Position numbers and translations under genes: made by a program. Under the pieces are notes generated by a model, which made no database searches, was not told the origin of the DNA, and saw only the letters and a program-made list of their open reading frames with translations. Shown here one piece after another: positions 1-64,000 of a DNA stretch of 64,000 nt (its first letter is position 1; the number at the start of each line of letters is the position of its first letter). The DNA lies in contig NZ_FQVU01000003.1 of assembly GCF_900129455.1 (NCBI RefSeq), positions 682,001 through 746,000 of the forward strand. Direction: 5' to 3'. Source of the stretch: Jatrophihabitans endophyticus (GTDB taxonomy: Bacteria; Actinomycetota; Actinomycetes; Mycobacteriales; Jatrophihabitantaceae).

Positions 1-1123
1 CGGCGACGCCAGCGGCAACCCGAGCTCGACGACGAGCGGCGGCACGGCCACCAAGGCCGCCGGCAACTCGCGCGTCGCCACCGTCACCGTCACCCAGGCG
101 AACGGCTGCACGTCGGACCGGCAGACCCTGGCCGCGGGCGCGATCACCTTCAAGGTGACGAACAAGGACGCGGCGGGCGTGACCGAGGTCGAGCTGCTGG
201 CGGGCCAGCGCATCCTCGGCGAGAAGGAGAACCTGCCCCCGGGCTTCAGTGGCGAGTTCAGCGTCAACGTCACCGCCGGCACGTACCAGCTGTACTGCCC
301 GGGCGCGACGCCCGAGAAGCGTCCGCTCACCGTGACCGGCAAGGCCGCCGGCACCGGCGACACCACCGTCGCGGCGCTGCTCGCGCAGGGCACGAAGGGC
401 TACGGCAACTACATCAACACCCAGGTGACGGCGCTCGTCGCCGCCGTGGCCAAATTCGACACCGCGCTGCACGGCACCGACCTCACCGCCGCGCAGAAGG
501 CCTACATCGCCGCCCGGCCGTTCTACGAGCGCATCGAGCCCGTCGCCGAGTCCTTCGTCATCGGCAAGGACTCCGTCGACGCCGACATCGACATCCGCGC
601 GGGCGACGTGCCGGCCTCGCAGTGGCGCGGCTTCCACCGCATCGAGAAGTCGCTGTTCCAGCAGAAGACGCTCAAGGGCATGGGTGACTACGGCGACAAG
701 CTGGTGGCCGACGTCAAGCGGCTGCAGGGCCTGACGAAGAACCTGACCTACAAGCCGACCGAGCTCGCCAACGGCGCGCAGGGACTGCTCGACGAGGTCG
801 CGGCCAGCAAGATCACCGGCGAGGAGGAGCGCTACTCGCGCGTCGACCTGCTCGACTTCGCCGGCAACGTCGAGGGCGCCGAGCAGGCGTTCGCGCAGCT
901 CCAGCCCGCGCTCGACAAGATCGACGCGACGCTCGGCAAGACCATCACCCAGCGCTTCACCGCGCTCTCGACGCTGCTGGACAAGTACAAGACCGATGCG
1001 AACCCCTCGGGCTACAAGCTGTACAACGACCTCACCGCCGCCGACAAGCGCGGCTTCGCGGCCGCGGTGAAGGCGGTCCAGGAGCCGCTGGCCAAGGTGT
1101 CCAGCAAGGTCGCCAACGCCTGA
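1..1123 (+). CDS. efeO: Iron uptake protein EfeO, 5'-truncated by window edge
   Basis: The frame is open from base 2, so the start and the signal sequence lie outside the window; 373 codons are visible. A Ser/Gly/Thr-rich linker leads into a cupredoxin-like domain (about the first 110 visible residues, with Cys in NGCTSD and LYCPG). It is followed by an imelysin/M75 domain whose HxxE motif (HRIE, bases 635-646) is the family metal ligand. EfeO is the extracytoplasmic iron-binding part of the EfeUOB iron transporter. The next gene is efeB, as in known efe operons; efeU would be expected upstream of the window. Identification is firm; the metal actually bound is inferred from the family. Confidence 0.93.
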   Translation, partial: GDASGNPSSTTSGGTATKAAGNSRVATVTVTQANGCTSDRQTLAAGAITFKVTNKDAAGVTEVELLAGQRILGEKENLPPGFSGEFSVNVTAGTYQLYCPGATPEKRPLTVTGKAAGTGDTTVAALLAQGTKGYGNYINTQVTALVAAVAKFDTALHGTDLTAAQKAYIAARPFYERIEPVAESFVIGKDSVDADIDIRAGDVPASQWRGFHRIEKSLFQQKTLKGMGDYGDKLVADVKRLQGLTKNLTYKPTELANGAQGLLDEVAASKITGEEERYSRVDLLDFAGNVEGAEQAFAQLQPALDKIDATLGKTITQRFTALSTLLDKYKTDANPSGYKLYNDLTAADKRGFAAAVKAVQEPLAKVSSKVANA

Positions 1124-1181
1124 GCGGGCGCGCAGCCGCGGCCCGGCGGTTGCGCCGCCCGCGGGTAATCTCGGGGACGCG

Positions 1182-2468
1182 ATGAACGACGACGCTCACG
1201 ACGCCGGCCCAGGCCGCGACGGTCCGAGGAACCCCAGCCGGCGCCGCTTCCTCGGTGGTGCCGCCGGCGCCGCCGGGGCGCTGGCCGCCGGTGGGGTCGG
1301 TTTCGGGGTCGCCCGGGCCACCGAGTCCGAGGCGGCCGCCGCTCCGGCCGCCACGCACCGCGTTCCGTTCTACGGTCGCCACCAGGCGGGCATCGCCACG
1401 CCGGCCCAGGACCGGCTCGCCTTCGCCGCGTTCGACATCACCGCGGTCGACGTCCAGGACGTCCAGGTGATGCTCGGCACGTGGGCCGCCGCGGCGTCGC
1501 AGCTGACGAAGGGGCTGCAGGTCGGTGCGGTCGAGGTGAGCCCGGATCGGCCGCCGATCGACACCGGCGAGGCGCTCGGGCTGTCGCCGGCCAACCTGAC
1601 GATCACGGTGGGCTTCGGGCCGTCGCTGTTCGACGACCGCTTCGGGCTGGCGGCCAAGCGCCCGGCCGCGCTCGCCCCCATCCCGGCGCTCCCCGGCGAC
1701 ACCCTCGACCCGCAGCGCAGCGGCGGCGATCTCTGCGTGCAGGCGTGCGCCGACGACCCGCAGGTGGCCTTCCACGCGATCCGCAACTTCGCCCGGCTCG
1801 CGCGCGGCACGGCGGTCATGCGCTGGTCGCAGCTCGGCTTCGGCCGGACCTCGTCCACGTCCCGGTCGCAGGACACCCCGCGCAACCTCATGGGGTTCAA
1901 GGACGGCACCAACAACATCAAGGACGAGGACACCGACGAGCTCGACCGCTTCGTCTGGGTGGGCCGCGAGACCGACCAGCCGTGGATGCGCGGGGGCAGC
2001 TACGTCGTCGCCCGCCGCATCCGCATGCTCATCGAGTCGTGGGACACCGACTTCCTCAGTGACCAGGAGAAGGTGTTCGGCCGCTACAAGGACAGCGGCG
2101 CCCCGCTCACCGGCAAGCACGAGTTCGACACCGTCCGCCTCGCCGCGGCGAGGGCCGGCAAGCCGGTCATCGACGCCAACGCGCACATCCGCCTCGCCGC
2201 GCCGGAGTCCAACGGCGGGAAGAAGCTGCTGCGTCGCGGCTACTCCTACACCGACGGCATCGACCCCGACACCGGCCTGCTCGACGCCGGGCTGTTCTTC
2301 ATCGCCTTCCAGCAGGACCCGCGCACCCAGTTCGTGCCGATCCAGCGCCGGCTGGGCGGCTCGGACCTGCTCAACGAGTACATCCGCCACACCGGCAGCG
2401 GCGTGTGGGCGTGCCCGCCGGGGGTGTCGGCGGCGGGCGACTGGTGGGGCAAGTCGTTGTTCGGCTGA
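1182..2468 (+). CDS. efeB: Deferrochelatase/peroxidase EfeB (DyP type, Tat-exported)
   Basis: The 428-residue protein has a twin-arginine signal (SRRRFLGG at residues 19-26, then an Ala/Gly hydrophobic stretch), so it is predicted to be folded in the cytoplasm and exported. The body is a dye-decolorizing peroxidase with the hallmark GxxDG motif as GFKDG at residues 238-242 (Asp241 is the distal catalytic residue of the family). EfeB proteins are haem-containing partners of EfeO in iron uptake. A TAATCT box at 1166-1171 lies 10 bases before the ATG, suggesting its own promoter with almost no leader. It lies 58 bases after efeO. Confidence 0.95.
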   Translation: MNDDAHDAGPGRDGPRNPSRRRFLGGAAGAAGALAAGGVGFGVARATESEAAAAPAATHRVPFYGRHQAGIATPAQDRLAFAAFDITAVDVQDVQVMLGTWAAAASQLTKGLQVGAVEVSPDRPPIDTGEALGLSPANLTITVGFGPSLFDDRFGLAAKRPAALAPIPALPGDTLDPQRSGGDLCVQACADDPQVAFHAIRNFARLARGTAVMRWSQLGFGRTSSTSRSQDTPRNLMGFKDGTNNIKDEDTDELDRFVWVGRETDQPWMRGGSYVVARRIRMLIESWDTDFLSDQEKVFGRYKDSGAPLTGKHEFDTVRLAAARAGKPVIDANAHIRLAAPESNGGKKLLRRGYSYTDGIDPDTGLLDAGLFFIAFQQDPRTQFVPIQRRLGGSDLLNEYIRHTGSGVWACPPGVSAAGDWWGKSLFG

Positions 2469-3085
2469 CCGCGGCGCGACCGCCGGAGTGGGCGGTGGCG
2501 TCGGCGGTCGCGGCGCCGGTGTTCCTCGTCGGCGGGTGGACGCTCGCGCAGGCGGTGGGCCCGCCGGGGTTCGACGCCGTGGCCGACACGATCAGCGACC
2601 TCGCCCGCCGCGGCGTGGAGCACCGCTGGATCATGACCCTCGGCCTCGCCGGGCTCGGCGTCTCGCACGTCGTCACCGCCATCGGGTCGGCCGCCCTCCG
2701 GCCGGTGAGCCGGGTCGTGCTCGCCCTGGCCGGGGCGGTGACGTTCCTGGTGGCCGTCTTCCCGCAGCCGGTCGCGGGGTCGTCGGCCGTGCACGGCGGC
2801 CTCGCCGCCACAGGGTTCGTGCTGCTCGCCCTGTGGCCGGCGACGACGGCGTCGCGTCGGGGACCGACGGTGCGCCGACCCGCCGTGGCGATCGGCGTCG
2901 CCGCAGTGTCGGTCGGGTTGCTCGGCTGGTTCGCCGTCCACCTCGACGGCGCCACCGTCGGGCTGTGGGAGCGCGTGCTCGCCGCGCAGCAGGCGTTGTG
3001 GCCGCTCGTCGTCGTCCTCGCGCTCCGCGCGACCGCGACCGGTCGCCGCCGTGTCGGGGAGGGGGATGACACCATCGGGGCATGA
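2444..3085 (+). CDS. DUF998 family membrane protein
   Basis: This is a small integral membrane protein with about six hydrophobic segments and the ISDLA / WIM pattern near residues 45-60 typical of DUF998 proteins (function unknown). The start is uncertain. GTG at 2444 gives 213 residues and overlaps the end of efeB by 25 bases; GTG codons at 2405 and 2495 are also in frame. Its TGA overlaps the dxr ATG (ATGA, 3082-3085), so the two are probably translated together. Nothing in the sequence links it specifically to iron or to isoprenoids. Confidence 0.75.
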
Positions 3086-4284
3086 CTGCGGCTCGCGACG
3101 TCGTCCTGCTGGGGTCCACCGGCTCGATCGGGACGCAGACCGAGGACGTCGCGCGGCAGGCGACCGACCGGGTGCGCATCGTCGCGGTCGCCGCGGGCGG
3201 CAGCGACGTGGCGGCGCTCGCCGACCAGGCGGCCCGGCTCGCCGTGCGCGCGGTCGGCGTCGCCCGCGAGGACGTGGTCGACGCGCTGCGTGACCGGCTC
3301 GACGCGGTGTGGCCCGGGGACGTGCGCCGGCCCGAGGTGCACGCCGGCGCCCAGGCGGCGGCCGAGCTCGCCGCCCTGCCGTGCGACACGGTGCTGAACG
3401 CCGTCACCGGGGCGCAGGGGTTGCGGGCCACGCTGGCCGCGCTGGCGGCCGGCCGCGTCGTCGCGCTGGCCAACAAGGAGTCGCTGATCGCCGGGGGGCC
3501 GCTGGTCACCCGACTCGCGGGCGACGGCCAGCTCGTCCCGGTCGACTCCGAGCACTCGGCGCTGGCCCAGTGCCTGCGCGCCGGATCCGCCGGCGAGGTG
3601 CGACGGCTGCTGGTCACCGCCAGCGGCGGCCCGTTCCGCGGTCGCCGCCGCGAGCAGCTCCTCGACGTCACGCCCGCGCAGGCGCTGGCCCACCCCACCT
3701 GGGACATGGGACGGCTCGTCACGACGAACTCCGCCACCCTGGTCAACAAGGGCCTGGAGATCATCGAGGCGCACCTGCTCTTCGACGTCCCGTACGAGCG
3801 CATCGAGGCGGTGGTGCACCCGCAGTCGATGATCCACTCCATGGTCGAGTTCCAGGACGGCTCGACGATCGCCCAGGCCTCGCCGCCGGACATGCGGCTG
3901 CCGATCGCGCTGGCGCTCGGCTGGCCCGACCGCGTCCCCGACGCCGCGCGGCCCGTCGACTGGACGACCGCGCAGAGCTGGACGTTCGAGCCGCTCGACG
4001 CCGAGGCCTTCCCGGCCGTCGAGCTCGCCAAGCGGGCGGGCACCGCCGGCGGCTGTGCGCCCGCGGTCTTCAACGCCGCCAACGAGCTGCTCGTCGCCGC
4101 CTTCCACGACGGCTCGGTGCGCTTCCTGCAGATCGTCGACACCGTGGCCGACGTGCTGGACGCCTGGCTGAGGGAACGCCACGACGAGGTCGGGAACCCC
4201 GGTACCGTGGCGGACGTCGAACAGGCAGAGGAGTGGGCCCGCCGGCGAGCACGTTCGCTGGTCGCGACCGCGTCCGAGACCTGA
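3082..4284 (+). CDS. dxr: 1-deoxy-D-xylulose 5-phosphate reductoisomerase
   Basis: This enzyme catalyses the NADPH-dependent rearrangement and reduction of DXP to methylerythritol 4-phosphate, the committed step of the MEP isoprenoid pathway, in the cytoplasm. The NADPH-binding motif GSTGSIG is at residues 11-17. Further on are NKES, the metal/substrate segment around VDSEHSA, the substrate loop SGGPFRG, HPTWDMG, and [13 protein letters not shown]. The length (400 residues) is normal. The ATG overlaps the preceding stop. It is followed by rseP and ispG in the common actinobacterial order; ispG acts later in the same pathway. Confidence 0.97.
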
Positions 4285-4318
4285 CCACTCGCGGGGACGA
4301 GAAGGAGCCGAGCCGGGA

Positions 4319-5689
4319 ATGCCCTCGTGGTTGCTCTACACCCTCGGTGTCGTCATCTTCGCCTTCGGCCTGCTGCTGTCGATCGCGCTGCACGAGGTCG
4401 GCCACATGGTGCCGGCGAAGAAGTTCGGCGTGAAGGTGACGCAGTACATGGTCGGCTTCGGTCCGACGATGTGGTCGCGCAAGCGCGGCGACACCGAGTA
4501 CGGCCTGAAGGCGGTTCCGCTCGGCGGCTACATCCGCATGATCGGGATGGTGCCGCCTCGCGCCGACGGTCGGCGCTCCCGCTGGCCCCGGCGCATGGCC
4601 ACCGCGGTCGAGGACTTCCGCCAGGTCAGCCGGGCCGAGGTGCAGCCCGGCGACGAGGAGCGCCAGTTCTACCGGCTGACGCCGGGCAAGAAGATGATCG
4701 TCATGGTCGGGGGCCCGACCATGAACCTGCTCATCTACCTCGTCCTGACTATCATCGTGCTCACCACGCTCGGGGTGGCCAAGGAACGGCCGCCGACGCT
4801 GACGATCACCTCGATCGAGAAGTGCGTGGTGGCGGCGAACCGAACCGATGTCGACCCGAACGAGTGCCCGGTCGGCTCCGAGGCGCCCGCCTACAGGAAG
4901 CTGCAGCCGGGCGACACGGTCCTCGCGGTCGACGGCACGCCGGTCACCAGTTGGGACGGGCTGGTGTCGCGGGTCGAGACGTCGGCCGGCGCGCCGTTGC
5001 GTATGACGATCCGCCGTGACGGCATCACACGGACGGTCACGGTCACGCCGGTGCGCAACCTCAAGCGCGTCGTCGACGGCAAGGGCGGCACGAAGCTCGC
5101 GACGACCGGGTACCTCGGCGTGTCGCCGGTCATCCCGCGCTACTACGACACCCTGTCGCTCACCGAGATCCCCGGCGAGATCGGCCGCCAGCTCCACCTC
5201 GGCGTCAGCGCGCTGGCCCGCTACCCGGAGAAGATCGGCAACCTGTTCGGCACCGTCTTCCAGGGCGAGAAGCGCGATCCCGAGGGCGCCGTGGGCGTGG
5301 TCGGCATCGGTCGCATCTCCGGCGATCTCGCCGAGAGCAAGGCCATCACCACCAAGGACAAGGTGGCCTCGCTGCTCGGCCTGCTCGCGAGCGTCAACCT
5401 GCTGCTGTTCTTCTTCAACCTGCTGCCGCTGCTGCCGCTCGACGGCGGTCACGTGGCGGGGGCGATCGTCGAGGCGGTCAAGCGCGGCCGCGCCCGGCTG
5501 CGGGCCCGCAGCCAGCCGCCGCTGGTCGGGCCCGACGGGGGAGCGGTGCGGCCCGCGCGGCCACAGATCTTCGTGGACACCGCGCAGATGCTGCCGGTGA
5601 TGTACGGCGTCGCGTCGGTGCTCGTCGTGCTCACCCTGCTCACGCTGTACGCCGACATCGTCAGCCCGATCCGTCTCCTCGGCGGCTGA
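4319..5689 (+). CDS. rseP: Site-2 intramembrane zinc metalloprotease (RseP/Rip1, M50)
   Basis: This is a membrane protease that cleaves anti-sigma factors and other single-pass proteins within the membrane. The zinc motif HEVGH is at residues 25-29 inside the first hydrophobic helix, and the second active-site motif LDG is near residue 375 in NLLPLLPLDGGH. A PDZ domain lies between (about residues 180-260, around LQPGDTVLAVDGTPV). At 456 residues it is somewhat long: residues about 80-115 are a basic, hydrophilic insertion after the conserved MIGMV segment, and residues about 393-415 form another. ATG 4319 lies 34 bases after dxr, with a GGAGC-type ribosome site. Confidence 0.94.
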   Translation: MPSWLLYTLGVVIFAFGLLLSIALHEVGHMVPAKKFGVKVTQYMVGFGPTMWSRKRGDTEYGLKAVPLGGYIRMIGMVPPRADGRRSRWPRRMATAVEDFRQVSRAEVQPGDEERQFYRLTPGKKMIVMVGGPTMNLLIYLVLTIIVLTTLGVAKERPPTLTITSIEKCVVAANRTDVDPNECPVGSEAPAYRKLQPGDTVLAVDGTPVTSWDGLVSRVETSAGAPLRMTIRRDGITRTVTVTPVRNLKRVVDGKGGTKLATTGYLGVSPVIPRYYDTLSLTEIPGEIGRQLHLGVSALARYPEKIGNLFGTVFQGEKRDPEGAVGVVGIGRISGDLAESKAITTKDKVASLLGLLASVNLLLFFFNLLPLLPLDGGHVAGAIVEAVKRGRARLRARSQPPLVGPDGGAVRPARPQIFVDTAQMLPVMYGVASVLVVLTLLTLYADIVSPIRLLGG

Positions 5690-5714
5690 CCGAACAAGGG
5701 GATAATGGGGAAGC

Positions 5715-6869
5715 GTGACTACCAACCTGGGAATGCCGACGTCGCCACCGCCCGTGCTGGCACCGCGACGCAGGTCGCGCCGCATCAACGTCGGATCGGT
5801 GCCGGTGGGCGGCGACGCGCCGGTGTCGGTGCAGTCGATGACGACCACGCTCACCGCCGACGTCAATGCCACCCTGCAGCAGATCGCGGCGCTCACCGCG
5901 GCCGGTTGCGACATCGTCCGAGTGGCGTGCCCGTCGGCCGACGACGCCGAGGCGCTGCCGGCGATCGCGGCCAAGTCGCAGCTGCCGGTCATCGCCGACA
6001 TCCACTTCCAGCCCAAGTACGTCTTCGCCGCGATCGACGCCGGCTGCGCGGCCGTCCGGGTGAACCCGGGCAACATCAAGGCCTTCGACGACAAGGTCGG
6101 TGAGATCGCGAAGGCCGCGTCCGACGCGGGCGTCTCGCTGCGCATCGGCGTCAACGCCGGCTCGCTGGACAAGCGGCTGCTCGCCAAGTACGGCAAGGCC
6201 ACGCCCGAGGCGCTGGTCGAGTCGGCGCTGAACGAGGCCGCCCTGTTCGAGGAGCACGACTTCCGCGACTTCAAGATCTCGGTCAAGCACAACGACCCGG
6301 TCGTGATGGTGCGCGCGTACGAGCTGCTCGCCGAGGCCTGCGACTACCCGCTGCACCTCGGCGTCACCGAGGCGGGCCCGGCCTTCCAGGGCACCATCAA
6401 GTCCTCGGTCGCGTTCGGGGCGCTGCTCAGCCGCGGCATCGGCGACACGATCCGCGTCTCGCTCTCGGCCCCGCCGGTCGAGGAGGTGAAGGTCGGCCTG
6501 TCGATCCTCGAGTCGCTGAACCTGCGCCAGCGTCGGCTGGAGATCGTCTCCTGCCCCTCGTGCGGGCGGGCCCAGGTCGACGTCTATACCCTCGCCGACA
6601 AGGTCACCGCCGGCCTCGAGGGCATCGAGGTCCCGCTCCGCGTCGCGGTGATGGGGTGCGTCGTGAACGGCCCGGGCGAGGCTCGCGAGGCCGATCTCGG
6701 CGTGGCGTCGGGCAACGGCAAGGGGCAGATCTTCGTCCGCGGCGAGGTCATCAAGACCGTGCCCGAGTCGCAGATCGTGGAGACCCTCATCGAGGAGGCC
6801 CTGCGGATGGCCGAGGAGATGGGCGACGCCGGCGTGCCGTCGGGCGAGCCGTCGGTCTCCATCACCTGA
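5715..6869 (+). CDS. ispG: 4-hydroxy-3-methylbut-2-enyl diphosphate synthase
   Basis: IspG (GcpE) reduces methylerythritol cyclodiphosphate to HMBPP, the penultimate MEP pathway step, using a [4Fe-4S] cluster. The three cluster cysteines are visible as Cys280 and Cys283 (SCPSCGR) and Cys315 ([10 protein letters not shown]), with the conserved Glu322 of the NGPGE motif. The N-terminal TIM barrel begins with the [13 protein letters not shown] segment. The length of 384 is normal. The start is GTG 5715, preceded by an AAGGGG-type ribosome site. It lies 25 bases after rseP and is probably cotranscribed with dxr and rseP. Confidence 0.97.
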
Positions 6870-6924
6870 CCCGGCGCCCGGCCGTTAGTCGGTGCGCCAC
6901 CCCGGGCAGCATCCTGGTCGAACG

Positions 6925-6930
6925 TACAAT
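6925..6930 (+). promoter_or_regulatory. Candidate -10 box for the DUF3072 gene
   Basis: TACAAT is an exact TAnaaT-type -10 box between ispG and the next gene. Transcription would start near 6937, just past an in-frame ATG at 6934, which favours GTG 6949 as the true start. No clear -35 is visible. Confidence 0.45.
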
Positions 6931-6948
6931 CGAATGAGGGAGCAGCTG

Positions 6949-7155
6949 GTGAGCACACCGGACGACGTGCAACCGCAGGCCGAGAAGCCCACCGACGAGT
7001 GGGTGACCGGCGACGAGCCGATGACCGGCCCGCAGCAGTCCTACCTGTCCACACTCGCGCAGGAGGCCGGCGAGGAGGTCAAGCAGGACCTCACCAAGGC
7101 GCAGGCCAGCGAGGAGATCGACCGACTGCAGAACGAGACCGGCCGCGGCGCGTGA
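6949..7155 (+). CDS. DUF3072 domain small protein
   Basis: This 68-residue acidic soluble protein carries the DUF3072 signature: DEPMTGPQQSYL, then EEAGEE and a helical segment rich in Lys, Glu and Asp ending near RLQNE. The function of the family is unknown. GTG 6949 is chosen because GAGGGAG (6936-6942) sits 6 bases upstream, a good ribosome site; ATG 6934 is in frame but overlaps the inferred transcription start. The neighbours (ispG before, GNAT after) give no functional clue. Confidence 0.75.
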   Translation: MSTPDDVQPQAEKPTDEWVTGDEPMTGPQQSYLSTLAQEAGEEVKQDLTKAQASEEIDRLQNETGRGA

Positions 7156-7176
7156 CGCGCGCCGTTCCCGGTGGGC

Positions 7177-7182
7177 TAGCGT
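7177..7182 (+). promoter_or_regulatory. -10 box for a leaderless GNAT transcript
   Basis: TAGCGT ends 6 bases before GTG 7189, the spacing expected if transcription begins at the start codon. There is no ribosome-binding site. Confidence 0.5.
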
Positions 7183-7188
7183 GATGCG

Positions 7189-8145
7189 GTGAGCTCGCTG
7201 CTGCGCCGGTCCGCCGGGACGGGCGGCGCGAGCTCCGGCTCCGAGGACCTGACCGTGACGGTCCTGGGTGACGCCGACCGGCCCGCCCTGACCCGCCTCG
7301 TCGGCCAGGATCCCTTCGTCAACGCGGTCCTGGCCGCTCGCCTCGACGCGCTCTCGTCCCTGTCGCCGCGCCGCTTCGGGGGCACCCTGTTGGGCGTCCG
7401 CGATCCCGGTGGCCGGCTCGTCGCTGCCGCCTTCCACGGCGGCAACCTGCTCCCGGTCGCGGGCGATTCGGACTGCACCGACGAGTTCGGAACGGCCGGC
7501 GTCCCCGACGCCCGGGACTCCTGCGCCGAGGCGTGGGCGGTGCTCGGTCGGTATCTGGCCCGCGAGACCCGCGTCTGCAGCTCGATCGTCGGCCGCGCGA
7601 GCGCGGTCAGTGCTCTCTGGGACGAGCTCGCGCCGTCCTGGGGCCGCCCGCGGGCGATCCGCGACCGGCAGCCCTTGCTCGCGCTGCACGACGCCGCGAC
7701 CCTGCCGCCGGGCGACGAGACGGTGCGCCGCGTGCAGCCCGCGCAGTTGGACGCCTACGTGCCCGCGGCCGCGGAGATGTTCACCGAGGAGCTCGGCGTC
7801 TCGCCCTACCAGTGCGCCGCGGCCGGTGACTACCGGCGCCGCGTCGCGTCGCTCGTGCGCGAGGGCCGCGCGTTCGCGGTGTTCGACCGGGACGGGCGGG
7901 TGGCGTTCAAGGCTGACCTCGGTGCCGTCTCGCGGCAGACCTGCCAGGTGCAGGGGGTCTGGGTGCGCCCGGAGCTGCGGGGTCGGGGGCTCGGCACGCG
8001 TGCGCTCGCCGGCGTGCTCGCGCACGCGCTGACGACCGCCCCCACGGTGAGCCTCTACGTCAACGACTTCAACGTCGCGGCGCGGCGGATGTACGCCCGC
8101 CTGGGCATGGTGCCGGCCGCCACCCTGTCGACCGTGCTCTTCTGA
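7189..8145 (+). CDS. GNAT family acetyltransferase with DUF4081 N-terminal domain
   Basis: This two-domain protein of 318 residues has an N-terminal DUF4081-like half (residues about 20-175). Its C-terminal GNAT fold carries the acetyl-CoA loop RPELRGRGLG (near residues 262-271), followed by the ALAGVLAHAL helix and the SLYVNDFNVAARRMYARLGM segment. The family transfers an acetyl group from acetyl-CoA; the substrate cannot be read from the sequence. A gene of this type follows rseP-ispG in many actinobacteria. GTG 7189 is supported by the TAGCGT box 6 bases upstream. Confidence 0.85.
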   Translation: MSSLLRRSAGTGGASSGSEDLTVTVLGDADRPALTRLVGQDPFVNAVLAARLDALSSLSPRRFGGTLLGVRDPGGRLVAAAFHGGNLLPVAGDSDCTDEFGTAGVPDARDSCAEAWAVLGRYLARETRVCSSIVGRASAVSALWDELAPSWGRPRAIRDRQPLLALHDAATLPPGDETVRRVQPAQLDAYVPAAAEMFTEELGVSPYQCAAAGDYRRRVASLVREGRAFAVFDRDGRVAFKADLGAVSRQTCQVQGVWVRPELRGRGLGTRALAGVLAHALTTAPTVSLYVNDFNVAARRMYARLGMVPAATLSTVLF

Positions 8146-8185
8146 GCACCCCGGCTCGCGCCGTCCCTGCGTCGGTGGCGGCCGC

Positions 8186-8191
8186 TAACCT
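8186..8191 (+). promoter_or_regulatory. -10 box for a leaderless HAD transcript
   Basis: TAACCT ends 6 bases before GTG 8198, and there is no ribosome-binding site between them. Confidence 0.5.
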
Positions 8192-8197
8192 CGGCGC

Positions 8198-8887
8198 GTG
8201 ACGATCGAGGCGGTCATCTTCGACTGGGGCGGCACCCTCACCCCGTGGCACACGCTGGAGCCGCGGGAGGCGTGGATCGCGGCGGTCGCCGACGCGGACC
8301 TCGCCGATCGGCTGTGGCAGGCCGAGGTCGAGATCTGGCGCCGGTCGCGCGACGAGCACCGCAGCGGCACGGTGGCCGAGGTGTTCGACACGGTCGGGGT
8401 CACCGCGACCGACGTCATGCTCGCGTCCCTGCGCGAGTGGTGGGAGCCGCACACGTTCCTCGACCCCGACGTGCCGGCCCTGTTCGCCGGCCTGCACGAG
8501 CGCGGCATCCGGGTCGGGGTGCTGTCGAACACGTTGTGGACACGCGAGGAGCACGAGCGCATCTTTCGCCGCGACGGCGTCCTCGACGCGATCGACGGCG
8601 CCGTGTACTCCTCGGAGATCCCCTGGAGCAAGCCGCACGCCGAGGCCTTCCGGGCCGCGCTCGACGCCGTCGCGGTCGTCGACCCGTCCCGCGCCGTGTT
8701 CGTCGGCGACCGCCCGTTCGACGACATCCACGGCGCGAAGTCGGTCGGCATGCACGCCGTGCTGGTGCCGCACAGCGAGATCCCCGACGTGCAGAAGGGG
8801 CCGGTCGAAGGGGAGGCCGACGCAGTCGTGCAGCGCCTGGGTGACGTGCTCGCCGTCGTCGACGCGCTGCATCGCCCGCGCGACTGA
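8198..8887 (+). CDS. HAD superfamily hydrolase-like protein with altered motif I
   Basis: This HAD-fold protein of 229 residues has motif I as FDWGGTL (Asp9, Gly11), motif II VLSNTLW, motif III Lys in SKPHAEAF, and motif IV VFVGDRPFDD. The normal DxD of HAD phosphatases is DxG here, so the nucleophile Asp9 is present but the general acid/base two residues later is missing. The metal-binding Asp pair of motif IV is kept. It may be a slow or different-chemistry HAD enzyme rather than an ordinary phosphatase. It ends 12 bases before the convergent DUF4439 gene. Confidence 0.82.
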   Translation: MTIEAVIFDWGGTLTPWHTLEPREAWIAAVADADLADRLWQAEVEIWRRSRDEHRSGTVAEVFDTVGVTATDVMLASLREWWEPHTFLDPDVPALFAGLHERGIRVGVLSNTLWTREEHERIFRRDGVLDAIDGAVYSSEIPWSKPHAEAFRAALDAVAVVDPSRAVFVGDRPFDDIHGAKSVGMHAVLVPHSEIPDVQKGPVEGEADAVVQRLGDVLAVVDALHRPRD

Positions 8888-8899
8888 GCGGGCCGGTCC

Positions 8900-9367
8900 T
8901 CAGATGCCGGGGAAGGGCGTCGTCGCCCGCGCCGGGTCGACCCTGCTGCGCCACCGGGTGGCGCGGATCGCTGCGGCGGTGAGCTGTCGCTGCGCGGTCG
9001 CCCGCAGCCGCGTCGCCCGGGTGCCGCCGACGGACGCGGCCACGGCGTAGGCGTACCGCCACCCCGCGGCCACACCGTCCTCGAGCCGGACGGCCAGCGC
9101 ACGGGCCGCGGCGGCGTCGCGCACGGGATAGAGGGCGGGGTAGTCCGGGTCGGGGCCGACGGGGTCGGCGCCGGCCGCGGCCAGCGTCGTCATCGTCGCG
9201 TCGCGGGCCTGCTCGTGCGCGGCGGTACAGGTGACCGCGAGCTCGCGGTCGTCGGCGCTGCAGCGCGGCCCGAGCAGGGCGTAGCCGAAGACGGCGCGGT
9301 GCTCGGTCGCGAGCGCGGCCTGCAGCGCATCGGTCAGCGCGTCGGCGCGCGTGCCGCGGGCGCTCAT
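8900..9367 (-). CDS. DUF4439 ferritin-like domain protein
   Basis: This 155-residue, mostly helical protein has the DUF4439 pattern. An EHRAVFGYALLG segment near residues 22-33 and a second HEQAR helix near residue 50 supply the Glu/His residues of a ferritin-like four-helix bundle. Metal binding is expected from the fold but has not been shown for the family. The ATG (complement of 9365-9367) overlaps the stop of the gene upstream on the same strand (ATGA), so the two are translationally coupled. A comparable pair lies next to rimP in mycobacteria. Confidence 0.78.
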   Translation of the reverse strand: MSARGTRADALTDALQAALATEHRAVFGYALLGPRCSADDRELAVTCTAAHEQARDATMTTLAAAGADPVGPDPDYPALYPVRDAAAARALAVRLEDGVAAGWRYAYAVAASVGGTRATRLRATAQRQLTAAAIRATRWRSRVDPARATTPFPGI

Positions 9368-10008
9368 GCCAGCAGCTCCGCGTGGGTCGCCTCGCACGCG
9401 GCGATGCTCGCGAGCAGAGCCGCGCTCCGGCCGTGCAGGGTGCCCGCGCGGGCGGCGGCCTGCTGCGACGCGCGGTGTTCGGCCGCCCGCAGCTCGGCGG
9501 CGCTGCGGGGTGTCCCGGCCGGGCTGCGGGACGCCGTCGCCGCGGCGGCGGGCGCGCCGTAGCCGGCGACCACCGCCTCGAGGGCCCGCAGGTGCGCGGC
9601 GTGGTCGGCGCGGGCCTGGACCAGGACGCCACGCACCGACGCCGTACCCCCGGTGGTGGCGTCGAGATCGGCGATGAGCCGGCGTTCGGCGGCGACTGCG
9701 GCGCGCAACGGTGCCGGTGGCCGCTCGGCGTGCGTGCCTGACTCGCGGCGCAGGAACGCGGCGCCGACCCCGCCGCCGCCGGCCAGCACCACCGTGCCCG
9801 CCCCGGCGAGGAACCAGCGCCGCGAACGGTGCGGCGCCGTCGCGGCGTGTCGCGGCCCCGCCGCCGTCGCGTCCGCTGGGTCCGCTGGGGGCTCGGTCGA
9901 GGGGTCGGTCGAGGGGTCGGTTGCGGGGTCGGTCGCGGGCGTGCCGGCGTCGCGACCGGCGGTCGGGCCGGAGCCGGGGTCGCTGTCCGGTGCTGCGGGC
10001 TCGGTCAT
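9364..10008 (-). CDS. Tat-signal hypothetical protein coupled to DUF4439 gene
   Basis: This 214-residue protein has a Pro/Thr/Asp-rich N-terminal tail containing DPAT/DPST repeats (residues about 27-46). A twin-arginine motif SRRWFL at residues 62-67 precedes a hydrophobic stretch ending near residue 88. The rest is Ala-rich and helical with several His and Glu residues (for example RADHAAHLRALE), resembling the ferritin-like partner encoded next to it. An unusually long n-region precedes the Tat motif. Function is unknown; cotranscription with the DUF4439 gene suggests that the two products work together, probably outside the cytoplasm. Confidence 0.72.
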   Translation of the reverse strand: MTEPAAPDSDPGSGPTAGRDAGTPATDPATDPSTDPSTEPPADPADATAAGPRHAATAPHRSRRWFLAGAGTVVLAGGGGVGAAFLRRESGTHAERPPAPLRAAVAAERRLIADLDATTGGTASVRGVLVQARADHAAHLRALEAVVAGYGAPAAAATASRSPAGTPRSAAELRAAEHRASQQAAARAGTLHGRSAALLASIAACEATHAELLA

Positions 10009-10127
10009 GTCGTCCCAATCCTGGCAGAGCCGATAGGCTCGCTGGTCACCGCGATCTGCGCGCCGGCCACGTCCGGCGGGGCAGGATCGCGATGGTCGAT
10101 CCACCGACACCGCACAGAGGAGTTCCC
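10009..10127. promoter_or_regulatory. Divergent promoter region, Tat-protein operon / rimP
   Basis: This 119-base region lies between divergent genes. GAGCC-GATA-GGCTC (10027-10040) is a perfect 5-base inverted repeat that also contains TAGGCT, a possible -10 box for the rimP-nusA-infB operon. The ribosome site CAGAGGAG precedes rimP. Confidence 0.4.
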
Positions 10128-10652
10128 ATGCCGCCCGCGTCCGCCGGAGCGTCCGGGGCGCAGGTTCGCCAGAGCCTGCTCGACCTGCTCGACCCGCTGG
10201 TCCGCGAGACCGGTCACGACCTCGAGGACGTCTCGGTGGCACGCGCCGGGCGCCGCAGCATCGTCCGGGTGGTCGTCGACGCCGACGGCGGGATCGATCT
10301 CGATGCGGTGGCCGAGGTGAGCCGCGTCGTCTCCGACGCGCTGGACGCGGCGCTGCAGGCCGGCCCCGACGGCGACCCCGAGGTCGCGCGGGCGCTCGCC
10401 GGCTCCTACACCCTGGAGGTGACCTCGCCCGGCGTCGACCGGCCCCTCACCGAGCCGCGGCACTGGCGCCGCGCCGTCGGCCGGCTGGTGGCGACCGAGG
10501 CGCACGGCAAGCAGGTCACCGGCCGCGTGGTGACCACGGACGACGCGGGTGCGACCCTCGACGTCAAGGGGCGGCAGCAGAGCGTCCCGTGGGCCGCGCT
10601 CGGCCGCGGCAAGGTGCAGGTCGAGTTCAACCGGCCGGCCGAGAAGGAGTGA
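10128..10652 (+). CDS. rimP: Ribosome maturation factor RimP
   Basis: RimP binds the free 30S subunit and helps its maturation. The protein is 174 residues with the two expected domains: an N-terminal alpha/beta domain (LLDPLVRETGHDLEDV, then RRSIVRVVVDADGG) and a C-terminal SH3-like barrel (near residues 100-170). The signature TLEVTSPGVDRPLTEPRHW joins them. ATG 10128 has a good upstream AGAGGAG. It is the first gene of the classical rimP-nusA-ylxR-infB translation/transcription operon. Confidence 0.95.
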   Translation: MPPASAGASGAQVRQSLLDLLDPLVRETGHDLEDVSVARAGRRSIVRVVVDADGGIDLDAVAEVSRVVSDALDAALQAGPDGDPEVARALAGSYTLEVTSPGVDRPLTEPRHWRRAVGRLVATEAHGKQVTGRVVTTDDAGATLDVKGRQQSVPWAALGRGKVQVEFNRPAEKE

Positions 10653-10654
10653 CG

Positions 10655-10738
10655 ATGGTGACAGTGGTGGTCCCGGTGACGGCGCCGGCGGAGTCGAGCG
10701 CGCCGGTCGGCGTCGGGCAGGCGGCCGACCGTGGTTAG
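10655..10738 (+). CDS. Possible 27-residue ORF between rimP and nusA
   Basis: An ATG two bases after the rimP stop, preceded by AAGGAG at a good distance, opens a 27-codon frame. It ends at TAG 10736-10738, overlapping the GTG start of nusA by 8 bases. The peptide is Val/Pro/Ala-rich with no recognisable domain. It may simply bridge ribosomes from rimP to nusA, which has no ribosome site of its own, or it may be chance. I know of no described homologue. Confidence 0.3.
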
Positions 10739-11765
10739 CGTCGACCTCGCCGCGCTGCGCAGCATCGAACGCGAGAAGGAGATCTCCTTCGAGACCCTCA
10801 TCGACGCGCTCGAGACCGCGCTGCTGAGCGCCTACAAGCACACCGCGCACTCCATGCCGCACGCCCGCGTGGCCATCGACCGCAAGTCCGGCGAGGTCGT
10901 CGTGTGGGCGCAGGAGCTCACGCCCGAGGGCGACATCGAGGAGGAGTACGACGACACGCCGACCGACTTCGGTCGGGTGGCGGCGATGACCGCGCGCCAG
11001 GTGATCCTGCAGCGGCTGCGCGACGCCGAGCACGACCAGACCTTCGGCGAGTACTCCGGGCGCGAGGGCGACATCGTGACCGGCGTCGTCCAGGCCGACG
11101 CCCAGGCGTCGCAGCGGGGTCTCGTACTCGTCGACATCGGCAAGGTCGAGGCGGTCCTGCCGCAGTCCGAGCAGGTGCCCGGCGAGGACTACAGCCACGG
11201 GTCGCGGCTCCGTGCCTACGTGGTCGGGGTGTCGCGCGGGATGCGCGGCCCGCAGGTGACGCTGAGCCGCACCCATCCCAACCTGGTGAAGAAGCTGTTC
11301 GCCCTCGAGGTCCCCGAGATCGCCGACGCCAGCGTCGAGATCGTCAGCGTCGCCCGCGAGGCCGGGCACCGCAGCAAGATCGCCGTCCGGACGTCGGTCG
11401 AGGGCCTGAACGCCAAGGGCGCCTGTATCGGGCCGATGGGGCAGCGGGTGCGCAACGTCGTCGCCGAGCTGCACGGCGAGAAGATCGACATCATCGACTG
11501 GCACGCCGACCCCGCCACGTTCGTCGGCAACGCGCTCTCGCCGGCACACGCGCTCTCGAGCGTCGTGGTCGACCCGGCGGTCATGGCCGTGCGCGTCGTC
11601 GTCCCGGACTTCCAGCTGTCGCTGGCGATCGGGCGCGAGGGTCAGAACGCCCGGCTCGCCGCGCGGCTGACCGGTGCCCGGATCGACATCCACAGCGACT
11701 CCGAGGTCGGCACCGCCACGGCGGGTGCGGCACCGGCGACCGACACGCCCGAGCCCGGGGAGTAG
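10731..11765 (+). CDS. nusA: Transcription termination/antitermination factor NusA
   Basis: NusA binds RNA polymerase and nascent RNA and modulates pausing, termination and antitermination. The 344 residues comprise the N-terminal polymerase-binding domain, an S1 domain ([13 protein letters not shown] onward, about residues 110-175), and two KH domains with loops GPMGQRV and GREGQNA. The C-terminal acidic repeats of E. coli NusA are missing, as is usual for actinobacteria. GTG 10731 has no strong ribosome site, and translation may be coupled to the preceding short frame. Confidence 0.96.
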
Positions 11766-11823
11766 AGTCGGCGGTGGTCGTCGCCAGGTCGACGGCAGCC
11801 GAACGGGACGTGACGGGGTCGCT

Positions 11824-12174
11824 GTGCGAGCAGACGTGAACCCGGAACGCACGTGCATCGGGTGCCGAACGCGGGCGGGGGCCGCCGAGTTGCTCCGTGT
11901 CGTCGTGGCGCCGGAGGCGACCGGCCGAGGGGCTGAGCCGCATGCTCACGCCGTTCGGTGCGTCGTCCCCGACCCGCGTCGGCGGATGCCGGGGCGAGGT
12001 GCCTGGGTGCACCCCGTGCCGGCGTGCGTGGAACTCGCGCAGCGTCGCCGAGCGTTCGAACGGGCCCTTCGGGTGCCCGTCCCGATCGACCCGGCGCCCG
12101 TGGGCGAGTACGTTGCGGGGACGGAAGACGGCAGCGACACCGGCACTCCGCCGGTGGCACACCGCAGGAGATGA
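11824..12174 (+). CDS. ylxR: YlxR family RNA-binding protein (DUF448)
   Basis: This 116-residue basic protein has the YlxR pattern: an N-terminal CIGCR segment, LLRVVV, and the conserved GRGAWVHP loop (about residues 58-65) followed by a basic helix. YlxR proteins are small nucleoid/RNA-binding factors found between nusA and infB. GTG 11824 gives the normal length; GTG 11836, directly before NPERTCIGC, is an alternative. The C-terminal 30 residues are acidic and variable. Confidence 0.85.
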   Translation: MRADVNPERTCIGCRTRAGAAELLRVVVAPEATGRGAEPHAHAVRCVVPDPRRRMPGRGAWVHPVPACVELAQRRRAFERALRVPVPIDPAPVGEYVAGTEDGSDTGTPPVAHRRR

Positions 12175-12269
12175 CGAGCGATGAGCGTTCGATGAAGCGC
12201 CAGCGATGAGCAGGCCCACCCACTAATCAGGCCGCGCGGGGATGCCGCACGGTCTGTCGAAGGAGACAC

Positions 12270-15152
12270 GTGCCAGGCAAGACCCGCGTATCAGCTCTTG
12301 CGAAAGAGCTCGGAATCACGAGCAAGGACGCGCTCGCCAAGCTGAACGAGATCGGCGAGTACGTCAAGAGCGCCTCATCCACGGTCGAGGCGCCGGTCGC
12401 GCGCAAGCTGCGCGAGGCGTTCCCGGACGCCCCCGCCGCCCCGGCGAAGAAGGCCGCCAAGAAGACCGCACCGGCGCAGACGGCGCCGGCCCAGTCGCCG
12501 GCCGCCGCCGCCCCGGCGGCACCGGCCGCACCCGCCGCACCGGCCCAGCCCGCGGCGACGCCGGCCGCGCCGACGCCGGCCGTGCCGGCTGCCGGCGCTC
12601 CCGCCTCGGGTGCGCCGATCCCGGGGGCACCGACCCCGGCTCGGCCCGCCCAGCCCGGCCCGTCGGCTCCGCCGGCCCGGCCCGCGACGCCCGCCGCGCC
12701 GGCCCAGCCGTCGGCGACGCCGACGCAGCCGGTGGCCCCGGCCGCCTCGGCACCCACGACGCCCGCCGCGCCGTCGGCACCGGCGCAGCCCCGCCCGGCC
12801 GCGCCGGGCCCGCGCCCCGGCCCCCGCGTCGGCAACAACCCCTTCGGCGTCGGCGCCGGCGCGCCGCAGCGCCCGGCGGCGCCCCGGCCGCCGCAGCAGC
12901 CCGGGTCGACACCGCGTCCCGGTGCCGGCAGCGGCCCCGGCGGTGGGCCGGGTGGCCCCCGGCCCAACCCCGGCATGATGCCGCCCCGGCCGAACCCCGG
13001 CATGATGCCCGGCCGTGCGCCGGGCCGCGGTGGTCCCGGCGGTCCCGGTGGCCGCGCCGGCGGTCCCGGCCGTCCCGGCGGCCCCGGTCGTCCCGGTGGC
13101 GGCGGCGGGTTCCGCGGCGGCCCCGGTGGCGGTGGCCCGGGCGGTCCCGGGGGTCCCGGTGGCGGCGCGCCGTTCCGCGGTGGCGGCGGCGGGCGTGGCC
13201 GCGGTGGCCGGGGCGCCAGCACGGCCGGCGCCTTCGGCCGCAAGGGCGGCGGCCCGACGCGGGCGCGCAAGAGCAAGCGCCAGCGCAGGCAGGAGTTCGA
13301 CAGCATGTCGGCTCCGTCGATCGGCGGTGTGCAGGTCCCGCGCGGTAGCGGCGACGTGCTGCGGCTGCTGCGTGGCGCCTCGCTGTCGGACTTCGCCGAC
13401 AAGATCGGTGCCAGCCCGGCCTCGCTGGTGCAGGTGATGTTCCATCTCGGCGAGATGGTCACCGCGACCCAGTCGGTCAACGAGGAGACGCTGCAGCTGC
13501 TCGGTGCGGAGCTGAACTACCAGGTGCAGCTCGTCAGCCCCGAGGACGAGGACCGAGAGCTGCTGGAGTCCTTCGGCCAGACCCTCGGCGACGAGGGCGG
13601 CGAGGAGAACCTGCAGCCGCGGCCGCCGGTGGTCACCGTCATGGGCCACGTCGACCACGGCAAGACGCGCCTGCTCGACGCGATCCGCAAGACCAACGTG
13701 CTCAAGGACGAGGCCGGCGGCATCACCCAGCACATCGGTGCCTACCAGGTCAGCGTCGAGCACGAGGGCGAGGAACGTCCGATCACCTTCATCGACACCC
13801 CCGGTCACGAGGCGTTCACCGCCATGCGTGCCCGCGGTGCCGCGACGACCGACATCGTCGTGCTGGTCGTCGCCGCCGACGACGGCGTCATGCCGCAGAC
13901 CATCGAGGCGTTGAACCACGCCCAGGCGGCCGACGTCCCGATCGTCGTCGCGGTGAACAAGATCGACAAGGAAGGCGCGAATCCCGAGCGCGTGCGCGGA
14001 CAGCTGGCCGAGTACGGGCTGGTGGCCGAGTCGTACGGCGGCGACACGCTCTTCGTCGAGGTGTCGGCCCGCGCCGGCACCAACATCGACGGGCTGCTCG
14101 AGGGCGTGCTGCTCACCGCCGACGCCGCGCTCGACCTGCGGGCCAACCCCGAGCAGGACGCGCAGGGCGTCGTCGTCGAGGCCCGCCTCGACCGCGGCCG
14201 CGGCCCCGTGGCCACGCTGCTCGTGCAGCGCGGCACGCTGCGCGTCGGTGACTCGGTCGTCGCGTCCGACGCGTACGGCAAGGTCCGCGCCATGCTGGAC
14301 GAGAACGGCGACAACGTCGACGTGGCGACGCCGTCGCGTCCGGTGCAGGTCCTGGGCCTCAGCTCGGTGCCCGGTGCCGGCGACACCTTCCTCGTCGTCG
14401 ACGAGGACCGCGTCGCCCGGCAGATCGCCGACCGTCGCCAGGCCCGTGAGCGCAACGCCCAGCTGGCCGCCGGCAGCCGTCGGGTCTCGCTGGCCGACTG
14501 GACCGAGGCGCTCGCCGCGGGCAAGGTCGAGCAGCTCAACCTCATCATCAAGGGCGACGTCGCCGGTTCGGTCGAGGCGCTCGAGGAGTCGCTGGTCAAC
14601 ATCGACCTCGGCGACGCCAAGGACGAGGTGTCGCTGCGCGTCATCGGCCGCGGCGTGGGTGCCATCACCGAGAACGACATCAACCTCGCGGTGGCGTCCG
14701 ACGCGGTGGTCATCGGCTTCAACGTGCGGCCCGAGGGCAAGGCGCGTGAGGCGGCCGAGCGCGAGGGCGTCGACGTCCGGTACTACACCGTCATCTACCA
14801 GGCCATCGACGAGATCGAGGCTGCGCTCAAGGGCATGCTCAAGCCCGAGTACGAAGAGGTGCAGCTCGGCACGGCCGAGGTCCGCGAGGTGTTCCGGGTG
14901 CCGCGCATCGGCAACATCGCGGGTTCCCTGGTGCGTACCGGCATCGTCCGGCGCAACAGCAAGGCGCGTCTCGTCCGCGACGGCGTCGTGGTGGCCGACA
15001 ACCTCACCGTCGAGTCGCTGCGCCGGTTCAAGGACGACGCGACCGAGGTCCGCGACGGGTACGAGTGCGGTATCGGGCTCGGATCGTTCAACGACATCAA
15101 GGTCGAGGACGTCATCGAGACGTTCGAGCTGCGGGAGAAGGCGCGGGTGTAG
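12270..15152 (+). CDS. infB: Translation initiation factor IF-2
   Basis: IF-2 is the GTPase that brings initiator tRNA to the 30S subunit. The 960 residues start with an IF2-N helix domain ([20 protein letters not shown]). A low-complexity linker follows: Ala/Pro-rich to about residue 190, then Gly/Pro/Arg-rich to about residue 320. A second IF2-N domain and the GTPase domain come next, with G1 GHVDHGKT at 459-466, G3 DTPGHE at 509-514 and G4 NKID at 563-566. Beta-barrel and C2 tRNA-binding domains complete the protein. GTG 12270 is preceded by GAAGGAGA. The repetitive linker makes the DNA at 12.4-13.2 kb highly biased. Confidence 0.97.
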
Positions 15153-15167
15153 TCACCCGGGTCCGCT

Positions 15168-15231
15168 CCGGGTGGGGGCGGTACGCGAGCTGGGCTTCGC
15201 CCTTCGACGCTCGCGCGCCGCCCCCACCCGG
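15168..15231 (+). terminator. Long stem-loop between infB and DUF503 gene
   Basis: A perfect 14-base inverted repeat (15168-15181 with 15218-15231, CCGGGTGGGGGCGG and its complement) encloses a second paired segment (CGCGAGC 15183-15189 with GCTCGCG 15209-15215). No T-run follows, so it may be a GC-type terminator, an RNA-processing stop or a repeat element. Confidence 0.6.
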
Positions 15232-15294
15232 CCCGTCACTGTCGCTGGTCCGCGCCCGGTGCGCGGCTCCTGCCCGCTGAGGAGGGGATCACAG

Positions 15295-15594
15295 GTGGTG
15301 GTGGGCGTGCTCGTCTGTGACCTGCTGCTCGGGGACGTCCGGTCGCTGAAGCAGAAGCGGTCGGTGGTGCGGCCGATCGTGGCGGAGCTCGGGCGGCGGT
15401 TCGCGGTCTCGGTCGCCGAGACCGGCGAGCAGGACCTCCACCGACGCTGCGAGATCTCGGTCGCGCTGGTGACGGGGGAGCGGGCCCATGCGGTGGACGT
15501 GCTCGCACAGTGCGAACGGCTGGTCGCCGGGCATCCCGAGGCCGAGCTGTTGTCGACACGCACCCGCGTGCTCGACGGCGAGGATCTGAATTAG
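15295..15594 (+). CDS. DUF503 (YlxP-like) family protein
   Basis: This 99-residue protein starts [20 protein letters not shown] and continues with the conserved [12 protein letters not shown] and FAVSVAET segments of the DUF503 family. The family is found between infB and rbfA in many bacteria and is suspected, not shown, to act in ribosome work. GTG 15295 follows GAGGAGGGG by 7-8 bases; two further GTG codons directly after it are alternative starts. Confidence 0.85.
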
Positions 15595-15634
15595 AGCACA
15601 ATCGCGCGAAAACGAGCGCACGAAGGAGCACCAC

Positions 15635-16084
15635 ATGGCTGACGTGGCACGCGCCCGCCGTCTGTCCGGGCGCATCAAGCAGATCGTGGCCACCGTCATC
15701 GAGCGGCAGATCAAGGATCCGCGGCTGGGGATGGTGACCATCACCGACGTCCGCGTTACCGGTGATCTGCACGATGCGACGGTCTTCTACACCGTGCTCG
15801 GCGACGACGAGGACCGTGCGGTGTCGGCCGCCGCCCTCGAATCGGCCAAGGGCGTGCTGCGCAGCGAGGTCGGCCGGCAGACCGGCGTCCGGTTCACGCC
15901 GACGCTCACCTTCGCGCCGGACGCGCTGCCCGACAGTGCCCGCCAGCTGGAGGACCTGCTCGCGCAGGCCGCGGCCGAGGACGCCAAGCTCGAGGCCGCG
16001 CGCCGCGGTGCGACACCGGCCGGCGAGGCCGACCCGTACCGCAAGCCGCGCATCGTGGAGGACGACGCACCCGGCGACGAATGA
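15635..16084 (+). CDS. rbfA: 30S ribosome-binding factor RbfA
   Basis: RbfA is a KH-like protein that binds immature 30S subunits and helps 16S rRNA 5'-end maturation. The 149 residues include the [28 protein letters not shown]-terminus and the [23 protein letters not shown] core, followed by an acidic tail. ATG 15635 is preceded by GAAGGAG. The stop overlaps the next ATG (ATGA, 16081-16084). In many actinobacteria a DHH phosphoesterase gene (nrnA) follows rbfA; here the MATE gene follows directly. Confidence 0.96.
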
Positions 16085-17412
16085 CCGTCCCCACGGCCGG
16101 CGACGGTCAGCTCGCCCCGACCCGGCGGCTGCTCGCGCTGTCCGCGTCCGCCTTCGCCGTGCTCGCGGCCGAGCCGCTGTACCTGCTCGTCGACACCGCG
16201 GTCGTCGGTCACCTCGGGGCCCGCGACCTCGCGGGGCTCGGTGTCGGTGCGGCGTTGATGACGCTGCTGACGATCGTCGGCACCTTCGTCGAGTACGGCA
16301 CGACGTCGCGGGCGGCGCGGGCCTACGGCGCGGGGCGCACCGACGCCGCGGTACGCGAGGGCGTCCAGGCCTCGTGGCTGGCAGCAGGGATCGGGGTCGT
16401 GCTGGTGGCGGCGGGCGAGGTGTTCGCCGGCCCGCTCACCGGGCTCCTCGCCGGCGGCGGACCGGTCCATCACACCGCCGAGCAGTGGTTCCGCGTCGCG
16501 GTGCTGGGGCTGCCCGGCGTGTTGCTCGTGCTGGCCGGCAACGGCTGGATGCGCGGCGTCCAGCGGACCCGGGAACCCGTCGTCATCGTGGTCGCCGCCA
16601 ACGGGCTGTCGGCGGTGCTGTGCCCGCTGTTCGTGTACCCGCTGGGCTGGGGACTGACCGGTTCGGCGGTGGCGAACGTGGTCGCGCAGGCGGTCGGGGG
16701 CGTGCTCTTCGTGCTCGCCCTGCGCCGCACCGGGACGAGCCTGCGTCCCGACACGACGGTCATGTGGGCGCAGGCGGTGGTGGGTCGCGATCTCGTCATC
16801 CGCGCCGCCGCCTTCCAGGTCGCGTTCCTGACCGCGGCGGGCGTCGCGTCCCGGATGGGGACGGCCCAGATCGGCGCACACCAGATCGGGCTGCAGCTGT
16901 GGGACTTCACCGCGCTGCTGCTGGACTCGTTCGCCATCGCCGCCCAGTCGCTCGTCGGGGCCGCCCTGGGTGCCGCCGACCCGGCCACGGCGCGGGCGAT
17001 GTCGTGGCAGGTGTCGCGCTGGGGGCTCTACGCAGGGGGAGCGCTCGCCGTCGTCTTCGGTGCGGGCACCCTGGTGATCCCCGGACTCTTCACCTCCTCC
17101 GACGCCGTGGTCGACCAGGCCCACGTGCTCTGGCCGTGGCTCGTCGCCATGCTCCCGCTCGCCGGCGTGGTGTTCGCCCTCGACGGGGTGCTGATCGGCG
17201 CGGGCGACGTCGGCTACCTGCGCACGGTGACCATCGTGGCGGCCGTGTTCGCGTTCGCCCCGCTCAACCTGCTCGCGCTGCGCCTCGACTGGGGGCTGGG
17301 CGGCGTCTGGGCCGGGCTCTCGTCGTTCATCGTCGTCCGGCTCGTCGGGATGCTGTGGCGCGTGCGCGGCGAGCGGTGGCTCGTCGTCGGCGCGCACGAT
17401 CCCGCTGGTTAG
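16081..17412 (+). CDS. MATE family efflux transporter (DinF-like)
   Basis: This integral membrane protein has 443 residues and about 12 hydrophobic segments in two related halves. It begins with the typical [42 protein letters not shown]-type region (residues about 17-60, shown here only by its key Asp-Thr-Ala and Gly-His-Leu-Gly). MATE proteins export drugs or metabolites in exchange for Na+ or H+. A DinF-type MATE gene near rbfA/truB is common in actinobacteria. The ATG overlaps the rbfA stop. Confidence 0.92.
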
Positions 17413-17415
17413 GGT
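17410..17415 (+). promoter_or_regulatory. -10 box for leaderless truB
   Basis: TAGGGT overlaps the end of the MATE gene and ends 6 bases before GTG 17422. There is no ribosome-binding site, consistent with a leaderless transcript. Confidence 0.5.
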
Positions 17416-17421
17416 CGGGGC

Positions 17422-18330
17422 GTGGCGAAGGGGCAGCAGGGGCCGCCGGGTCGTGACGGCATCGTGGTCGTCGACAAGCCGGCCGGCTGGACGTCGCACG
17501 ACGTCGTCGGCCGGCTGCGCCGGCTGGCCCGCACCCGCAAGGTCGGGCACGCGGGCACGCTCGACCCCATGGCCACCGGCGTACTCGTCGTGGGGGTCGG
17601 CGCCGCGACGCGGCTGCTGCACCATCTCGTGCTCGCCGACAAGGCGTACACCGCGACGGTCCGGCTCGGGCAGGCCACCGTCACCGACGACGCGGAGGGC
17701 GAGGTGACGACGACGTCGTCCGCGGCGGCACTCACCGAGGACGGCGTCCGGGTCGCACTCGCCCCGCTGACGGGTGACATCGCGCAGGTCCCGAGCGCGG
17801 TGTCGGCGATCAAGGTCGACGGCATACGGTCCTACCGGCGGGTGCGCGACGGCGAGCAGGTCGAGCTCGCCGCGCGGCCGGTGACCGTCTCACGCCTCGA
17901 GGCGACCGGGTTCGGCCGACCCGCGCCGGACCTGCTCGACGTCGCCGTCGAGGTCGAGTGCAGCTCGGGGACGTACGTGCGCGCCCTGGCGCGCGACCTC
18001 GGTGCCGCCCTCGGGGTCGGGGGTCACCTGACCACGCTGCGGCGCACCCGGGTCGGCCCCTTCGCGCTGACCGGCGCCCGTACCCTCGACGCCCTCGCCG
18101 AGCTCGACGACCCGGTCACCCTGCCGCTGCCCGACGCGATCCGCACCGCGCTGCCGGTGCGCGAGATCGACGCCGACCAGGCGCGGGAGGTGTCCTTCGG
18201 CCGGGCGCTGCCCGCGGCCGGGTTCACGGGCGTGCACGGCGCCCTGACCGCCGACGGCACCGCCGTCGCCCTGCTGCGCGAGACCGAGGGCCGGGCTCGG
18301 CCGGTGCTCGTTTTCACGCCCGCGGGCTGA
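17422..18330 (+). CDS. truB: tRNA pseudouridine(55) synthase TruB
   Basis: TruB converts U55 of the tRNA T-loop to pseudouridine. The 302 residues begin with GIVVVDKPAGWTSHDVV. The catalytic motif GHAGTLDPMATGVL contains Asp48. Later come KAYTA and a C-terminal domain. The actinobacterial C-terminal extension (TruB-C2-like, GRALPAAGFTG) is present. GTG 17422 is supported by the TAGGGT box. The gene lies in its usual place downstream of rbfA. Confidence 0.96.
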   Translation: MAKGQQGPPGRDGIVVVDKPAGWTSHDVVGRLRRLARTRKVGHAGTLDPMATGVLVVGVGAATRLLHHLVLADKAYTATVRLGQATVTDDAEGEVTTTSSAAALTEDGVRVALAPLTGDIAQVPSAVSAIKVDGIRSYRRVRDGEQVELAARPVTVSRLEATGFGRPAPDLLDVAVEVECSSGTYVRALARDLGAALGVGGHLTTLRRTRVGPFALTGARTLDALAELDDPVTLPLPDAIRTALPVREIDADQAREVSFGRALPAAGFTGVHGALTADGTAVALLRETEGRARPVLVFTPAG

Positions 18331-18360
18331 CGAACGCCCCCGATCGGGTACGACTGCACG

Positions 18361-19569
18361 ATGCACGACGACACGGCTGACCACGACGACACGGCTGACC
18401 ACGACGACACGGCTGACCACGACGCCAACGCCGACCGCGCCGACGACCGCGACCGGCTCGGTGTCGTGCGCGGCCTGCTGCCCGACGACGACCTGCGCGA
18501 GCTCGCCGTCGTCAAGGCGGGGGAGCGCAGCACGGTGCGTCGCATCGAAGCCGTCGCCGGCGACCGCTCCCGGCGCACGCTGGTCGTCAAGGAGTACCAC
18601 GGCGAGAGCGAGGGCTGGCTGCGCGAGTCGGCTGCGCTCGCCTGCGTGCCGGGCGCGGTGCGCGTCCCCGAGGTCATCGCGGCGAGCACCGACCCGCGGC
18701 TGCTGGTCATGGAGGACCTCGGCGAGGGTCCGAGCGTCGCCGACGCGCTGCTCGGCGACGATCCCGACGCGGCGAGCGAGGCCGTGCTCGGCTGGGCCGA
18801 GGCGCTCGCCGAGCTGCACGTGGCCACGCGCGGCAGCCGCGACGACTTCCGCGCGGCGCTACGTGAGCGCGCCGACGACGCGGGCGTCGACGCCGTCGAG
18901 AGCTGGCTGCCGGCCCGCATCCGCGAGGCGGAGCGGGTGCTCGACCGCGACTGCGGCGCGCTCGGCGTGACCATCCCGTCCGGTGCGCTCGGCGAGCTCA
19001 CCGGCCTGACCGAGCGCCTCGGCGGGGACGCGCTCGCCGCGCTCACACCGGCCGACGCCTGCCCGTCGAACAACGTGGCGGTCGGATCGCGGTGCGTGCT
19101 CGTCGACTTCGAGGGCGCCCAGTGGCGTCACGTGGCCTGGGACGTCGCCTACCTGCTCGTCCCGTGGCCGACCTGCCCCGCGGCGTGGCGGCTGCCCGAC
19201 GACGTCGCCCGGCGCGGCTACGAGCGGTACCGGACGGTGGCGGCGGACGCGTTCGGCATCGCCCCGACGGCCGACACCGACGACGCGTTCGGCCACGACG
19301 TCGAGGCCGCCGTCGTGGGCTGGTCGCTGGTCGCGGCGTCCTGGACGCTGGACCACGCGCTGGGCAGCGAGGTCGAGATCGACCAGCAGCTCGATCCGCA
19401 CCAGGCGATGCCGACGCGCCGCGCCCTCATCATGAGCCGGCTGCGCCGGGCGGCCGGATCGCCCGAGCTGCCCGCGCTGGCCGAGCTGGCCGACGGTCTG
19501 TGGGCGGCGCTCCAGCAGCGGTGGGGCGACGTCCCGCTCGACGTCGCGCCGGCGTTCCGTCCCCGGTGA
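18361..19569 (+). CDS. Aminoglycoside phosphotransferase (APH)-like kinase
   Basis: This 402-residue protein kinase-like protein has an Asp/His-rich N-terminal tail made of three HDDTAD repeats. Kinase features are VVKEYH (ATP-binding Lys), ESAAL Glu, LLVMEDLGEGPSV (hinge), TPADACPSNN as the catalytic loop and VDFEGA as the metal-binding Asp. In the catalytic loop the Asp and final Asn are kept, but the usual His before the Asp (HxD) is absent. The substrate is unknown. TACGAC at 18348-18353 may be a -10 box 7 bases before the ATG. The membrane-protein gene follows 21 bases later. Confidence 0.75.
   Translation: MHDDTADHDDTADHDDTADHDANADRADDRDRLGVVRGLLPDDDLRELAVVKAGERSTVRRIEAVAGDRSRRTLVVKEYHGESEGWLRESAALACVPGAVRVPEVIAASTDPRLLVMEDLGEGPSVADALLGDDPDAASEAVLGWAEALAELHVATRGSRDDFRAALRERADDAGVDAVESWLPARIREAERVLDRDCGALGVTIPSGALGELTGLTERLGGDALAALTPADACPSNNVAVGSRCVLVDFEGAQWRHVAWDVAYLLVPWPTCPAAWRLPDDVARRGYERYRTVAADAFGIAPTADTDDAFGHDVEAAVVGWSLVAASWTLDHALGSEVEIDQQLDPHQAMPTRRALIMSRLRRAAGSPELPALAELADGLWAALQQRWGDVPLDVAPAFRPR
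18364..18417 (+). repeat. Three tandem 18-base repeats in the kinase-like gene
   Basis: CACGACGACACGGCTGAC occurs three times without interruption at 18364, 18382 and 18400, followed by a partial copy. Each unit adds six residues, so copy-number change would keep the frame. Confidence 0.95.
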
Positions 19570-19590
19570 CGCCCCGGACGCGGTGACGTC

Positions 19591-20685
19591 GTGGCCGTGC
19601 AGCAGGACCTCGTCTTCGCGCTCGTCGTCGTGCTCCGCCTCGGCGTGCCGCTGTTCATCCCGCGGTTCCCGTTGCCGGCGCTGCTCGCGTCGCTGGTCGT
19701 GGACGGCATCGACCAGACGATCTTCCAGTGGTTCGACGTCACCTCGGTGCTCGGCGAGTACCAGAACTACGACAAGGCCCTGGACGTCTACTACCTCGTC
19801 ATCGCCTACACCGCGACGATGCGCAACTGGCACGACGACGTCGCGTTCCGCATCGGCCGGCTGCTTTGGTACTGGCGGCTGGTGGGCACGGTGGCGTTCG
19901 AGTTCAGCGGGTGGGGTCCGCTGCTGCTGATCTTCCCGAACACGTTCGAGTACTTCGTCATCGCCTACGAGGCGATCCGCACGCGCTGGCGGCCGACCCG
20001 GTTGTCCGACCGGCAGCTGATAGCGCTCGCCGCGGCGATCTGGGTGATCGTCAAGCTGCCGCAGGAGACATGGATCCACGTGCTGCACCTGGACGTCACC
20101 GACGAGTCCGCCGCGCATCCGGTGCTCGCCGTGCTCGTGCTGGCCACGCTCGTCGCGGTGGTGGTCGCCGTCGTCGGGGTGGCGCGCCGCCGCGTGCCAC
20201 CGCCCGACTGGCGCTTCGCGGTCGACGTGGACGCGCACCAGGCCCGCAAGCGGCCCGACAACCGTCCCGAGGGCGGCGGCACACTGCTGCGGACGACCGC
20301 CGAGAAGGCCGCGCTGACGTCGATGGTCGTGGTGATCTTCGGTCACATCCTGCCCTCGACGGCCGGGGCCGGGGCGCTCGCGCTCGGCGTCTGCGTGGTC
20401 GTGGCGCTGAACGCGGGCGTCACCGAGCTGCTGGAGTGGCGACGGCTGGTGCCGCTGTCGGTGGTGGCCCGGTTCGCGCTCGAGGTCGTCATCAACGCGA
20501 TGATCTTCGAGGCGCTGGTGCTGCTGCGCGGTGCCGTGGTGGTCGATCGGCTCACCGCGCTGTTCCTGCTCGTCCTGCTCTCCCTCGTGATCACGCTCTA
20601 CGACCACTTCCGCGCCGTCAGCTACGGCATCGCCGTGGACCCTCCCGGCGCGAGCACCACGACCTCGGTGTCGACGGCCTGCTGA
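19591..20685 (+). CDS. Multi-pass membrane protein of unknown function
   Basis: This 364-residue protein has about seven hydrophobic segments, one of them at the N-terminus (LVFALVVVLRLGVPLFI). The conserved-looking hydrophilic region QNYDKALDVYYL / TATMRNWHDD lies near residues 55-85. A basic cytoplasmic-type loop (RARKRP region, near residue 215) separates the two membrane halves. I do not recognise a named family. GTG 19591 gives a start just before the first membrane segment. It probably shares a transcript with the kinase-like gene, and its 3' end overlaps the convergent metallo-hydrolase gene by 64 bases. Confidence 0.7.
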   Translation: MAVQQDLVFALVVVLRLGVPLFIPRFPLPALLASLVVDGIDQTIFQWFDVTSVLGEYQNYDKALDVYYLVIAYTATMRNWHDDVAFRIGRLLWYWRLVGTVAFEFSGWGPLLLIFPNTFEYFVIAYEAIRTRWRPTRLSDRQLIALAAAIWVIVKLPQETWIHVLHLDVTDESAAHPVLAVLVLATLVAVVVAVVGVARRRVPPPDWRFAVDVDAHQARKRPDNRPEGGGTLLRTTAEKAALTSMVVVIFGHILPSTAGAGALALGVCVVVALNAGVTELLEWRRLVPLSVVARFALEVVINAMIFEALVLLRGAVVVDRLTALFLLVLLSLVITLYDHFRAVSYGIAVDPPGASTTTSVSTAC

Positions 20686-21383
20686 GCCGTCCACCACGCG
20701 AACCGAGCGCCCGGCGCCCGGGCGAGGTCGGGACGCAGCGTGCGCAACCCGGGCAGCAGCAGCGTCCCCCAGTGGATCGGGACGGCGCGGCGGGGTGCGA
20801 CGAGCGCCGCGACCCCGGCGGCCTGGCGCGGGTCCAGGTGGTCGGGACCGAGGGTCGGCCCCCAGCCGCCGACGGGCAGCAACGCCAGGTCGACCGCGCC
20901 GCGCAGCTCCCGCAGCGCCGGGAAGGCGCCGGTGTCGCCGGCGAACCACACGCTGCCGGTGCGACCGCGGATCACGTAGCCGACGGCCGCGGCCCGCAGC
21001 CGGCGGCCCGGCCGGTCGCCGGGATGCCGTGCCGGGACGGCGGTGACGTGCAGCGTCCCCAGGCGCAGCTCGTCGCCCGCGACCACCTCTCGGACGTCGG
21101 CGAAGCCGTCGAGCAGGGCCGCCGCGCCGGCGGGGACCACGACGGGCACGCCGGTGCCGATCCTGCGCAGCGACGGCAGGTCGAGGTGGTCGTGATGCAG
21201 GTGCGAGACGAGCACCGCGGCCGGTTCGCGCCACGCCCTCGGGTCCGGTGCCGGTCCGTGGCGGCGCAGCGGGCCGACGCGGAAGCGCAGGACGGGGTCG
21301 GTGACCAGCCTGGTGCCGTCGAGGTCCAGGGACGCCCCGGCGTGTCCCAGCCAGGTCACCGCGTCGCCACGTGCGGGGCTCAT
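20622..21383 (-). CDS. MBL-fold metal-dependent hydrolase
   Basis: This 253-residue metallo-beta-lactamase-fold protein has the zinc motif HLHHDH (in LVSHLHHDHLD), an FAGDTG segment carrying the bridging Asp, and a C-terminal PIHWGT His. The start MSPARGDAVTWLGHAG fits the UlaG/NAPE-PLD-like branch, whose members hydrolyse phosphodiester or lactone substrates; the substrate here is unknown. ATG at 21383 gives a normal length. It is transcribed away from ribF, with start codons 62 bases apart. Confidence 0.85.
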   Translation of the reverse strand: MSPARGDAVTWLGHAGASLDLDGTRLVTDPVLRFRVGPLRRHGPAPDPRAWREPAAVLVSHLHHDHLDLPSLRRIGTGVPVVVPAGAAALLDGFADVREVVAGDELRLGTLHVTAVPARHPGDRPGRRLRAAAVGYVIRGRTGSVWFAGDTGAFPALRELRGAVDLALLPVGGWGPTLGPDHLDPRQAAGVAALVAPRRAVPIHWGTLLLPGLRTLRPDLARAPGARFAWWTAQQAVDTEVVVLAPGGSTAMP

Positions 21384-21432
21384 CACCGCATGGTGCCCGC
21401 CGCGGTCGCGGCGGCGCGACGCGGTGCGCCGA

Positions 21433-21438
21433 TAGGGT
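21433..21438 (+). promoter_or_regulatory. -10 box for leaderless ribF
   Basis: TAGGGT ends 6 bases before GTG 21445, with no ribosome-binding site. It has the same arrangement as truB. Confidence 0.5.
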
Positions 21439-21444
21439 GCAGTC

Positions 21445-22413
21445 GTGCAGCGTTGGCATGGACTCGAGGCGGTGCCCACCGACTGGGGTCACTGCGTGGT
21501 GACGATAGGCGTGTTCGACGGCGTGCACCGGGGCCACGCCGCCATCATCGGCCAGGCCGTCGACCTCGCCGCGGAGCGCGGCGTCCCGAGCGCGCTCATC
21601 ACCTTCGTGCCGCACCCGTCGGAGGTGGTCCGCCCCGGCTCGCACCCGCCGGTGCTGACGAGCATCGTGCGCCGCGCCGAGCTGGTCGAGGCGCTCGGCG
21701 TCGACGTGTTCCTCGCGCTGCCGTTCACGCTCGAGTTCTCGCAGCTGCCGCCGGACGAGTTCGTGCACCGCGCCCTGGTCGAGCGGTTGCACGCGTCGGC
21801 GGTGGTCGTCGGGCAGAACTTCCGCTTCGGCCACAAGGCGGCCGGCGACGTCGAGACCCTGGGCCGGCTCGGGCGCACCTTCGGCTTCACCGCCCACGGC
21901 GTCCCCCTGGTGGCGCACGGCGACACCCCGCTCAGCGCGACCTTCGTCCGCTCCAGTGTGCGGGCCGGCGACCTGCGCGCCGCGGCCGAGGTGCTCGGCC
22001 GGCCGCACCGGGTCGACGGCGTCGTCGAGCGCGGTGATCAACGCGGCCGCGAGCTCGGCTACCCCACCGCCAACCTGCGCACCGAACAGTGGGCCTGCGT
22101 GCCCGCCGACGGCGTGTACGCCGGGCGCGTCGTCCGCCTCGACGAGTGGGGCCGCACGCTCGACGCGCCGCCGCTGGGGATCGCGGCCATCTCGGTCGGC
22201 ACCAACCCGACCTTCGAGGTGCGTCAGCGGCGGGTGGAGGCCTACGTCCTGGACTTCGAGGGCGACCTCTACGGCGAGAACGTGGGCGTCGAGTTCGTCG
22301 AGCGGCTGCGCGGCATGGTGAAGTTCGAATCGGTCGACGCGCTGATCGAGCAGATGGCCGCCGACGTCGAGCAGACGCGTGCCGTCATGGCCGGCGGCCC
22401 GGGCCGCGGTTAG
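21445..22413 (+). CDS. ribF: Bifunctional riboflavin kinase/FAD synthetase
   Basis: RibF converts riboflavin to FMN and then FAD. The N-terminal nucleotidyltransferase domain has VTIGVFDGVHRGH (about residues 17-29) and VVGQNFRFGHKAAGD. The C-terminal flavokinase domain has GRELGYPTANL, PADGVYAG and the GTNPTF segment. The length of 322 is normal. The gene lies between truB and rpsO, as in many bacteria. The stop overlaps the end of the convergent TetR-like gene by 4 bases. Confidence 0.96.
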   Translation: MQRWHGLEAVPTDWGHCVVTIGVFDGVHRGHAAIIGQAVDLAAERGVPSALITFVPHPSEVVRPGSHPPVLTSIVRRAELVEALGVDVFLALPFTLEFSQLPPDEFVHRALVERLHASAVVVGQNFRFGHKAAGDVETLGRLGRTFGFTAHGVPLVAHGDTPLSATFVRSSVRAGDLRAAAEVLGRPHRVDGVVERGDQRGRELGYPTANLRTEQWACVPADGVYAGRVVRLDEWGRTLDAPPLGIAAISVGTNPTFEVRQRRVEAYVLDFEGDLYGENVGVEFVERLRGMVKFESVDALIEQMAADVEQTRAVMAGGPGRG

Positions 22414-22949
22414 CGCGGCGCGCCGCCGTCCGGGCCGGCCGCGAGCCGCCGCTCGGCGAGGCGACCCAGCTCGGCCATGCCGCGCAGCAGTGTCGTCGCG
22501 ACGTCGTCCGATGCCGGACCGAGGCGGTCGGCGAGGTTCGCGGTGAGCCACAGCGTCGCGAAGCCGTGGCTGAGCGACCAGCCGGCCAGGACCAGTCCGA
22601 GCGCCTCGGCGGAGTCGGCGGCGACGCCGGGTTGCTGCGCGAGTGCGCTGCCGTGGAGCACGGCGAACGCGGCGTCGCGTGCAGCGACGAGGTCGGGGTC
22701 GTCGCCGTGGTAGAGGCCCGGACGGAACATGACCTCGAAGTGGCCCGGGTGCGTCAGGGCGAAGGCGACGTAGGCCTCACCGCCGCGCAGGAACCCGTCC
22801 GCTCCCGATGCGACCGGCCCGATCTCCTCGACCGCCAGCCGGAAACCCTCGGTCGCGATGGCTGTGAAGATACCTGCCTTGTCGACGAAGTGGTGCGCCG
22901 GCGCTGCATGGGAGACCCCGGCGCGTCGTGCGATCTCGCGCATGCTCAC
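22410..22949 (-). pseudogene. TetR-family regulator, N-terminally truncated
   Basis: The frame encodes MREIARRAGVSHAAPAHHF, the recognition part of a TetR helix-turn-helix, and then a full helical ligand-binding domain (about 160 residues). The first helix of the DNA-binding domain (normally 20-30 residues upstream) has no start codon. Reading upstream in frame gives EAAVEAVGAAAV and then TAG at 22989-22991. The only usable starts, GTG 22949 and ATG 22943, would remove helix 1. The upstream DNA is the middle of another gene on the opposite strand. It is probably a broken gene, but expression of a shortened protein cannot be excluded. Confidence 0.7.
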
Positions 22950-22980
22950 CGCAGCCGCCCCGACCGCCTCGACCGCTGCC

Positions 22981-23313
22981 TCGCTGCCCTACGACCTCAC
23001 CTTCGGGATGCTGGCGATGTCGGGGCTGCCCACGGCGTGCGCGCTCGGCGCCTTCGCGGTAATCGCCCGTCGCAGCGGGGAGCTGCCGCCGGTGACCGTC
23101 GTGCTGGCCGTGGTGGCGGACGGTGCACACGTCCTGCTGCTCGCCTCGTTCGTCGTCGGGACCGGGTTCCTGTCGCTGGAGGGGCAGGTCGTCACCGTCG
23201 TGCCCGGCCTGCTCTTCGCCTGGATCCTCGCCACGGGTCTCGCCCTGCTGCGGCGGCCGTCGGCACCGCGTCGGCTCGGCCCGGCCGGCGTCAGGCCGCG
23301 AGCAGCCTCCTGA
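22981..23313 (+). pseudogene. Membrane protein fragment, 5' end missing
   Basis: From about 22981 the plus strand encodes about 110 residues with three hydrophobic segments (LPYDLTFGMLAMSGLP, VVADGAHVLLLASFVV, VVPGLLFAWILATGLALL). They look like the C-terminal half of a larger multi-pass protein. The frame continues upstream only as the antisense of the TetR gene, which is not plausible coding. The first in-frame ATG is at 23008. This fragment and the TetR gene are joined head to head with both N-termini absent. The exact left boundary is approximate. Confidence 0.6.
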
Positions 23314-23731
23314 GCACGCGGCCGAACAGCAGCCGGCCGGTCACGGCGGCGAGGCGGTCGGCGACGCGGGGCAGGCCACGGGGTCGGGCCGCCTCGGTCC
23401 AGGTCGTGCGTGAGCCGTCGCGGTGCGGCTCGACGGTGATCTCGGCCCATCCGAGCATCACCCGGCCGCGCTTCTCCAGGCGGCAGCGACCCGGGGTGGT
23501 GCCGCTCGGCGGTCGCCACGCCACGACCTCCATCGGGTCGTCGAAGCCGAGCGGGCCGACGGCGGTCCGCGCCGTGAAGACCGTCCCCACGCCCTCGCCG
23601 TCGGGCGCGGGCGTGGTCACGGCGATGGTCGTCAGCGGCACCCAGCGACCGTGGGCGGGCCAGTCGGTGATCCGGCGCCAGGCCTCGGCGGGGGCGTGGG
23701 GGGAGTCCTGGGTCAGGACGAAGGTGCGCAC
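23291..23731 (-). CDS. SRPBCC (START-like) family protein
   Basis: This protein of about 146 residues begins VRTFVLTQDSPHAPAEAWRRITDW, a polyketide cyclase/SRPBCC pattern. WPAHGRWVPLTTI and an ITVEPHRDGSRTTWTE strand-turn region follow, with a C-terminal amphipathic helix. Such proteins bind hydrophobic ligands; the substrate is unknown. GTG 23731 is chosen because the domain begins there; an in-frame extension to 23779 is possible. Its 3' end overlaps the membrane fragment by 23 bases. Confidence 0.78.
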   Translation of the reverse strand: MRTFVLTQDSPHAPAEAWRRITDWPAHGRWVPLTTIAVTTPAPDGEGVGTVFTARTAVGPLGFDDPMEVVAWRPPSGTTPGRCRLEKRGRVMLGWAEITVEPHRDGSRTTWTEAARPRGLPRVADRLAAVTGRLLFGRVLRRLLAA

Positions 23732-23786
23732 AGGGCGGGCATACCCCGTCGGTGCGGCCGTGCCGCAGCCTCTCGTCACGGGCTGG

Positions 23787-23792
23787 TAACGT
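23787..23792 (+). promoter_or_regulatory. Candidate -10 box for rpsO
   Basis: TAACGT stands in the short AT-richer patch 100 bases before rpsO (GGTAACGTAAAT). The -35 is unclear. Confidence 0.35.
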
Positions 23793-23894
23793 AAATGCCG
23801 GTGCCCTCATCGGCACCCGACGCATGCGCGTCCAACCATCCATCGTGAACCAGACCGGTGGAGCGCGCCTGCAACCGACACGAAGGAGTCGTCC

Positions 23895-24164
23895 GTGGCG
23901 CTGGCCCAGGATGTCAAGAAGCAGATCATCGCCGAGTACGGCTCCGCCGACGGCGACACCGGGTCGGCCGAGGTGCAGGTGGCGCTGCTGTCGCGGCGCA
24001 TCCGCGACCTCACCGAGCACTTGAAGGCCCATAAGCACGACCACCACAGCCGGCGCGGCCTGCTGCTGCTGGTCGGCCAGCGTCGCCGACTGCTCAACTA
24101 CCTCGCCAAGACCGACATCAACCGCTACCGCTCGATCGTCGAGCGGCTCGGTCTGCGCCGCTAG
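23895..24164 (+). CDS. rpsO: 30S ribosomal protein S15
   Basis: S15 binds 16S rRNA early in 30S assembly. The 89-residue protein is complete, with the conserved [31 protein letters not shown] and [14 protein letters not shown] segments. GTG 23895 is preceded by GAAGGAG. It is followed by a strong hairpin and then pnp, the common rpsO-pnp order. Confidence 0.98.
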
Positions 24165-24170
24165 TCGTGA

Positions 24171-24198
24171 GGGGAGTGACCCGTCCGGGTCGCTCCCC
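24171..24198 (+). terminator. Stem-loop after rpsO
   Basis: GGGGAGTGACCC (24171-24182), a 4-base loop, and GGGTCGCTCCCC (24187-24198) pair along 12 bases with one wobble, followed by TTCTTCGTT. This is a good intrinsic terminator or attenuator between rpsO and pnp. Confidence 0.8.
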
Positions 24199-24382
24199 TT
24201 CTTCGTTCCATCCGAGGAACAACTCAACACCCCATCGCCGGACGCACGCGCGCGTCCCTGCGACACCCGAGCACCGACGCCGGTCCTCGGTAGTGGCGGG
24301 CGGGGCCCTGCGATCGATCCGGGCCCGACCGCTTCGATCGAAGACCGGCACCGCGAGACCCCCAAGGTCCGACGGTGACCCG

Positions 24383-24417
24383 CTCGTACGTCGCCCGTGC
24401 GCGTCGGCACGTACGAG
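24383..24417 (+). promoter_or_regulatory. Hairpin directly before the pnp ribosome site
   Basis: CTCGTACGT (24383-24391) and ACGTACGAG (24409-24417) are perfect inverted repeats. The ribosome site AGAGGAGA begins at the hairpin's foot (24416-24423). Such leader hairpins are cleaved in E. coli pnp autoregulation; a similar role here is inferred. The 12-base palindrome CTTCGATCGAAG (24332-24343) lies further upstream. Confidence 0.5.
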
Positions 24418-24428
24418 AGGAGACCTCT

Positions 24429-26657
24429 GTGACAGAGGTTCAAGACCAAGAAGCCGGTGTCTTCGAGACCGAGGCCGTGATCGACAACGGCAAATTCGGC
24501 AAGCGCAGCATCCGCTTCGAGACCGGCAGGCTGGCCAAGCAGGCCGCCGGTTCCGTCGTCGCCTACCTCGACGACGACACCATGCTGCTGTCGGCCACCA
24601 CGGCCGGCAAGAAGCCTCGTGAGGGCTTCGACTTCTTCCCGCTGACGGTCGACGTCGAGGAGCGCATGTACGCCGCGGGGCGCATCCCCGGCTCGTTCTT
24701 CCGTCGCGAGGGCCGTCCGTCCGAGGATGCAATCCTCACCTGCCGGCTCATCGACCGGCCGCTGCGGCCCACGTTCATCAAGGGCCTGCGCAACGAGGTC
24801 CAGGTCGTCATCACCGTCATGGCGCTCAACCCCGACCACGCCTACGACGTGCTCGCGATCAACGCGGCGTCGGCGTCGACGCAGATCTCCGGACTGCCGT
24901 TCAACGGCCCCGTCGGCGGCACCCGCGTCGCCCTCGTCGACGGTCAGTGGGTCGGTTTCCCGACGCACTCCGAGCTCGAGCGCGCGTCGTTCGACATGGT
25001 CGTCGCCGGTCGCGCGCTGGACAACGGCGACGTCGCGATCATGATGGTCGAGGCCGAGGCCACCGAGGGCGTCATCGAGCTGATCGCCGGCGGCGCCACC
25101 CAGCCGACCGAGGAGGTCGTCGCCCAGGGGCTCGAGGCGGCCAAGCCGTTCATCGCCGAGCTGTGCCGCGCGCAACAGGAGCTCGCCACCAACGCTGCGA
25201 AGCCGGTGCAGGAGTTCCCCGTCTTCCTCGACTACACCGACGAGGTCTACGACGCCGTTCGCGACGAGGTCGAGGCCGAGGTCGCCGCCGCGCTGACCAT
25301 CGCCGACAAGCAGGAGCGCGAGCTCAAGCTCGACGACATCAAGGAGTCCGTCAAGGACGCCCTGGGGCAGCGCTTCGAGGACCGCTTCGGCGAGATCAGC
25401 CCCGCGTTCCGTGCGCTCAACAAGAAGCTCGTGCGGCAGCGCATCCTGCGCGAGAAGGTGCGCATCGACGGCCGTGGGCTCGCCGACATCCGCACGCTCT
25501 CGGCCGAGGTCGAGGTCATCCCGCGGGTGCACGGCTCGGCGCTGTTCCAGCGCGGCGAGACGCAGATTCTCGGCGTCACGACGCTGAACATGCTGGGGCT
25601 CGAGCAGAAGCTCGACACGCTCTCGCCGAACCGCACCAAGCGCTACATGCACAACTACAACTTCCCGCCGTACTCGACCGGTGAGACCGGCCGCGTCGGC
25701 TCGCCGAAGCGCCGCGAGATCGGCCACGGCGCGCTCGCCGAGCGGGCGCTGCTGCCGGTGCTGCCCGGCCGCGACGAGTTCCCGTACGCGATCCGGCAGG
25801 TCTCCGAGGCCCTCGGCTCCAACGGCTCGACGTCCATGGGCTCGGTCTGCGCGTCCACCCTCGGCCTGCTCAACGCCGGCGTGCCGCTCAAGGCGCCGGT
25901 CGCCGGCATCGCCATGGGTCTCGTCTCCGACGAGGTCGACGGCAAGACCGAGTACGTCGCGCTCACCGACATCCTCGGGGCCGAGGACGCCTTCGGCGAC
26001 ATGGACTTCAAGGTCGCCGGCACCAAGGAGTTCGTGACGGCGCTGCAGCTCGACACCAAGCTCGACGGCATCCCGTCCGAGGTGCTCGCGGCTGCGCTCA
26101 CGCAGGCCCGCGACGCTCGGCTGCACATCCTCGACGTCATGGCCGAGGCCATCGACGGCCCGGACGAGATGAGCCCGTACGCGCCCCGCGTCACGGTCGT
26201 GAAGATCCCGGTCGACAAGATCGGCGCGGTCATCGGCCCCAAGGGCCAGATGATCAACGCGATCCAGGACGAGACCGGCGCCGACATCACCATCGAGGAC
26301 GACGGCACGATCTACGTCGGTGCCGCCGACGGCCCGTCCGCCGCCGCGGCGGTCGACCGCATCAACGCGATCGCCAACCCGCAGATGCCCAAGGTGGGCG
26401 AGCGCTTCCTCGGCACCGTCGTCAAGACGGCCGCCTTCGGCGCGTTCGTCTCGCTGCTCCCGGGCAAGGACGGCCTGGTGCACATCTCGAAGCTGGGGCG
26501 CGGCAAGCGCATCGGCAAGGTCGAGGACGTCGTCAACGTCGGCGACAAGATCCAGGTCGAGATCCTCGAGATCGACCAGCGCGGCAAGATCAGCCTCGGG
26601 CTGGTCGACGACAAGCCGGCCGACGAGACACCGGCCGAGGCGTCCGCCGAAGCCTGA
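24429..26657 (+). CDS. pnp: Polyribonucleotide nucleotidyltransferase (PNPase)
   Basis: PNPase degrades RNA 3'-5' by phosphorolysis and can add tails. The 742 residues carry two RNase PH domains (the first from about residue 12, the second from about residue 340), separated by an all-alpha linker. A KH domain with VIGPKGQ lies near residue 600, an S1 domain near residues 655-725, and an acidic tail ends the protein. GTG 24429 is chosen for the AGAGGAGA ribosome site and the usual N-terminus; upstream in-frame codons lie in the hairpin. In other actinobacteria the M16 peptidase gene follows directly; here 7.8 kb intervene. Confidence 0.97.
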
Positions 26658-26673
26658 GCCACCGCACGGACGA

Positions 26674-26709
26674 CAGGGGCCGGGTCACCGCGAGGTGACC
26701 CGGCCCCTG
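26674..26709. terminator. Perfect 16-base stem-loop terminator after pnp
   Basis: CAGGGGCCGGGTCACC (26674-26689) pairs perfectly with 26694-26709 around a GCGA loop. It lies between the convergent ends of pnp and the unknown gene at 26802. No T-tract follows. Confidence 0.75.
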
Positions 26710-26723
26710 CCGCGTCCTACTGC

Positions 26724-26781
26724 CTTCCTCGGCGAGTTGGTTGATCAACAGGCGGTTTGATCAACCAACTCGCCGAGGAAG
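26724..26781. repeat. Palindromic repeat, copy 1
   Basis: Perfect 25-base inverted repeat (26724-26748 with 26757-26781) around the 8-base spacer CAGGCGGT. The arm starts CTTCCTCGGCGAGTTG and ends GTTGATCAA; it contains the palindrome GTTGATCAAC at the spacer edge. It lies 14 bases after the pnp terminator, between convergent genes. Confidence 0.97.
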
Positions 26782-26801
26782 CGGGACCGTGCGCAGGCCG
26801 A

Positions 26802-27392
26802 TCAGGACGCGGTGAAGCCCGGCGGGGTCGCGTCCTCGTCCGGTTGCACCTCCCGCGCCGCCAGCAGCGGCGCGGCGAGCAGGGCGGCGACGAGGGCACG
26901 GCTGGCGCCGACACAGCGCCAGTCGTCGTCCCACAGCTGACTGACCAGCCAGCTGCGGTCGGCCGGGAAGAGGAGGTCGGGCAGCGGTCCCTTCCAGTGG
27001 TCGGGCGCGCGCCACGTCAGGGCCTCCCGCGGCCCCGCCTGGACCAGTACGTACGGCCAGCCGTTGTAGAGCGTCGTGCGCGGCGCATCCGGGAAGACGA
27101 CGTCGTGCGCGCCGGTGTCGAGGTACCCGAGCCACCACGGCTGGGGTGCGCTGCCGCGGGCCAGGATCGCGATCAGCGTCTCGGCGTACCGGACCAGCAC
27201 GGCGTCCGGGTCGCCGGTGGGCTCGGACCCGTCGTCGACGGCCGGCGTCGACGACGTCGCGTAGGCCTCGTAGCGCAGCGGGACGGCGGCCGAGATGCTC
27301 ACGCCGGCCGGCGTGGCCCCGTCGATCCACGCGACGGTGCCGGAGTCGCCGAGCGGCCAGCGCCGGCCGTCGCGTTCCACGCTCTCGCCCAT
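26802..27392 (-). CDS. Hypothetical protein, flanked by palindromes
   Basis: This acidic soluble protein has 196 residues. The well-defined C-terminal part contains GYLDTGAHDVVFPDAPR, LYNGWPYVLVQAGP, LLFPADRSWLVSQLWDDDW and a final Ala-rich helix. It has no signal sequence, membrane helix or catalytic motif that I recognise. ATG 27392 has a good GGGAGGA ribosome site; an upstream in-frame start would lie inside the palindrome and is rejected. Palindrome copies 1 and 2 lie immediately on either side. A role with the neighbouring RtcB is possible but unsupported. Confidence 0.72.
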   Translation of the reverse strand: MGESVERDGRRWPLGDSGTVAWIDGATPAGVSISAAVPLRYEAYATSSTPAVDDGSEPTGDPDAVLVRYAETLIAILARGSAPQPWWLGYLDTGAHDVVFPDAPRTTLYNGWPYVLVQAGPREALTWRAPDHWKGPLPDLLFPADRSWLVSQLWDDDWRCVGASRALVAALLAAPLLAAREVQPDEDATPPGFTAS

Positions 27393-27411
27393 CGTCGTCC
27401 TCCCGTCCCCA

Positions 27412-27471
27412 CCTTCCTCGGCGAGTTGGTTGATCAACAGGCGGTTTGATCAACCAACTCGCCGAGGAAGG
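27412..27471. repeat. Palindromic repeat, copy 2
   Basis: Perfect 26-base inverted repeat (27412-27437 with 27446-27471) with spacer CAGGCGGT, identical to copy 1 apart from one extra pair. It lies between the 3' end of rtcB and the start of the hypothetical gene, both on the minus strand. Confidence 0.97.
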
Positions 27472-27478
27472 CGGGACT

Positions 27479-28639
27479 TCAGTTGCCCTTCACGTTGACG
27501 ATCTGGCGCAGCGTGTGCTCGATCGTCACCAGGTCCTTCGCGTCCTGCATCACCACGTCGATGGGCTTGTAGGCCTCCGGGTGCTCATCGAGGAACGCAT
27601 CGGAGTGCCCCCAGGCGATGCCGGTCATGCGCTCGTCGAGGTCGGCGCGGGTGAACCGCTTGCGCGCGGCCGTGCGCGAGTGGTTGCGTCCCGCGCCGTG
27701 CGGCGACGAGCATAGCGAGCCGACGTGGCCCTTGCCGCGGACGACGTAGGAGAGGTCACCCATCGACCCGGGGATCAGCCCGAGGACGCCCTCGTGCGCG
27801 TCGATCGCACCCTTGCGGGAGAGCCATACCTCGCGCCCGAAGTGGGTCTCGCGCGCGGTGTAGTTGTGATGGCAGTTCACCTGCTCGACGCGCTCGACCG
27901 CCGCCTCCTGGAATGCGGCGAGGCAGTCGACGACGCGGTCCATCATCTCCTCGCGGTTGAGCAACGCGTACCGCTGCGCCCAGCCGAGCGCCTCGACGTA
28001 GCGCTCGAACTCGGGCTCGCCCTCAACCAGGTAGGCGAGGTCGCGGTCGGGCAGGGTGATGAAGCGCCGCCGGCACTGCTCCTGCGCCACTGCGATGTGG
28101 CGCTGCGCCAGCCGGTTGCCGACCCCGCGCGAACCCGAGTGCAGGAACAGCCACACCCGCTCCTGCTCGTCGAGGCTGACCTCGATGAAGTGGTTTCCCG
28201 AGCCCAGGCTGCCCAACTGTGCACGCCAGGTGTGCGAGACCTCGTCGGCCTGCGCGACGCCGGGCAGCGTCTCGAGCTCGGCGACGCGGGCCTGCGCGCC
28301 CGGCAGGAGCTGCTGGTTGCGGCCGCCGGCCGACAGCGGCACCGCCGCGGCGATCGCGGCGTGCAGCCGCGGCAGGTCGTCGGCGAGGTCGGTGCGGCCG
28401 AACTGCGTGCGGACGGCCATCATGCCGCAGCCGATGTCGACGCCGACCGCGGCCGGGATGATCGCGCCGTCGGTCGGGATGACGCTGCCGACCGTGGCGC
28501 CCTTGCCCAGGTGGGCGTCGGGCATCAGGGCGAGATGGGGCCGGACGAACGGCATGGACGCCGTGCGCTGGGCCTGGGCGAGAGCCGCGTCGTCGAGGAT
28601 CGAGGCGAACACGGCGAGCTTGCTGGACATGCGTTCCAT
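27479..28639 (-). CDS. rtcB: RtcB family RNA ligase
   Basis: RtcB ligases join 2',3'-cyclic phosphate or 3'-phosphate RNA ends to 5'-OH ends using GTP and Mn2+. The 386 residues show the metal site VGVDIGCGMMAV (Asp68, Cys71), LGSLGSGNHFIE, HSGSRGVGN, NCHHNY, RKGAIDA, GSMGDLSYVV, and HGAGR with the His guanylylated in the family. ATG 28639 or ATG 28630 may be used. No archease or rtcA is nearby. It stands in an accessory block between pnp and the M16 peptidase gene. A role in RNA repair is the family expectation. Confidence 0.93.
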   Translation of the reverse strand: MERMSSKLAVFASILDDAALAQAQRTASMPFVRPHLALMPDAHLGKGATVGSVIPTDGAIIPAAVGVDIGCGMMAVRTQFGRTDLADDLPRLHAAIAAAVPLSAGGRNQQLLPGAQARVAELETLPGVAQADEVSHTWRAQLGSLGSGNHFIEVSLDEQERVWLFLHSGSRGVGNRLAQRHIAVAQEQCRRRFITLPDRDLAYLVEGEPEFERYVEALGWAQRYALLNREEMMDRVVDCLAAFQEAAVERVEQVNCHHNYTARETHFGREVWLSRKGAIDAHEGVLGLIPGSMGDLSYVVRGKGHVGSLCSSPHGAGRNHSRTAARKRFTRADLDERMTGIAWGHSDAFLDEHPEAYKPIDVVMQDAKDLVTIEHTLRQIVNVKGN

Positions 28640-28668
28640 CGTCGGCGAGGGCGTCAACCGGGTTCGCC

Positions 28669-28674
28669 TAGGGT
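28669..28674 (+). promoter_or_regulatory. -10 box for leaderless MFS gene
   Basis: TAGGGT ends 6 bases before GTG 28681, without a ribosome-binding site. The rtcB start lies 30 bases to the left on the other strand, so the divergent promoters must overlap. Confidence 0.5.
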
Positions 28675-28680
28675 GGCTGC

Positions 28681-29907
28681 GTGCGCTCACCGCTGCGCGA
28701 ACTGCCCGTCGAGGTGCGCGCCCTCACCGGCGTCGGCTTCATGGTCGCGCTGGGCTTCGGGCTGGTGGCCCCGGCGCTGCCGCTGTTCGCGCGCGAGTTC
28801 GGCGTCGGACGCACGCTCGCCGGCCTGGTGGTCAGCGCGTTCGCGTTGACGCGCCTGCTCATGGCGCCGGTCGTCGGCCGTCTGGTCGACGCGCTCGGCG
28901 AGCGGGTGCTGCTGGCGAGCGGCATCGGCATCGTCGCCGTCTCCAGCCTGCTCGCCGGCTTCTCGCAGACCTATTGGCAGCTGCTGGTGCTGCGCGGCGC
29001 GGGCGGCGCGGGCTCGATCATGTTCAGCGTCGCCGCGGCGAGCCTGCTCGTCCGCGTGACGCCGGACCACCTCCGTGGCCGGGCGCAGGGCGTCTGGGCC
29101 GGGTCGTTCCTGCTCGGCATGATCGCCGGCCCGGCCGTCGGCACCGTCGCCACGTTCTCGCTGCGGGCGCCGTTCTTCCTCTACGCGGGGACGCTGCTGG
29201 TCGCCGGGACCATTGGGCTGACGGCGCTGCGCGGCAGTGAACTCGCCGAGCGGCGCACGCAACGTAGCGCGCCGCTCACGCTCGGTCCCGCGCTGCGCAA
29301 CCGGTCCTACCGCGCCGCGCTCGCCGCGGCGTTCGCCGGCGGCTTCGCCATCATCGGCGCCCGGACCTCGATCGTGCCCCAGTACGTCACCGACGAGCTG
29401 GGCCTCGACCACGGCTGGGCCTACGCCGCGTTCCTGGTGACCAGCCTCGTCAGCGGCGCGTTGCTGCTGCCGCTCGGCCGCCTCGCCGACACCCGCGGCC
29501 GCCGCCCGGTCGTGGCGGTCGGGCTGCTCGTCGCGGTGGCGGGGTTCGTGGTGCTGCCGACCGCGCCGGCCGTCGGCGGGCTGGTCGTGGCCGCGGTGCT
29601 GCTCGGCGTCGCCGGTGCGGCGGACTCGGTGGGGCCTGGCGCGATGATGGGCGACGTCGTCGGCGGCCGGGGCGGGACGGTCGTCGCCCTGTTCCAGATG
29701 TCCGGCGACCTCGGCGCGGTGCTGGGGCCCGTGATCGCCGGCTGGGTCGCCGACGGTGGGGGGTACGGCTCGACCTTCGCGCTGAACGCCGTGGTCTGCG
29801 CGCTCCCGTTACTGCTCGTCGCGATCGCTCCCGAGACGCTGCGCGACGGTCGCGCGGCGGCCGGTGTGACCGCCGCCGCGGCGTCCCCGGCCGATACCGC
29901 GACCTGA
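28681..29907 (+). CDS. Major facilitator superfamily transporter
   Basis: This 408-residue protein has about 12 membrane segments. The loop 2-3 signature is APVVGRLVDALGERVLLASG, and the matching RLADTRGRRPVVAVG loop is in the second half. It resembles proton-coupled drug or metabolite exporters (DHA type); the substrate cannot be assigned. It is divergent from rtcB, with 41 bases between start codons, and the third palindrome copy begins 16 bases after its stop. Confidence 0.9.
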   Translation: MRSPLRELPVEVRALTGVGFMVALGFGLVAPALPLFAREFGVGRTLAGLVVSAFALTRLLMAPVVGRLVDALGERVLLASGIGIVAVSSLLAGFSQTYWQLLVLRGAGGAGSIMFSVAAASLLVRVTPDHLRGRAQGVWAGSFLLGMIAGPAVGTVATFSLRAPFFLYAGTLLVAGTIGLTALRGSELAERRTQRSAPLTLGPALRNRSYRAALAAAFAGGFAIIGARTSIVPQYVTDELGLDHGWAYAAFLVTSLVSGALLLPLGRLADTRGRRPVVAVGLLVAVAGFVVLPTAPAVGGLVVAAVLLGVAGAADSVGPGAMMGDVVGGRGGTVVALFQMSGDLGAVLGPVIAGWVADGGGYGSTFALNAVVCALPLLLVAIAPETLRDGRAAAGVTAAAASPADTAT

Positions 29908-29923
29908 GCCCGCGCGGTCCCGG

Positions 29924-29979
29924 TTCCTCGGCGAGTTGGTTGATCAACAGCGGTTTTGATCAACCAACTCGCCGAGGAA
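29924..29979. repeat. Palindromic repeat, copy 3
   Basis: Perfect 24-base inverted repeat (29924-29947 with 29956-29979); the spacer is CAGCGGTT, a small change from copies 1 and 2. It lies at the 3' end of the MFS gene. Copies 1 and 3 bracket the hypothetical-rtcB-MFS unit. Confidence 0.97.
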
Positions 29980-30147
29980 GGCGGGGGGGACGGGCGCCAC
30001 CCCCACGCATGTCCGATTCGTCCCGTGACCTGGGCGACGTCACCCGCTCGGTACCGGCGTCATACGGGCGTGCTTGATATTCTCTAGCGGATCCATCGGA
30101 AAACCGAACACGATGGACGTACGCACCTCGACCAGATTGGTGACTGC

Positions 30148-31161
30148 ATGTCAACGACGCTCGTCCGCCCGCGCAGGCTGACCGCAGTGCTCGCCGCCGT
30201 GACCGCGGCCGTCGTCGGGGTCGCCGCGTGTTCGAGCGGGTCGAGCGCGTCGACCGTGCGCCTCGTCGCGTACTCCGTGCCCAAGCCGGCCTACGACGCG
30301 CTGGGCAAGGCGTTCGCCAAGACCAAGGACGGCAAGGACGTCGAGGTCAAGGGCTCCTACGGCCCCAGCGGCTCGCAGAGCAAGGCGGTCATCGGCGGGC
30401 AGAAGGCCGACTACGTCGGGTTCTCCGTCGAGCCCGACCTGACCAAGCTCGTCGACGCCGGCAAGGTCGAGAAGAACTGGAACTCGGGGCCGACGAAGGG
30501 CCTGGTCTCGGACTCGGTGGTCGTCATCGTCGTCCGCCAGGGCAATCCGCTCGGCATCAAGGGCTGGGACGACCTGGTCAAGCCCGGTGTCAAGATCGTG
30601 ACGCCCGACCCCGCGACGTCCGGCTCGGCGAAGTGGAACATCCTCGCCGCCTACACGCACATCCTGTCAGAGGGCGGCACGGACGTCGCCGCGCAGGCGT
30701 ATCTGAAGAAGTTCTACAAGAACATCGTCAGCCGTGCCCAGAGCGGCGCGACGGCCACCACGCAGTTCACCTCGGGCACCGGCAACGTCCTCATCTCCTA
30801 CGAGAACGAGGCCATCAGCGCGCGGGCCAAGGGCGCCAAGCTCGACTACATCGTCCCGGAGCAGTCGATCCTCATCGAGAACCCGGCCGCGGTGACGAAG
30901 GGCGCGTCCGACGGTGCCAAGAAGTTCCTCTCCTACGTCGAGAGCGAGGCGGGGCAGGAGATCTTCGCCGCGCACGGCTTCCGCCCCGTCGTGAAGAGCA
31001 CCAAGATCCCGACGGTCGCCGGCGCCAACGACCCGAGCAACCCGTTCCCGACGGTGTCGAAGCTGACGACGATCGCGCAGCTCGGCGGGTGGAGCGCGGT
31101 GAACAAGAAGTTCTTCGACGAGAAGACCGGCATCGTGACCAAGATCGGCGGGGCCGGGTGA
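30148..31161 (+). CDS. Sulfate ABC transporter substrate-binding lipoprotein
   Basis: This is the extracellular sulfate/thiosulfate-binding protein (Sbp/CysP family, 337 residues). The N-terminus is a lipoprotein signal with lipobox VAAC near residue 28. Then come SVPKPAYDALGKAF, SYGPSGSQSKAVIGGQKADYV and TPDPATSGSAKWNILAAY, the ligand loops of the family. It heads the operon with two permeases and an ATPase. Upstream, an AT-richer patch (GCTTGATATTCTCTAGC, 30072-30088) is likely the promoter. The GTGA overlap with the permease gene indicates coupling. Confidence 0.94.
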   Translation: MSTTLVRPRRLTAVLAAVTAAVVGVAACSSGSSASTVRLVAYSVPKPAYDALGKAFAKTKDGKDVEVKGSYGPSGSQSKAVIGGQKADYVGFSVEPDLTKLVDAGKVEKNWNSGPTKGLVSDSVVVIVVRQGNPLGIKGWDDLVKPGVKIVTPDPATSGSAKWNILAAYTHILSEGGTDVAAQAYLKKFYKNIVSRAQSGATATTQFTSGTGNVLISYENEAISARAKGAKLDYIVPEQSILIENPAAVTKGASDGAKKFLSYVESEAGQEIFAAHGFRPVVKSTKIPTVAGANDPSNPFPTVSKLTTIAQLGGWSAVNKKFFDEKTGIVTKIGGAG

Positions 31162-32051
31162 CGGCACAGCTCGACGCCGGCACGACCGGCGAGGGCGACG
31201 CGACGGCGCCGGCGGGGACGACCCGTCGGCGCCGTAGCGCACGCGGCCCCCGGGCGGGGATGCCGATCCGGCGCGGGGCGGGGGTGACGCTCGGGCTGGT
31301 GACGCTGTGGCTCACCCTCCTGGTGCTGCTGCCGTTGATCGCCGTCGTCGGCAAGGCCTTCGACGACGGCTGGTCGGGCTTTTGGTCGGCGATCACGAAC
31401 CCGTCCGCGGCGACCGCGCTCCGGTTGACCGTGGGGCTGTCGCTCATTGTCGCGATCGTCGGTGCCGTCATGGGCACCGTCGTCGCCTGGGTGCTGGTCC
31501 GCGAACCGTTCCGCGGGTCGCGGCTGCTCGACCTCGTGATCGACATCCCGTTCGCCTTGCCGACCATCGTCGCCGGCATCGTCATGCTCGCCGTGTACGG
31601 CAGCGGAGGTGTCGGCCCCGACCTCTTCGGCACCCGCCTCGGCCTGTTCGTCACGTTGCTGTTCGTGACGCTGCCCTTCACGGTGCGCACCGTGCAACCC
31701 GTCCTGCTCGACCTCGACCGCGACGCCGAGCAGGCCGCCGCGTCGCTCGGCGCCTCGCCCGCGGTCGTGTTTCGGCGCATCGTCCTGCCCCAGCTGCGCC
31801 CCGCGCTCGCCTCGGGAGCCGCGCTCGCGTTCGCCCGGGCGCTCGGCGAATACGGCTCGCTGGTGTTCATCTCGAGCAACCTCGCCAACACGAAGGTGGC
31901 GTCGGCGCTCATCTACGGCAAGTACCAGGACGCCGAGAACCCGCTCGCGCTGCAGCAGGGCGCCGCGATCTCCACCGTGCTGCTGCTGGCCAGCGCGATC
32001 GTGCTGGTGCTGCTCGACCTCGTCCAGCGGCGGGCGGCCCGCCGTGGCTGA
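31158..32051 (+). CDS. cysT: Sulfate ABC transporter permease CysT
   Basis: This inner-membrane permease has 297 residues and six predicted membrane helices after a basic N-terminal tail of about 38 residues. The cytoplasmic EAA loop (EQAAASLGASPAVVFRRIVL, about residues 193-212) contacts the ATPase. GALGEYGS-type and FISSNLA segments near the C-terminus are typical of CysT. GTG 31158 overlaps the binding-protein stop by 4 bases, and the 3' end overlaps cysW by 8. Confidence 0.92.
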   Translation: MTAQLDAGTTGEGDATAPAGTTRRRRSARGPRAGMPIRRGAGVTLGLVTLWLTLLVLLPLIAVVGKAFDDGWSGFWSAITNPSAATALRLTVGLSLIVAIVGAVMGTVVAWVLVREPFRGSRLLDLVIDIPFALPTIVAGIVMLAVYGSGGVGPDLFGTRLGLFVTLLFVTLPFTVRTVQPVLLDLDRDAEQAAASLGASPAVVFRRIVLPQLRPALASGAALAFARALGEYGSLVFISSNLANTKVASALIYGKYQDAENPLALQQGAAISTVLLLASAIVLVLLDLVQRRAARRG

Positions 32052-32913
32052 CGTCGTGACGGTCCCCGGCGCGACCGACACCCGCCCGCGCCGGCCGGCG
32101 GCCGATCGTGCGACCTCGCCGGTCGGCTGGGTGCTGCGGGTGCTGGCGGTGCTGTGGGTCGCCGTCCTCGTCCTCGTCCCGCTGGTCATCATCCTCAAGC
32201 GGGCCTTCCAGCCCGGCCTGAGCACCTTCTTCGACGCGCTCGCCGACCCCGACGCGCAGCACGCCTTCCAGGTCACGGCCGTGGTGGCCGGCAGTGCGGT
32301 CGTCATCGACGTCGTGTTCGGCGTCGCCGCGGCCGTGCTGCTCGCCCGCTACCGCTTCCCGGGGCGGCGGCTGCTCAGCGCCTTCATCGACCTGCCGGTG
32401 GCGGTGTCGCCGATCATCGTCGGTCTCGCGCTGGTGCTCGTCTACGGCCCGCAGGGCTGGTTCGGCGACGCGCTCACCGACACGCCGCTGCAGATCATCA
32501 ACGCCAAGCCCGGCATGGTGCTCGCCACCGTCTTCGTGTCGCTGCCGATGGTGGTGCGCGCGGTCGAGCCAGTGCTCACGCAGGCCGGCACCGAGCAGGA
32601 ACAGGCCGCCTCGTCGCTCGGCGCCAACGCCGCCCAGCGGTTCGTGCGGATCACGCTGCCCACCATCCGCATCGCTCTGCTCTACGGCACGGTGCTGGCC
32701 ATCGCCCGCTGCCTCGGCGAGTACGGCGCGGTGCTCATCGTGTCCGGCAACGTCGCCGGGGTCTCGGAGACGGCGCCGCTGCTCATCGGCAACCTGATCG
32801 ACAACGAGCAGGACTACGACTCGGCCTATGCCGTGGCCTCCGTGCTCGTGCTGATCGCGCTGGCCGCGATCGCGCTGTCCGCCCTGATCCGTCGGTGGGG
32901 ACGGTCCCGGTGA
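32044..32913 (+). CDS. cysW: Sulfate ABC transporter permease CysW
   Basis: This is the second sulfate permease, 289 residues with six membrane helices. Its EAA loop reads [20 protein letters not shown], and it has the CysW-like [14 protein letters not shown] and [19 protein letters not shown] segments. It pairs with CysT in the membrane. GTG 32044 overlaps cysT by 8 bases; cysA follows after 19 bases. Confidence 0.92.
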
Positions 32914-32932
32914 CCGCTCGCGAGGAGAAGAC

Positions 32933-33901
32933 ATGAGTATCGAGGTCCGTGGCGTCGGCAAGCGGTTCGGCGACTTCGTCGCGCTGGACGACGTCGACCT
33001 GTCCGTCGAGTCCGGGGCGCTGACGGCGCTGCTGGGGCCGAGCGGTGGCGGCAAGTCGACGCTGCTGCGCATCGTCGCCGGCCTCGAGAAGCCCGACACC
33101 GGGACGGTGTTGATCGCCGGCGAGGACGCCACGCGCAAAGCGCCGCGCCACCGCGACGTCGGCTTCGTCTTCCAGCACTACGCGGCGTTCACGCATCTGT
33201 CCGTGTACCGCAACGTCGCCTTCGGTCTGGAGATCCGCAAGCGGCCCAAGGCCGACATCGACAAGCGGGTACGCGAGCTGCTGGAGCTCGTGCACCTCGA
33301 GCAGTTCGCCGACCGGCTGCCGGCGCAGCTGTCCGGCGGTCAGCGGCAGCGCATGGCGCTCGCCCGCGCGCTCGCGGTCGAGCCGAAGGTGTTGCTGCTC
33401 GATGAGCCGTTCGGCGCGCTGGACGCCAAGGTGCGCAAGGAGCTGCGCGACTGGCTGCGCCGGCTGCACGACGAGGTGCACGTGACGACCGTGTTCGTCA
33501 CCCACGACCAGGAGGAGGCCCTGGAGGTCTCCGACGAGATCGTCGTCATCAACAACGGCCACATCGAGCAGGTCGGCAGCCCGGACGACCTGTACGACAA
33601 GCCCGCGAACGACTTCGTGATGTCCTTCCTAGGCCCCGTCACCACGCTGGACGGCCGGCTCGTCCGCCCGCACGACATCGACGTCCGCGGCGAGCCGAGC
33701 GCGGACGCGGTCGCGGCGACGGTGAGCCGGGTGCAGCGGGTCGGATTCGAGATCCGGGCCGAGATGGACACGCCGGGCACGGGGGAGGGCACCTGGGTGC
33801 AGCTCAACCGCGGCCAGAGCGAGGCGCTGCGGCTGCAGGAGGGCAGCAAGGTGTGGCTGACGACCGCACCGAACAGCACGTCGATCCCGGCCGGCGCCTG
33901 A
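32933..33901 (+). CDS. cysA: Sulfate ABC transporter ATP-binding protein CysA
   Basis: This ATPase drives sulfate import. The 322 residues carry Walker [10 protein letters not shown] (about residues 36-44), Q-loop FVFQHYA, signature LSGGQRQR, Walker [12 protein letters not shown], the switch His in FVTHDQ, and a C-terminal TOBE-like regulatory domain. ATG 32933 is preceded by GAGGAGAAG. It ends the operon, and an Rrf2 regulator follows. Confidence 0.94.
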
Positions 33902-33936
33902 ACTCGCCGCGCCGCTGACGGCGTGCCTACTTGCCT

Positions 33937-33962
33937 CATTGCCTACCGGTATTGAGACAATG
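33937..33962 (+). promoter_or_regulatory. Candidate Rrf2 operator/promoter
   Basis: CATTG (33937-33941) and CAATG (33958-33962) are inverted around a sequence that also holds the 8-base palindrome TACCGGTA (33944-33951), directly before the Rrf2 start. An autoregulatory site is inferred. Confidence 0.45.
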
Positions 33963-33966
33963 CGGT

Positions 33967-34422
33967 GTGCAGATCTCGGCGAAGACAGACTACGCAGTGC
34001 GTGCCCTGCTCAGCCTCGCCGCGCGGGAGCCCGAGCTCGTCAAGATCGACACGATCGTCACCGAGCAGGGCATGCCGCGCAAGTTCGTCGAGGCCATCCT
34101 GGGCGAGCTGCGCCGGGCGGGCATCGTGCGCAGCCAGCGCGGGGCCGAGGGCGGCTACGCGCTCGCCCGCCCCGCCAAGGAGGTCACCCTCGGCTCGGTG
34201 CTGCGTGCGGTCGACGGGCCCCTGGCCGAGGTGCGTGGCCTGCGCCCGCACGAGACGAATTACGCGGGGGTCGCCGAGCACCTGCCCGAGGTGTGGGTCG
34301 CGGTGCGCTCGAGCCTGCGCCGTGTGCTGGACGAGACGACGCTCGCGCAGGTGCTGACCGGCTCGCTGCCCGCGCACGTGAAGCGGCTCAACGAGGCGCC
34401 GGACGCCTGGCTGCCGCGGTGA
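33967..34422 (+). CDS. Rrf2 family transcriptional regulator
   Basis: This 151-residue regulator has a winged helix starting ISAKTDYAVRALLSLA, a recognition region PRKFVEAILGELRRAGIVRSQRG, and the wing EGGYALARPA. It has no cysteine, so it cannot hold the Fe-S cluster of IscR or NsrR. That fits CymR-like members, which control sulfur assimilation with O-acetylserine sulfhydrylase. Its place behind cysA supports a role in sulfate uptake control, but this is inferred. GTG 33967 is used; the 65 bases upstream contain an inverted repeat. Confidence 0.85.
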   Translation: MQISAKTDYAVRALLSLAAREPELVKIDTIVTEQGMPRKFVEAILGELRRAGIVRSQRGAEGGYALARPAKEVTLGSVLRAVDGPLAEVRGLRPHETNYAGVAEHLPEVWVAVRSSLRRVLDETTLAQVLTGSLPAHVKRLNEAPDAWLPR

Positions 34423-34458
34423 GCGATGCGGCCGCGAGGTCGTGATGGGGCCCGTCCG

Positions 34459-34464
34459 TAGGAT
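34459..34464 (+). promoter_or_regulatory. -10 box for leaderless M16 peptidase gene
   Basis: TAGGAT ends 6 bases before ATG 34471. This spacing favours that ATG over the GTG immediately before it. Confidence 0.5.
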
Positions 34465-34470
34465 CGGGTG

Positions 34471-35820
34471 ATGCCCAGCCCGCGCGCCGCCCGGCCGCTG
34501 ACCCGTGCCACCACCCGGCGCCTCGCCACGGCCACCGGCGGCGGTGCCATCACCCGCACCGTCCTGCCCGGCGGCCTGCGGGTCGTCACCGAGACCATGC
34601 CCGGGGTGCGGAGCGCGAGCGTCGGCGTCTGGGTGCCGGTCGGGTCGCGCGACGAGACGGTCGCGCTCGCGGGCACGAGCCACTTCCTCGAGCACCTGCT
34701 CTTCAAGGGCACGGCCACCCGCAGCGCGCTCGACATCGCCGGCGTGATGGACGACGTCGGCGGCGAGTTCAACGCGTTCACCGAGAAGGAGCACACCTGC
34801 TACTACGCCACGGTGCTCGACCGCGACGTCGACGTCGCGCTCGAGATCGTCGGGGACGTGGTGCTCAACGCGACGGTGGCCGCCCGGGACGTCGACGTCG
34901 AGCGCGGTGTCGTGCTCGAGGAGATCTCGATGCGTGACGACGACCCGAGCGACCTCGTCCACGACGAGTTCGCCGCGGCGCTCTTCGGCGACACGCCCCT
35001 CGGCCGGCCGATCCTCGGCACCGAGGAGTCCATCCACGCCCTCACGCGCCGCCAGGTCGCCGGCTACTACCGGCGTCGCTACACCACCGACTCGATGGTG
35101 GTCGCGGTCGCGGGCAACATCGAGCACGGCGACGTCGTCCGCCACGTCCGGCGGGTGTTCGGCGAGCGGCTCGACCCGGGAGCGGCCGCGCAGTCGGCGC
35201 GTCCGGCGGACGGCGACACGGCCGGCAGCACGGCGCGCCCGGCCGAGGCGATCCGGGTGGTCGCCGACGACACCGAGCAGGCCAACCTGCTGCTCGGCTG
35301 CCACGGGCTGTCGCGCCACGACCCGCGCCGTTACGCGTTGGGCGTGCTGTCGTCCGCGCTGGGCGGGGGCATGAGCTCCCGGCTGTTCCAGCGGGTGCGC
35401 GAGGAGCGCGGTCTGGCGTACTCGGTGTACTCGTACACGAGCGCCTTCGCCGACGCCGGACAGTTCGGGGTCTACGCGGGGTGCCAGCCGGGCAAGGCCG
35501 ACGAGGTGCTGTCGATCATGCTGGCCGAGCTGGACGCCGTCGCCGGTGGCGCGCTCGACGCCGCGGAGGTCGAGCGTGGCAAGGGGCAGATGCGCGGTGC
35601 CCTCGTGCTCGGTCTCGAGGACACCGGGTCGCGCATGACCCGCATCGGCAAGAGCGAGACCGCCTACGGCGACATCCTCGGGCTGGACGACGTGCTGGCC
35701 GAGATCGACGCGGTGACACCGGACGACGTCGCCGCCGTCGCCACGGACGTGCTGCACCGGCCCCGATGCCTCACCGTGGTAGGACCGTTCGGTGAGCACG
35801 ACTTCGACAGCGCGGTCTGA
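34471..35820 (+). CDS. M16 family zinc peptidase (pitrilysin-like)
   Basis: This 449-residue zinc protease has the inverted motif HFLEH (in GTSHFLEHLLFKGT) and the downstream Glu of the ERGVVLEEI segment. The second inactive-type half includes the GMSSRLFQRVREERGLAYSV region that closes the active site. Orthologues (PepR in mycobacteria) normally lie directly behind pnp and before dapB. It is predicted to be cytoplasmic or processing-related; the substrate is unknown. ATG 34471 is favoured by the TAGGAT box. Confidence 0.93.
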   Translation: MPSPRAARPLTRATTRRLATATGGGAITRTVLPGGLRVVTETMPGVRSASVGVWVPVGSRDETVALAGTSHFLEHLLFKGTATRSALDIAGVMDDVGGEFNAFTEKEHTCYYATVLDRDVDVALEIVGDVVLNATVAARDVDVERGVVLEEISMRDDDPSDLVHDEFAAALFGDTPLGRPILGTEESIHALTRRQVAGYYRRRYTTDSMVVAVAGNIEHGDVVRHVRRVFGERLDPGAAAQSARPADGDTAGSTARPAEAIRVVADDTEQANLLLGCHGLSRHDPRRYALGVLSSALGGGMSSRLFQRVREERGLAYSVYSYTSAFADAGQFGVYAGCQPGKADEVLSIMLAELDAVAGGALDAAEVERGKGQMRGALVLGLEDTGSRMTRIGKSETAYGDILGLDDVLAEIDAVTPDDVAAVATDVLHRPRCLTVVGPFGEHDFDSAV

Positions 35821-36585
<765 letters not shown>

Positions 36586-36588
36586 CGG

Positions 36589-37092
36589 GTGCTGCCCGAC
36601 CTGCTCCGTCCGGGGCTGCGCGTGGTGATCGCCGGGACGATCGCCGCCTGGCACCGCGCCGAGCGCGATCACTACTACGGCGGCGCGGGCACCAAGTTCT
36701 GGTTGTTGCTGCACGAGTGCGGGTTCACCCCTGTGGAGCTGTCGGCCGAACGCGACGCCGAGGTGGTCGAGCACGGCGTCGGCCTCACCGACCTCGTCCG
36801 CACCGAGCACGCCGTGCGGGGGGAGCCGCCCGTCTTCGACCTGGCCGGCTTCCACGCCCGGCTGGCCGCCGTGGATCCGCCGGCCGTCGCGTTCGTCTCC
36901 AAGACCGCCGCGTCGTCCTACGCGCGGGCCGCGGGGCGTCGGCTGCCCCGCGGCTACGGGGAGCTCTCCTGGACGGTGGCGGGCATCCCCGCCTTCGTCC
37001 TGCCGGGGCCGTCCGGAGCCAACAACGGGATGCCGGTGCCGCTGCGCGTCGCGCTCTGGCGCGACCTCGTCGATTTCCTCGGCACGCTCTGA
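36589..37092 (+). CDS. Uracil-DNA glycosylase superfamily protein (MUG-like)
   Basis: This 167-residue protein has the layout of a mismatch-specific uracil-DNA glycosylase: AGTIAAWHRAERDHYYG, then GTKFWLLLHECGFTPVEL, a SKTAASSYARA helix and a late LPGPSGANNG motif 2. The usual MUG motif 1 (GINPG, with catalytic Asn) is replaced by GTIAA here, so the activity may differ or be lost. GTG 36589 begins 3 bases after the dapB stop, suggesting cotranscription. The fold assignment is fair; the reaction is uncertain. Confidence 0.7.
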   Translation: MLPDLLRPGLRVVIAGTIAAWHRAERDHYYGGAGTKFWLLLHECGFTPVELSAERDAEVVEHGVGLTDLVRTEHAVRGEPPVFDLAGFHARLAAVDPPAVAFVSKTAASSYARAAGRRLPRGYGELSWTVAGIPAFVLPGPSGANNGMPVPLRVALWRDLVDFLGTL

Positions 37093-37123
37093 GCGAGGCG
37101 CCGGGGTCCGGGCCGCCGTCCTT

Positions 37124-37284
37124 CCGGTGATCCACATCCGGTTCCCGTCGTCATGGCAACGGTTTGTGGATGTCGATCAGCGTCGGTGGTCCGGTGATCG
37201 ACATGCGGTTCCCGTCGTCATGGCAACGGTTTGTGGATGTCGATCACCGCAGCGGGGCGACGACAACCGGATGTCGATCACCGG
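37124..37284. repeat. Cluster of direct and inverted repeats between convergent genes
   Basis: Two 56-base direct copies (37124-37179 and 37191-37246) differ at only two positions. Each starts CCGGTGATC(C/G)ACAT, carries GTCGTCATGGCAACGG in the middle and ends GGATGTCGATCA, so the ends are inverted relative to each other. A third partial element, CCGGATGTCGATCACCGG (37267-37284), is the inverted partner of the left end. The array fills the gap between the glycosylase-like gene and DUF2461, which converge. Bidirectional termination or a mobile palindromic unit are possible roles. Confidence 0.93.
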
Positions 37285-37290
37285 TGTCGG

Positions 37291-37920
37291 TCAGTCGTGC
37301 CCGACGTGGGTGTCGAGCCAGCTCGTCAGCGGGGCCAGCGCGCGCCACTGCTTGGCGATCTCGGTCCGGGCCGCCGCGGCGTGCAGCCAGTCGGGGAAGC
37401 CGACCTCCTTGCCCGCCGTCAGCGTCTTGTGCCGCAGCAGCTCGGCGCGCGGATGCTCCTTGTCGTAGCCGGCCGGGACGCGCACCAGCTGCTCGCCCCG
37501 CACCTGCCAGCCCTTGCGCCGCACGCCGGCCACCGCCTTGGCCAGCAGCGGGCCGGCGACGTCGTCGTCGACGGCACGGCGCAGCCGCTGCACCTGCGGC
37601 GTGCTCGACTGCCAGTACCCGCCGGCCAGCCACAGCCCGGCCGCCGACACGTGGAAGTACACCGACGTCTCCCCGAACCACACGCCCTGGTGCGTCTTGT
37701 ACGGCGTCTTGTCCTTGCTGAAGCGGACGTCGCGGTACGGGCGGAACATCGTGAACTCGCCCCAGCGCGTGGCGAGCTCGGTCGCCAACGCCTCGATCGG
37801 CGCCTTCACCGCCTCGTCGTAGACGTGCTTGTGCGCCGCCCAGAACGCCTTGGAGTTGTCGTTCTCGAGATCCTCGTAGAAGTCCAGCGCGGCGGCAGGG
37901 ATGCCCGTGAACGCCATCAT
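37291..37920 (-). CDS. DUF2461 (TIGR02453) family protein
   Basis: This 209-residue protein has the family pattern: FYEDLENDNSKAFWAAHKHVY at the N-terminus, FRPYRDVRFSKDKTPYKTHQG in the middle, and VYFHVSAAGLWLAGGYW. The family's function is unknown. The start is ATG 37920 in an ATGATGA overlap with the GNAT gene upstream, so the two are translationally coupled; ATG 37917 is equally possible. Its stop lies 6 bases from the repeat cluster. Confidence 0.88.
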   Translation of the reverse strand: MMAFTGIPAAALDFYEDLENDNSKAFWAAHKHVYDEAVKAPIEALATELATRWGEFTMFRPYRDVRFSKDKTPYKTHQGVWFGETSVYFHVSAAGLWLAGGYWQSSTPQVQRLRRAVDDDVAGPLLAKAVAGVRRKGWQVRGEQLVRVPAGYDKEHPRAELLRHKTLTAGKEVGFPDWLHAAAARTEIAKQWRALAPLTSWLDTHVGHD

Positions 37921-38480
37921 CGGCCGTCGATGTGTTCGGTCGCCTCGGCGATCTCGGTGTGCAGCCGCAGCTCGCGCAGCTCGCCGGCCCCGGTATCCAG
38001 CGCGCGGACGAGGCCGTCGGCCGCCCAGCCCGCGGACTCGAGGAACGTCCGGGTGGCCTCGTCGCCCTCGGGGATCCAGGTGACCAGCCGGGTCAGGCCG
38101 TCGGCGCGGGCGTGGTCGACGACGGCGGCGAGCAGCCGCGAGCCGTGCCCGCGGCGTCCCCACCGGGGCTCGACCAGCATCGCCGCGACCGTGCCGGTCG
38201 TGGCCGGCTCCGGATCGTCGGGCTGCAGTTCCTCGGCGGGGCCGAGGGCGGCGAAGCCGACCCGCCACTGCTGCTCCAGCGCGACGAGGACGTGGTGGCG
38301 CGGCGACGGTGGGGCGGTGACGGCGGCCGACCACGCCTCGGCGGCGCCGGCGGCGTCGATCGAGTCGAGCACGGCGGCGGGCACGAACGCCGCGTACGCC
38401 GTCCGCCACGTGTCGACCTGGATCCGGCCGATCTCCGCGGCGTCGTCGGGTCGGGCCGCACGGACGCTGACGTCTGCCAC
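37917..38480 (-). CDS. GNAT family N-acetyltransferase
   Basis: This 187-residue acetyltransferase starts VSVRAARPDDAAEIGRIQ. The acetyl-CoA loop is EPRWGRRGHGSRLL (Arg/Gly-x-x-Gly type), followed by RLVTWIPEGDEATRTFLESAGW. The substrate is unknown. GTG 38480 lies 7 bases after a TAGGGT box on the minus strand, so the transcript may be leaderless. It is coupled to the DUF2461 gene. Confidence 0.87.
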   Translation of the reverse strand: MADVSVRAARPDDAAEIGRIQVDTWRTAYAAFVPAAVLDSIDAAGAAEAWSAAVTAPPSPRHHVLVALEQQWRVGFAALGPAEELQPDDPEPATTGTVAAMLVEPRWGRRGHGSRLLAAVVDHARADGLTRLVTWIPEGDEATRTFLESAGWAADGLVRALDTGAGELRELRLHTEIAEATEHIDGR

Positions 38481-38487
38481 GTCAGCG

Positions 38488-38493
38488 ACCCTA
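38488..38493 (-). promoter_or_regulatory. -10 box for leaderless GNAT-DUF2461 operon
   Basis: TAGGGT on the minus strand ends 7 bases before GTG 38480, with no ribosome-binding site. Confidence 0.5.
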
Positions 38494-38543
38494 GCCACGC
38501 TGCCGCGGCGTCGGCCACGGGCCCGCGTGTCGGTGGCTCGCCG

Positions 38544-38549
38544 TAGTGT
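38544..38549 (+). promoter_or_regulatory. Candidate -10 box for AlkZ-like gene
   Basis: TAGTGT ends 8 bases before GTG 38558. It overlaps the upstream in-frame GTG 38546, which argues against that codon as start. Confidence 0.4.
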
Positions 38550-38557
38550 CGGCAAGC

Positions 38558-39805
38558 GTGGCAGGGGTCCGTACGCTGAGCGCCGCGCACGCGCGTCGTA
38601 TCGCCCTCGCCGCGCAGGGCTTCGCCGATCCGCGCCCCACCGGCCGTGTCGACGCGCGGCACGTGCGCCGGGTCCTCGACCGCGTCGCGCTGCTGCAGAT
38701 CGACTCGGTCAACGTGTTCTCGCGCAGCCATTACCTGCCGGTGTTCGCCCGCCTCGGCCCGTACCCGCGCGAGGTCCTCGACCGGATGACGGCCTACGTG
38801 CCGCGCCCCCGTCACCCGGAGCTGTTCGAGTACTGGGCGCATGCGGCGTCACTCGTCCCGGTGCGTTACCAGCCCCTGCTGCGCTGGCGCATGGCCCGCG
38901 CGCACGTCGAGCCGTGGGCCAACATCCGCCGCATCGCGCGGGAGCGCCCGGGCCTGCTCGACGACGTCCGCCGGCTCGTGGCCGAGCAGGGGCCGATCGT
39001 CGCCGGCGACACCGGCATCCCACGTCCCGCGCCCCGGCCCGGGCACATGTGGAACTGGCACGACGGCAAGACCGCGCTGGAATGGCTGTTCTTCGCCGGT
39101 GAGATCACCACGGCCAAGCGGGTGAACTTCGAGCGCTGGTACGACCTCGCCGAGCGGGTCATCCCCGCCGACGTCCTCGCCGCCCCGACCCCCGATCCGG
39201 TCGACGCGAAGCGCGAGCTGGTGCGCATCTCGGCCCGCGCCCACGGGGTCGCCACCGAGCCCGACCTGCGCGACTACTTCCGGCTCTCCCACGCCGACAC
39301 CAAGGCCGCGGTCGCCGAGCTGGTCGACACCGGCGAGCTCGCCGCCGTGCACGTCGCGGGCTGGGACGCACCGGCGTACCTGTGGCACGAGGCGCGACGC
39401 CCGCGCACCGTCCAGGCCCGCGCGCTGCTCTCGCCCTTCGACTCGCTGGTCTGGTATCGGGAACGCACGCTGCGGCTGTTCGACTTCCACTACCGCATCG
39501 AGATCTACACCCGCGAGGAGGAGCGTCGCTACGGCTACTACGTGCTGCCCTTCCTGCTCGGCGACACCCTCGTCGGGCGCGTCGATCTCAAGGCCGATCG
39601 GCAGCAGGGCGTGCTGCGCGTGCAGAGCGCGTGGGTCGAACCGGGGCAGGATCCCGGCCACGTCGCGATCGAGCTCGCCGCCGAGCTCGACGTCACGGCG
39701 GGCTGGCTCGGGCTGGACGGGGTCGAGGTCATGCCGCGCGGCGATCTGTCCACCACGCTCGCCGAAGCCGTGGCGCGCACCGGCCCCACACCCGCCGCGG
39801 GTTAG
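38558..39805 (+). CDS. AlkZ/YcaQ-like winged-helix DNA glycosylase family protein
   Basis: This protein of about 415 residues belongs to the HTH_42 (DUF1006) family. [16 protein letters not shown] at the start is typical. The QxD motif as [18 protein letters not shown] (Gln and Asp) matches the catalytic motif of AlkZ/YcaQ enzymes, which unhook interstrand crosslinks and remove alkylated bases. Winged-helix repeats follow, and then the [20 protein letters not shown] core. GTG 38558 is chosen for domain start and promoter spacing. A DNA-repair role is likely, but the lesion is not predictable. Confidence 0.85.
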
Positions 39806-39849
39806 GCTCGGGCCCGCCCCGTCCGCGCCCGTCGATCCCGGAGTCCGCC

Positions 39850-40602
39850 GTGCCCGCCATCGTCCCGCTGCAGGTCCACGCCATCGCCTGGACCCACTTC
39901 GAACCGCCGGCGGACGTGCCGTGGACCACCGACGCCGACGGCGGCGAGGCGCTCGCCGAGTTCGCCGGCCGCGCCTGCTACCAGTCCTGGGCCAAGCCGA
40001 ACCCGGTGACGGCCACCAACGCCGGCTACCTGCACCACATCCTCGAGGTCGGTCACCTCTCGGTGCTCGAGCACGGCTCGGTCAGCTTCTACCTGACCGG
40101 CATCTCGCGTTCACTCACCCACGAGCTGATCCGGCACCGGCACTTCAGCTACTCGCAGCTCTCGCAGCGCTACGTCCCCGAGAAGGACGCCGCGATGGTC
40201 GAGCCGGACGTCATCGCCGACGACCCCGAGCTGCACGCCAAGTTCCTCGCGGCCTCCGACGCCGCGGTGGCGGCGTACACCGAGCTGCTCGAGGGGCTCG
40301 AGAAGCGGTTCGCCGACGTCGAGCACGCCACCCTGCGTCGCAAGCAGGCCCGGCAGGCGGCCCGCGCGCTGCTGCCGAACGCCACCGAGACCCGCATCGT
40401 CGTCACCGGCAACTACCGCGCCTGGCGGCACTTCGTGGCCATGCGTGCCTCCGAGCACGCCGACGTGGAGATCCGCGAGCTGGCGATCGCGTGCCTGCGG
40501 GAACTCCAGCGCGTCGCCCCGAACGCGTTCGCCGACTTCGAGATCTCGGCGCTGCCCGACGGCACCGAGGTCGCGTCGAGCCCGATGGTCAGCGAGGGCT
40601 GA
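39850..40602 (+). CDS. thyX: Flavin-dependent thymidylate synthase ThyX
   Basis: ThyX makes dTMP from dUMP with methylene-tetrahydrofolate, FAD and NADPH. The 250 residues contain the signature [14 protein letters not shown] (RHRxxSxxxxSxR), the CYQSWAK and [16 protein letters not shown] segments, and a late [16 protein letters not shown] with substrate Arg. GTG 39850 is preceded by a weak ribosome site. It lies between the AlkZ-like gene and dapA; thyX-dapA adjacency is common in actinobacteria. Confidence 0.97.
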
Positions 40603-40620
40603 GCGGTTCGCGTCCACCGA

Positions 40621-40626
40621 TAGACT
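40621..40626 (+). promoter_or_regulatory. -10 box for leaderless dapA
   Basis: TAGACT ends 7 bases before GTG 40634, with no ribosome-binding site. Confidence 0.5.
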
Positions 40627-40633
40627 CGGGACC

Positions 40634-41533
40634 GTGCCAACCGACGTCCGTCAGCCCTTCGGCCGGGTCCTCACGGCCATGGTCACGCCGTTCGACGTGT
40701 CCGGCGCGCTCGACCTCGACGCCGCGCAGCAGCTCGCCCGGCACCTCGTCGACGAGGGCGGCAACGACGGTCTGGTGATCAGCGGCACCGGCGGCGAGGC
40801 GCCCACCACCACGGACGCGGAGAAGGCCGACCTGCTCGCCGCCGTCGTCGAGGCCGTCGGCGATCGCGCCCACGTGATCGCGGGCGTGGGGACGTTCGAC
40901 ACCGTCCACTCGATCCACCTCGCGCAGGCCGCGGCGAAGGCGGGCGCGCACGGCCTGCTGAGCGTCACCCCGTACTACTCGCGGCCGCCCCAGGCGGGGG
41001 TGCTCGCGCACTTCCGCGCCGTCGCCGACGCCACCGACCTGCCGACGCTGCTCTACGACATCCCGTCGCGAACCGGCACGCCCATCCACACCGAGACCCT
41101 GCTCGAGCTCGCCGCGCACGAGCGCATCGTCGGGGTCAAGGACGCCAAGGGCGACCTCGCGGCGTCCGCGCGCGTGCTGGCCGAGACCGACCTGGCCTGC
41201 TACAGCGGTGAGGACGCGATGACGCTGCCGCTGCTGTCGATCGGCGGGGTCGGCGTCGTCGGCACGTCGACCCACTTCTGCGGCGTCGAGACCCAGGCGC
41301 TGATCGCCGCCCACGAGCGCGGCGACACGGCCGAGGCGCTGCGGCTGCACCGGCAGCTGCTGCCCATCTACACCGGGATCTTCCGCACGGCGGGCACGAT
41401 CCTGGTCAAGGCGGGGCTGCGACTGCGCGGGTTCGACGCGGGCCCGGTCCGGCTGCCGCTCGTCGACGCCACCGAGCACGAGCTCAGCCACCTGCGCGAG
41501 GACCTCGCCGCCGCCGGCCTGCGCGGCAGCTGA
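40634..41533 (+). CDS. dapA: 4-hydroxy-tetrahydrodipicolinate synthase
   Basis: DapA condenses pyruvate with aspartate semialdehyde, the first step of the DAP/lysine branch. The 299 residues have the Schiff-base Lys in VGVKDAKGD, the catalytic Tyr in LLYDIPSRTG, and SVTPYYSRPPQ with the second Tyr. In the Thr-Thr motif (usually GTTGESP) this protein reads GTGGEAP, so the first Thr is kept and the second is Gly. GTG 40634 is supported by the TAGACT box. In related genomes RNase J follows; here ftsK does. Confidence 0.95.
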   Translation: MPTDVRQPFGRVLTAMVTPFDVSGALDLDAAQQLARHLVDEGGNDGLVISGTGGEAPTTTDAEKADLLAAVVEAVGDRAHVIAGVGTFDTVHSIHLAQAAAKAGAHGLLSVTPYYSRPPQAGVLAHFRAVADATDLPTLLYDIPSRTGTPIHTETLLELAAHERIVGVKDAKGDLAASARVLAETDLACYSGEDAMTLPLLSIGGVGVVGTSTHFCGVETQALIAAHERGDTAEALRLHRQLLPIYTGIFRTAGTILVKAGLRLRGFDAGPVRLPLVDATEHELSHLREDLAAAGLRGS

Positions 41534-41609
41534 CCCGCGCCGCGCGGATCTTCCTGTGGGGGACGACGTGGGACGCCGGAGGCGCAGGAGGATCGGGACG
41601 CGGCGCGGG
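41534..41609 (+). terminator. Long imperfect hairpin after dapA
   Basis: CCCGCGCCGCG (41534-41544) pairs with 41599-41609, and the stem continues as CGGATCTTCCTG with CAGGAGGATCG (one wobble). It begins at the dapA stop codon. It may terminate dapA transcription; there is no T-run. Confidence 0.6.
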
Positions 41610-41627
41610 CGCGCGCGCCTCCGCCCC

Positions 41628-41651
41628 AACCCTCAACCGCAGGGTTAAGGT
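41628..41651 (+). promoter_or_regulatory. ftsK promoter with inverted repeat
   Basis: AACCCT (41628-41633) and AGGGTT (41641-41646) are inverted repeats with a 7-base spacer. The -10-like TAAGGT (41646-41651) overlaps the right arm and ends 6 bases before GTG 41658, so ftsK looks leaderless with a possible operator at its promoter. Confidence 0.5.
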
Positions 41652-41657
41652 CGCTGG

Positions 41658-44255
41658 GTGGAAGGTCAGACCGAGACGCGCCCGCGGCGCACGGGAACCC
41701 GTTCGAGCACCACCCGGATGCCCGCCGCGGCGCCGGGACGCCGCCCCGCGAACCGACCCGCGAACCGCAAGCCGCCCGCGCGCAAGAGCGCCGGCCGCGC
41801 CGGCGGGCGGACGGCCACGGCAGCGCGCCGCCCCGGTGGTGGCCCACTCGCCGGGGTCGGCCGTGCGATCACGGCGATCTGGCGCGCCCTCGCGGTCGCG
41901 ATCGGCAGCGTGTTCCGGGCCGCCGGTCGCAATGCAGCCACCGCCCGCGAGCTCCCCGCCGAGCACCGTCGCGACGGCGCCGCGCTCGGTGTGCTCGCCC
42001 TCGGCCTCGTGCTCGCCGTCGCGGTGTGGTTCGGCGCGGCCGGCCCGGTCGGCGCCTTCCTCGAACGCGTCTGCCGCTACGCCGTCGGCAACGCCGCACT
42101 GCTGCTGCCCGTCGTCCTCGTCGTCGCCGCCGCGCACATGCTGCGCCAGGCGCCGGAACCCCAAGCACGCGGACGCGTCGTCGTCGGCTCGGTGGCCGTC
42201 ACGGTGGCCGTCGTCGGCCTCTTCGACGTGTGGGCGGGCAGCCCGACCGACGCGGCCGGGCGGGAGGAGGCCGGCGGCCTGCTCGGCACCGGCATCGGCC
42301 TGCCGCTCGCGCGGGGTCTCGGCGACGTGATCGCCGTACCCGTGCTCGCGCTCGCCGGTGCGTTCGGGATCCTCGTCGTCACCGCGACGCCCATCGGCGT
42401 GCTGGTCGACTACGCGGCCACCCTGCTCGGCCTGCGGGCGGGGGAGGGCGAGCATGTCGACGCCGAGCCGGAGCCGGCCCCCCGGCCCCGGCGACGCCGC
42501 ACGCCGCGGACCGCCGTGGACGACGACACGGCCGCCCCGATGGTCGTGGACACCTCCGAGATCCCGGAGCTCGCCCCGGTCGCCGTCACCGAGCCGCCGG
42601 CGGAGCCGGTCAAGCCCCGGCGACCGCGGACGCCGAAGGCGGCCCCGGTAGAACCGGAGCTGCCGCCGATCGACCGGCCGGTGCAGCTCGAGCTCGCCGG
42701 CGGCGCCGGGATGTACACGCTGCCGCCGATCAAGGACCTCGCCCAGGGCACTCCCCACATGGAGCACACCCAGGCCAACGACGAGGTGATCGCCGCCCTG
42801 CAACAGGTCTTCACCGAGTTCGACGTCGACTGCTCGGTCACCGGCTTCAACCGCGGCCCGACCGTCACCCGCTACGAGGTCGAGCTCGGCCCGGGCGTGA
42901 AGGTCGAACGCATCACCAACCTGACCCGCAACATCGCCTACGCCGTCAAAAGCGCAGAAGTGCGCATTCTCAGTCCCATCCCGGGCAAGAGCGCGGTCGG
43001 GGTCGAGATCCCCAACACCGACCCCGAGGTCGTCATGCTCGGCGACGTGCTGCGCTCGAAGGTCGCGCAGCGCGACAACCACCCGATGCTGGTCGCGCTG
43101 GGCAAGGACGTCGAGGGCGGCTTCGTCGTCGCCAACCTCACCCGCATGCCGCACCTGCTCGTCGCCGGCGCGACCGGCGCGGGCAAGTCGAGCTGCATCA
43201 ACACGCTCATCCTGTCGGTGCTCACGCGGGCCACGCCCGACCAGGTGCGCATGGTGCTCATCGACCCCAAGCGGGTGGAGTTCGCCGCCTACCAGGGCAT
43301 CCCGCACCTCGTCACGCCGGTCATCACCAACGCCAAGAAGGCGGCGGACGCGCTGCAGTGGGTCGTGCGCGAGATGGACATGCGCTACGAGGACATGGAG
43401 AGCTCCGGCGTCCGCCACATCGACGACTTCAACAAGAAGGTGCACTCCGGCGAGCTCAAGGCGCCACCCGGGTCCGAGCGGGTCTACCAGGCCTACCCCT
43501 ACCTGCTCGTGATCGTCGACGAGCTCGCCGACCTCATGATGGTCGCCCCGCGCGACGTCGAGGAGTCCGTCGTCCGCATCACGCAGCTGGCCCGTGCCGC
43601 CGGCATCCACCTGGTCATCGCGACCCAGCGACCGTCGGTCGACGTCGTCACCGGCCTCATCAAGGCCAACGTGCCGTCGCGGCTCGGCTTCAAGACCTCC
43701 TCACTCGCCGATTCGCGGGTCATCCTCGACCAGCCCGGTGCCGAGAAGCTGCTGGGCAAGGGCGACGCGCTGTTCCTGCCCATGGGAGCGTCCAAGCCCG
43801 CCCGCATGCAGGGCGCGTTCGTGACCGACGCCGAGATCAGCTCGATCGTCGACCACTGCAAGGAGCAGCTGCAGCCGACGTACCGCGAGGACGTCACGGC
43901 CCCGCAGCAGGCGCCGAAGAAGGACATCGACGAGGACATCGGCGACGACATGGACCTGTTCCTGTCGGCGGTCGAGCTCGTCGTGTCGACGCAGTTCGGC
44001 TCGACGTCGATGCTGCAGCGCAAGCTGCGGGTCGGCTTCGCCAAGGCCGGCCGGCTGATGGACCTCATGGAGTCCCGCGAGATCGTCGGGCCCTCCGAGG
44101 GATCCAAGGCCCGCGACGTGCTGGTGACCCCGGACGAGCTGGCGGGGCTGATGTACACGCTGCGCAACGGCGGCAGCGCCGCCGACCTCGTCACCCCCGA
44201 GGACGACCCCGCGGCCGAGGACGAGCCCGTTCGCATCAGCCCGGAAGGCGCCTGA
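41658..44255 (+). CDS. ftsK: DNA translocase FtsK
   Basis: FtsK is a septal membrane protein that pumps DNA and resolves chromosome dimers during division. The 865 residues have a basic tail (about 90 residues), four membrane segments (about residues 110-255), a Pro/Arg/Glu-rich linker and the motor domain. The motor has Walker A GATGAGKS at 504-511 and Walker B LLVIVDELADLMM. The C-terminal gamma winged helix (STSMLQRKLRVGFAKAGRLMD) reads orientation sequences. A -10 box and inverted repeat precede GTG 41658. The RNase J gene usual between dapA and ftsK is absent. Confidence 0.97.
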   Translation: MEGQTETRPRRTGTRSSTTRMPAAAPGRRPANRPANRKPPARKSAGRAGGRTATAARRPGGGPLAGVGRAITAIWRALAVAIGSVFRAAGRNAATARELPAEHRRDGAALGVLALGLVLAVAVWFGAAGPVGAFLERVCRYAVGNAALLLPVVLVVAAAHMLRQAPEPQARGRVVVGSVAVTVAVVGLFDVWAGSPTDAAGREEAGGLLGTGIGLPLARGLGDVIAVPVLALAGAFGILVVTATPIGVLVDYAATLLGLRAGEGEHVDAEPEPAPRPRRRRTPRTAVDDDTAAPMVVDTSEIPELAPVAVTEPPAEPVKPRRPRTPKAAPVEPELPPIDRPVQLELAGGAGMYTLPPIKDLAQGTPHMEHTQANDEVIAALQQVFTEFDVDCSVTGFNRGPTVTRYEVELGPGVKVERITNLTRNIAYAVKSAEVRILSPIPGKSAVGVEIPNTDPEVVMLGDVLRSKVAQRDNHPMLVALGKDVEGGFVVANLTRMPHLLVAGATGAGKSSCINTLILSVLTRATPDQVRMVLIDPKRVEFAAYQGIPHLVTPVITNAKKAADALQWVVREMDMRYEDMESSGVRHIDDFNKKVHSGELKAPPGSERVYQAYPYLLVIVDELADLMMVAPRDVEESVVRITQLARAAGIHLVIATQRPSVDVVTGLIKANVPSRLGFKTSSLADSRVILDQPGAEKLLGKGDALFLPMGASKPARMQGAFVTDAEISSIVDHCKEQLQPTYREDVTAPQQAPKKDIDEDIGDDMDLFLSAVELVVSTQFGSTSMLQRKLRVGFAKAGRLMDLMESREIVGPSEGSKARDVLVTPDELAGLMYTLRNGGSAADLVTPEDDPAAEDEPVRISPEGA

Positions 44256-44257
44256 CG

Positions 44258-44299
44258 CGACCGAGCGGTCACCCGCAACTGCAGGTGACCGCTCGGTCG
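44258..44299. terminator. Bidirectional stem-loop terminator after ftsK
   Basis: CGACCGAGCGGTCACC (44258-44273) pairs perfectly over 16 bases with 44284-44299 around a 10-base loop CGCAACTGCA. It lies between ftsK and the convergent small gene. Confidence 0.75.
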
Positions 44300-44313
44300 A
44301 CGCGGGTTCGGGC

Positions 44314-44478
44314 TCAGCGAGCGCGGTGCCTCGGCGTGTAGAACATCGCGACGAGCGACAGCCGGCGCGCGCCAGGCTTGCGGTGGCGACCGACGTACTC
44401 CTCGTCCTCGGTCGCGATACCGGCGGCCGACGGCGTCCACGCCGTGAACGCCGGGTCGATGCGGTCGAGTGTGGCCAT
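44314..44478 (-). CDS. Small protein of unknown function, 54 residues
   Basis: An ATG at 44478 follows a perfect ribosome site (AAGGAGGTGA on the minus strand, 6 bases away) and opens a 54-codon frame. The N-terminal half is acidic (MATLDRIDPAFTAWTP, then ATEDEEYVG). The C-terminal half is very basic (RHRKPGARR), followed by LSLVAMFYTPRHRAR. There are no cysteines and no clear membrane helix. It is the best-supported unknown small gene here because of its ribosome site. The acidic-then-basic layout is leader-core-like, but no modification enzyme is nearby. Confidence 0.65.
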   Translation of the reverse strand: MATLDRIDPAFTAWTPSAAGIATEDEEYVGRHRKPGARRLSLVAMFYTPRHRAR

Positions 44479-44579
44479 CACGCTCACCTCCTTGTCCGCA
44501 CGGACGCTATCTGCTGGTGCTCGTGGGACAGGTGAGACACGCCCGAACCCACGCCGGATCGCGGGTCCGGCCGGACCGC

Positions 44580-45098
44580 TCAGCCGTCCAGGTGCAGCAG
44601 CATGCGGGTGTTGCCGAGCGTGTTGGGCTTGACGTACTCGAGCCCCAGGAACTCGGCCACGCCGGGGTCGTAGGAGCGGCGCAGCGCGTCGTAGGTGTCG
44701 TGGTCGACCGGCGTGCCGTCGATCTCGCGGAAGCCCGCGTGGCCGAAGAAGCGGGTGTGGAAGGTCAGGGCGAACAGCCGCGACAACCCGAGCTCCCGGG
44801 CCGTGGCGACGAGCGCGTCCAGCAGCAGCCGGCCGAGCTCGCGGTGGCGGTGGTCGGGATGCACGGCCAGCGTGCGGATCTCGCCGAGGTCGGCCCACAG
44901 CACGTGCAGCGCACCGCAGCCGACGACCACGCCGTCGAGCTCGGCGACGAGGAAGTCCTGCACGTCCTCGTACAACGCCACGAGTTCCTTGGCCAACAGC
45001 TTGCGCCCCGAGCCGGCGTAGACGTCGACGAGGGCCTTGATGGCCGGGACGTCGGCCGTGCGGGCCCGGCGGACCACGGGCGAGGACGGTGCGGACAC
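44580..45098 (-). CDS. argA: N-acetylglutamate synthase-type GNAT (ArgA)
   Basis: This 172-residue GNAT protein starts VVRRARTADVPAIKALVDVYAGSGRKLL and carries GEIRTLAVHPDHRHRELGRLLL (acetyl-CoA loop), FFGHAGF, and a C-terminal YVKPNTLGNTRMLLHL. It matches the short single-domain L-glutamate N-acetyltransferase type found beside ftsK in mycobacteria, the first step of arginine synthesis. GTG 45098 lies 7 bases after a TACCGT box on the minus strand. It is divergent from rimO. Confidence 0.87.
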   Translation of the reverse strand: MSAPSSPVVRRARTADVPAIKALVDVYAGSGRKLLAKELVALYEDVQDFLVAELDGVVVGCGALHVLWADLGEIRTLAVHPDHRHRELGRLLLDALVATARELGLSRLFALTFHTRFFGHAGFREIDGTPVDHDTYDALRRSYDPGVAEFLGLEYVKPNTLGNTRMLLHLDG

Positions 45099-45105
45099 GG
45101 TCACG

Positions 45106-45111
45106 ACGGTA
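45106..45111 (-). promoter_or_regulatory. -10 box for leaderless argA
   Basis: TACCGT on the minus strand ends 7 bases before GTG 45098, without a ribosome-binding site. Confidence 0.45.
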
Positions 45112-45155
45112 ACGACGTCGTGCCGGCGCGAGGGAGGCGACCGGCTCGGCGGCTC

Positions 45156-45201
45156 GGGCGCCGTGGCGCGGGTAACCGGGGCGCCGTGGCGCGGGTAACC
45201 T
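45156..45201 (+). promoter_or_regulatory. Duplicated promoter segment before rimO
   Basis: A 22-base unit containing GCCGTGGCGCGGGTAACC occurs twice (45156-45177 and 45179-45200). The second copy supplies TAACCT (45196-45201), a -10 box ending 7 bases before GTG 45209; the first copy has TAACCG at the same place. It looks like a recent tandem duplication of a core promoter. Confidence 0.6.
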
Positions 45202-45208
45202 GCAAGTC

Positions 45209-46633
45209 GTGTCAACGGCCGGTCGCAGCGTCGCGCTCGTCACCCTCGGGTGCGCGCGCAACGAGGTCGACTCCGAGGAGCTCGCGGGTCGGCTCGGGGC
45301 GGGCGGGTGGGCGCTCACCGACGACGCCGAGGCCGCCGACGTCGTCGTGGTCAACACCTGCGGCTTCATCGAGTCGGCGAAGCAGGACTCCATCAACACG
45401 GTCCTCGAGGCCGCGGGCGAGCAGCGCAAGGTCGTCGCCGTCGGGTGCCTCGCCGAACGCTACGGCGACGAGCTCGCCACGGCGCTGACCGAGGCCGACG
45501 CCGTCCTGGGCTTCGACTCCTACGCCGACATCGCCGCGCGACTCGACGACGTCGCCGCCGGCCGCGCGGTGCAGACCCACCGGCCGCGCGACCGCCGGAC
45601 CCTGCTGCCGGTCACGCCGACGCAGCGCCAGCCCGCCGCGGCCGAGGTCGCGCTGCCCGGTCACGCCTGGCACCCGTCGGCGTCGCTGCCCGCGACCGCG
45701 GTCCGCAACCGACTCGACGACGCGCCCGTCGCCTACCTCAAGCTCGCCTCCGGCTGCGACCGGCGCTGCACCTTCTGCGCCATCCCGTCCTTCCGCGGCG
45801 CGTTCGTGTCGCGCAAGCCCGCCGACGTCGTCGCCGAGGCCGGCTGGCTCGCCGGCACCGGCGTGCGCGAGATCGTGCTCGTCAGCGAGAACTCGACGTC
45901 CTACGGCAAGGACCTCGGCGACCTGCGCGCACTCGAGGCGCTGCTGCCCGACCTCGCCGACGTCACCGGCATCGAGCGCGTCCGGGTGTCCTACCTGCAG
46001 CCCGCCGAGACGCGCCCCGAGCTCGTCCGACGGCTCGCGACCACCCCGGGGGTCGCGCCGTACTTCGACCTGTCCTTCCAGCACGCGAGCACGCCCGTCC
46101 TGCGGCGCATGAAGCGCTTCGGCGGCACCGACTCCTTCCTCGACCTGCTCCGCCGCGCCCGCGACCTCGCGCCCGACCTCGGGGCGCGCAGCAACTTCAT
46201 CCTCGGCTTCCCCGGTGAGACCGAGGCCGACGTCGTCGAGCTCGAACGCTTCCTGTCCGAGGCGCGCCTCGACGCGATCGGCGTGTTCGGGTACTCCGAC
46301 GAGGACGGCACGGAGGCCGCCGGCTTCGCCGACAAGGTCGACCCGGACCTCGTCGCCGAGCGCAAGGAACGCATCCAGTCGCTCGCCGACGAGCTGGTCA
46401 CCCAGCGCGCCGAGGAGCGCGTCGGCACACGCGTCGAGGTCCTGGTCGAGGACGTCGACGACGACGGCTCCGGCGAGATCGTCGGCCGCGCCGCCCACCA
46501 GGGGCCCGATGTCGACGGCGTGGTGCGCCTCGTCGGTGCCGAGGGTGTCGCGCGCGGCGCGATCGTCCCGGTCTTCGTGCTCGCCAGCGAGGGGGTCGAT
46601 CTCGTCGCCGAGCCCGTGGGCGAACCGTGGTGA
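45209..46633 (+). CDS. rimO: Ribosomal protein S12 methylthiotransferase RimO
   Basis: RimO is a radical SAM enzyme that adds a methylthio group to an Asp of S12. The 474 residues have the N-terminal UPF0004 domain ([23 protein letters not shown] and VGCLAERYG, with three cysteines), the radical SAM motif C183-x3-C187-x2-C190 (CDRRCTFC), and a C-terminal TRAM domain. GTG 45209 lies just after a promoter duplication. The stop overlaps the pgsA start (GTGA). Confidence 0.95.
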
Positions 46634-47418
46634 CGCCCGACGAGCCGTCCGCCGGCACGCCGATCGTGCGCACGCCCGCCGCGCCGGTGCCGCCGCCGCA
46701 GCTGGCCACGCCGTCGGCCGGGCTGGGCCCGCCGGTGGGCCACGGCGCGCCGGGCAGCTCGACCCCGGCCGCCCGCGCGGCCGCGGCGCGTGCCGCCGCG
46801 GCGAACTCGTTGCCCCGGCTCACCGACGACCCGATCGGCGACCCGCCCGACCGCGTCTCGACCTGGAACGTCGCGAACGCGTTGACGATGTTCCGCCTCG
46901 CGCTCGTCCCCGTCTTCGTCTGGACGCTGTTCGCCGACGGTGGGCACGACACGACGTGGCGGGTGATCGCCTGGGCCGTCTTCGCACTCGCGTGCGTGAC
47001 CGACACCGTCGACGGTGACATCGCGCGCAAGCGCGGACTCGTCACGGAGTTCGGCAAGCTGGCCGACCCGATCGCCGACAAGGCGCTGGTCGGGGCGGCG
47101 CTGATCGGGCTCTCGGCGCTGGCCGAGCTGCCCTGGTGGGTGACCGTCGTCGTGCTGGTCCGCGAGGTCGGGGTCACCCTGCTGCGGTTCTGGGTGATCC
47201 GCCACGGGGTGATCCCGGCCAGCCGCGGCGGGAAGCTCAAGACGCTGCTGCAGAACGTCGCGATCGGGTTGTTCGTGCTGCCGTCGTGGAGCTGGCTGCA
47301 CGACGTCGCCTGGGTCGTCATGGCCGCCGCGATCGTCGTCGCCGTCGTCACCGGGGTGGACTACGTGGCCCGTGCGGTGCGGCTGCGACGGGAATCCCGG
47401 CTCTCCGCCGGGCGTTGA
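46630..47418 (+). CDS. pgsA: CDP-diacylglycerol-glycerol-3-phosphate 3-phosphatidyltransferase
   Basis: PgsA makes phosphatidylglycerol phosphate in the membrane. The CDP-alcohol phosphotransferase motif is complete: D-TV-DG-DI-AR followed by G-KLA-D-PIA-D (near residues 125-150). Four to five hydrophobic segments follow. The first 75 or so residues are a Pro/Ala-rich extension of no known role. GTG 46630 overlaps the rimO stop. pgsA before clgR matches the order in mycobacteria. Confidence 0.93.
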
Positions 47419-47429
47419 CGAGGCGGGCT

Positions 47430-47446
47430 GTTCGCCAGGAGCGGAC
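47430..47446 (+). promoter_or_regulatory. Candidate ClgR operator
   Basis: GTTCGCCAGGAGCGGAC matches the CGC-N5-GCG ClgR pattern known from corynebacteria and streptomycetes. It lies about 105 bases before clgR and upstream of possible -10 boxes (TACGGT 47484-47489; GAGAAT 47490-47495), so autoregulation is likely. Confidence 0.5.
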
Positions 47447-47551
47447 GGCCGCCACGCCTGGCCCGCGCGCCGACCGTCGCGGGTACGGTGAGAATTTGAC
47501 GTCGTCGGGAGCCGCCGACGTGAGCCGACCCGGCGAGGGGGTAGTCCGCAC

Positions 47552-47968
47552 ATGGCAGTACTGCGCGAGGTCGTGGGGGACACCCTGCGGGGGCTGCGAA
47601 TGCGCCAACGCCGCACGCTGCGCGAGGTCTCGGCGAGCGCCCGCGTCAGCCTGGGGTACCTGTCCGAGGTGGAGCGCGGTCAGAAGGAGCCCTCCTCGGA
47701 ACTCCTGGCCGCCATCTGCGGCGCCCTCGAGGTCGAGCTGTCCGAGCTGTTCGCCGAGGTCAGCGACAGCCTGCGCCGCGAGGAGAAGCTGCTCGCCGCG
47801 CGTCGCGTGGCGCTCGTCGGCGGCGGTGCCGCGCGCATCGAGCCGGCCCGCGGCACCGACGCGACCGGCACGCCCGCCGTCGCGGGGAGCACGGCCGGCC
47901 CCGCATCGGCGTCGGCCTCCGGCGGCACCGGGGCACGGGTCCGCGCCCTGCCCACCGTCGCCGCCTGA
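47552..47968 (+). CDS. clgR: ClgR-type XRE family regulator
   Basis: This 138-residue regulator has a helix-turn-helix (residues about 10-65). [37 protein letters not shown] is the ClgR signature region, named here by its YLSEVERG core. In actinobacteria ClgR activates clp protease and envelope-stress genes and is itself degraded by Clp. The C-terminus is a Gly/Ala-rich tail. It lies next to pgsA, as in mycobacteria; the usual pspA next door is replaced by a TetR gene here. A CGC-N5-GCG site lies upstream. Confidence 0.88.
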
Positions 47969-48172
47969 CGCGCGGCCGCGGCCCCTCGCGGGTCGCTCCC
48001 GACGGCTCGGTGCATGGTGTCGGCGGTCCTCGCTAGGCTCACGTCCGTCACATCAGTCACACGGGCACCAGATGCGCCGACCCGCCGCGACGCCTCCCGG
48101 CCGCCGCGGTGCACGCGGGTAATTTCCGCCGCACCGGGTCGGATCTCGGGCTTGCTCGGCAGGAGGCCACGC

Positions 48173-48913
48173 ATGGACGGTTCGGCGAATCCGCTCTTCG
48201 ACACCCTGTTCCGCCCGACGGTCGAACAGCCGCCCGCCCCGACGCCCCCGCCGGTCGCAGACGCCTCCGCGGCGCCCGTCCGGGTGACGGGCACCCGCAC
48301 CCGCGCCGGGAACGCGATGAACCGCACCCGGGCCGCCCTGCTCGGCGGCGCCGCCCGCGCGGTGGCCGGCACCGGCACCCGTATCGCCATGGCCCAGGTC
48401 GCGACCTCGGCCGGGGTGGCGAAGGCGACGCTGTACAACCACTTCCGCACCCGCGACGCCGTGCTCGCGGCCCTCGTCCTGGACCAGGTGCGCCAGCTCG
48501 TCGACGCCCAGGCCGACAAGCCGCTGGCCGACGCCCTGGTCGACGCCGGCGTCGCGATCTCGCGCAACGAGGTCGCCCGCGGGCTGGCCGCCGTCGAGCC
48601 GGCCGCCCTCGCCGCCGTCGCCCGGATCGACGAGACGGCGCCGGCCTGGCAACTCGCCCGGCAGGCCGTCAGCGACAAGCTCGCCGACGCCGGTCGCGGT
48701 GGCGCCGACACCGTCCTGCGGTGGCTCGCGTCCTTCCTGCTCACGCCCGCCGCGGCCGCGCAGATCGCCGCCGATGTCGACGTCCTCGTCGCCGGGTTGC
48801 CGGTGGCCGACGACGACGCCGCCGACGACGCCGCCGACGACGCCCCGCGGACGACGAACCCGCTGGGCGCGCCCGCGACGCCGCCCGCGGCGGACGCCCC
48901 CCGCACGGCGTAA
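48173..48913 (+). CDS. TetR family regulator with acidic tail
   Basis: This 246-residue protein has an N-terminal Pro-rich tail of about 40 residues and a TetR helix-turn-helix (VATSAGVAKATLYNHF, near residues 75-90). An all-helical ligand domain follows, then an acidic tail with DDAADDAADDAP repeats. ATG 48173 has a strong AGGAGG site. The sensed ligand is unknown. It stands between clgR and a coiled-coil gene and is probably cotranscribed with the latter (3 bases apart). Confidence 0.85.
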   Translation: MDGSANPLFDTLFRPTVEQPPAPTPPPVADASAAPVRVTGTRTRAGNAMNRTRAALLGGAARAVAGTGTRIAMAQVATSAGVAKATLYNHFRTRDAVLAALVLDQVRQLVDAQADKPLADALVDAGVAISRNEVARGLAAVEPAALAAVARIDETAPAWQLARQAVSDKLADAGRGGADTVLRWLASFLLTPAAAAQIAADVDVLVAGLPVADDDAADDAADDAPRTTNPLGAPATPPAADAPRTA

Positions 48914-48916
48914 CCG

Positions 48917-49426
48917 GTGTTCGGCCGGCGCGGTCGGCGGCGGGACCCGGCGGCGGTCGCCGACGACATCCGGCGCACGATCGCCCGGCTCGACGACCAG
49001 CGCCGGCTCGCGGCGCGGACGGCCGGCCGAGCGCTGGTCGGTCAGGCCGAGGTGCAGCGGGCGTGCGCCCAGCAGCTCGAGGCACTGCGCGCCGCGTTCG
49101 CCGAGGCCGAGGACGCGCAGACGCTGGCGCTGCGCGCCGCCCGTACCGCGCGCCGGGACGGGGACGCCGCGGTCGAGGACTACGAGCGGACCGCGGCCGG
49201 GCTGGCGTCGGTGCAGGACGCGCTGGGCCTGGCGACGCAGCCCATCCACGACCTGCTGGCCGCGGCGCGCGGCAACACCGAACGCGCCAGGGAGGTGCTC
49301 GTGCGCGCGCGGGCCGTGTTGGACGACCAGCTGCGCGAGCAGGTGCGGCTGCTGGTGGCCTTCGAACGCGCGGAGCGGCAGCGGGTGCTGCTCGCGATGC
49401 AGCGCGACGAGCACGGCGACCGCTGA
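48917..49426 (+). CDS. Coiled-coil protein of unknown function
   Basis: This 169-residue, almost entirely helical protein is rich in Ala, Arg, Glu and Gln, with a basic N-terminus (MFGRRGRRRD). There is no membrane segment. Heptad-like spacing runs through most of it, with a break near residues 100-115. In mycobacteria the phage-shock-type PspA coiled coil follows clgR; this protein occupies a similar place but is shorter, and I cannot match it to PspA. GTG 48917 lies 3 bases after the TetR stop. Confidence 0.65.
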   Translation: MFGRRGRRRDPAAVADDIRRTIARLDDQRRLAARTAGRALVGQAEVQRACAQQLEALRAAFAEAEDAQTLALRAARTARRDGDAAVEDYERTAAGLASVQDALGLATQPIHDLLAAARGNTERAREVLVRARAVLDDQLREQVRLLVAFERAERQRVLLAMQRDEHGDR

Positions 49427-49432
49427 CCGGTC

Positions 49433-50254
49433 TCAGGCCGAGCGGCCCGACCGGGACGGTTCGGGTTGGCAGCTCGGGCACCAGTACGTGCCACGGGCCC
49501 GGGGTGCGACCCCCTGGTCACGGCGCTCGATGCGGGTGCGGCAGCGCAGGCACGGCTGGCCACCGCGCTCGTACACCCAGTGCTCGCGACCGCGCTGCGT
49601 GTAGCCGGTCGTCGACTGCTCCGGATGGTCACGGTTCATCCGCAGCACGCGCTGCGACGTCGCCACCAGGCCGGCGAGGTCGGGGACGTCGTCGACCCGC
49701 GTCCATGGGTGCACGTGCTGCATGAACAGCACCTCGCACTTGTACATGTTGCCGACGCCGGCGAGGTTGCGCTGGTCGAGCAGCGCCTCGCCGACGGTGA
49801 GGTCGGGGATGCGCAGCAGGTTGGCCACCGCGCGCTCGGTGTCCCAGTCCGGGCCGAGCAGGTCGGGGCCGAGGTGGTCGACGAACTCGCCCTCGCCGGC
49901 GCGCGGGACGAGGCGCAGGTCGTGCACCCGGTAGCCGGTGGCGAGCCACTCGGCGTTGCCGAGCAGCGCCCGGATCATGTGGTCGGGGTGACGTCGCGGC
50001 CGGGCGGCGCCCGCGGCGGACAGGTAGTACGAGCCGTCCATGCGCAGGTGGCTGTGCAGGGTCAGCGCGTCCCCGGGTCCGCCGACCCGGACGAGGATGT
50101 GCTTGCCTCGGGCCAGGACCTCGGTGACCGAACGCCCCCGCAGGTCGGTGGTGGCCAGCGCCGGCACGCGGAGGTCCCACGTGGTCAGCTCACGGCCGGC
50201 CAGCGCGCGGTGCAGCCGGTGGGCGGTGAGCCACACCGTGTCGCCTTCGGGCAC
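49433..50254 (-). CDS. nei: Endonuclease VIII-like DNA glycosylase (Nei2/Fpg family)
   Basis: This bifunctional DNA glycosylase/AP lyase removes oxidised bases. The 273 residues begin MPEGDTVW with the catalytic Pro2 and Glu3. A helix-two-turn-helix segment (LLDQRNLAGVGNMYKCEVLF) and a C-terminal zinc finger (CLRC, then CPSC) complete the fold. The GTG at 50254 lies 3 bases after the lhr stop, so the two are cotranscribed. The nei-lhr pair occurs in mycobacteria, which supports a joint DNA-repair role. Confidence 0.93.
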   Translation of the reverse strand: MPEGDTVWLTAHRLHRALAGRELTTWDLRVPALATTDLRGRSVTEVLARGKHILVRVGGPGDALTLHSHLRMDGSYYLSAAGAARPRRHPDHMIRALLGNAEWLATGYRVHDLRLVPRAGEGEFVDHLGPDLLGPDWDTERAVANLLRIPDLTVGEALLDQRNLAGVGNMYKCEVLFMQHVHPWTRVDDVPDLAGLVATSQRVLRMNRDHPEQSTTGYTQRGREHWVYERGGQPCLRCRTRIERRDQGVAPRARGTYWCPSCQPEPSRSGRSA

Positions 50255-50257
50255 CGC

Positions 50258-54814
<4,557 letters not shown>

Positions 54815-54906
54815 GGCACCAGTCTGCCCGCGGGGTCCGACAACACCGGCGGACCCGGCCGGGGGAATGCCGCGTCGGCGCCGGACGTTGACGCACGGTC
54901 GCAGGT

Positions 54907-54936
54907 TTGGGTCGGTCCCGGTGCCGCTGTTACTCT
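54907..54936 (+). promoter_or_regulatory. Promoter of infC-rpmI-rplT
   Basis: TTGGGT (54907-54912) and TACTCT (54931-54936) are spaced by 18 bases. Transcription would start near 54943, leaving a leader of about 280 bases before infC. Confidence 0.5.
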
Positions 54937-55100
54937 CGTACTGCGACCAGTCCCCGCTCCGGTGGGGACGTGCAAGCGGAAGCCCAGCAGCCTCCCACCC
55001 GTGCCGCCGCCCGCGGCGAGCCGGGTCCGGTCCACGGCGTGCCGATCCGTCGGTACGCCGGGCGTCGTCCGTCGACGCCGCGGACCGGTCGTGAGATGCC

Positions 55101-55132
55101 CAGGCCCCGTGCGCACCGCGCAGCGGGGCCTG
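55101..55132 (+). promoter_or_regulatory. Hairpin in the infC leader
   Basis: CAGGCCCCG (55101-55109) pairs with CGGGGCCTG (55124-55132), with an inner GCGC/GCGC stem, followed by TGTGTCTTGT. It looks like an attenuator in an operon whose products IF-3 and L20 are known autoregulators in other bacteria. Confidence 0.55.
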
Positions 55133-55221
55133 TGTCTTGTGCAGCGGACTCCGCACCGCACCACACACGGCAATGAACACGGCGATGAACACGGCACCGC
55201 GACACCACCGTAGGAGGTCCC

Positions 55222-55803
55222 ATCAGCTCCGAACCCAGGATCAACGACAGGATCCGCGTCCCAGAAGTACGGCTCGTCGGCCCCGAGGGCGAGCAGGTCG
55301 GCATCGTGCCGCTCGGCAAGGCCCTCGAGCTCGCCGCCGAGTCGGACCTGGATCTCGTCGAGGTCGCCCCGATGGCGCGTCCGCCCGTCTGCAAGCTCAT
55401 GGACTACGGCAAGTTCAAGTACGAGAGCGCGCAGAAGGCGCGAGAGGCCCGGCGCAACCAGGCCCTCACCGTCATCAAGGAGATGAAGCTCCGCCCGAAG
55501 ATCGACTCGCACGACTACGAGACCAAGAAGGGTCACGTCGAGCGATTCCTCAAGGCCGGTGACAAGGTCAAGGTCACGATCATGTTCCGTGGCCGCGAGC
55601 AGTCCCGTCCCGAGCTCGGCTTCCGGCTGCTGCAGCGTCTCGCCGAGGACATCACCGAGCTCGGCTTCGTCGAGTCCTCGCCGAAGCAGGACGGCCGCAA
55701 CATGGTCATGGTCGTCGCGCCGCACCGCTCGGCGAAGCCGGTCAGGCTGCCGCGCCCCGCCGCGGCCACCGAGCCGGTCGAGGCCGCCGAGGCGGCCGAG
55801 TAG
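55222..55803 (+). CDS. infC: Translation initiation factor IF-3 with ATC start
   Basis: IF-3 prevents premature subunit joining and checks initiator tRNA. The frame starts at ATC 55222 directly after AGGAGG (55212-55217), giving 193 residues. Expected motifs are [20 protein letters not shown] at the start (shown here from the ATC), [30 protein letters not shown] (linker region, named by CKLMDYGKF) and a C-terminal IF3-C domain. There is no ATG, GTG or TTG in frame at the proper place. Rare starts in infC allow IF-3 to repress itself in E. coli; the same is inferred here. Confidence 0.95.
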
Positions 55804-55889
55804 GCGGACCAGGCCGACCCCCGACGTGGCGGCCGCCGCGCCCGAGCGGCACCAACCCATCAGCACCACCGAGAAGGACACCGACACCG

Positions 55890-56084
55890 ATGCCCAAGAA
55901 CAAGACCCACAGCGGGATCAAGAAGCGGGTGCGCGTCACCGGTCGCGGCAAGCTGCGCACCGAGCGGGCCAACATGCAGCACAAGTTCGAGCACAAGTCG
56001 TCGCGGCACAAGCGTCGGCTCTCCGGGACGAGCGAGGTCGCGAGCCCCGACGTCCCCCGCATCAAGAAGATGCTCGGCATCTGA
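55890..56084 (+). CDS. rpmI: 50S ribosomal protein L35
   Basis: This 64-residue basic ribosomal protein has the signature MPKNKTHSGIKKRVRVTG and a Lys/Arg-rich core. It is part of infC-rpmI-rplT. ATG 55890, preceded by GAGAAGGA, gives the full family length. Confidence 0.97.
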   Translation: MPKNKTHSGIKKRVRVTGRGKLRTERANMQHKFEHKSSRHKRRLSGTSEVASPDVPRIKKMLGI

Positions 56085-56162
56085 GCCTGCGGCCCCACCC
56101 CGATCCCACCCTGAGCACCGCGGCGACGACCGCCCGGCGCTCCCTGAAGCAAGGAACTCAAC

Positions 56163-56561
56163 GTGGCACGCGTCAAGCGGGCAGTGAACGCCCAGAAGAA
56201 GCGCCGGAGCACCCTCGAAGCGGCCAGCGGCTACCGCGGCCAGCGGTCGCGGCTCTACCGCAAGGCCAAGGAGCAGCTGCTCCACTCCTCGACCTACCAG
56301 TACCGCGACCGCAAGGCGCGCAAGGGCGACTTCCGCCAGCTGTGGATCACCCGCATCAACGCGGCGGCCCGCGCGAACGACATGACCTACAACCGCTTCG
56401 TGCAGGGCCTGCGGCTCGCCGGCGTCGAGGTCGACCGCAAGGTGCTCGCCGAGCTGGCCGTCAACGACCCGGCCGCGTTCACCGCGCTCGTCGAGGTCTC
56501 GCGGGCGGCGGTCAAGGCCGAGGGCATCGGCGGCGCCGCCGCCCAGTCCCCGGCCGCCTGA
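56163..56561 (+). CDS. rplT: 50S ribosomal protein L20
   Basis: This 132-residue L20 has the highly basic N-terminal extension ([14 protein letters not shown]), [17 protein letters not shown] and the globular C-terminal part. L20 acts in 50S assembly and in other bacteria represses its own operon. GTG 56163 is preceded by AAGGAACTCAAC. The adjacent methyltransferase frame starts around its stop codon. Confidence 0.97.
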
Positions 56562-56568
56562 GCCCGTC

Positions 56569-57324
56569 CTGCTCAGCAGTTCCAACGCCCGGCTCGCGGC
56601 CGCGCGCCGTCTCACGAGACGGTCCGCGCGGCGCGAGACCGGGCGTTTCCTCGCCGAGGGCGCGCAGGCGGTGCGCGAGGCGCTGGCGGCGGACGCCGTC
56701 ATCGAGCTGTTCGCGACGGCCGACGCGATGGCGCGGCACCCGGACCTCACCGGCGGGGCGACCGAGATCGCACCGAAGGACGCCCTCGCGCTGTCGGAGA
56801 CGGTGACGCCCCAGGGCCTCGTCGCCGTGTGCGAGCTGGCGCAGCCCTCGCTCGCGGACGTGCTGGCCCGCTCGCCGCGGTTGCTGGCCGTGCTCGTCGA
56901 GCCCAACGAGCCCGGCAACGTGGGCGCGGTGGTGCGCACCGCCGACGCGGCCGGGGCGGACGCCGTCGTGCTCACCGGCGGCGTCGACGCCGGCAACGGC
57001 AAGGCCGTGCGGGCGAGCGCCGGCAGCCTGTTCCACCTGCCCGTCCTCACCGCACCCGTCCAGGCGGTGCTCGCCGGCGGCCTGCGAACCCTGGCGACGA
57101 GCGGCGGCGCCGCCCGCGACCTCGACGACCTGAGCGACGACGGGACGCTGGCCGGGCCGACCGCCTGGCTGTTCGGCACCGAGGCGCACGGGCTGCCCGA
57201 GGACGTGCTCGCCGCCGCCGACGAGACCGTCCGCGTCCCGATCCACGGCCGCGCCGAGAGCCTCAACCTCGCCGCGGCCGCCGCGGTGTGCCTGTACGCG
57301 AGCGCCCGGGCACAACGGCGGTAG
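56569..57324 (+). CDS. TrmH/SpoU family rRNA 2'-O-methyltransferase, start unusual
   Basis: This SPOUT methyltransferase has VEPNEPGNVGAVVRTADAAGADAV, FGTEAHGL and VPIHGRAESLNLAAAAAVCLYA, the SAM-binding knot motifs (named by GNVGAVVRT and SLN). The N-terminal substrate-binding part reads SNARLAAARRLTRR, then FLAEGAQAVREAL. The coding pattern extends back to just after the rplT stop, but no ATG, GTG or TTG exists in frame before GTG 56671, which is far too late. CTG 56569 is the likely start. The protein modifies rRNA or tRNA; the target base is unknown. Confidence 0.8.
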   Translation: MLSSSNARLAAARRLTRRSARRETGRFLAEGAQAVREALAADAVIELFATADAMARHPDLTGGATEIAPKDALALSETVTPQGLVAVCELAQPSLADVLARSPRLLAVLVEPNEPGNVGAVVRTADAAGADAVVLTGGVDAGNGKAVRASAGSLFHLPVLTAPVQAVLAGGLRTLATSGGAARDLDDLSDDGTLAGPTAWLFGTEAHGLPEDVLAAADETVRVPIHGRAESLNLAAAAAVCLYASARAQRR

Positions 57325-57327
57325 CGT
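57322..57327 (+). promoter_or_regulatory. -10 box for leaderless MOSC gene
   Basis: TAGCGT, which includes the preceding gene's stop, ends 6 bases before GTG 57334, without a ribosome-binding site. Confidence 0.5.
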
Positions 57328-57333
57328 TCGGTC

Positions 57334-58023
57334 GTGCTCGTCCGGTCCGTCAACGTCGCGCGCGATCTCGCCGCGCAACCGGCCGGGCGTCGGCCGACCG
57401 GCTTCGGCAAGGTGCCGGTCTCCGGCCCCGTCGAGGTCCGCGAGCCCGGACCCAAGCGCGGCGGCCTCGGCAGCGGACTCGTCGGTGACCGCATCGGCAA
57501 CCAGCGCCACCACGGCGGTACCGACCAGGCCGTCTACGCGTTCGCGCGCGAGGTGCTCGACGCGTGGGAGCAGCGGCTCGGCCGCATGCTGCCCGACGGC
57601 GCGTTCGGCGAGAACCTGACCACCGTCGGCGTCGACGTCGACGGCGCGCTCGTCGGCGAGCGGTGGCGCATCGGCGACACCGTGGTGCTGCAGGTGACGA
57701 ACCCACGCATCCCGTGCGCCACCTTCCGCGGCCGGATGGACGTCCGAGGCTGGACCCGCAGGTTCACCGAGGACGGTCGCAGCGGCGCGTACCTGCGCGT
57801 CGTGACCGGGGGAGTCGTCCGCTCGGGCGACGCCGTCACCGTGCTCCACCGACCCGACCACGACGTCACCGTGGGGCTCGCGTTCCGGGCGGTCATGGGC
57901 GAACGGGAGCTCCTGCCGCGCCTGCGCGCCGCGGGTGACGACCTGCCCGCCGAGTTGCGCCGGCGGGTCACTCGTCCAGCGCGAGCAGCATCCGGGTCAG
58001 CTCCGCGCGGTCCTGCGCGCTGA
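57334..58023 (+). CDS. MOSC domain protein (YiiM-like)
   Basis: This 229-residue protein has the MOSC fold found in molybdenum cofactor sulfurases and YiiM-type enzymes. VGDRIGNQRHHGGTDQAVYAF leads into FGENLTTVGVDVDGALVGERWRIG, and the conserved Cys lies in NPRIPCATFRGRM. It probably binds a Mo cofactor or sulfur. The last 56 bases overlap the convergent MarR gene, so the extreme C-terminus may differ. Confidence 0.87.
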   Translation: MLVRSVNVARDLAAQPAGRRPTGFGKVPVSGPVEVREPGPKRGGLGSGLVGDRIGNQRHHGGTDQAVYAFAREVLDAWEQRLGRMLPDGAFGENLTTVGVDVDGALVGERWRIGDTVVLQVTNPRIPCATFRGRMDVRGWTRRFTEDGRSGAYLRVVTGGVVRSGDAVTVLHRPDHDVTVGLAFRAVMGERELLPRLRAAGDDLPAELRRRVTRPARAASGSAPRGPAR

Positions 58024-58390
58024 GCCGGGCGAACAGCTCGTCGGTCTCGGCCAGCCGCGCCTCGCGGATGCGCAACATCAGCTCCCGGCCCTCGTCGGTC
58101 GGGACGACGAGCGTCGCCCGCCGGTCGGACGGGTCCGGGGTGCGCTCGACCAGGCCGCGCTCCTCCAGCGCGTCGACGACCTCGGTCGCCGATCGGGCCG
58201 CGATGCCCAGCAGGTCGGCCAGCGCGCCCAGCCGCATCGCGCCGCGACGCAGGAGCGTGCCGAGCGCCCGCGAGTGCGACGGCGCGAGGTCGAACGGGGC
58301 CAGCGTCTGCCGCGAGCCGTGCCGCAGCCGGCGCGCGACCGTCCAGAACGCATTCGTCAGCGCCTCGAGCTCGGCGTCGCGATCGGCCAC
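57968..58390 (-). CDS. MarR family transcriptional regulator
   Basis: This 140-residue winged-helix regulator has LGALADLLGIAARSATEVVDALEERGLVERTPDPSDRRATLV (recognition helix and wing, named by DRRA). It binds DNA as a dimer and usually responds to small aromatic or drug-like molecules. GTG 58390 lies 6 bases from a TAGACT box on the minus strand. It is divergent from an ABC exporter, and a palindrome between them is the probable operator, so it likely represses the exporter and itself. Confidence 0.92.
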   Translation of the reverse strand: MADRDAELEALTNAFWTVARRLRHGSRQTLAPFDLAPSHSRALGTLLRRGAMRLGALADLLGIAARSATEVVDALEERGLVERTPDPSDRRATLVVPTDEGRELMLRIREARLAETDELFARLSAQDRAELTRMLLALDE

Positions 58391-58396
58391 GGGAAC

Positions 58397-58402
58397 AGTC
58401 TA
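58397..58402 (-). promoter_or_regulatory. -10 box for leaderless MarR gene
   Basis: TAGACT on the minus strand ends 6 bases before GTG 58390. There is no ribosome-binding site. Confidence 0.5.
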
Positions 58403-58420
58403 AGCGCGGTTGTTGTTGCG

Positions 58421-58441
58421 CCTCATTGTGAGGTAACCTCA
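58421..58441. promoter_or_regulatory. Probable MarR operator
   Basis: TGAGGTAACCTCA (58429-58441) is a perfect palindrome with one central base. CCTCATTGTGAGG (58421-58433) overlaps it, giving three alternating half-sites between MarR and the exporter. Confidence 0.65.
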
Positions 58442-58479
58442 GTAATGTCCCGACGAACTCGACGAAAGGTCGGCTGCGT

Positions 58480-60306
58480 ATGACCAGCCCCCAGTTCGGC
58501 GGTGGCCGCCCCGGTGGTCCCGCCCGCAAGTCCTCCGCCCTCGAGAAGGCCCAGGCCCGCGACGTGTCGCTGCGCCGGATCGGCCGTCTCTTCGTCCCCT
58601 ACCGACCGCAGCTCGCTGTCGTCACCACGATCATCGTCGTCGCCGCCGTCCTCGGCATGGCCTCGCCGTTCCTGCTGCGCGAGGTCATCGACGTCGCCCT
58701 GCCGCACCAGGACGTCACCCTGCTCTGCTGGCTCGCCGCCGGCATGGTCGCCGTCCCCGCCGTCACCGCCGTGCTGGGCGTCGTGCAGACCTGGATCAGC
58801 ACCCGGGTCGGCCAGCAGGTGATGCACGCCCTGCGCACCGGCGTCTTCGCCCACCTCCAGCGTCAGTCCATGGCCTTCTTCACGCGTACGCGCACCGGCG
58901 AGGTGCAGTCGCGCATCACCAACGACATCGGCGGCATGCAGTCGGTCGTCACCTCGACCGCGACGTCCGTCGCGGCCAACCTCACGACCGTGGTCGCCAC
59001 CGCCGTCGCGATGGTGGCGCTGTCGTGGCGGCTGTCGCTGATCACGCTGGTCGTCATGCCGCCGGCAATACTGCTGACCCGCCGCGTCGCGCGCATGCGC
59101 CGCGAGGTCACCGCCCGCCGGCAGGCCGAGCTCGCCGACCTCAACGTCACCATCGACGAGGGGCTGTCCATCAGCGGCGTGCAGCTCGCCAAGACCATGG
59201 GCACCGGCCCCGCACTGATCGAGCGCTTCACCGCGTCGTCCGCCCGCCTCATCGACCTCGAGCTGCGCTCGGAGCTCGCCGGCCGCTGGCGCATGGCCGT
59301 CATGCGCGTGCTGTTCGCGGCCATCCCCGCCCTGATCTACCTCGGCGCCGGCCTGCCCGTGACGGCCGGCTCGATGAGCATCGGGACGATCATCGCCTTC
59401 ACCACGCTGCAGAGCGGGCTGTTCATGCCGCTCATGGGGCTGCTGGACGTCGGCGTCACCATCACCAGCTCGCTCGCCCTGTTCGCCCGCATCTTCGAGT
59501 ACCTCGACCTGCCCGTCGACGTCGCCGACCCGGCCGCGCCGGTCACGGTCGACACCGCGCACGCGCCCGGGCACGTGCGCTTCGAGTCGGTGACCTTTCA
59601 CTACCCGGGTAGCGACGTCGCCGCCGTCGCCGGCGTCGACCTCGACGTCCCGGCCGGCAGCACGCTCGCCCTCGTCGGCGAGACCGGCTCGGGCAAGAGC
59701 ACCCTGGCCGGCCTCGTCGCCCGGCTGCAGGACCCCACCGGCGGCCGGGTGACGATCGACGGTGTCGACCTGCGCGTCCTGCGCCTCGCCGACGTCGCCG
59801 CCCTCGTCGGCGTGGTGAGCCAGGAGACGTACCTGCTGCACGCGACCGTGCGCGAGAACCTGCGCTACGCCAAGCCGGACGCGACCGACGCCGAGATCGA
59901 GGCCGCCGCCGGTGCCGCGCAGATCCACGAGCTGCTCGCCGGCCTGCCCGACGGCTACGACACGATGGTCGGCTCGCGTGGGCACCGCTTCTCCGGCGGC
60001 GAGAAGCAGCGCCTCGCCATCGCCCGCACGCTGCTGCGCAACCCGCGTGTGCTGGTACTGGACGAGGCGACGAGCGCGCTCGACAACGAGACCGAACGGG
60101 CCGTGCAACAGGCCTTCGACGCGCTGGCCGAGGGACGGACGACGATCACCATCGCGCACCGGCTCTCGACCGTGCACGACGCCGACCAGATCGCGGTCGT
60201 CGACCACGGCCGCATCGTCGAGCGGGGAACCCACGAGACGCTGCTCGCCGACGCCGGCCGGTACGCCGCCCTCGCCGCCGGGGCCGGCCACTCGGCGGCG
60301 CGCTAG
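58480..60306 (+). CDS. ABC transporter, fused membrane and ATPase domains
   Basis: This exporter half-transporter has 608 residues: six membrane helices (about residues 40-330) and an ATPase domain with Walker [10 protein letters not shown], signature FSGGEKQR, Walker [13 protein letters not shown] and the switch His in IAHRLSTV. Members dimerise and export drugs, lipids or peptides; the substrate is unknown. It is divergent from a MarR regulator with a palindrome between them, a typical drug-efflux arrangement. ATG 58480 lies after AAAGG. Confidence 0.93.
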
Positions 60307-60309
60307 GGT
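60304..60309 (+). promoter_or_regulatory. -10 box for leaderless pheST leader ORF
   Basis: TAGGGT overlaps the end of the exporter gene and ends 6 bases before GTG 60316, the same spacing as for truB and ribF. Confidence 0.5.
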
Positions 60310-60315
60310 GAGTCC

Positions 60316-60390
60316 GTGCCCGCCACCGGATCGTCGCGTCCCGCGATGTTTGCCGCGCGGCTGGCGGCCGCTCTCCGTCCGCGCGCCTGA
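60316..60390 (+). CDS. Putative leader peptide of pheST
   Basis: A 24-residue frame (GTG 60316 to TGA 60390) lies 50 bases before pheS. It has a leaderless-type -10 box at the right distance. It contains a single Phe, coded TTT at 60349-60351 directly after an internal ATG; TTT is rare in this GC-rich DNA. The stop lies in the first stem of the attenuator hairpins. This fits control by Phe-tRNA charging, but there is only one Phe, fewer than in the E. coli pheST leader. Confidence 0.45.
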
Positions 60391-60429
60391 CGACGCCTCG
60401 TCGGCGCGCCGTTCACGCCCGACGACGAG
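60381..60429 (+). promoter_or_regulatory. Two mutually exclusive hairpins before pheS
   Basis: Hairpin A pairs GCGCGCCTGACGA (60381-60393) with TCGTCGGCGCGC (60398-60409). Hairpin B pairs CCTCGTCGGCG (60396-60406) with CGCCCGACGACGAG (60416-60429). The two share 60398-60406, so only one can form. The leader frame ends in hairpin A. Confidence 0.5.
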
Positions 60430-60439
60430 AGATCGAACG

Positions 60440-61543
60440 ATGACCAGCCAGAACTTCGACCCGGTCGAGGTCGCCGCCCTGCAGCAGGAGACGGTCGACG
60501 CCAACGTCGCCGACGCCGTCGCGGCATTCGCCGCCGCACGGTCGCTCGACGAGCTCAAGACCGCCGGTCTCGCCCACGACGGTGACCGCTCGCCCCTCGC
60601 CCTCGCCAACCGCGAGATCGGCGCCCTGCCCCCGGCCGCCCGCTCGGCCGCCGGAAAGCGGCTCGGCCCCGCCCGCGGCGCGGTGCGCAAGGCGCTGGCC
60701 GCGCGCCAGGTCGAGCTCGAGGCCGAACGCGACGCGCGCGTGCTCGTCGACGAGGCCGTCGACGTCACGCTGCCCACCGACCGGCAGCGCAGCGGCGCCC
60801 GGCACCCGCTCACCACGGTGCAGGAGCTCGTGGGCGACGTCTTCGTCGCGATGGGGTGGGAGATCGCCGAAGGGCCAGAGGCCGAGGGGGCGTGGTTCAA
60901 CTTCGACGCCCTGAACACGCCGCCCGAGCACCCGTCGCGCGACCTCAGCGACACGTTCTGGGTGGGGTCGGCGGGCTCCGGCGTCGTGCTGCGCACGCAG
61001 ACGTCCCCGGTGCAGATCCGCACGATGCTCGAACAGCGGCCGCCGATCTACGTCGTGTGCCCCGGAAAGGTGTTCCGCACCGACGAGCTGGACGCGACGC
61101 ACACGCCCGTCTTCCACCAGGTCGAAGGGCTCGCCGTCGACGAGGGCCTCACCATGGCCCACCTCAAGGGCACGCTCGACCACATGGCCGAGGCGATGTT
61201 CGGCCCGGGCATCGTCACCCGGCTGCGACCGCACTACTTCCCGTTCACCGAGCCGAGCGCCGAGATGGACCTCGTCTGCTTCGTGTGTCGTGGCGAGTCC
61301 GTCGGCAACCCCGACCGGCCGTGCCGGACGTGCAGCAGCGAGGGCTGGATCGAATGGGGTGGGTGCGGCATGGTCGACCCCCGTGTGCTGACGGCGTGCG
61401 GCATCGACCCCGAGCGCTACAGCGGATTCGCGTTCGGCATGGGCATCGAGCGCACGCTGATGTTCCGCAGCGGGGTCGCGGACATGCGCGACATCGTCGA
61501 GGGCGACGTCCGCTTCACCCAGGCGTTCGGAGTCGAGTCGTGA
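60440..61543 (+). CDS. pheS: Phenylalanyl-tRNA synthetase alpha subunit
   Basis: PheS is the catalytic subunit that charges tRNA-Phe as an alpha2beta2 enzyme. The 367 residues have an N-terminal coiled coil, then [14 protein letters not shown] and the motif 2 region ([22 protein letters not shown]). The [22 protein letters not shown] motif 3 segment (named by GMGIER) is near the C-terminus. ATG 60440 lies after a weak ribosome site; the region upstream is a possible attenuator. The stop overlaps pheT (GTGA). Confidence 0.96.
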
Positions 61544-64000
61544 AGGCCCCTGTCAGCTGGCTCGCCGAATACGTCGATCTTCCCGCGGAGATCACTCCCC
61601 GGGGCCTCGCGGACGCGCTGGTGCGCATCGGCATGGAGGTCGAGGGCGTCGAGTCGGGCGCGGACGCCCTGTCCGGACCGATCGTCGTCGGCCGCGTGCT
61701 GTCCTTCGTCGACGAGTCGCAGAAGAACGGCAAGACGATCCGCTGGTGCCAGGTCGACGTCGGCGTGCACAACGCCGACGGCGAGCCACGCGGCATCGTC
61801 TGCGGTGCGCACAACTTCGCCCCGGACGACCTCGTCGTGGTCTCGCTGCCGGGTGCGGTGCTGCCCGGCGGCTTCGCCATCTCCGCGCGCAAGACGTACG
61901 GCCACGTCTCCGACGGCATGATCTGCTCCGTCCGCGAGCTCGGTATCGGCGAGGACCACGACGGCATCCTCGTGCTGCCGGCGGCCAGCGCGCAGCCCGG
62001 TGACGACCCGCTGCCGCTGCTCGGGCTGACCGACGCCGTCCTCGACGTCGCGGTGACGACCGATCGCGGCTACACGATGTCGATCCGCGGTCTGGCGCGC
62101 GAGGCGGCGGCCGCGCTCGGCGTGCCGTTCCGCGACGTGACGCTGCCGCTGCCCGCGCCCGACGGTGGTGCGTACGACGTCCACGTCGACGAGACGGACG
62201 TGTGCCGGCGGTTCTCGGCGCGCGCCGTCACCGGTCTCGATCCGGCCGCCCCGTCGCCGGACTGGATGGTCACCCGGCTGCGCCAGTGCGGCATCCGCTC
62301 GATCTCGCTCGCCGTCGACGTCACCAACTACGTCATGCTCGAGACCGGGCAGCCGCTGCACGCCTTCGACCGGGACCGGCTCAGCGGACCCGTCGGGGTC
62401 CGCCGGGCCGAGGCGGGGGAGAGGCTCACGACGCTCGACGACGTCGTCCGCACGCTCGCCGCGGAGGACGTCGTGGTCACCGACGAGTCGGGCCCGATCG
62501 CGCTCGCCGGCGTCATGGGCGGCGCGTCCACCGAGATCGGCGCCACGTCGTCGGCGGTGGTGCTCGAGGCCGCGACCTGGATCCCGGAGGTCGTCGCGCG
62601 CACGGTGCGCCGCCACCGGCTGCCCAGCGAGGCCGCCCGCCGCTTCGAACGCGGCGTCGACCCCGAGATCGCGGGCACCGCGCTGGAGCGGTGCGTCCGG
62701 CTGCTGGTGGCGCACGGCGGCGCGACGCCGGTCGACGGCTACACCGTCGTCGGCGAGGTCGCCCCGCCGGCGCGGATCGCGATGGACGCGCACCGTCCGG
62801 AGCGGACCGCCGGCATGCCCATCCCGCGCGACGCGGTCGTGTCACATCTCGACGCGGTCGGGTGCACGGTCACCGATGACGGTGACGTTCTGCAGGTGCA
62901 GCCGCCGTCCTGGCGACCCGACCTGCTCGTGCCCGCCGACCTGGTCGAGGAGGTCGTCCGCCTCGCCGGTTACGACCGGCTGCCCTCGGTGCTGCCGGCC
63001 GCGCCCGCCGGGCGTGGCCTCACCGGCCGGCAGCGCCTGCACCGCGCCGTGTCGCGTGCCGCGGCCGCGGCCGGGTACACCGAGGTGCTCGCGTACCCGT
63101 TCGTGGCGCCGTCGGTGCACGACGCGTTCGGGCTCGCCGGCGACGACCCGCGGCGCTCGGCCGTGCGTCTCGCCAACCCGCTCTCGGACGACGAGCCGGA
63201 GCTGCGGACGTCGCTGCTGCCCGGCCTGCTGGGCGTCGTCGCGCGCAACCTCGGCCGCGGGACGCGCGACCTCGCCGTCTTCGAGACGGGACTCGTCTTC
63301 CTGCCGCGACCGGCGGGGGAACCGCCGACGCTGCCGGGCATCGCGGCGCGTCCGAGCGACGCCGAGATCGCCGCGCTCGACGCCGTGCTGCCCGATCAGC
63401 CGCGGCACGTCGCCGCCGTGCTCACCGGCAACGCGCAGCCGCGCGGCTGGTGGGGCCCGGAGCGTGCGGCCGACTGGGCCGATGCCGTGGAGTTCGCCCG
63501 CGTGGTCGCGCGGGCGGCCCGCGTCGAGCTCGGGGTGCGCGCCACCGAGCACGCGCCCTGGCACCCCGGCCGCTGCGCCGAGCTCGTCCTCGACGACGTC
63601 ACGATCGGCCACGCCGGCGAGCTGCACCCGCGGGTGGTGGCCGCGCTCGGCCTGCCCGAGCGCACGTGCGCCGTCGAGCTCGACCTCGACGCGTTGGCGG
63701 AGCCGGGACCGCCGGCCGCGCCGGAGATCTCGGGCTACCCGCCGGTGCTGCTGGACGTCGCCCTCGTCGTCGGCGACGACGTGGCCGCGGCGGCGCTCCG
63801 CGACACCATCCGGGAGGCCGCGGGGCCGCTGCTCGAATCGGTCCGGCCGTTCGCCGTCTACACCGACGCCGAGCGGCTCGGCGCCGGCCTGCGGTCGGTG
63901 ACGTTCGCGCTGCGCTTCCGCGCGCCCGACCGGACGCTCACGGTGGAGGAGGCCACGGCCGCCCGCGACGCCGCGGTGACCGCCGCCGTCGAACGGCACG
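61540..64000 (+). CDS. pheT: Phenylalanyl-tRNA synthetase beta subunit, 3'-truncated by window edge
   Basis: PheT is the large subunit with tRNA-binding and editing domains. GTG 61540 overlaps the pheS stop, and 820 codons are seen before the window ends in frame. Domains seen: an N-terminal tRNA-binding (EMAP-like) domain (WCQVDVG, ICGAHNF), a B1/B5 region, the B3/B4 editing domain ([19 protein letters not shown], with [13 protein letters not shown]), and the C-terminal ferredoxin-like anticodon-binding fold ([12 protein letters not shown] onward), of which only the last few residues are missing. The protein is nearly complete. Confidence 0.96.

Follow-up and report, generated by a model that had tools for sequence, protein, structure and literature searches.

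The locus described here lies in a window of 64,000 nucleotides of Jatrophihabitans endophyticus DNA, "the window" meaning this whole stretch, in whose coordinates all positions are given. The gene order is ribF (+), a TetR-family regulator (−), a membrane-protein ORF (+), an SRPBCC gene (−), and then, judging by their sequences, what we take to be rpsO (+) and pnp (+). The features on which the analysis turns are the following:

21445-22413, plus strand: ribF, flanking the 3' side of the TetR gene
22410-22949, minus strand: truncated TetR-family regulator ORF of 179 aa with a GTG start, retaining the HTH except for its beginning, and all of the TetR_C_33 domain
22950-22979, minus strand: TetR homology 5' of the ORF start, the end of helix 1, clear to 22973 and possible to 22979
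22973-22984: junction of the two truncated genes, where the TetR and membrane homologies meet
22858-23313, plus strand: chimeric ORF of 151 aa from an ATG at 22858, about 40 codons of antisense TetR followed by the membrane remnant
22975-23313, plus strand: 3' part of a gene for a multi-TM membrane protein, with three hydrophobic segments left and homology ending at about 23258
23291-23779, minus strand: SRPBCC/polyketide-cyclase-like gene, between the membrane remnant and rpsO
22414-23290: segment between ribF and the SRPBCC gene, probably acquired, absent from the stop-to-stop gap of the genus-mate G002

The SRPBCC gene is itself variable in the genus, being present in G002 (62%) and not found in G001, and it shows a weak match to the Rv0910 toxin family, far under the curated cut-off. 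Further along the window, a palindromic element of two 25-nt arms and an 8-nt loop occurs in three copies (26723-26781, 27412-27470 and 29925-29978), the two copies compared being identical across 59 nt. Genome-wide there are 28 arm matches with at most one mismatch at about 15 sites, against 0 for the reversed control, and by appearance the element is REP- or MITE-like.

The regulator ORF lacks the N-terminal arm and helix 1, and its GTG start falls within the HTH. Its first residue corresponds to residue 35 of the P. acaciae relative (locus L022), leaving it 34 residues short, and the match to the Pfam profile TetR_N does not begin until position 18 of 47, whereas in the intact relative on pTY66 it begins at position 2; the loss of helix 1 claimed in the earlier note is thereby borne out. 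The complete N-terminal HTH of a functional TetR-family regulator is thus missing, while the C-terminal ligand-binding domain is retained (TetR_C_33 positions 5-101 of 103, E 5.5e-15, Pfam). Immediately upstream of the start, codons 22950-22973, possibly to 22979, still resemble the end of helix 1 (VEAVGAAA vs VRAVGAAG of the intact protein), so that the DNA retains slightly more of helix 1 than the ORF does, and no in-frame ATG, GTG or TTG occurs in this direction before a TAG at 22989-22991. Homology of the remnant to intact relatives is far above chance (E 1.9e-53).

On the plus strand, homology to intact membrane proteins starts at 22975-22984 (AASLPYDLTF vs DAASLLYDLTF) and continues in frame to about 23258, again far above chance (E 1.1e-26 and 2.3e-22). 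The intact proteins run to about 220-250 aa, and our own hydropathy scan shows five or six hydrophobic segments in them; relative to them the remnant is short of the first 130-135 residues, more than half, in line with the N-terminal half that had been described as missing. What is left, about 95 homologous residues and three hydrophobic segments, falls short of full length in the MTY66_RS30885 family, and the last 17 codons of the ORF overlap the 3' end of the SRPBCC gene. No Pfam family covers the remnant or the intact pTY66 protein, and one solved-structure match of the membrane protein (E 0.0014, 29 residues of a 2402-residue chain) was taken as chance. When 60 relatives were searched with the chimeric ORF, a single match outside its own genome was obtained, in G054, and it was to the antisense-TetR part, which there too matched antisense TetR, and not to the membrane part.

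The TetR and membrane homologies break off within about 12 bp of each other, with bases 22975-22979 compatible with either gene. Both ends fall inside the common junction that had been placed at about 22950-22990, and the range can now be narrowed to 22973-22984. One copy of an imperfect 22-nt repeat (86%), at 22955-22976, reaches the junction; the other lies inside the TetR gene at 22814-22835. The segment also has, close to each of its ends (22437 and 23294), a copy of a 14-nt direct repeat, the two differing by one mismatch, but in GC-rich DNA it is too short to be called.

Relatives of the regulator were collected from named genomes, nearly all actinobacteria, which gave 28 loci, and from the order, where 9 of 60 other genomes had matches at E 1e-12 and 5 of 396 others at 1e-45, with seven candidates scored per genome. 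Altogether 39 TetR loci were parsed, leaving out L005, L017-L020, L034, L036, L037, L045-L048 and L101; the tree holds 22 of 40 rows, and L034, L036, L037 and L045-L048 were inspected separately. For the membrane gene, a search of 295 other genomes of the class at 1e-3 gave homologues in nine, of which three were strong, and a search of 396 others of the order at 1e-6 gave them in seven; viral contigs and phages yielded none. Six weak class matches (G160, G333, G207, G168, G066 and G166; best 2.2e-5) were set aside, those of G160 and G333 resembling by eye what we take to be LysE-type exporters. Weak membrane matches in the first TetR loci, among them L029, L030, L033 and L035 (E 0.6-5), were not significant either.

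Intact divergent TetR-membrane pairs, with which the earlier note had proposed that the locus be aligned, exist head to head in three records of mycobacterial plasmids (NZ_CP020811.1, NZ_AP023334.1 and NZ_AP023363.1) and in two chromosomes, G568 and G538. The spacing between the genes is 87-113 bp (112-113 in the plasmids, 109 in G568 and 87 in G538), and both homologues occur together in all three plasmid records that hold the membrane gene, where they are annotated as a TetR of 210 aa and a hypothetical protein of 227 aa, head to head. Since NZ_AP023334.1 and NZ_AP023363.1 share protein accessions and NZ_CP020811.1 is 96-98% identical to both, the plasmid records amount to few independent observations of the intact pair. 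Compared with the intact pairs, the window is missing 0.54-0.60 kb, a block that spans about 25 codons of TetR, the DNA between the genes and the N-terminal half of the membrane protein's coding sequence; the missing length is 540-555 bp relative to G538, 574-589 relative to G568 and 580-596 relative to the plasmids.

Both genes are therefore truncated at a common junction and have intact divergent counterparts elsewhere, and an intact homologous pair together with coincident loss of both 5' ends is what characterises a pseudogene pair made by deletion. We consider it very likely that a divergent TetR-membrane pair was acquired and then lost its promoter/operator region and both 5' ends through one deletion of 0.54-0.60 kb. 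On this reading, a TetR repressor and a membrane gene under a shared promoter/operator would have been acquired between ribF and the SRPBCC gene, and the deletion would have removed the promoter/operator region together with about 25 codons from the start of TetR, encoding the arm and most of helix 1, and about 130 from the start of the membrane gene. The intact pairs and the coincident breaks lend support to the earlier proposal that one deletion took the shared promoter region and both 5' ends, and the event was probably single. As no close relative with an intact pair at the same site was found, the deletion is deduced from loci that are 40-64% identical in protein sequence.

A missing block of about 0.55 kb at 22973-22984 might also have been dropped in assembly or consensus calling from a strain that in truth carries the intact pair. 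The coding remnants look undecayed, as would be expected of genes that are really intact, and the 22-nt repeat adjoins the junction. However, the other copy of that repeat is also present, within TetR, and no second genomic copy of the 351 bases around the junction was found, except for a 25-base match away from it; moreover, the contig is 953 kb long and the outer flanks (ribF on one side, SRPBCC-rpsO-pnp on the other) stand in the order seen in G002. We therefore regard such an error as improbable.

The partners of related regulators bear on whether the two genes were original neighbours. The closest TetR sequence is that of P. acaciae (70%), which faces an FAD oxidoreductase, and the divergent neighbour is likewise an FAD-dependent oxidoreductase in L021, L024, L025, G054, G466 and G205 (Pfam having been run on that of L022 only); in L023 it is a GNAT-type, acetyltransferase-like protein. 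An FAD-dependent oxidoreductase was our first idea of the original TetR partner and was demoted to a rival once the TetR-membrane pairs appeared. Such a regulator could have faced an oxidoreductase until its 5' end was joined to an unrelated membrane gene in a more extensive deletion or rearrangement. We retain this possibility because on the tree the TetR of the window does not group with those paired to a membrane gene and because the sequence nearest to it in identity is oxidoreductase-paired. It also fits the membrane homologues that occur without such a TetR in G295, G260, G462, G493 and G123. The membrane remnant is closest (60%) to the G295 copy, which has no such TetR beside it; in G295, G260, G462 and G493 the membrane gene follows an Rv2525c-like gene (Pfam on that of G295 only, the others by resemblance), and the window type of TetR is absent within 9-12 kb around it, with another TetR-like gene, named by eye, downstream of the membrane gene in G260, G462 and G493. 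The upstream ends of the G295 and G493 membrane sequences were trimmed by eye. Against the larger rearrangement, the same homologues are divergent neighbours in the expected orientation in G568, G538 and two plasmid lineages, no FAD oxidoreductase lies within 8.5-9 kb around the TetR-membrane pairs, and a chance fusion is unlikely to have recreated both pairing and orientation. We judge it about as improbable as an assembly error.

Some further observations concern these relatives. On the tree, partner kinds are interleaved, oxidoreductase in L021, L022, L024, L025, L086, L115 and L118 and membrane protein in L099, L100, L113 and L114. In L026 (M. sinensis) the FAD oxidoreductase (865-2206) is encoded downstream of TetR (14-673) in the same direction; it has two operator-like sites to itself, and its homology is divided between two frames. 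The window's own genome encodes a 50% homologue of the FAD oxidoreductase at C4:420096, in a stretch that shows no operator-like pattern. In G123 (L084, 5303-5988) the membrane homologue is split by a frameshift, through gene decay or sequencing error.

Upstream of the 12 intact TetRs making up the tree's near clade, an operator-like sequence, ACTTATCAATGGTCAGAT, sits 54-68 bases before the YHHG codons. It is exact in eight loci and has one mismatch in two, three in one and six in one (G538), although the consensus was derived from these same 12 loci and the counts are a description rather than an independent test. With 40 mononucleotide shuffles per region, the best shuffled matches had at least six mismatches, so that the G538 site does not stand out from the best of these. 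A second, weaker site follows 34-36 bp beyond the first in nine of the 11 loci whose DNA extends far enough, and 52-55 bp beyond it in the other two, pDiox and G568; in G538 and L023 (7 mismatches) it is not above chance. Twelve more distant TetR loci gave best matches to ACTTATCAATGGTCAGAT with 4-8 mismatches, the best in the window between 21000 and 25000 had seven, and the whole genome held none with three or fewer. A 13-base piece of the sequence also occurs in 15 published papers; among the matches listed are antibacterial or staphylococcal studies. Passages of PMC3511530 and PMC4482099 state that when a TetR-family regulator and a divergent gene are less than 200 bp apart, the regulator usually controls that gene, as a rule by repression. 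This rule, together with the operator-like sites, leads us to read the intact unit as a probable autoregulated repressor and its target, a membrane protein presumably released by some ligand, and the ancestral TetR would have repressed both genes through the conserved site.

The stops of ribF and the SRPBCC gene lie 70 bp apart with nothing between them in G002, and in the genus-mate G001 the ribF-rpsO gap is 121 bp and the SRPBCC gene is missing. Neither the TetR nor the membrane gene was matched in 23 other genomes of the family, 11 or 12 of which are at least 90% complete. The empty gap and the lack of matches in these 23 relatives suggest that the segment was probably gained locally, to be cut later or already cut on arrival, loss from all 23 being the less simple alternative. 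Per residue, the TetR remnant scores 1.48 bits against an HMM, with 1.31-1.66 for 12 intact proteins (leave-one-out), and the membrane remnant 1.18 bits, with 1.12-1.75 for seven (pDiox omitted as a near-duplicate); the comparison is tilted slightly towards the remnants, which were scored against full sets, each intact protein having been scored against a set with one member fewer. In the remaining coding sequence there is no frameshift and no clear drop in score, so the event looks recent.

Both remnant ORFs are likely to be non-functional, since the operator and helix 1 are gone and only about half of the hydrophobic segments are left; as the remnants show neither frameshift nor clear score decay, some residual function is possible. 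The short forms might even work as they are, for instance if new promoters drove expression of a TetR ligand-binding domain that no longer binds DNA and of a membrane protein with three TM segments. Both frames are open, the TetR score lying inside the range of intact relatives and the membrane score at the lower end of its range, and N-terminally shortened TetRs, cut at other points, exist elsewhere in L036 and L048. Yet the 12 near-clade TetRs and the 8 aligned membrane sequences are all full length, so that relatives sharing these short forms, which the earlier note had named as evidence against a scar, were not seen among them. Furthermore, the operator-like site is lost, antisense TetR makes up part of the longest ORF on the plus strand, a chimera, and at 72% GC long open frames are common by chance; we hold functional short forms to be highly improbable. 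We give no more credence to the idea that the deletion created working genes, both expressed and kept: a TetR that binds its ligand but not DNA, and a membrane protein, the 151-aa chimera, whose first 40 residues would be encoded by the strand opposite the TetR HTH.

Broken regulators of this kind are found elsewhere, in three of the 28 loci from named genomes. The match begins at residue 92 in L036 (Gordonia; 3001-3327); L045 (Gordonia; 2908-3221) is frameshifted with internal loss, its match stopping at residue 108; and in L048 (Pseudonocardiales MAG; 2947-3144) only residues 138-202 are matched. These breakpoints differ from that of the window, and around none of the three was an oxidoreductase, a membrane gene or an operator-like site with up to four mismatches found. 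Three differently broken copies indicate that decay of the regulator recurs. The TetR copy of L047 is interrupted by a contig end.

With an acquired pair cut by one deletion as the preferred reading, the locus is a well-explained case of ordinary gene decay, and a clean example of one small deletion disabling a repressor and its target together. The relatives form a small subfamily of TetRs in which an operator-like site is strongly conserved and the divergent partner varies (FAD oxidoreductase, membrane protein or, in one locus, an acetyltransferase-like protein), and this is more testable than the scar itself.

The nearest counterpart of the locus is the plasmid pair (BTO20_RS37775/RS37780; MTY66_RS30890/RS30885), which has homologous genes (TetR 56%, membrane 51-57%), likewise adjacent and head to head. 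In contrast to the window, neither plasmid gene is truncated (210 and 227 aa), and the 112-113 bp between them carry operator-like sites. The intact relatives share with the TetR/tetA type of arrangement, as it appears in passages of PMC3511530 and PMC4482099, a divergent regulator and target, a short intergenic region and an operator-like site. The window keeps the divergent orientation but not the shared intergenic promoter/operator of a TetR-target pair, and with the intergenic region and both 5' ends gone, regulation through it is impossible. A passage of PMC4482099 describes two TetR regulators of M. leprae, ML2457 and ML2677, that face a pseudogene. These loci resemble the window as divergent TetR-target units in decay, and differ in that the pseudogene described there is the partner, whereas in the window a single junction truncates both genes.
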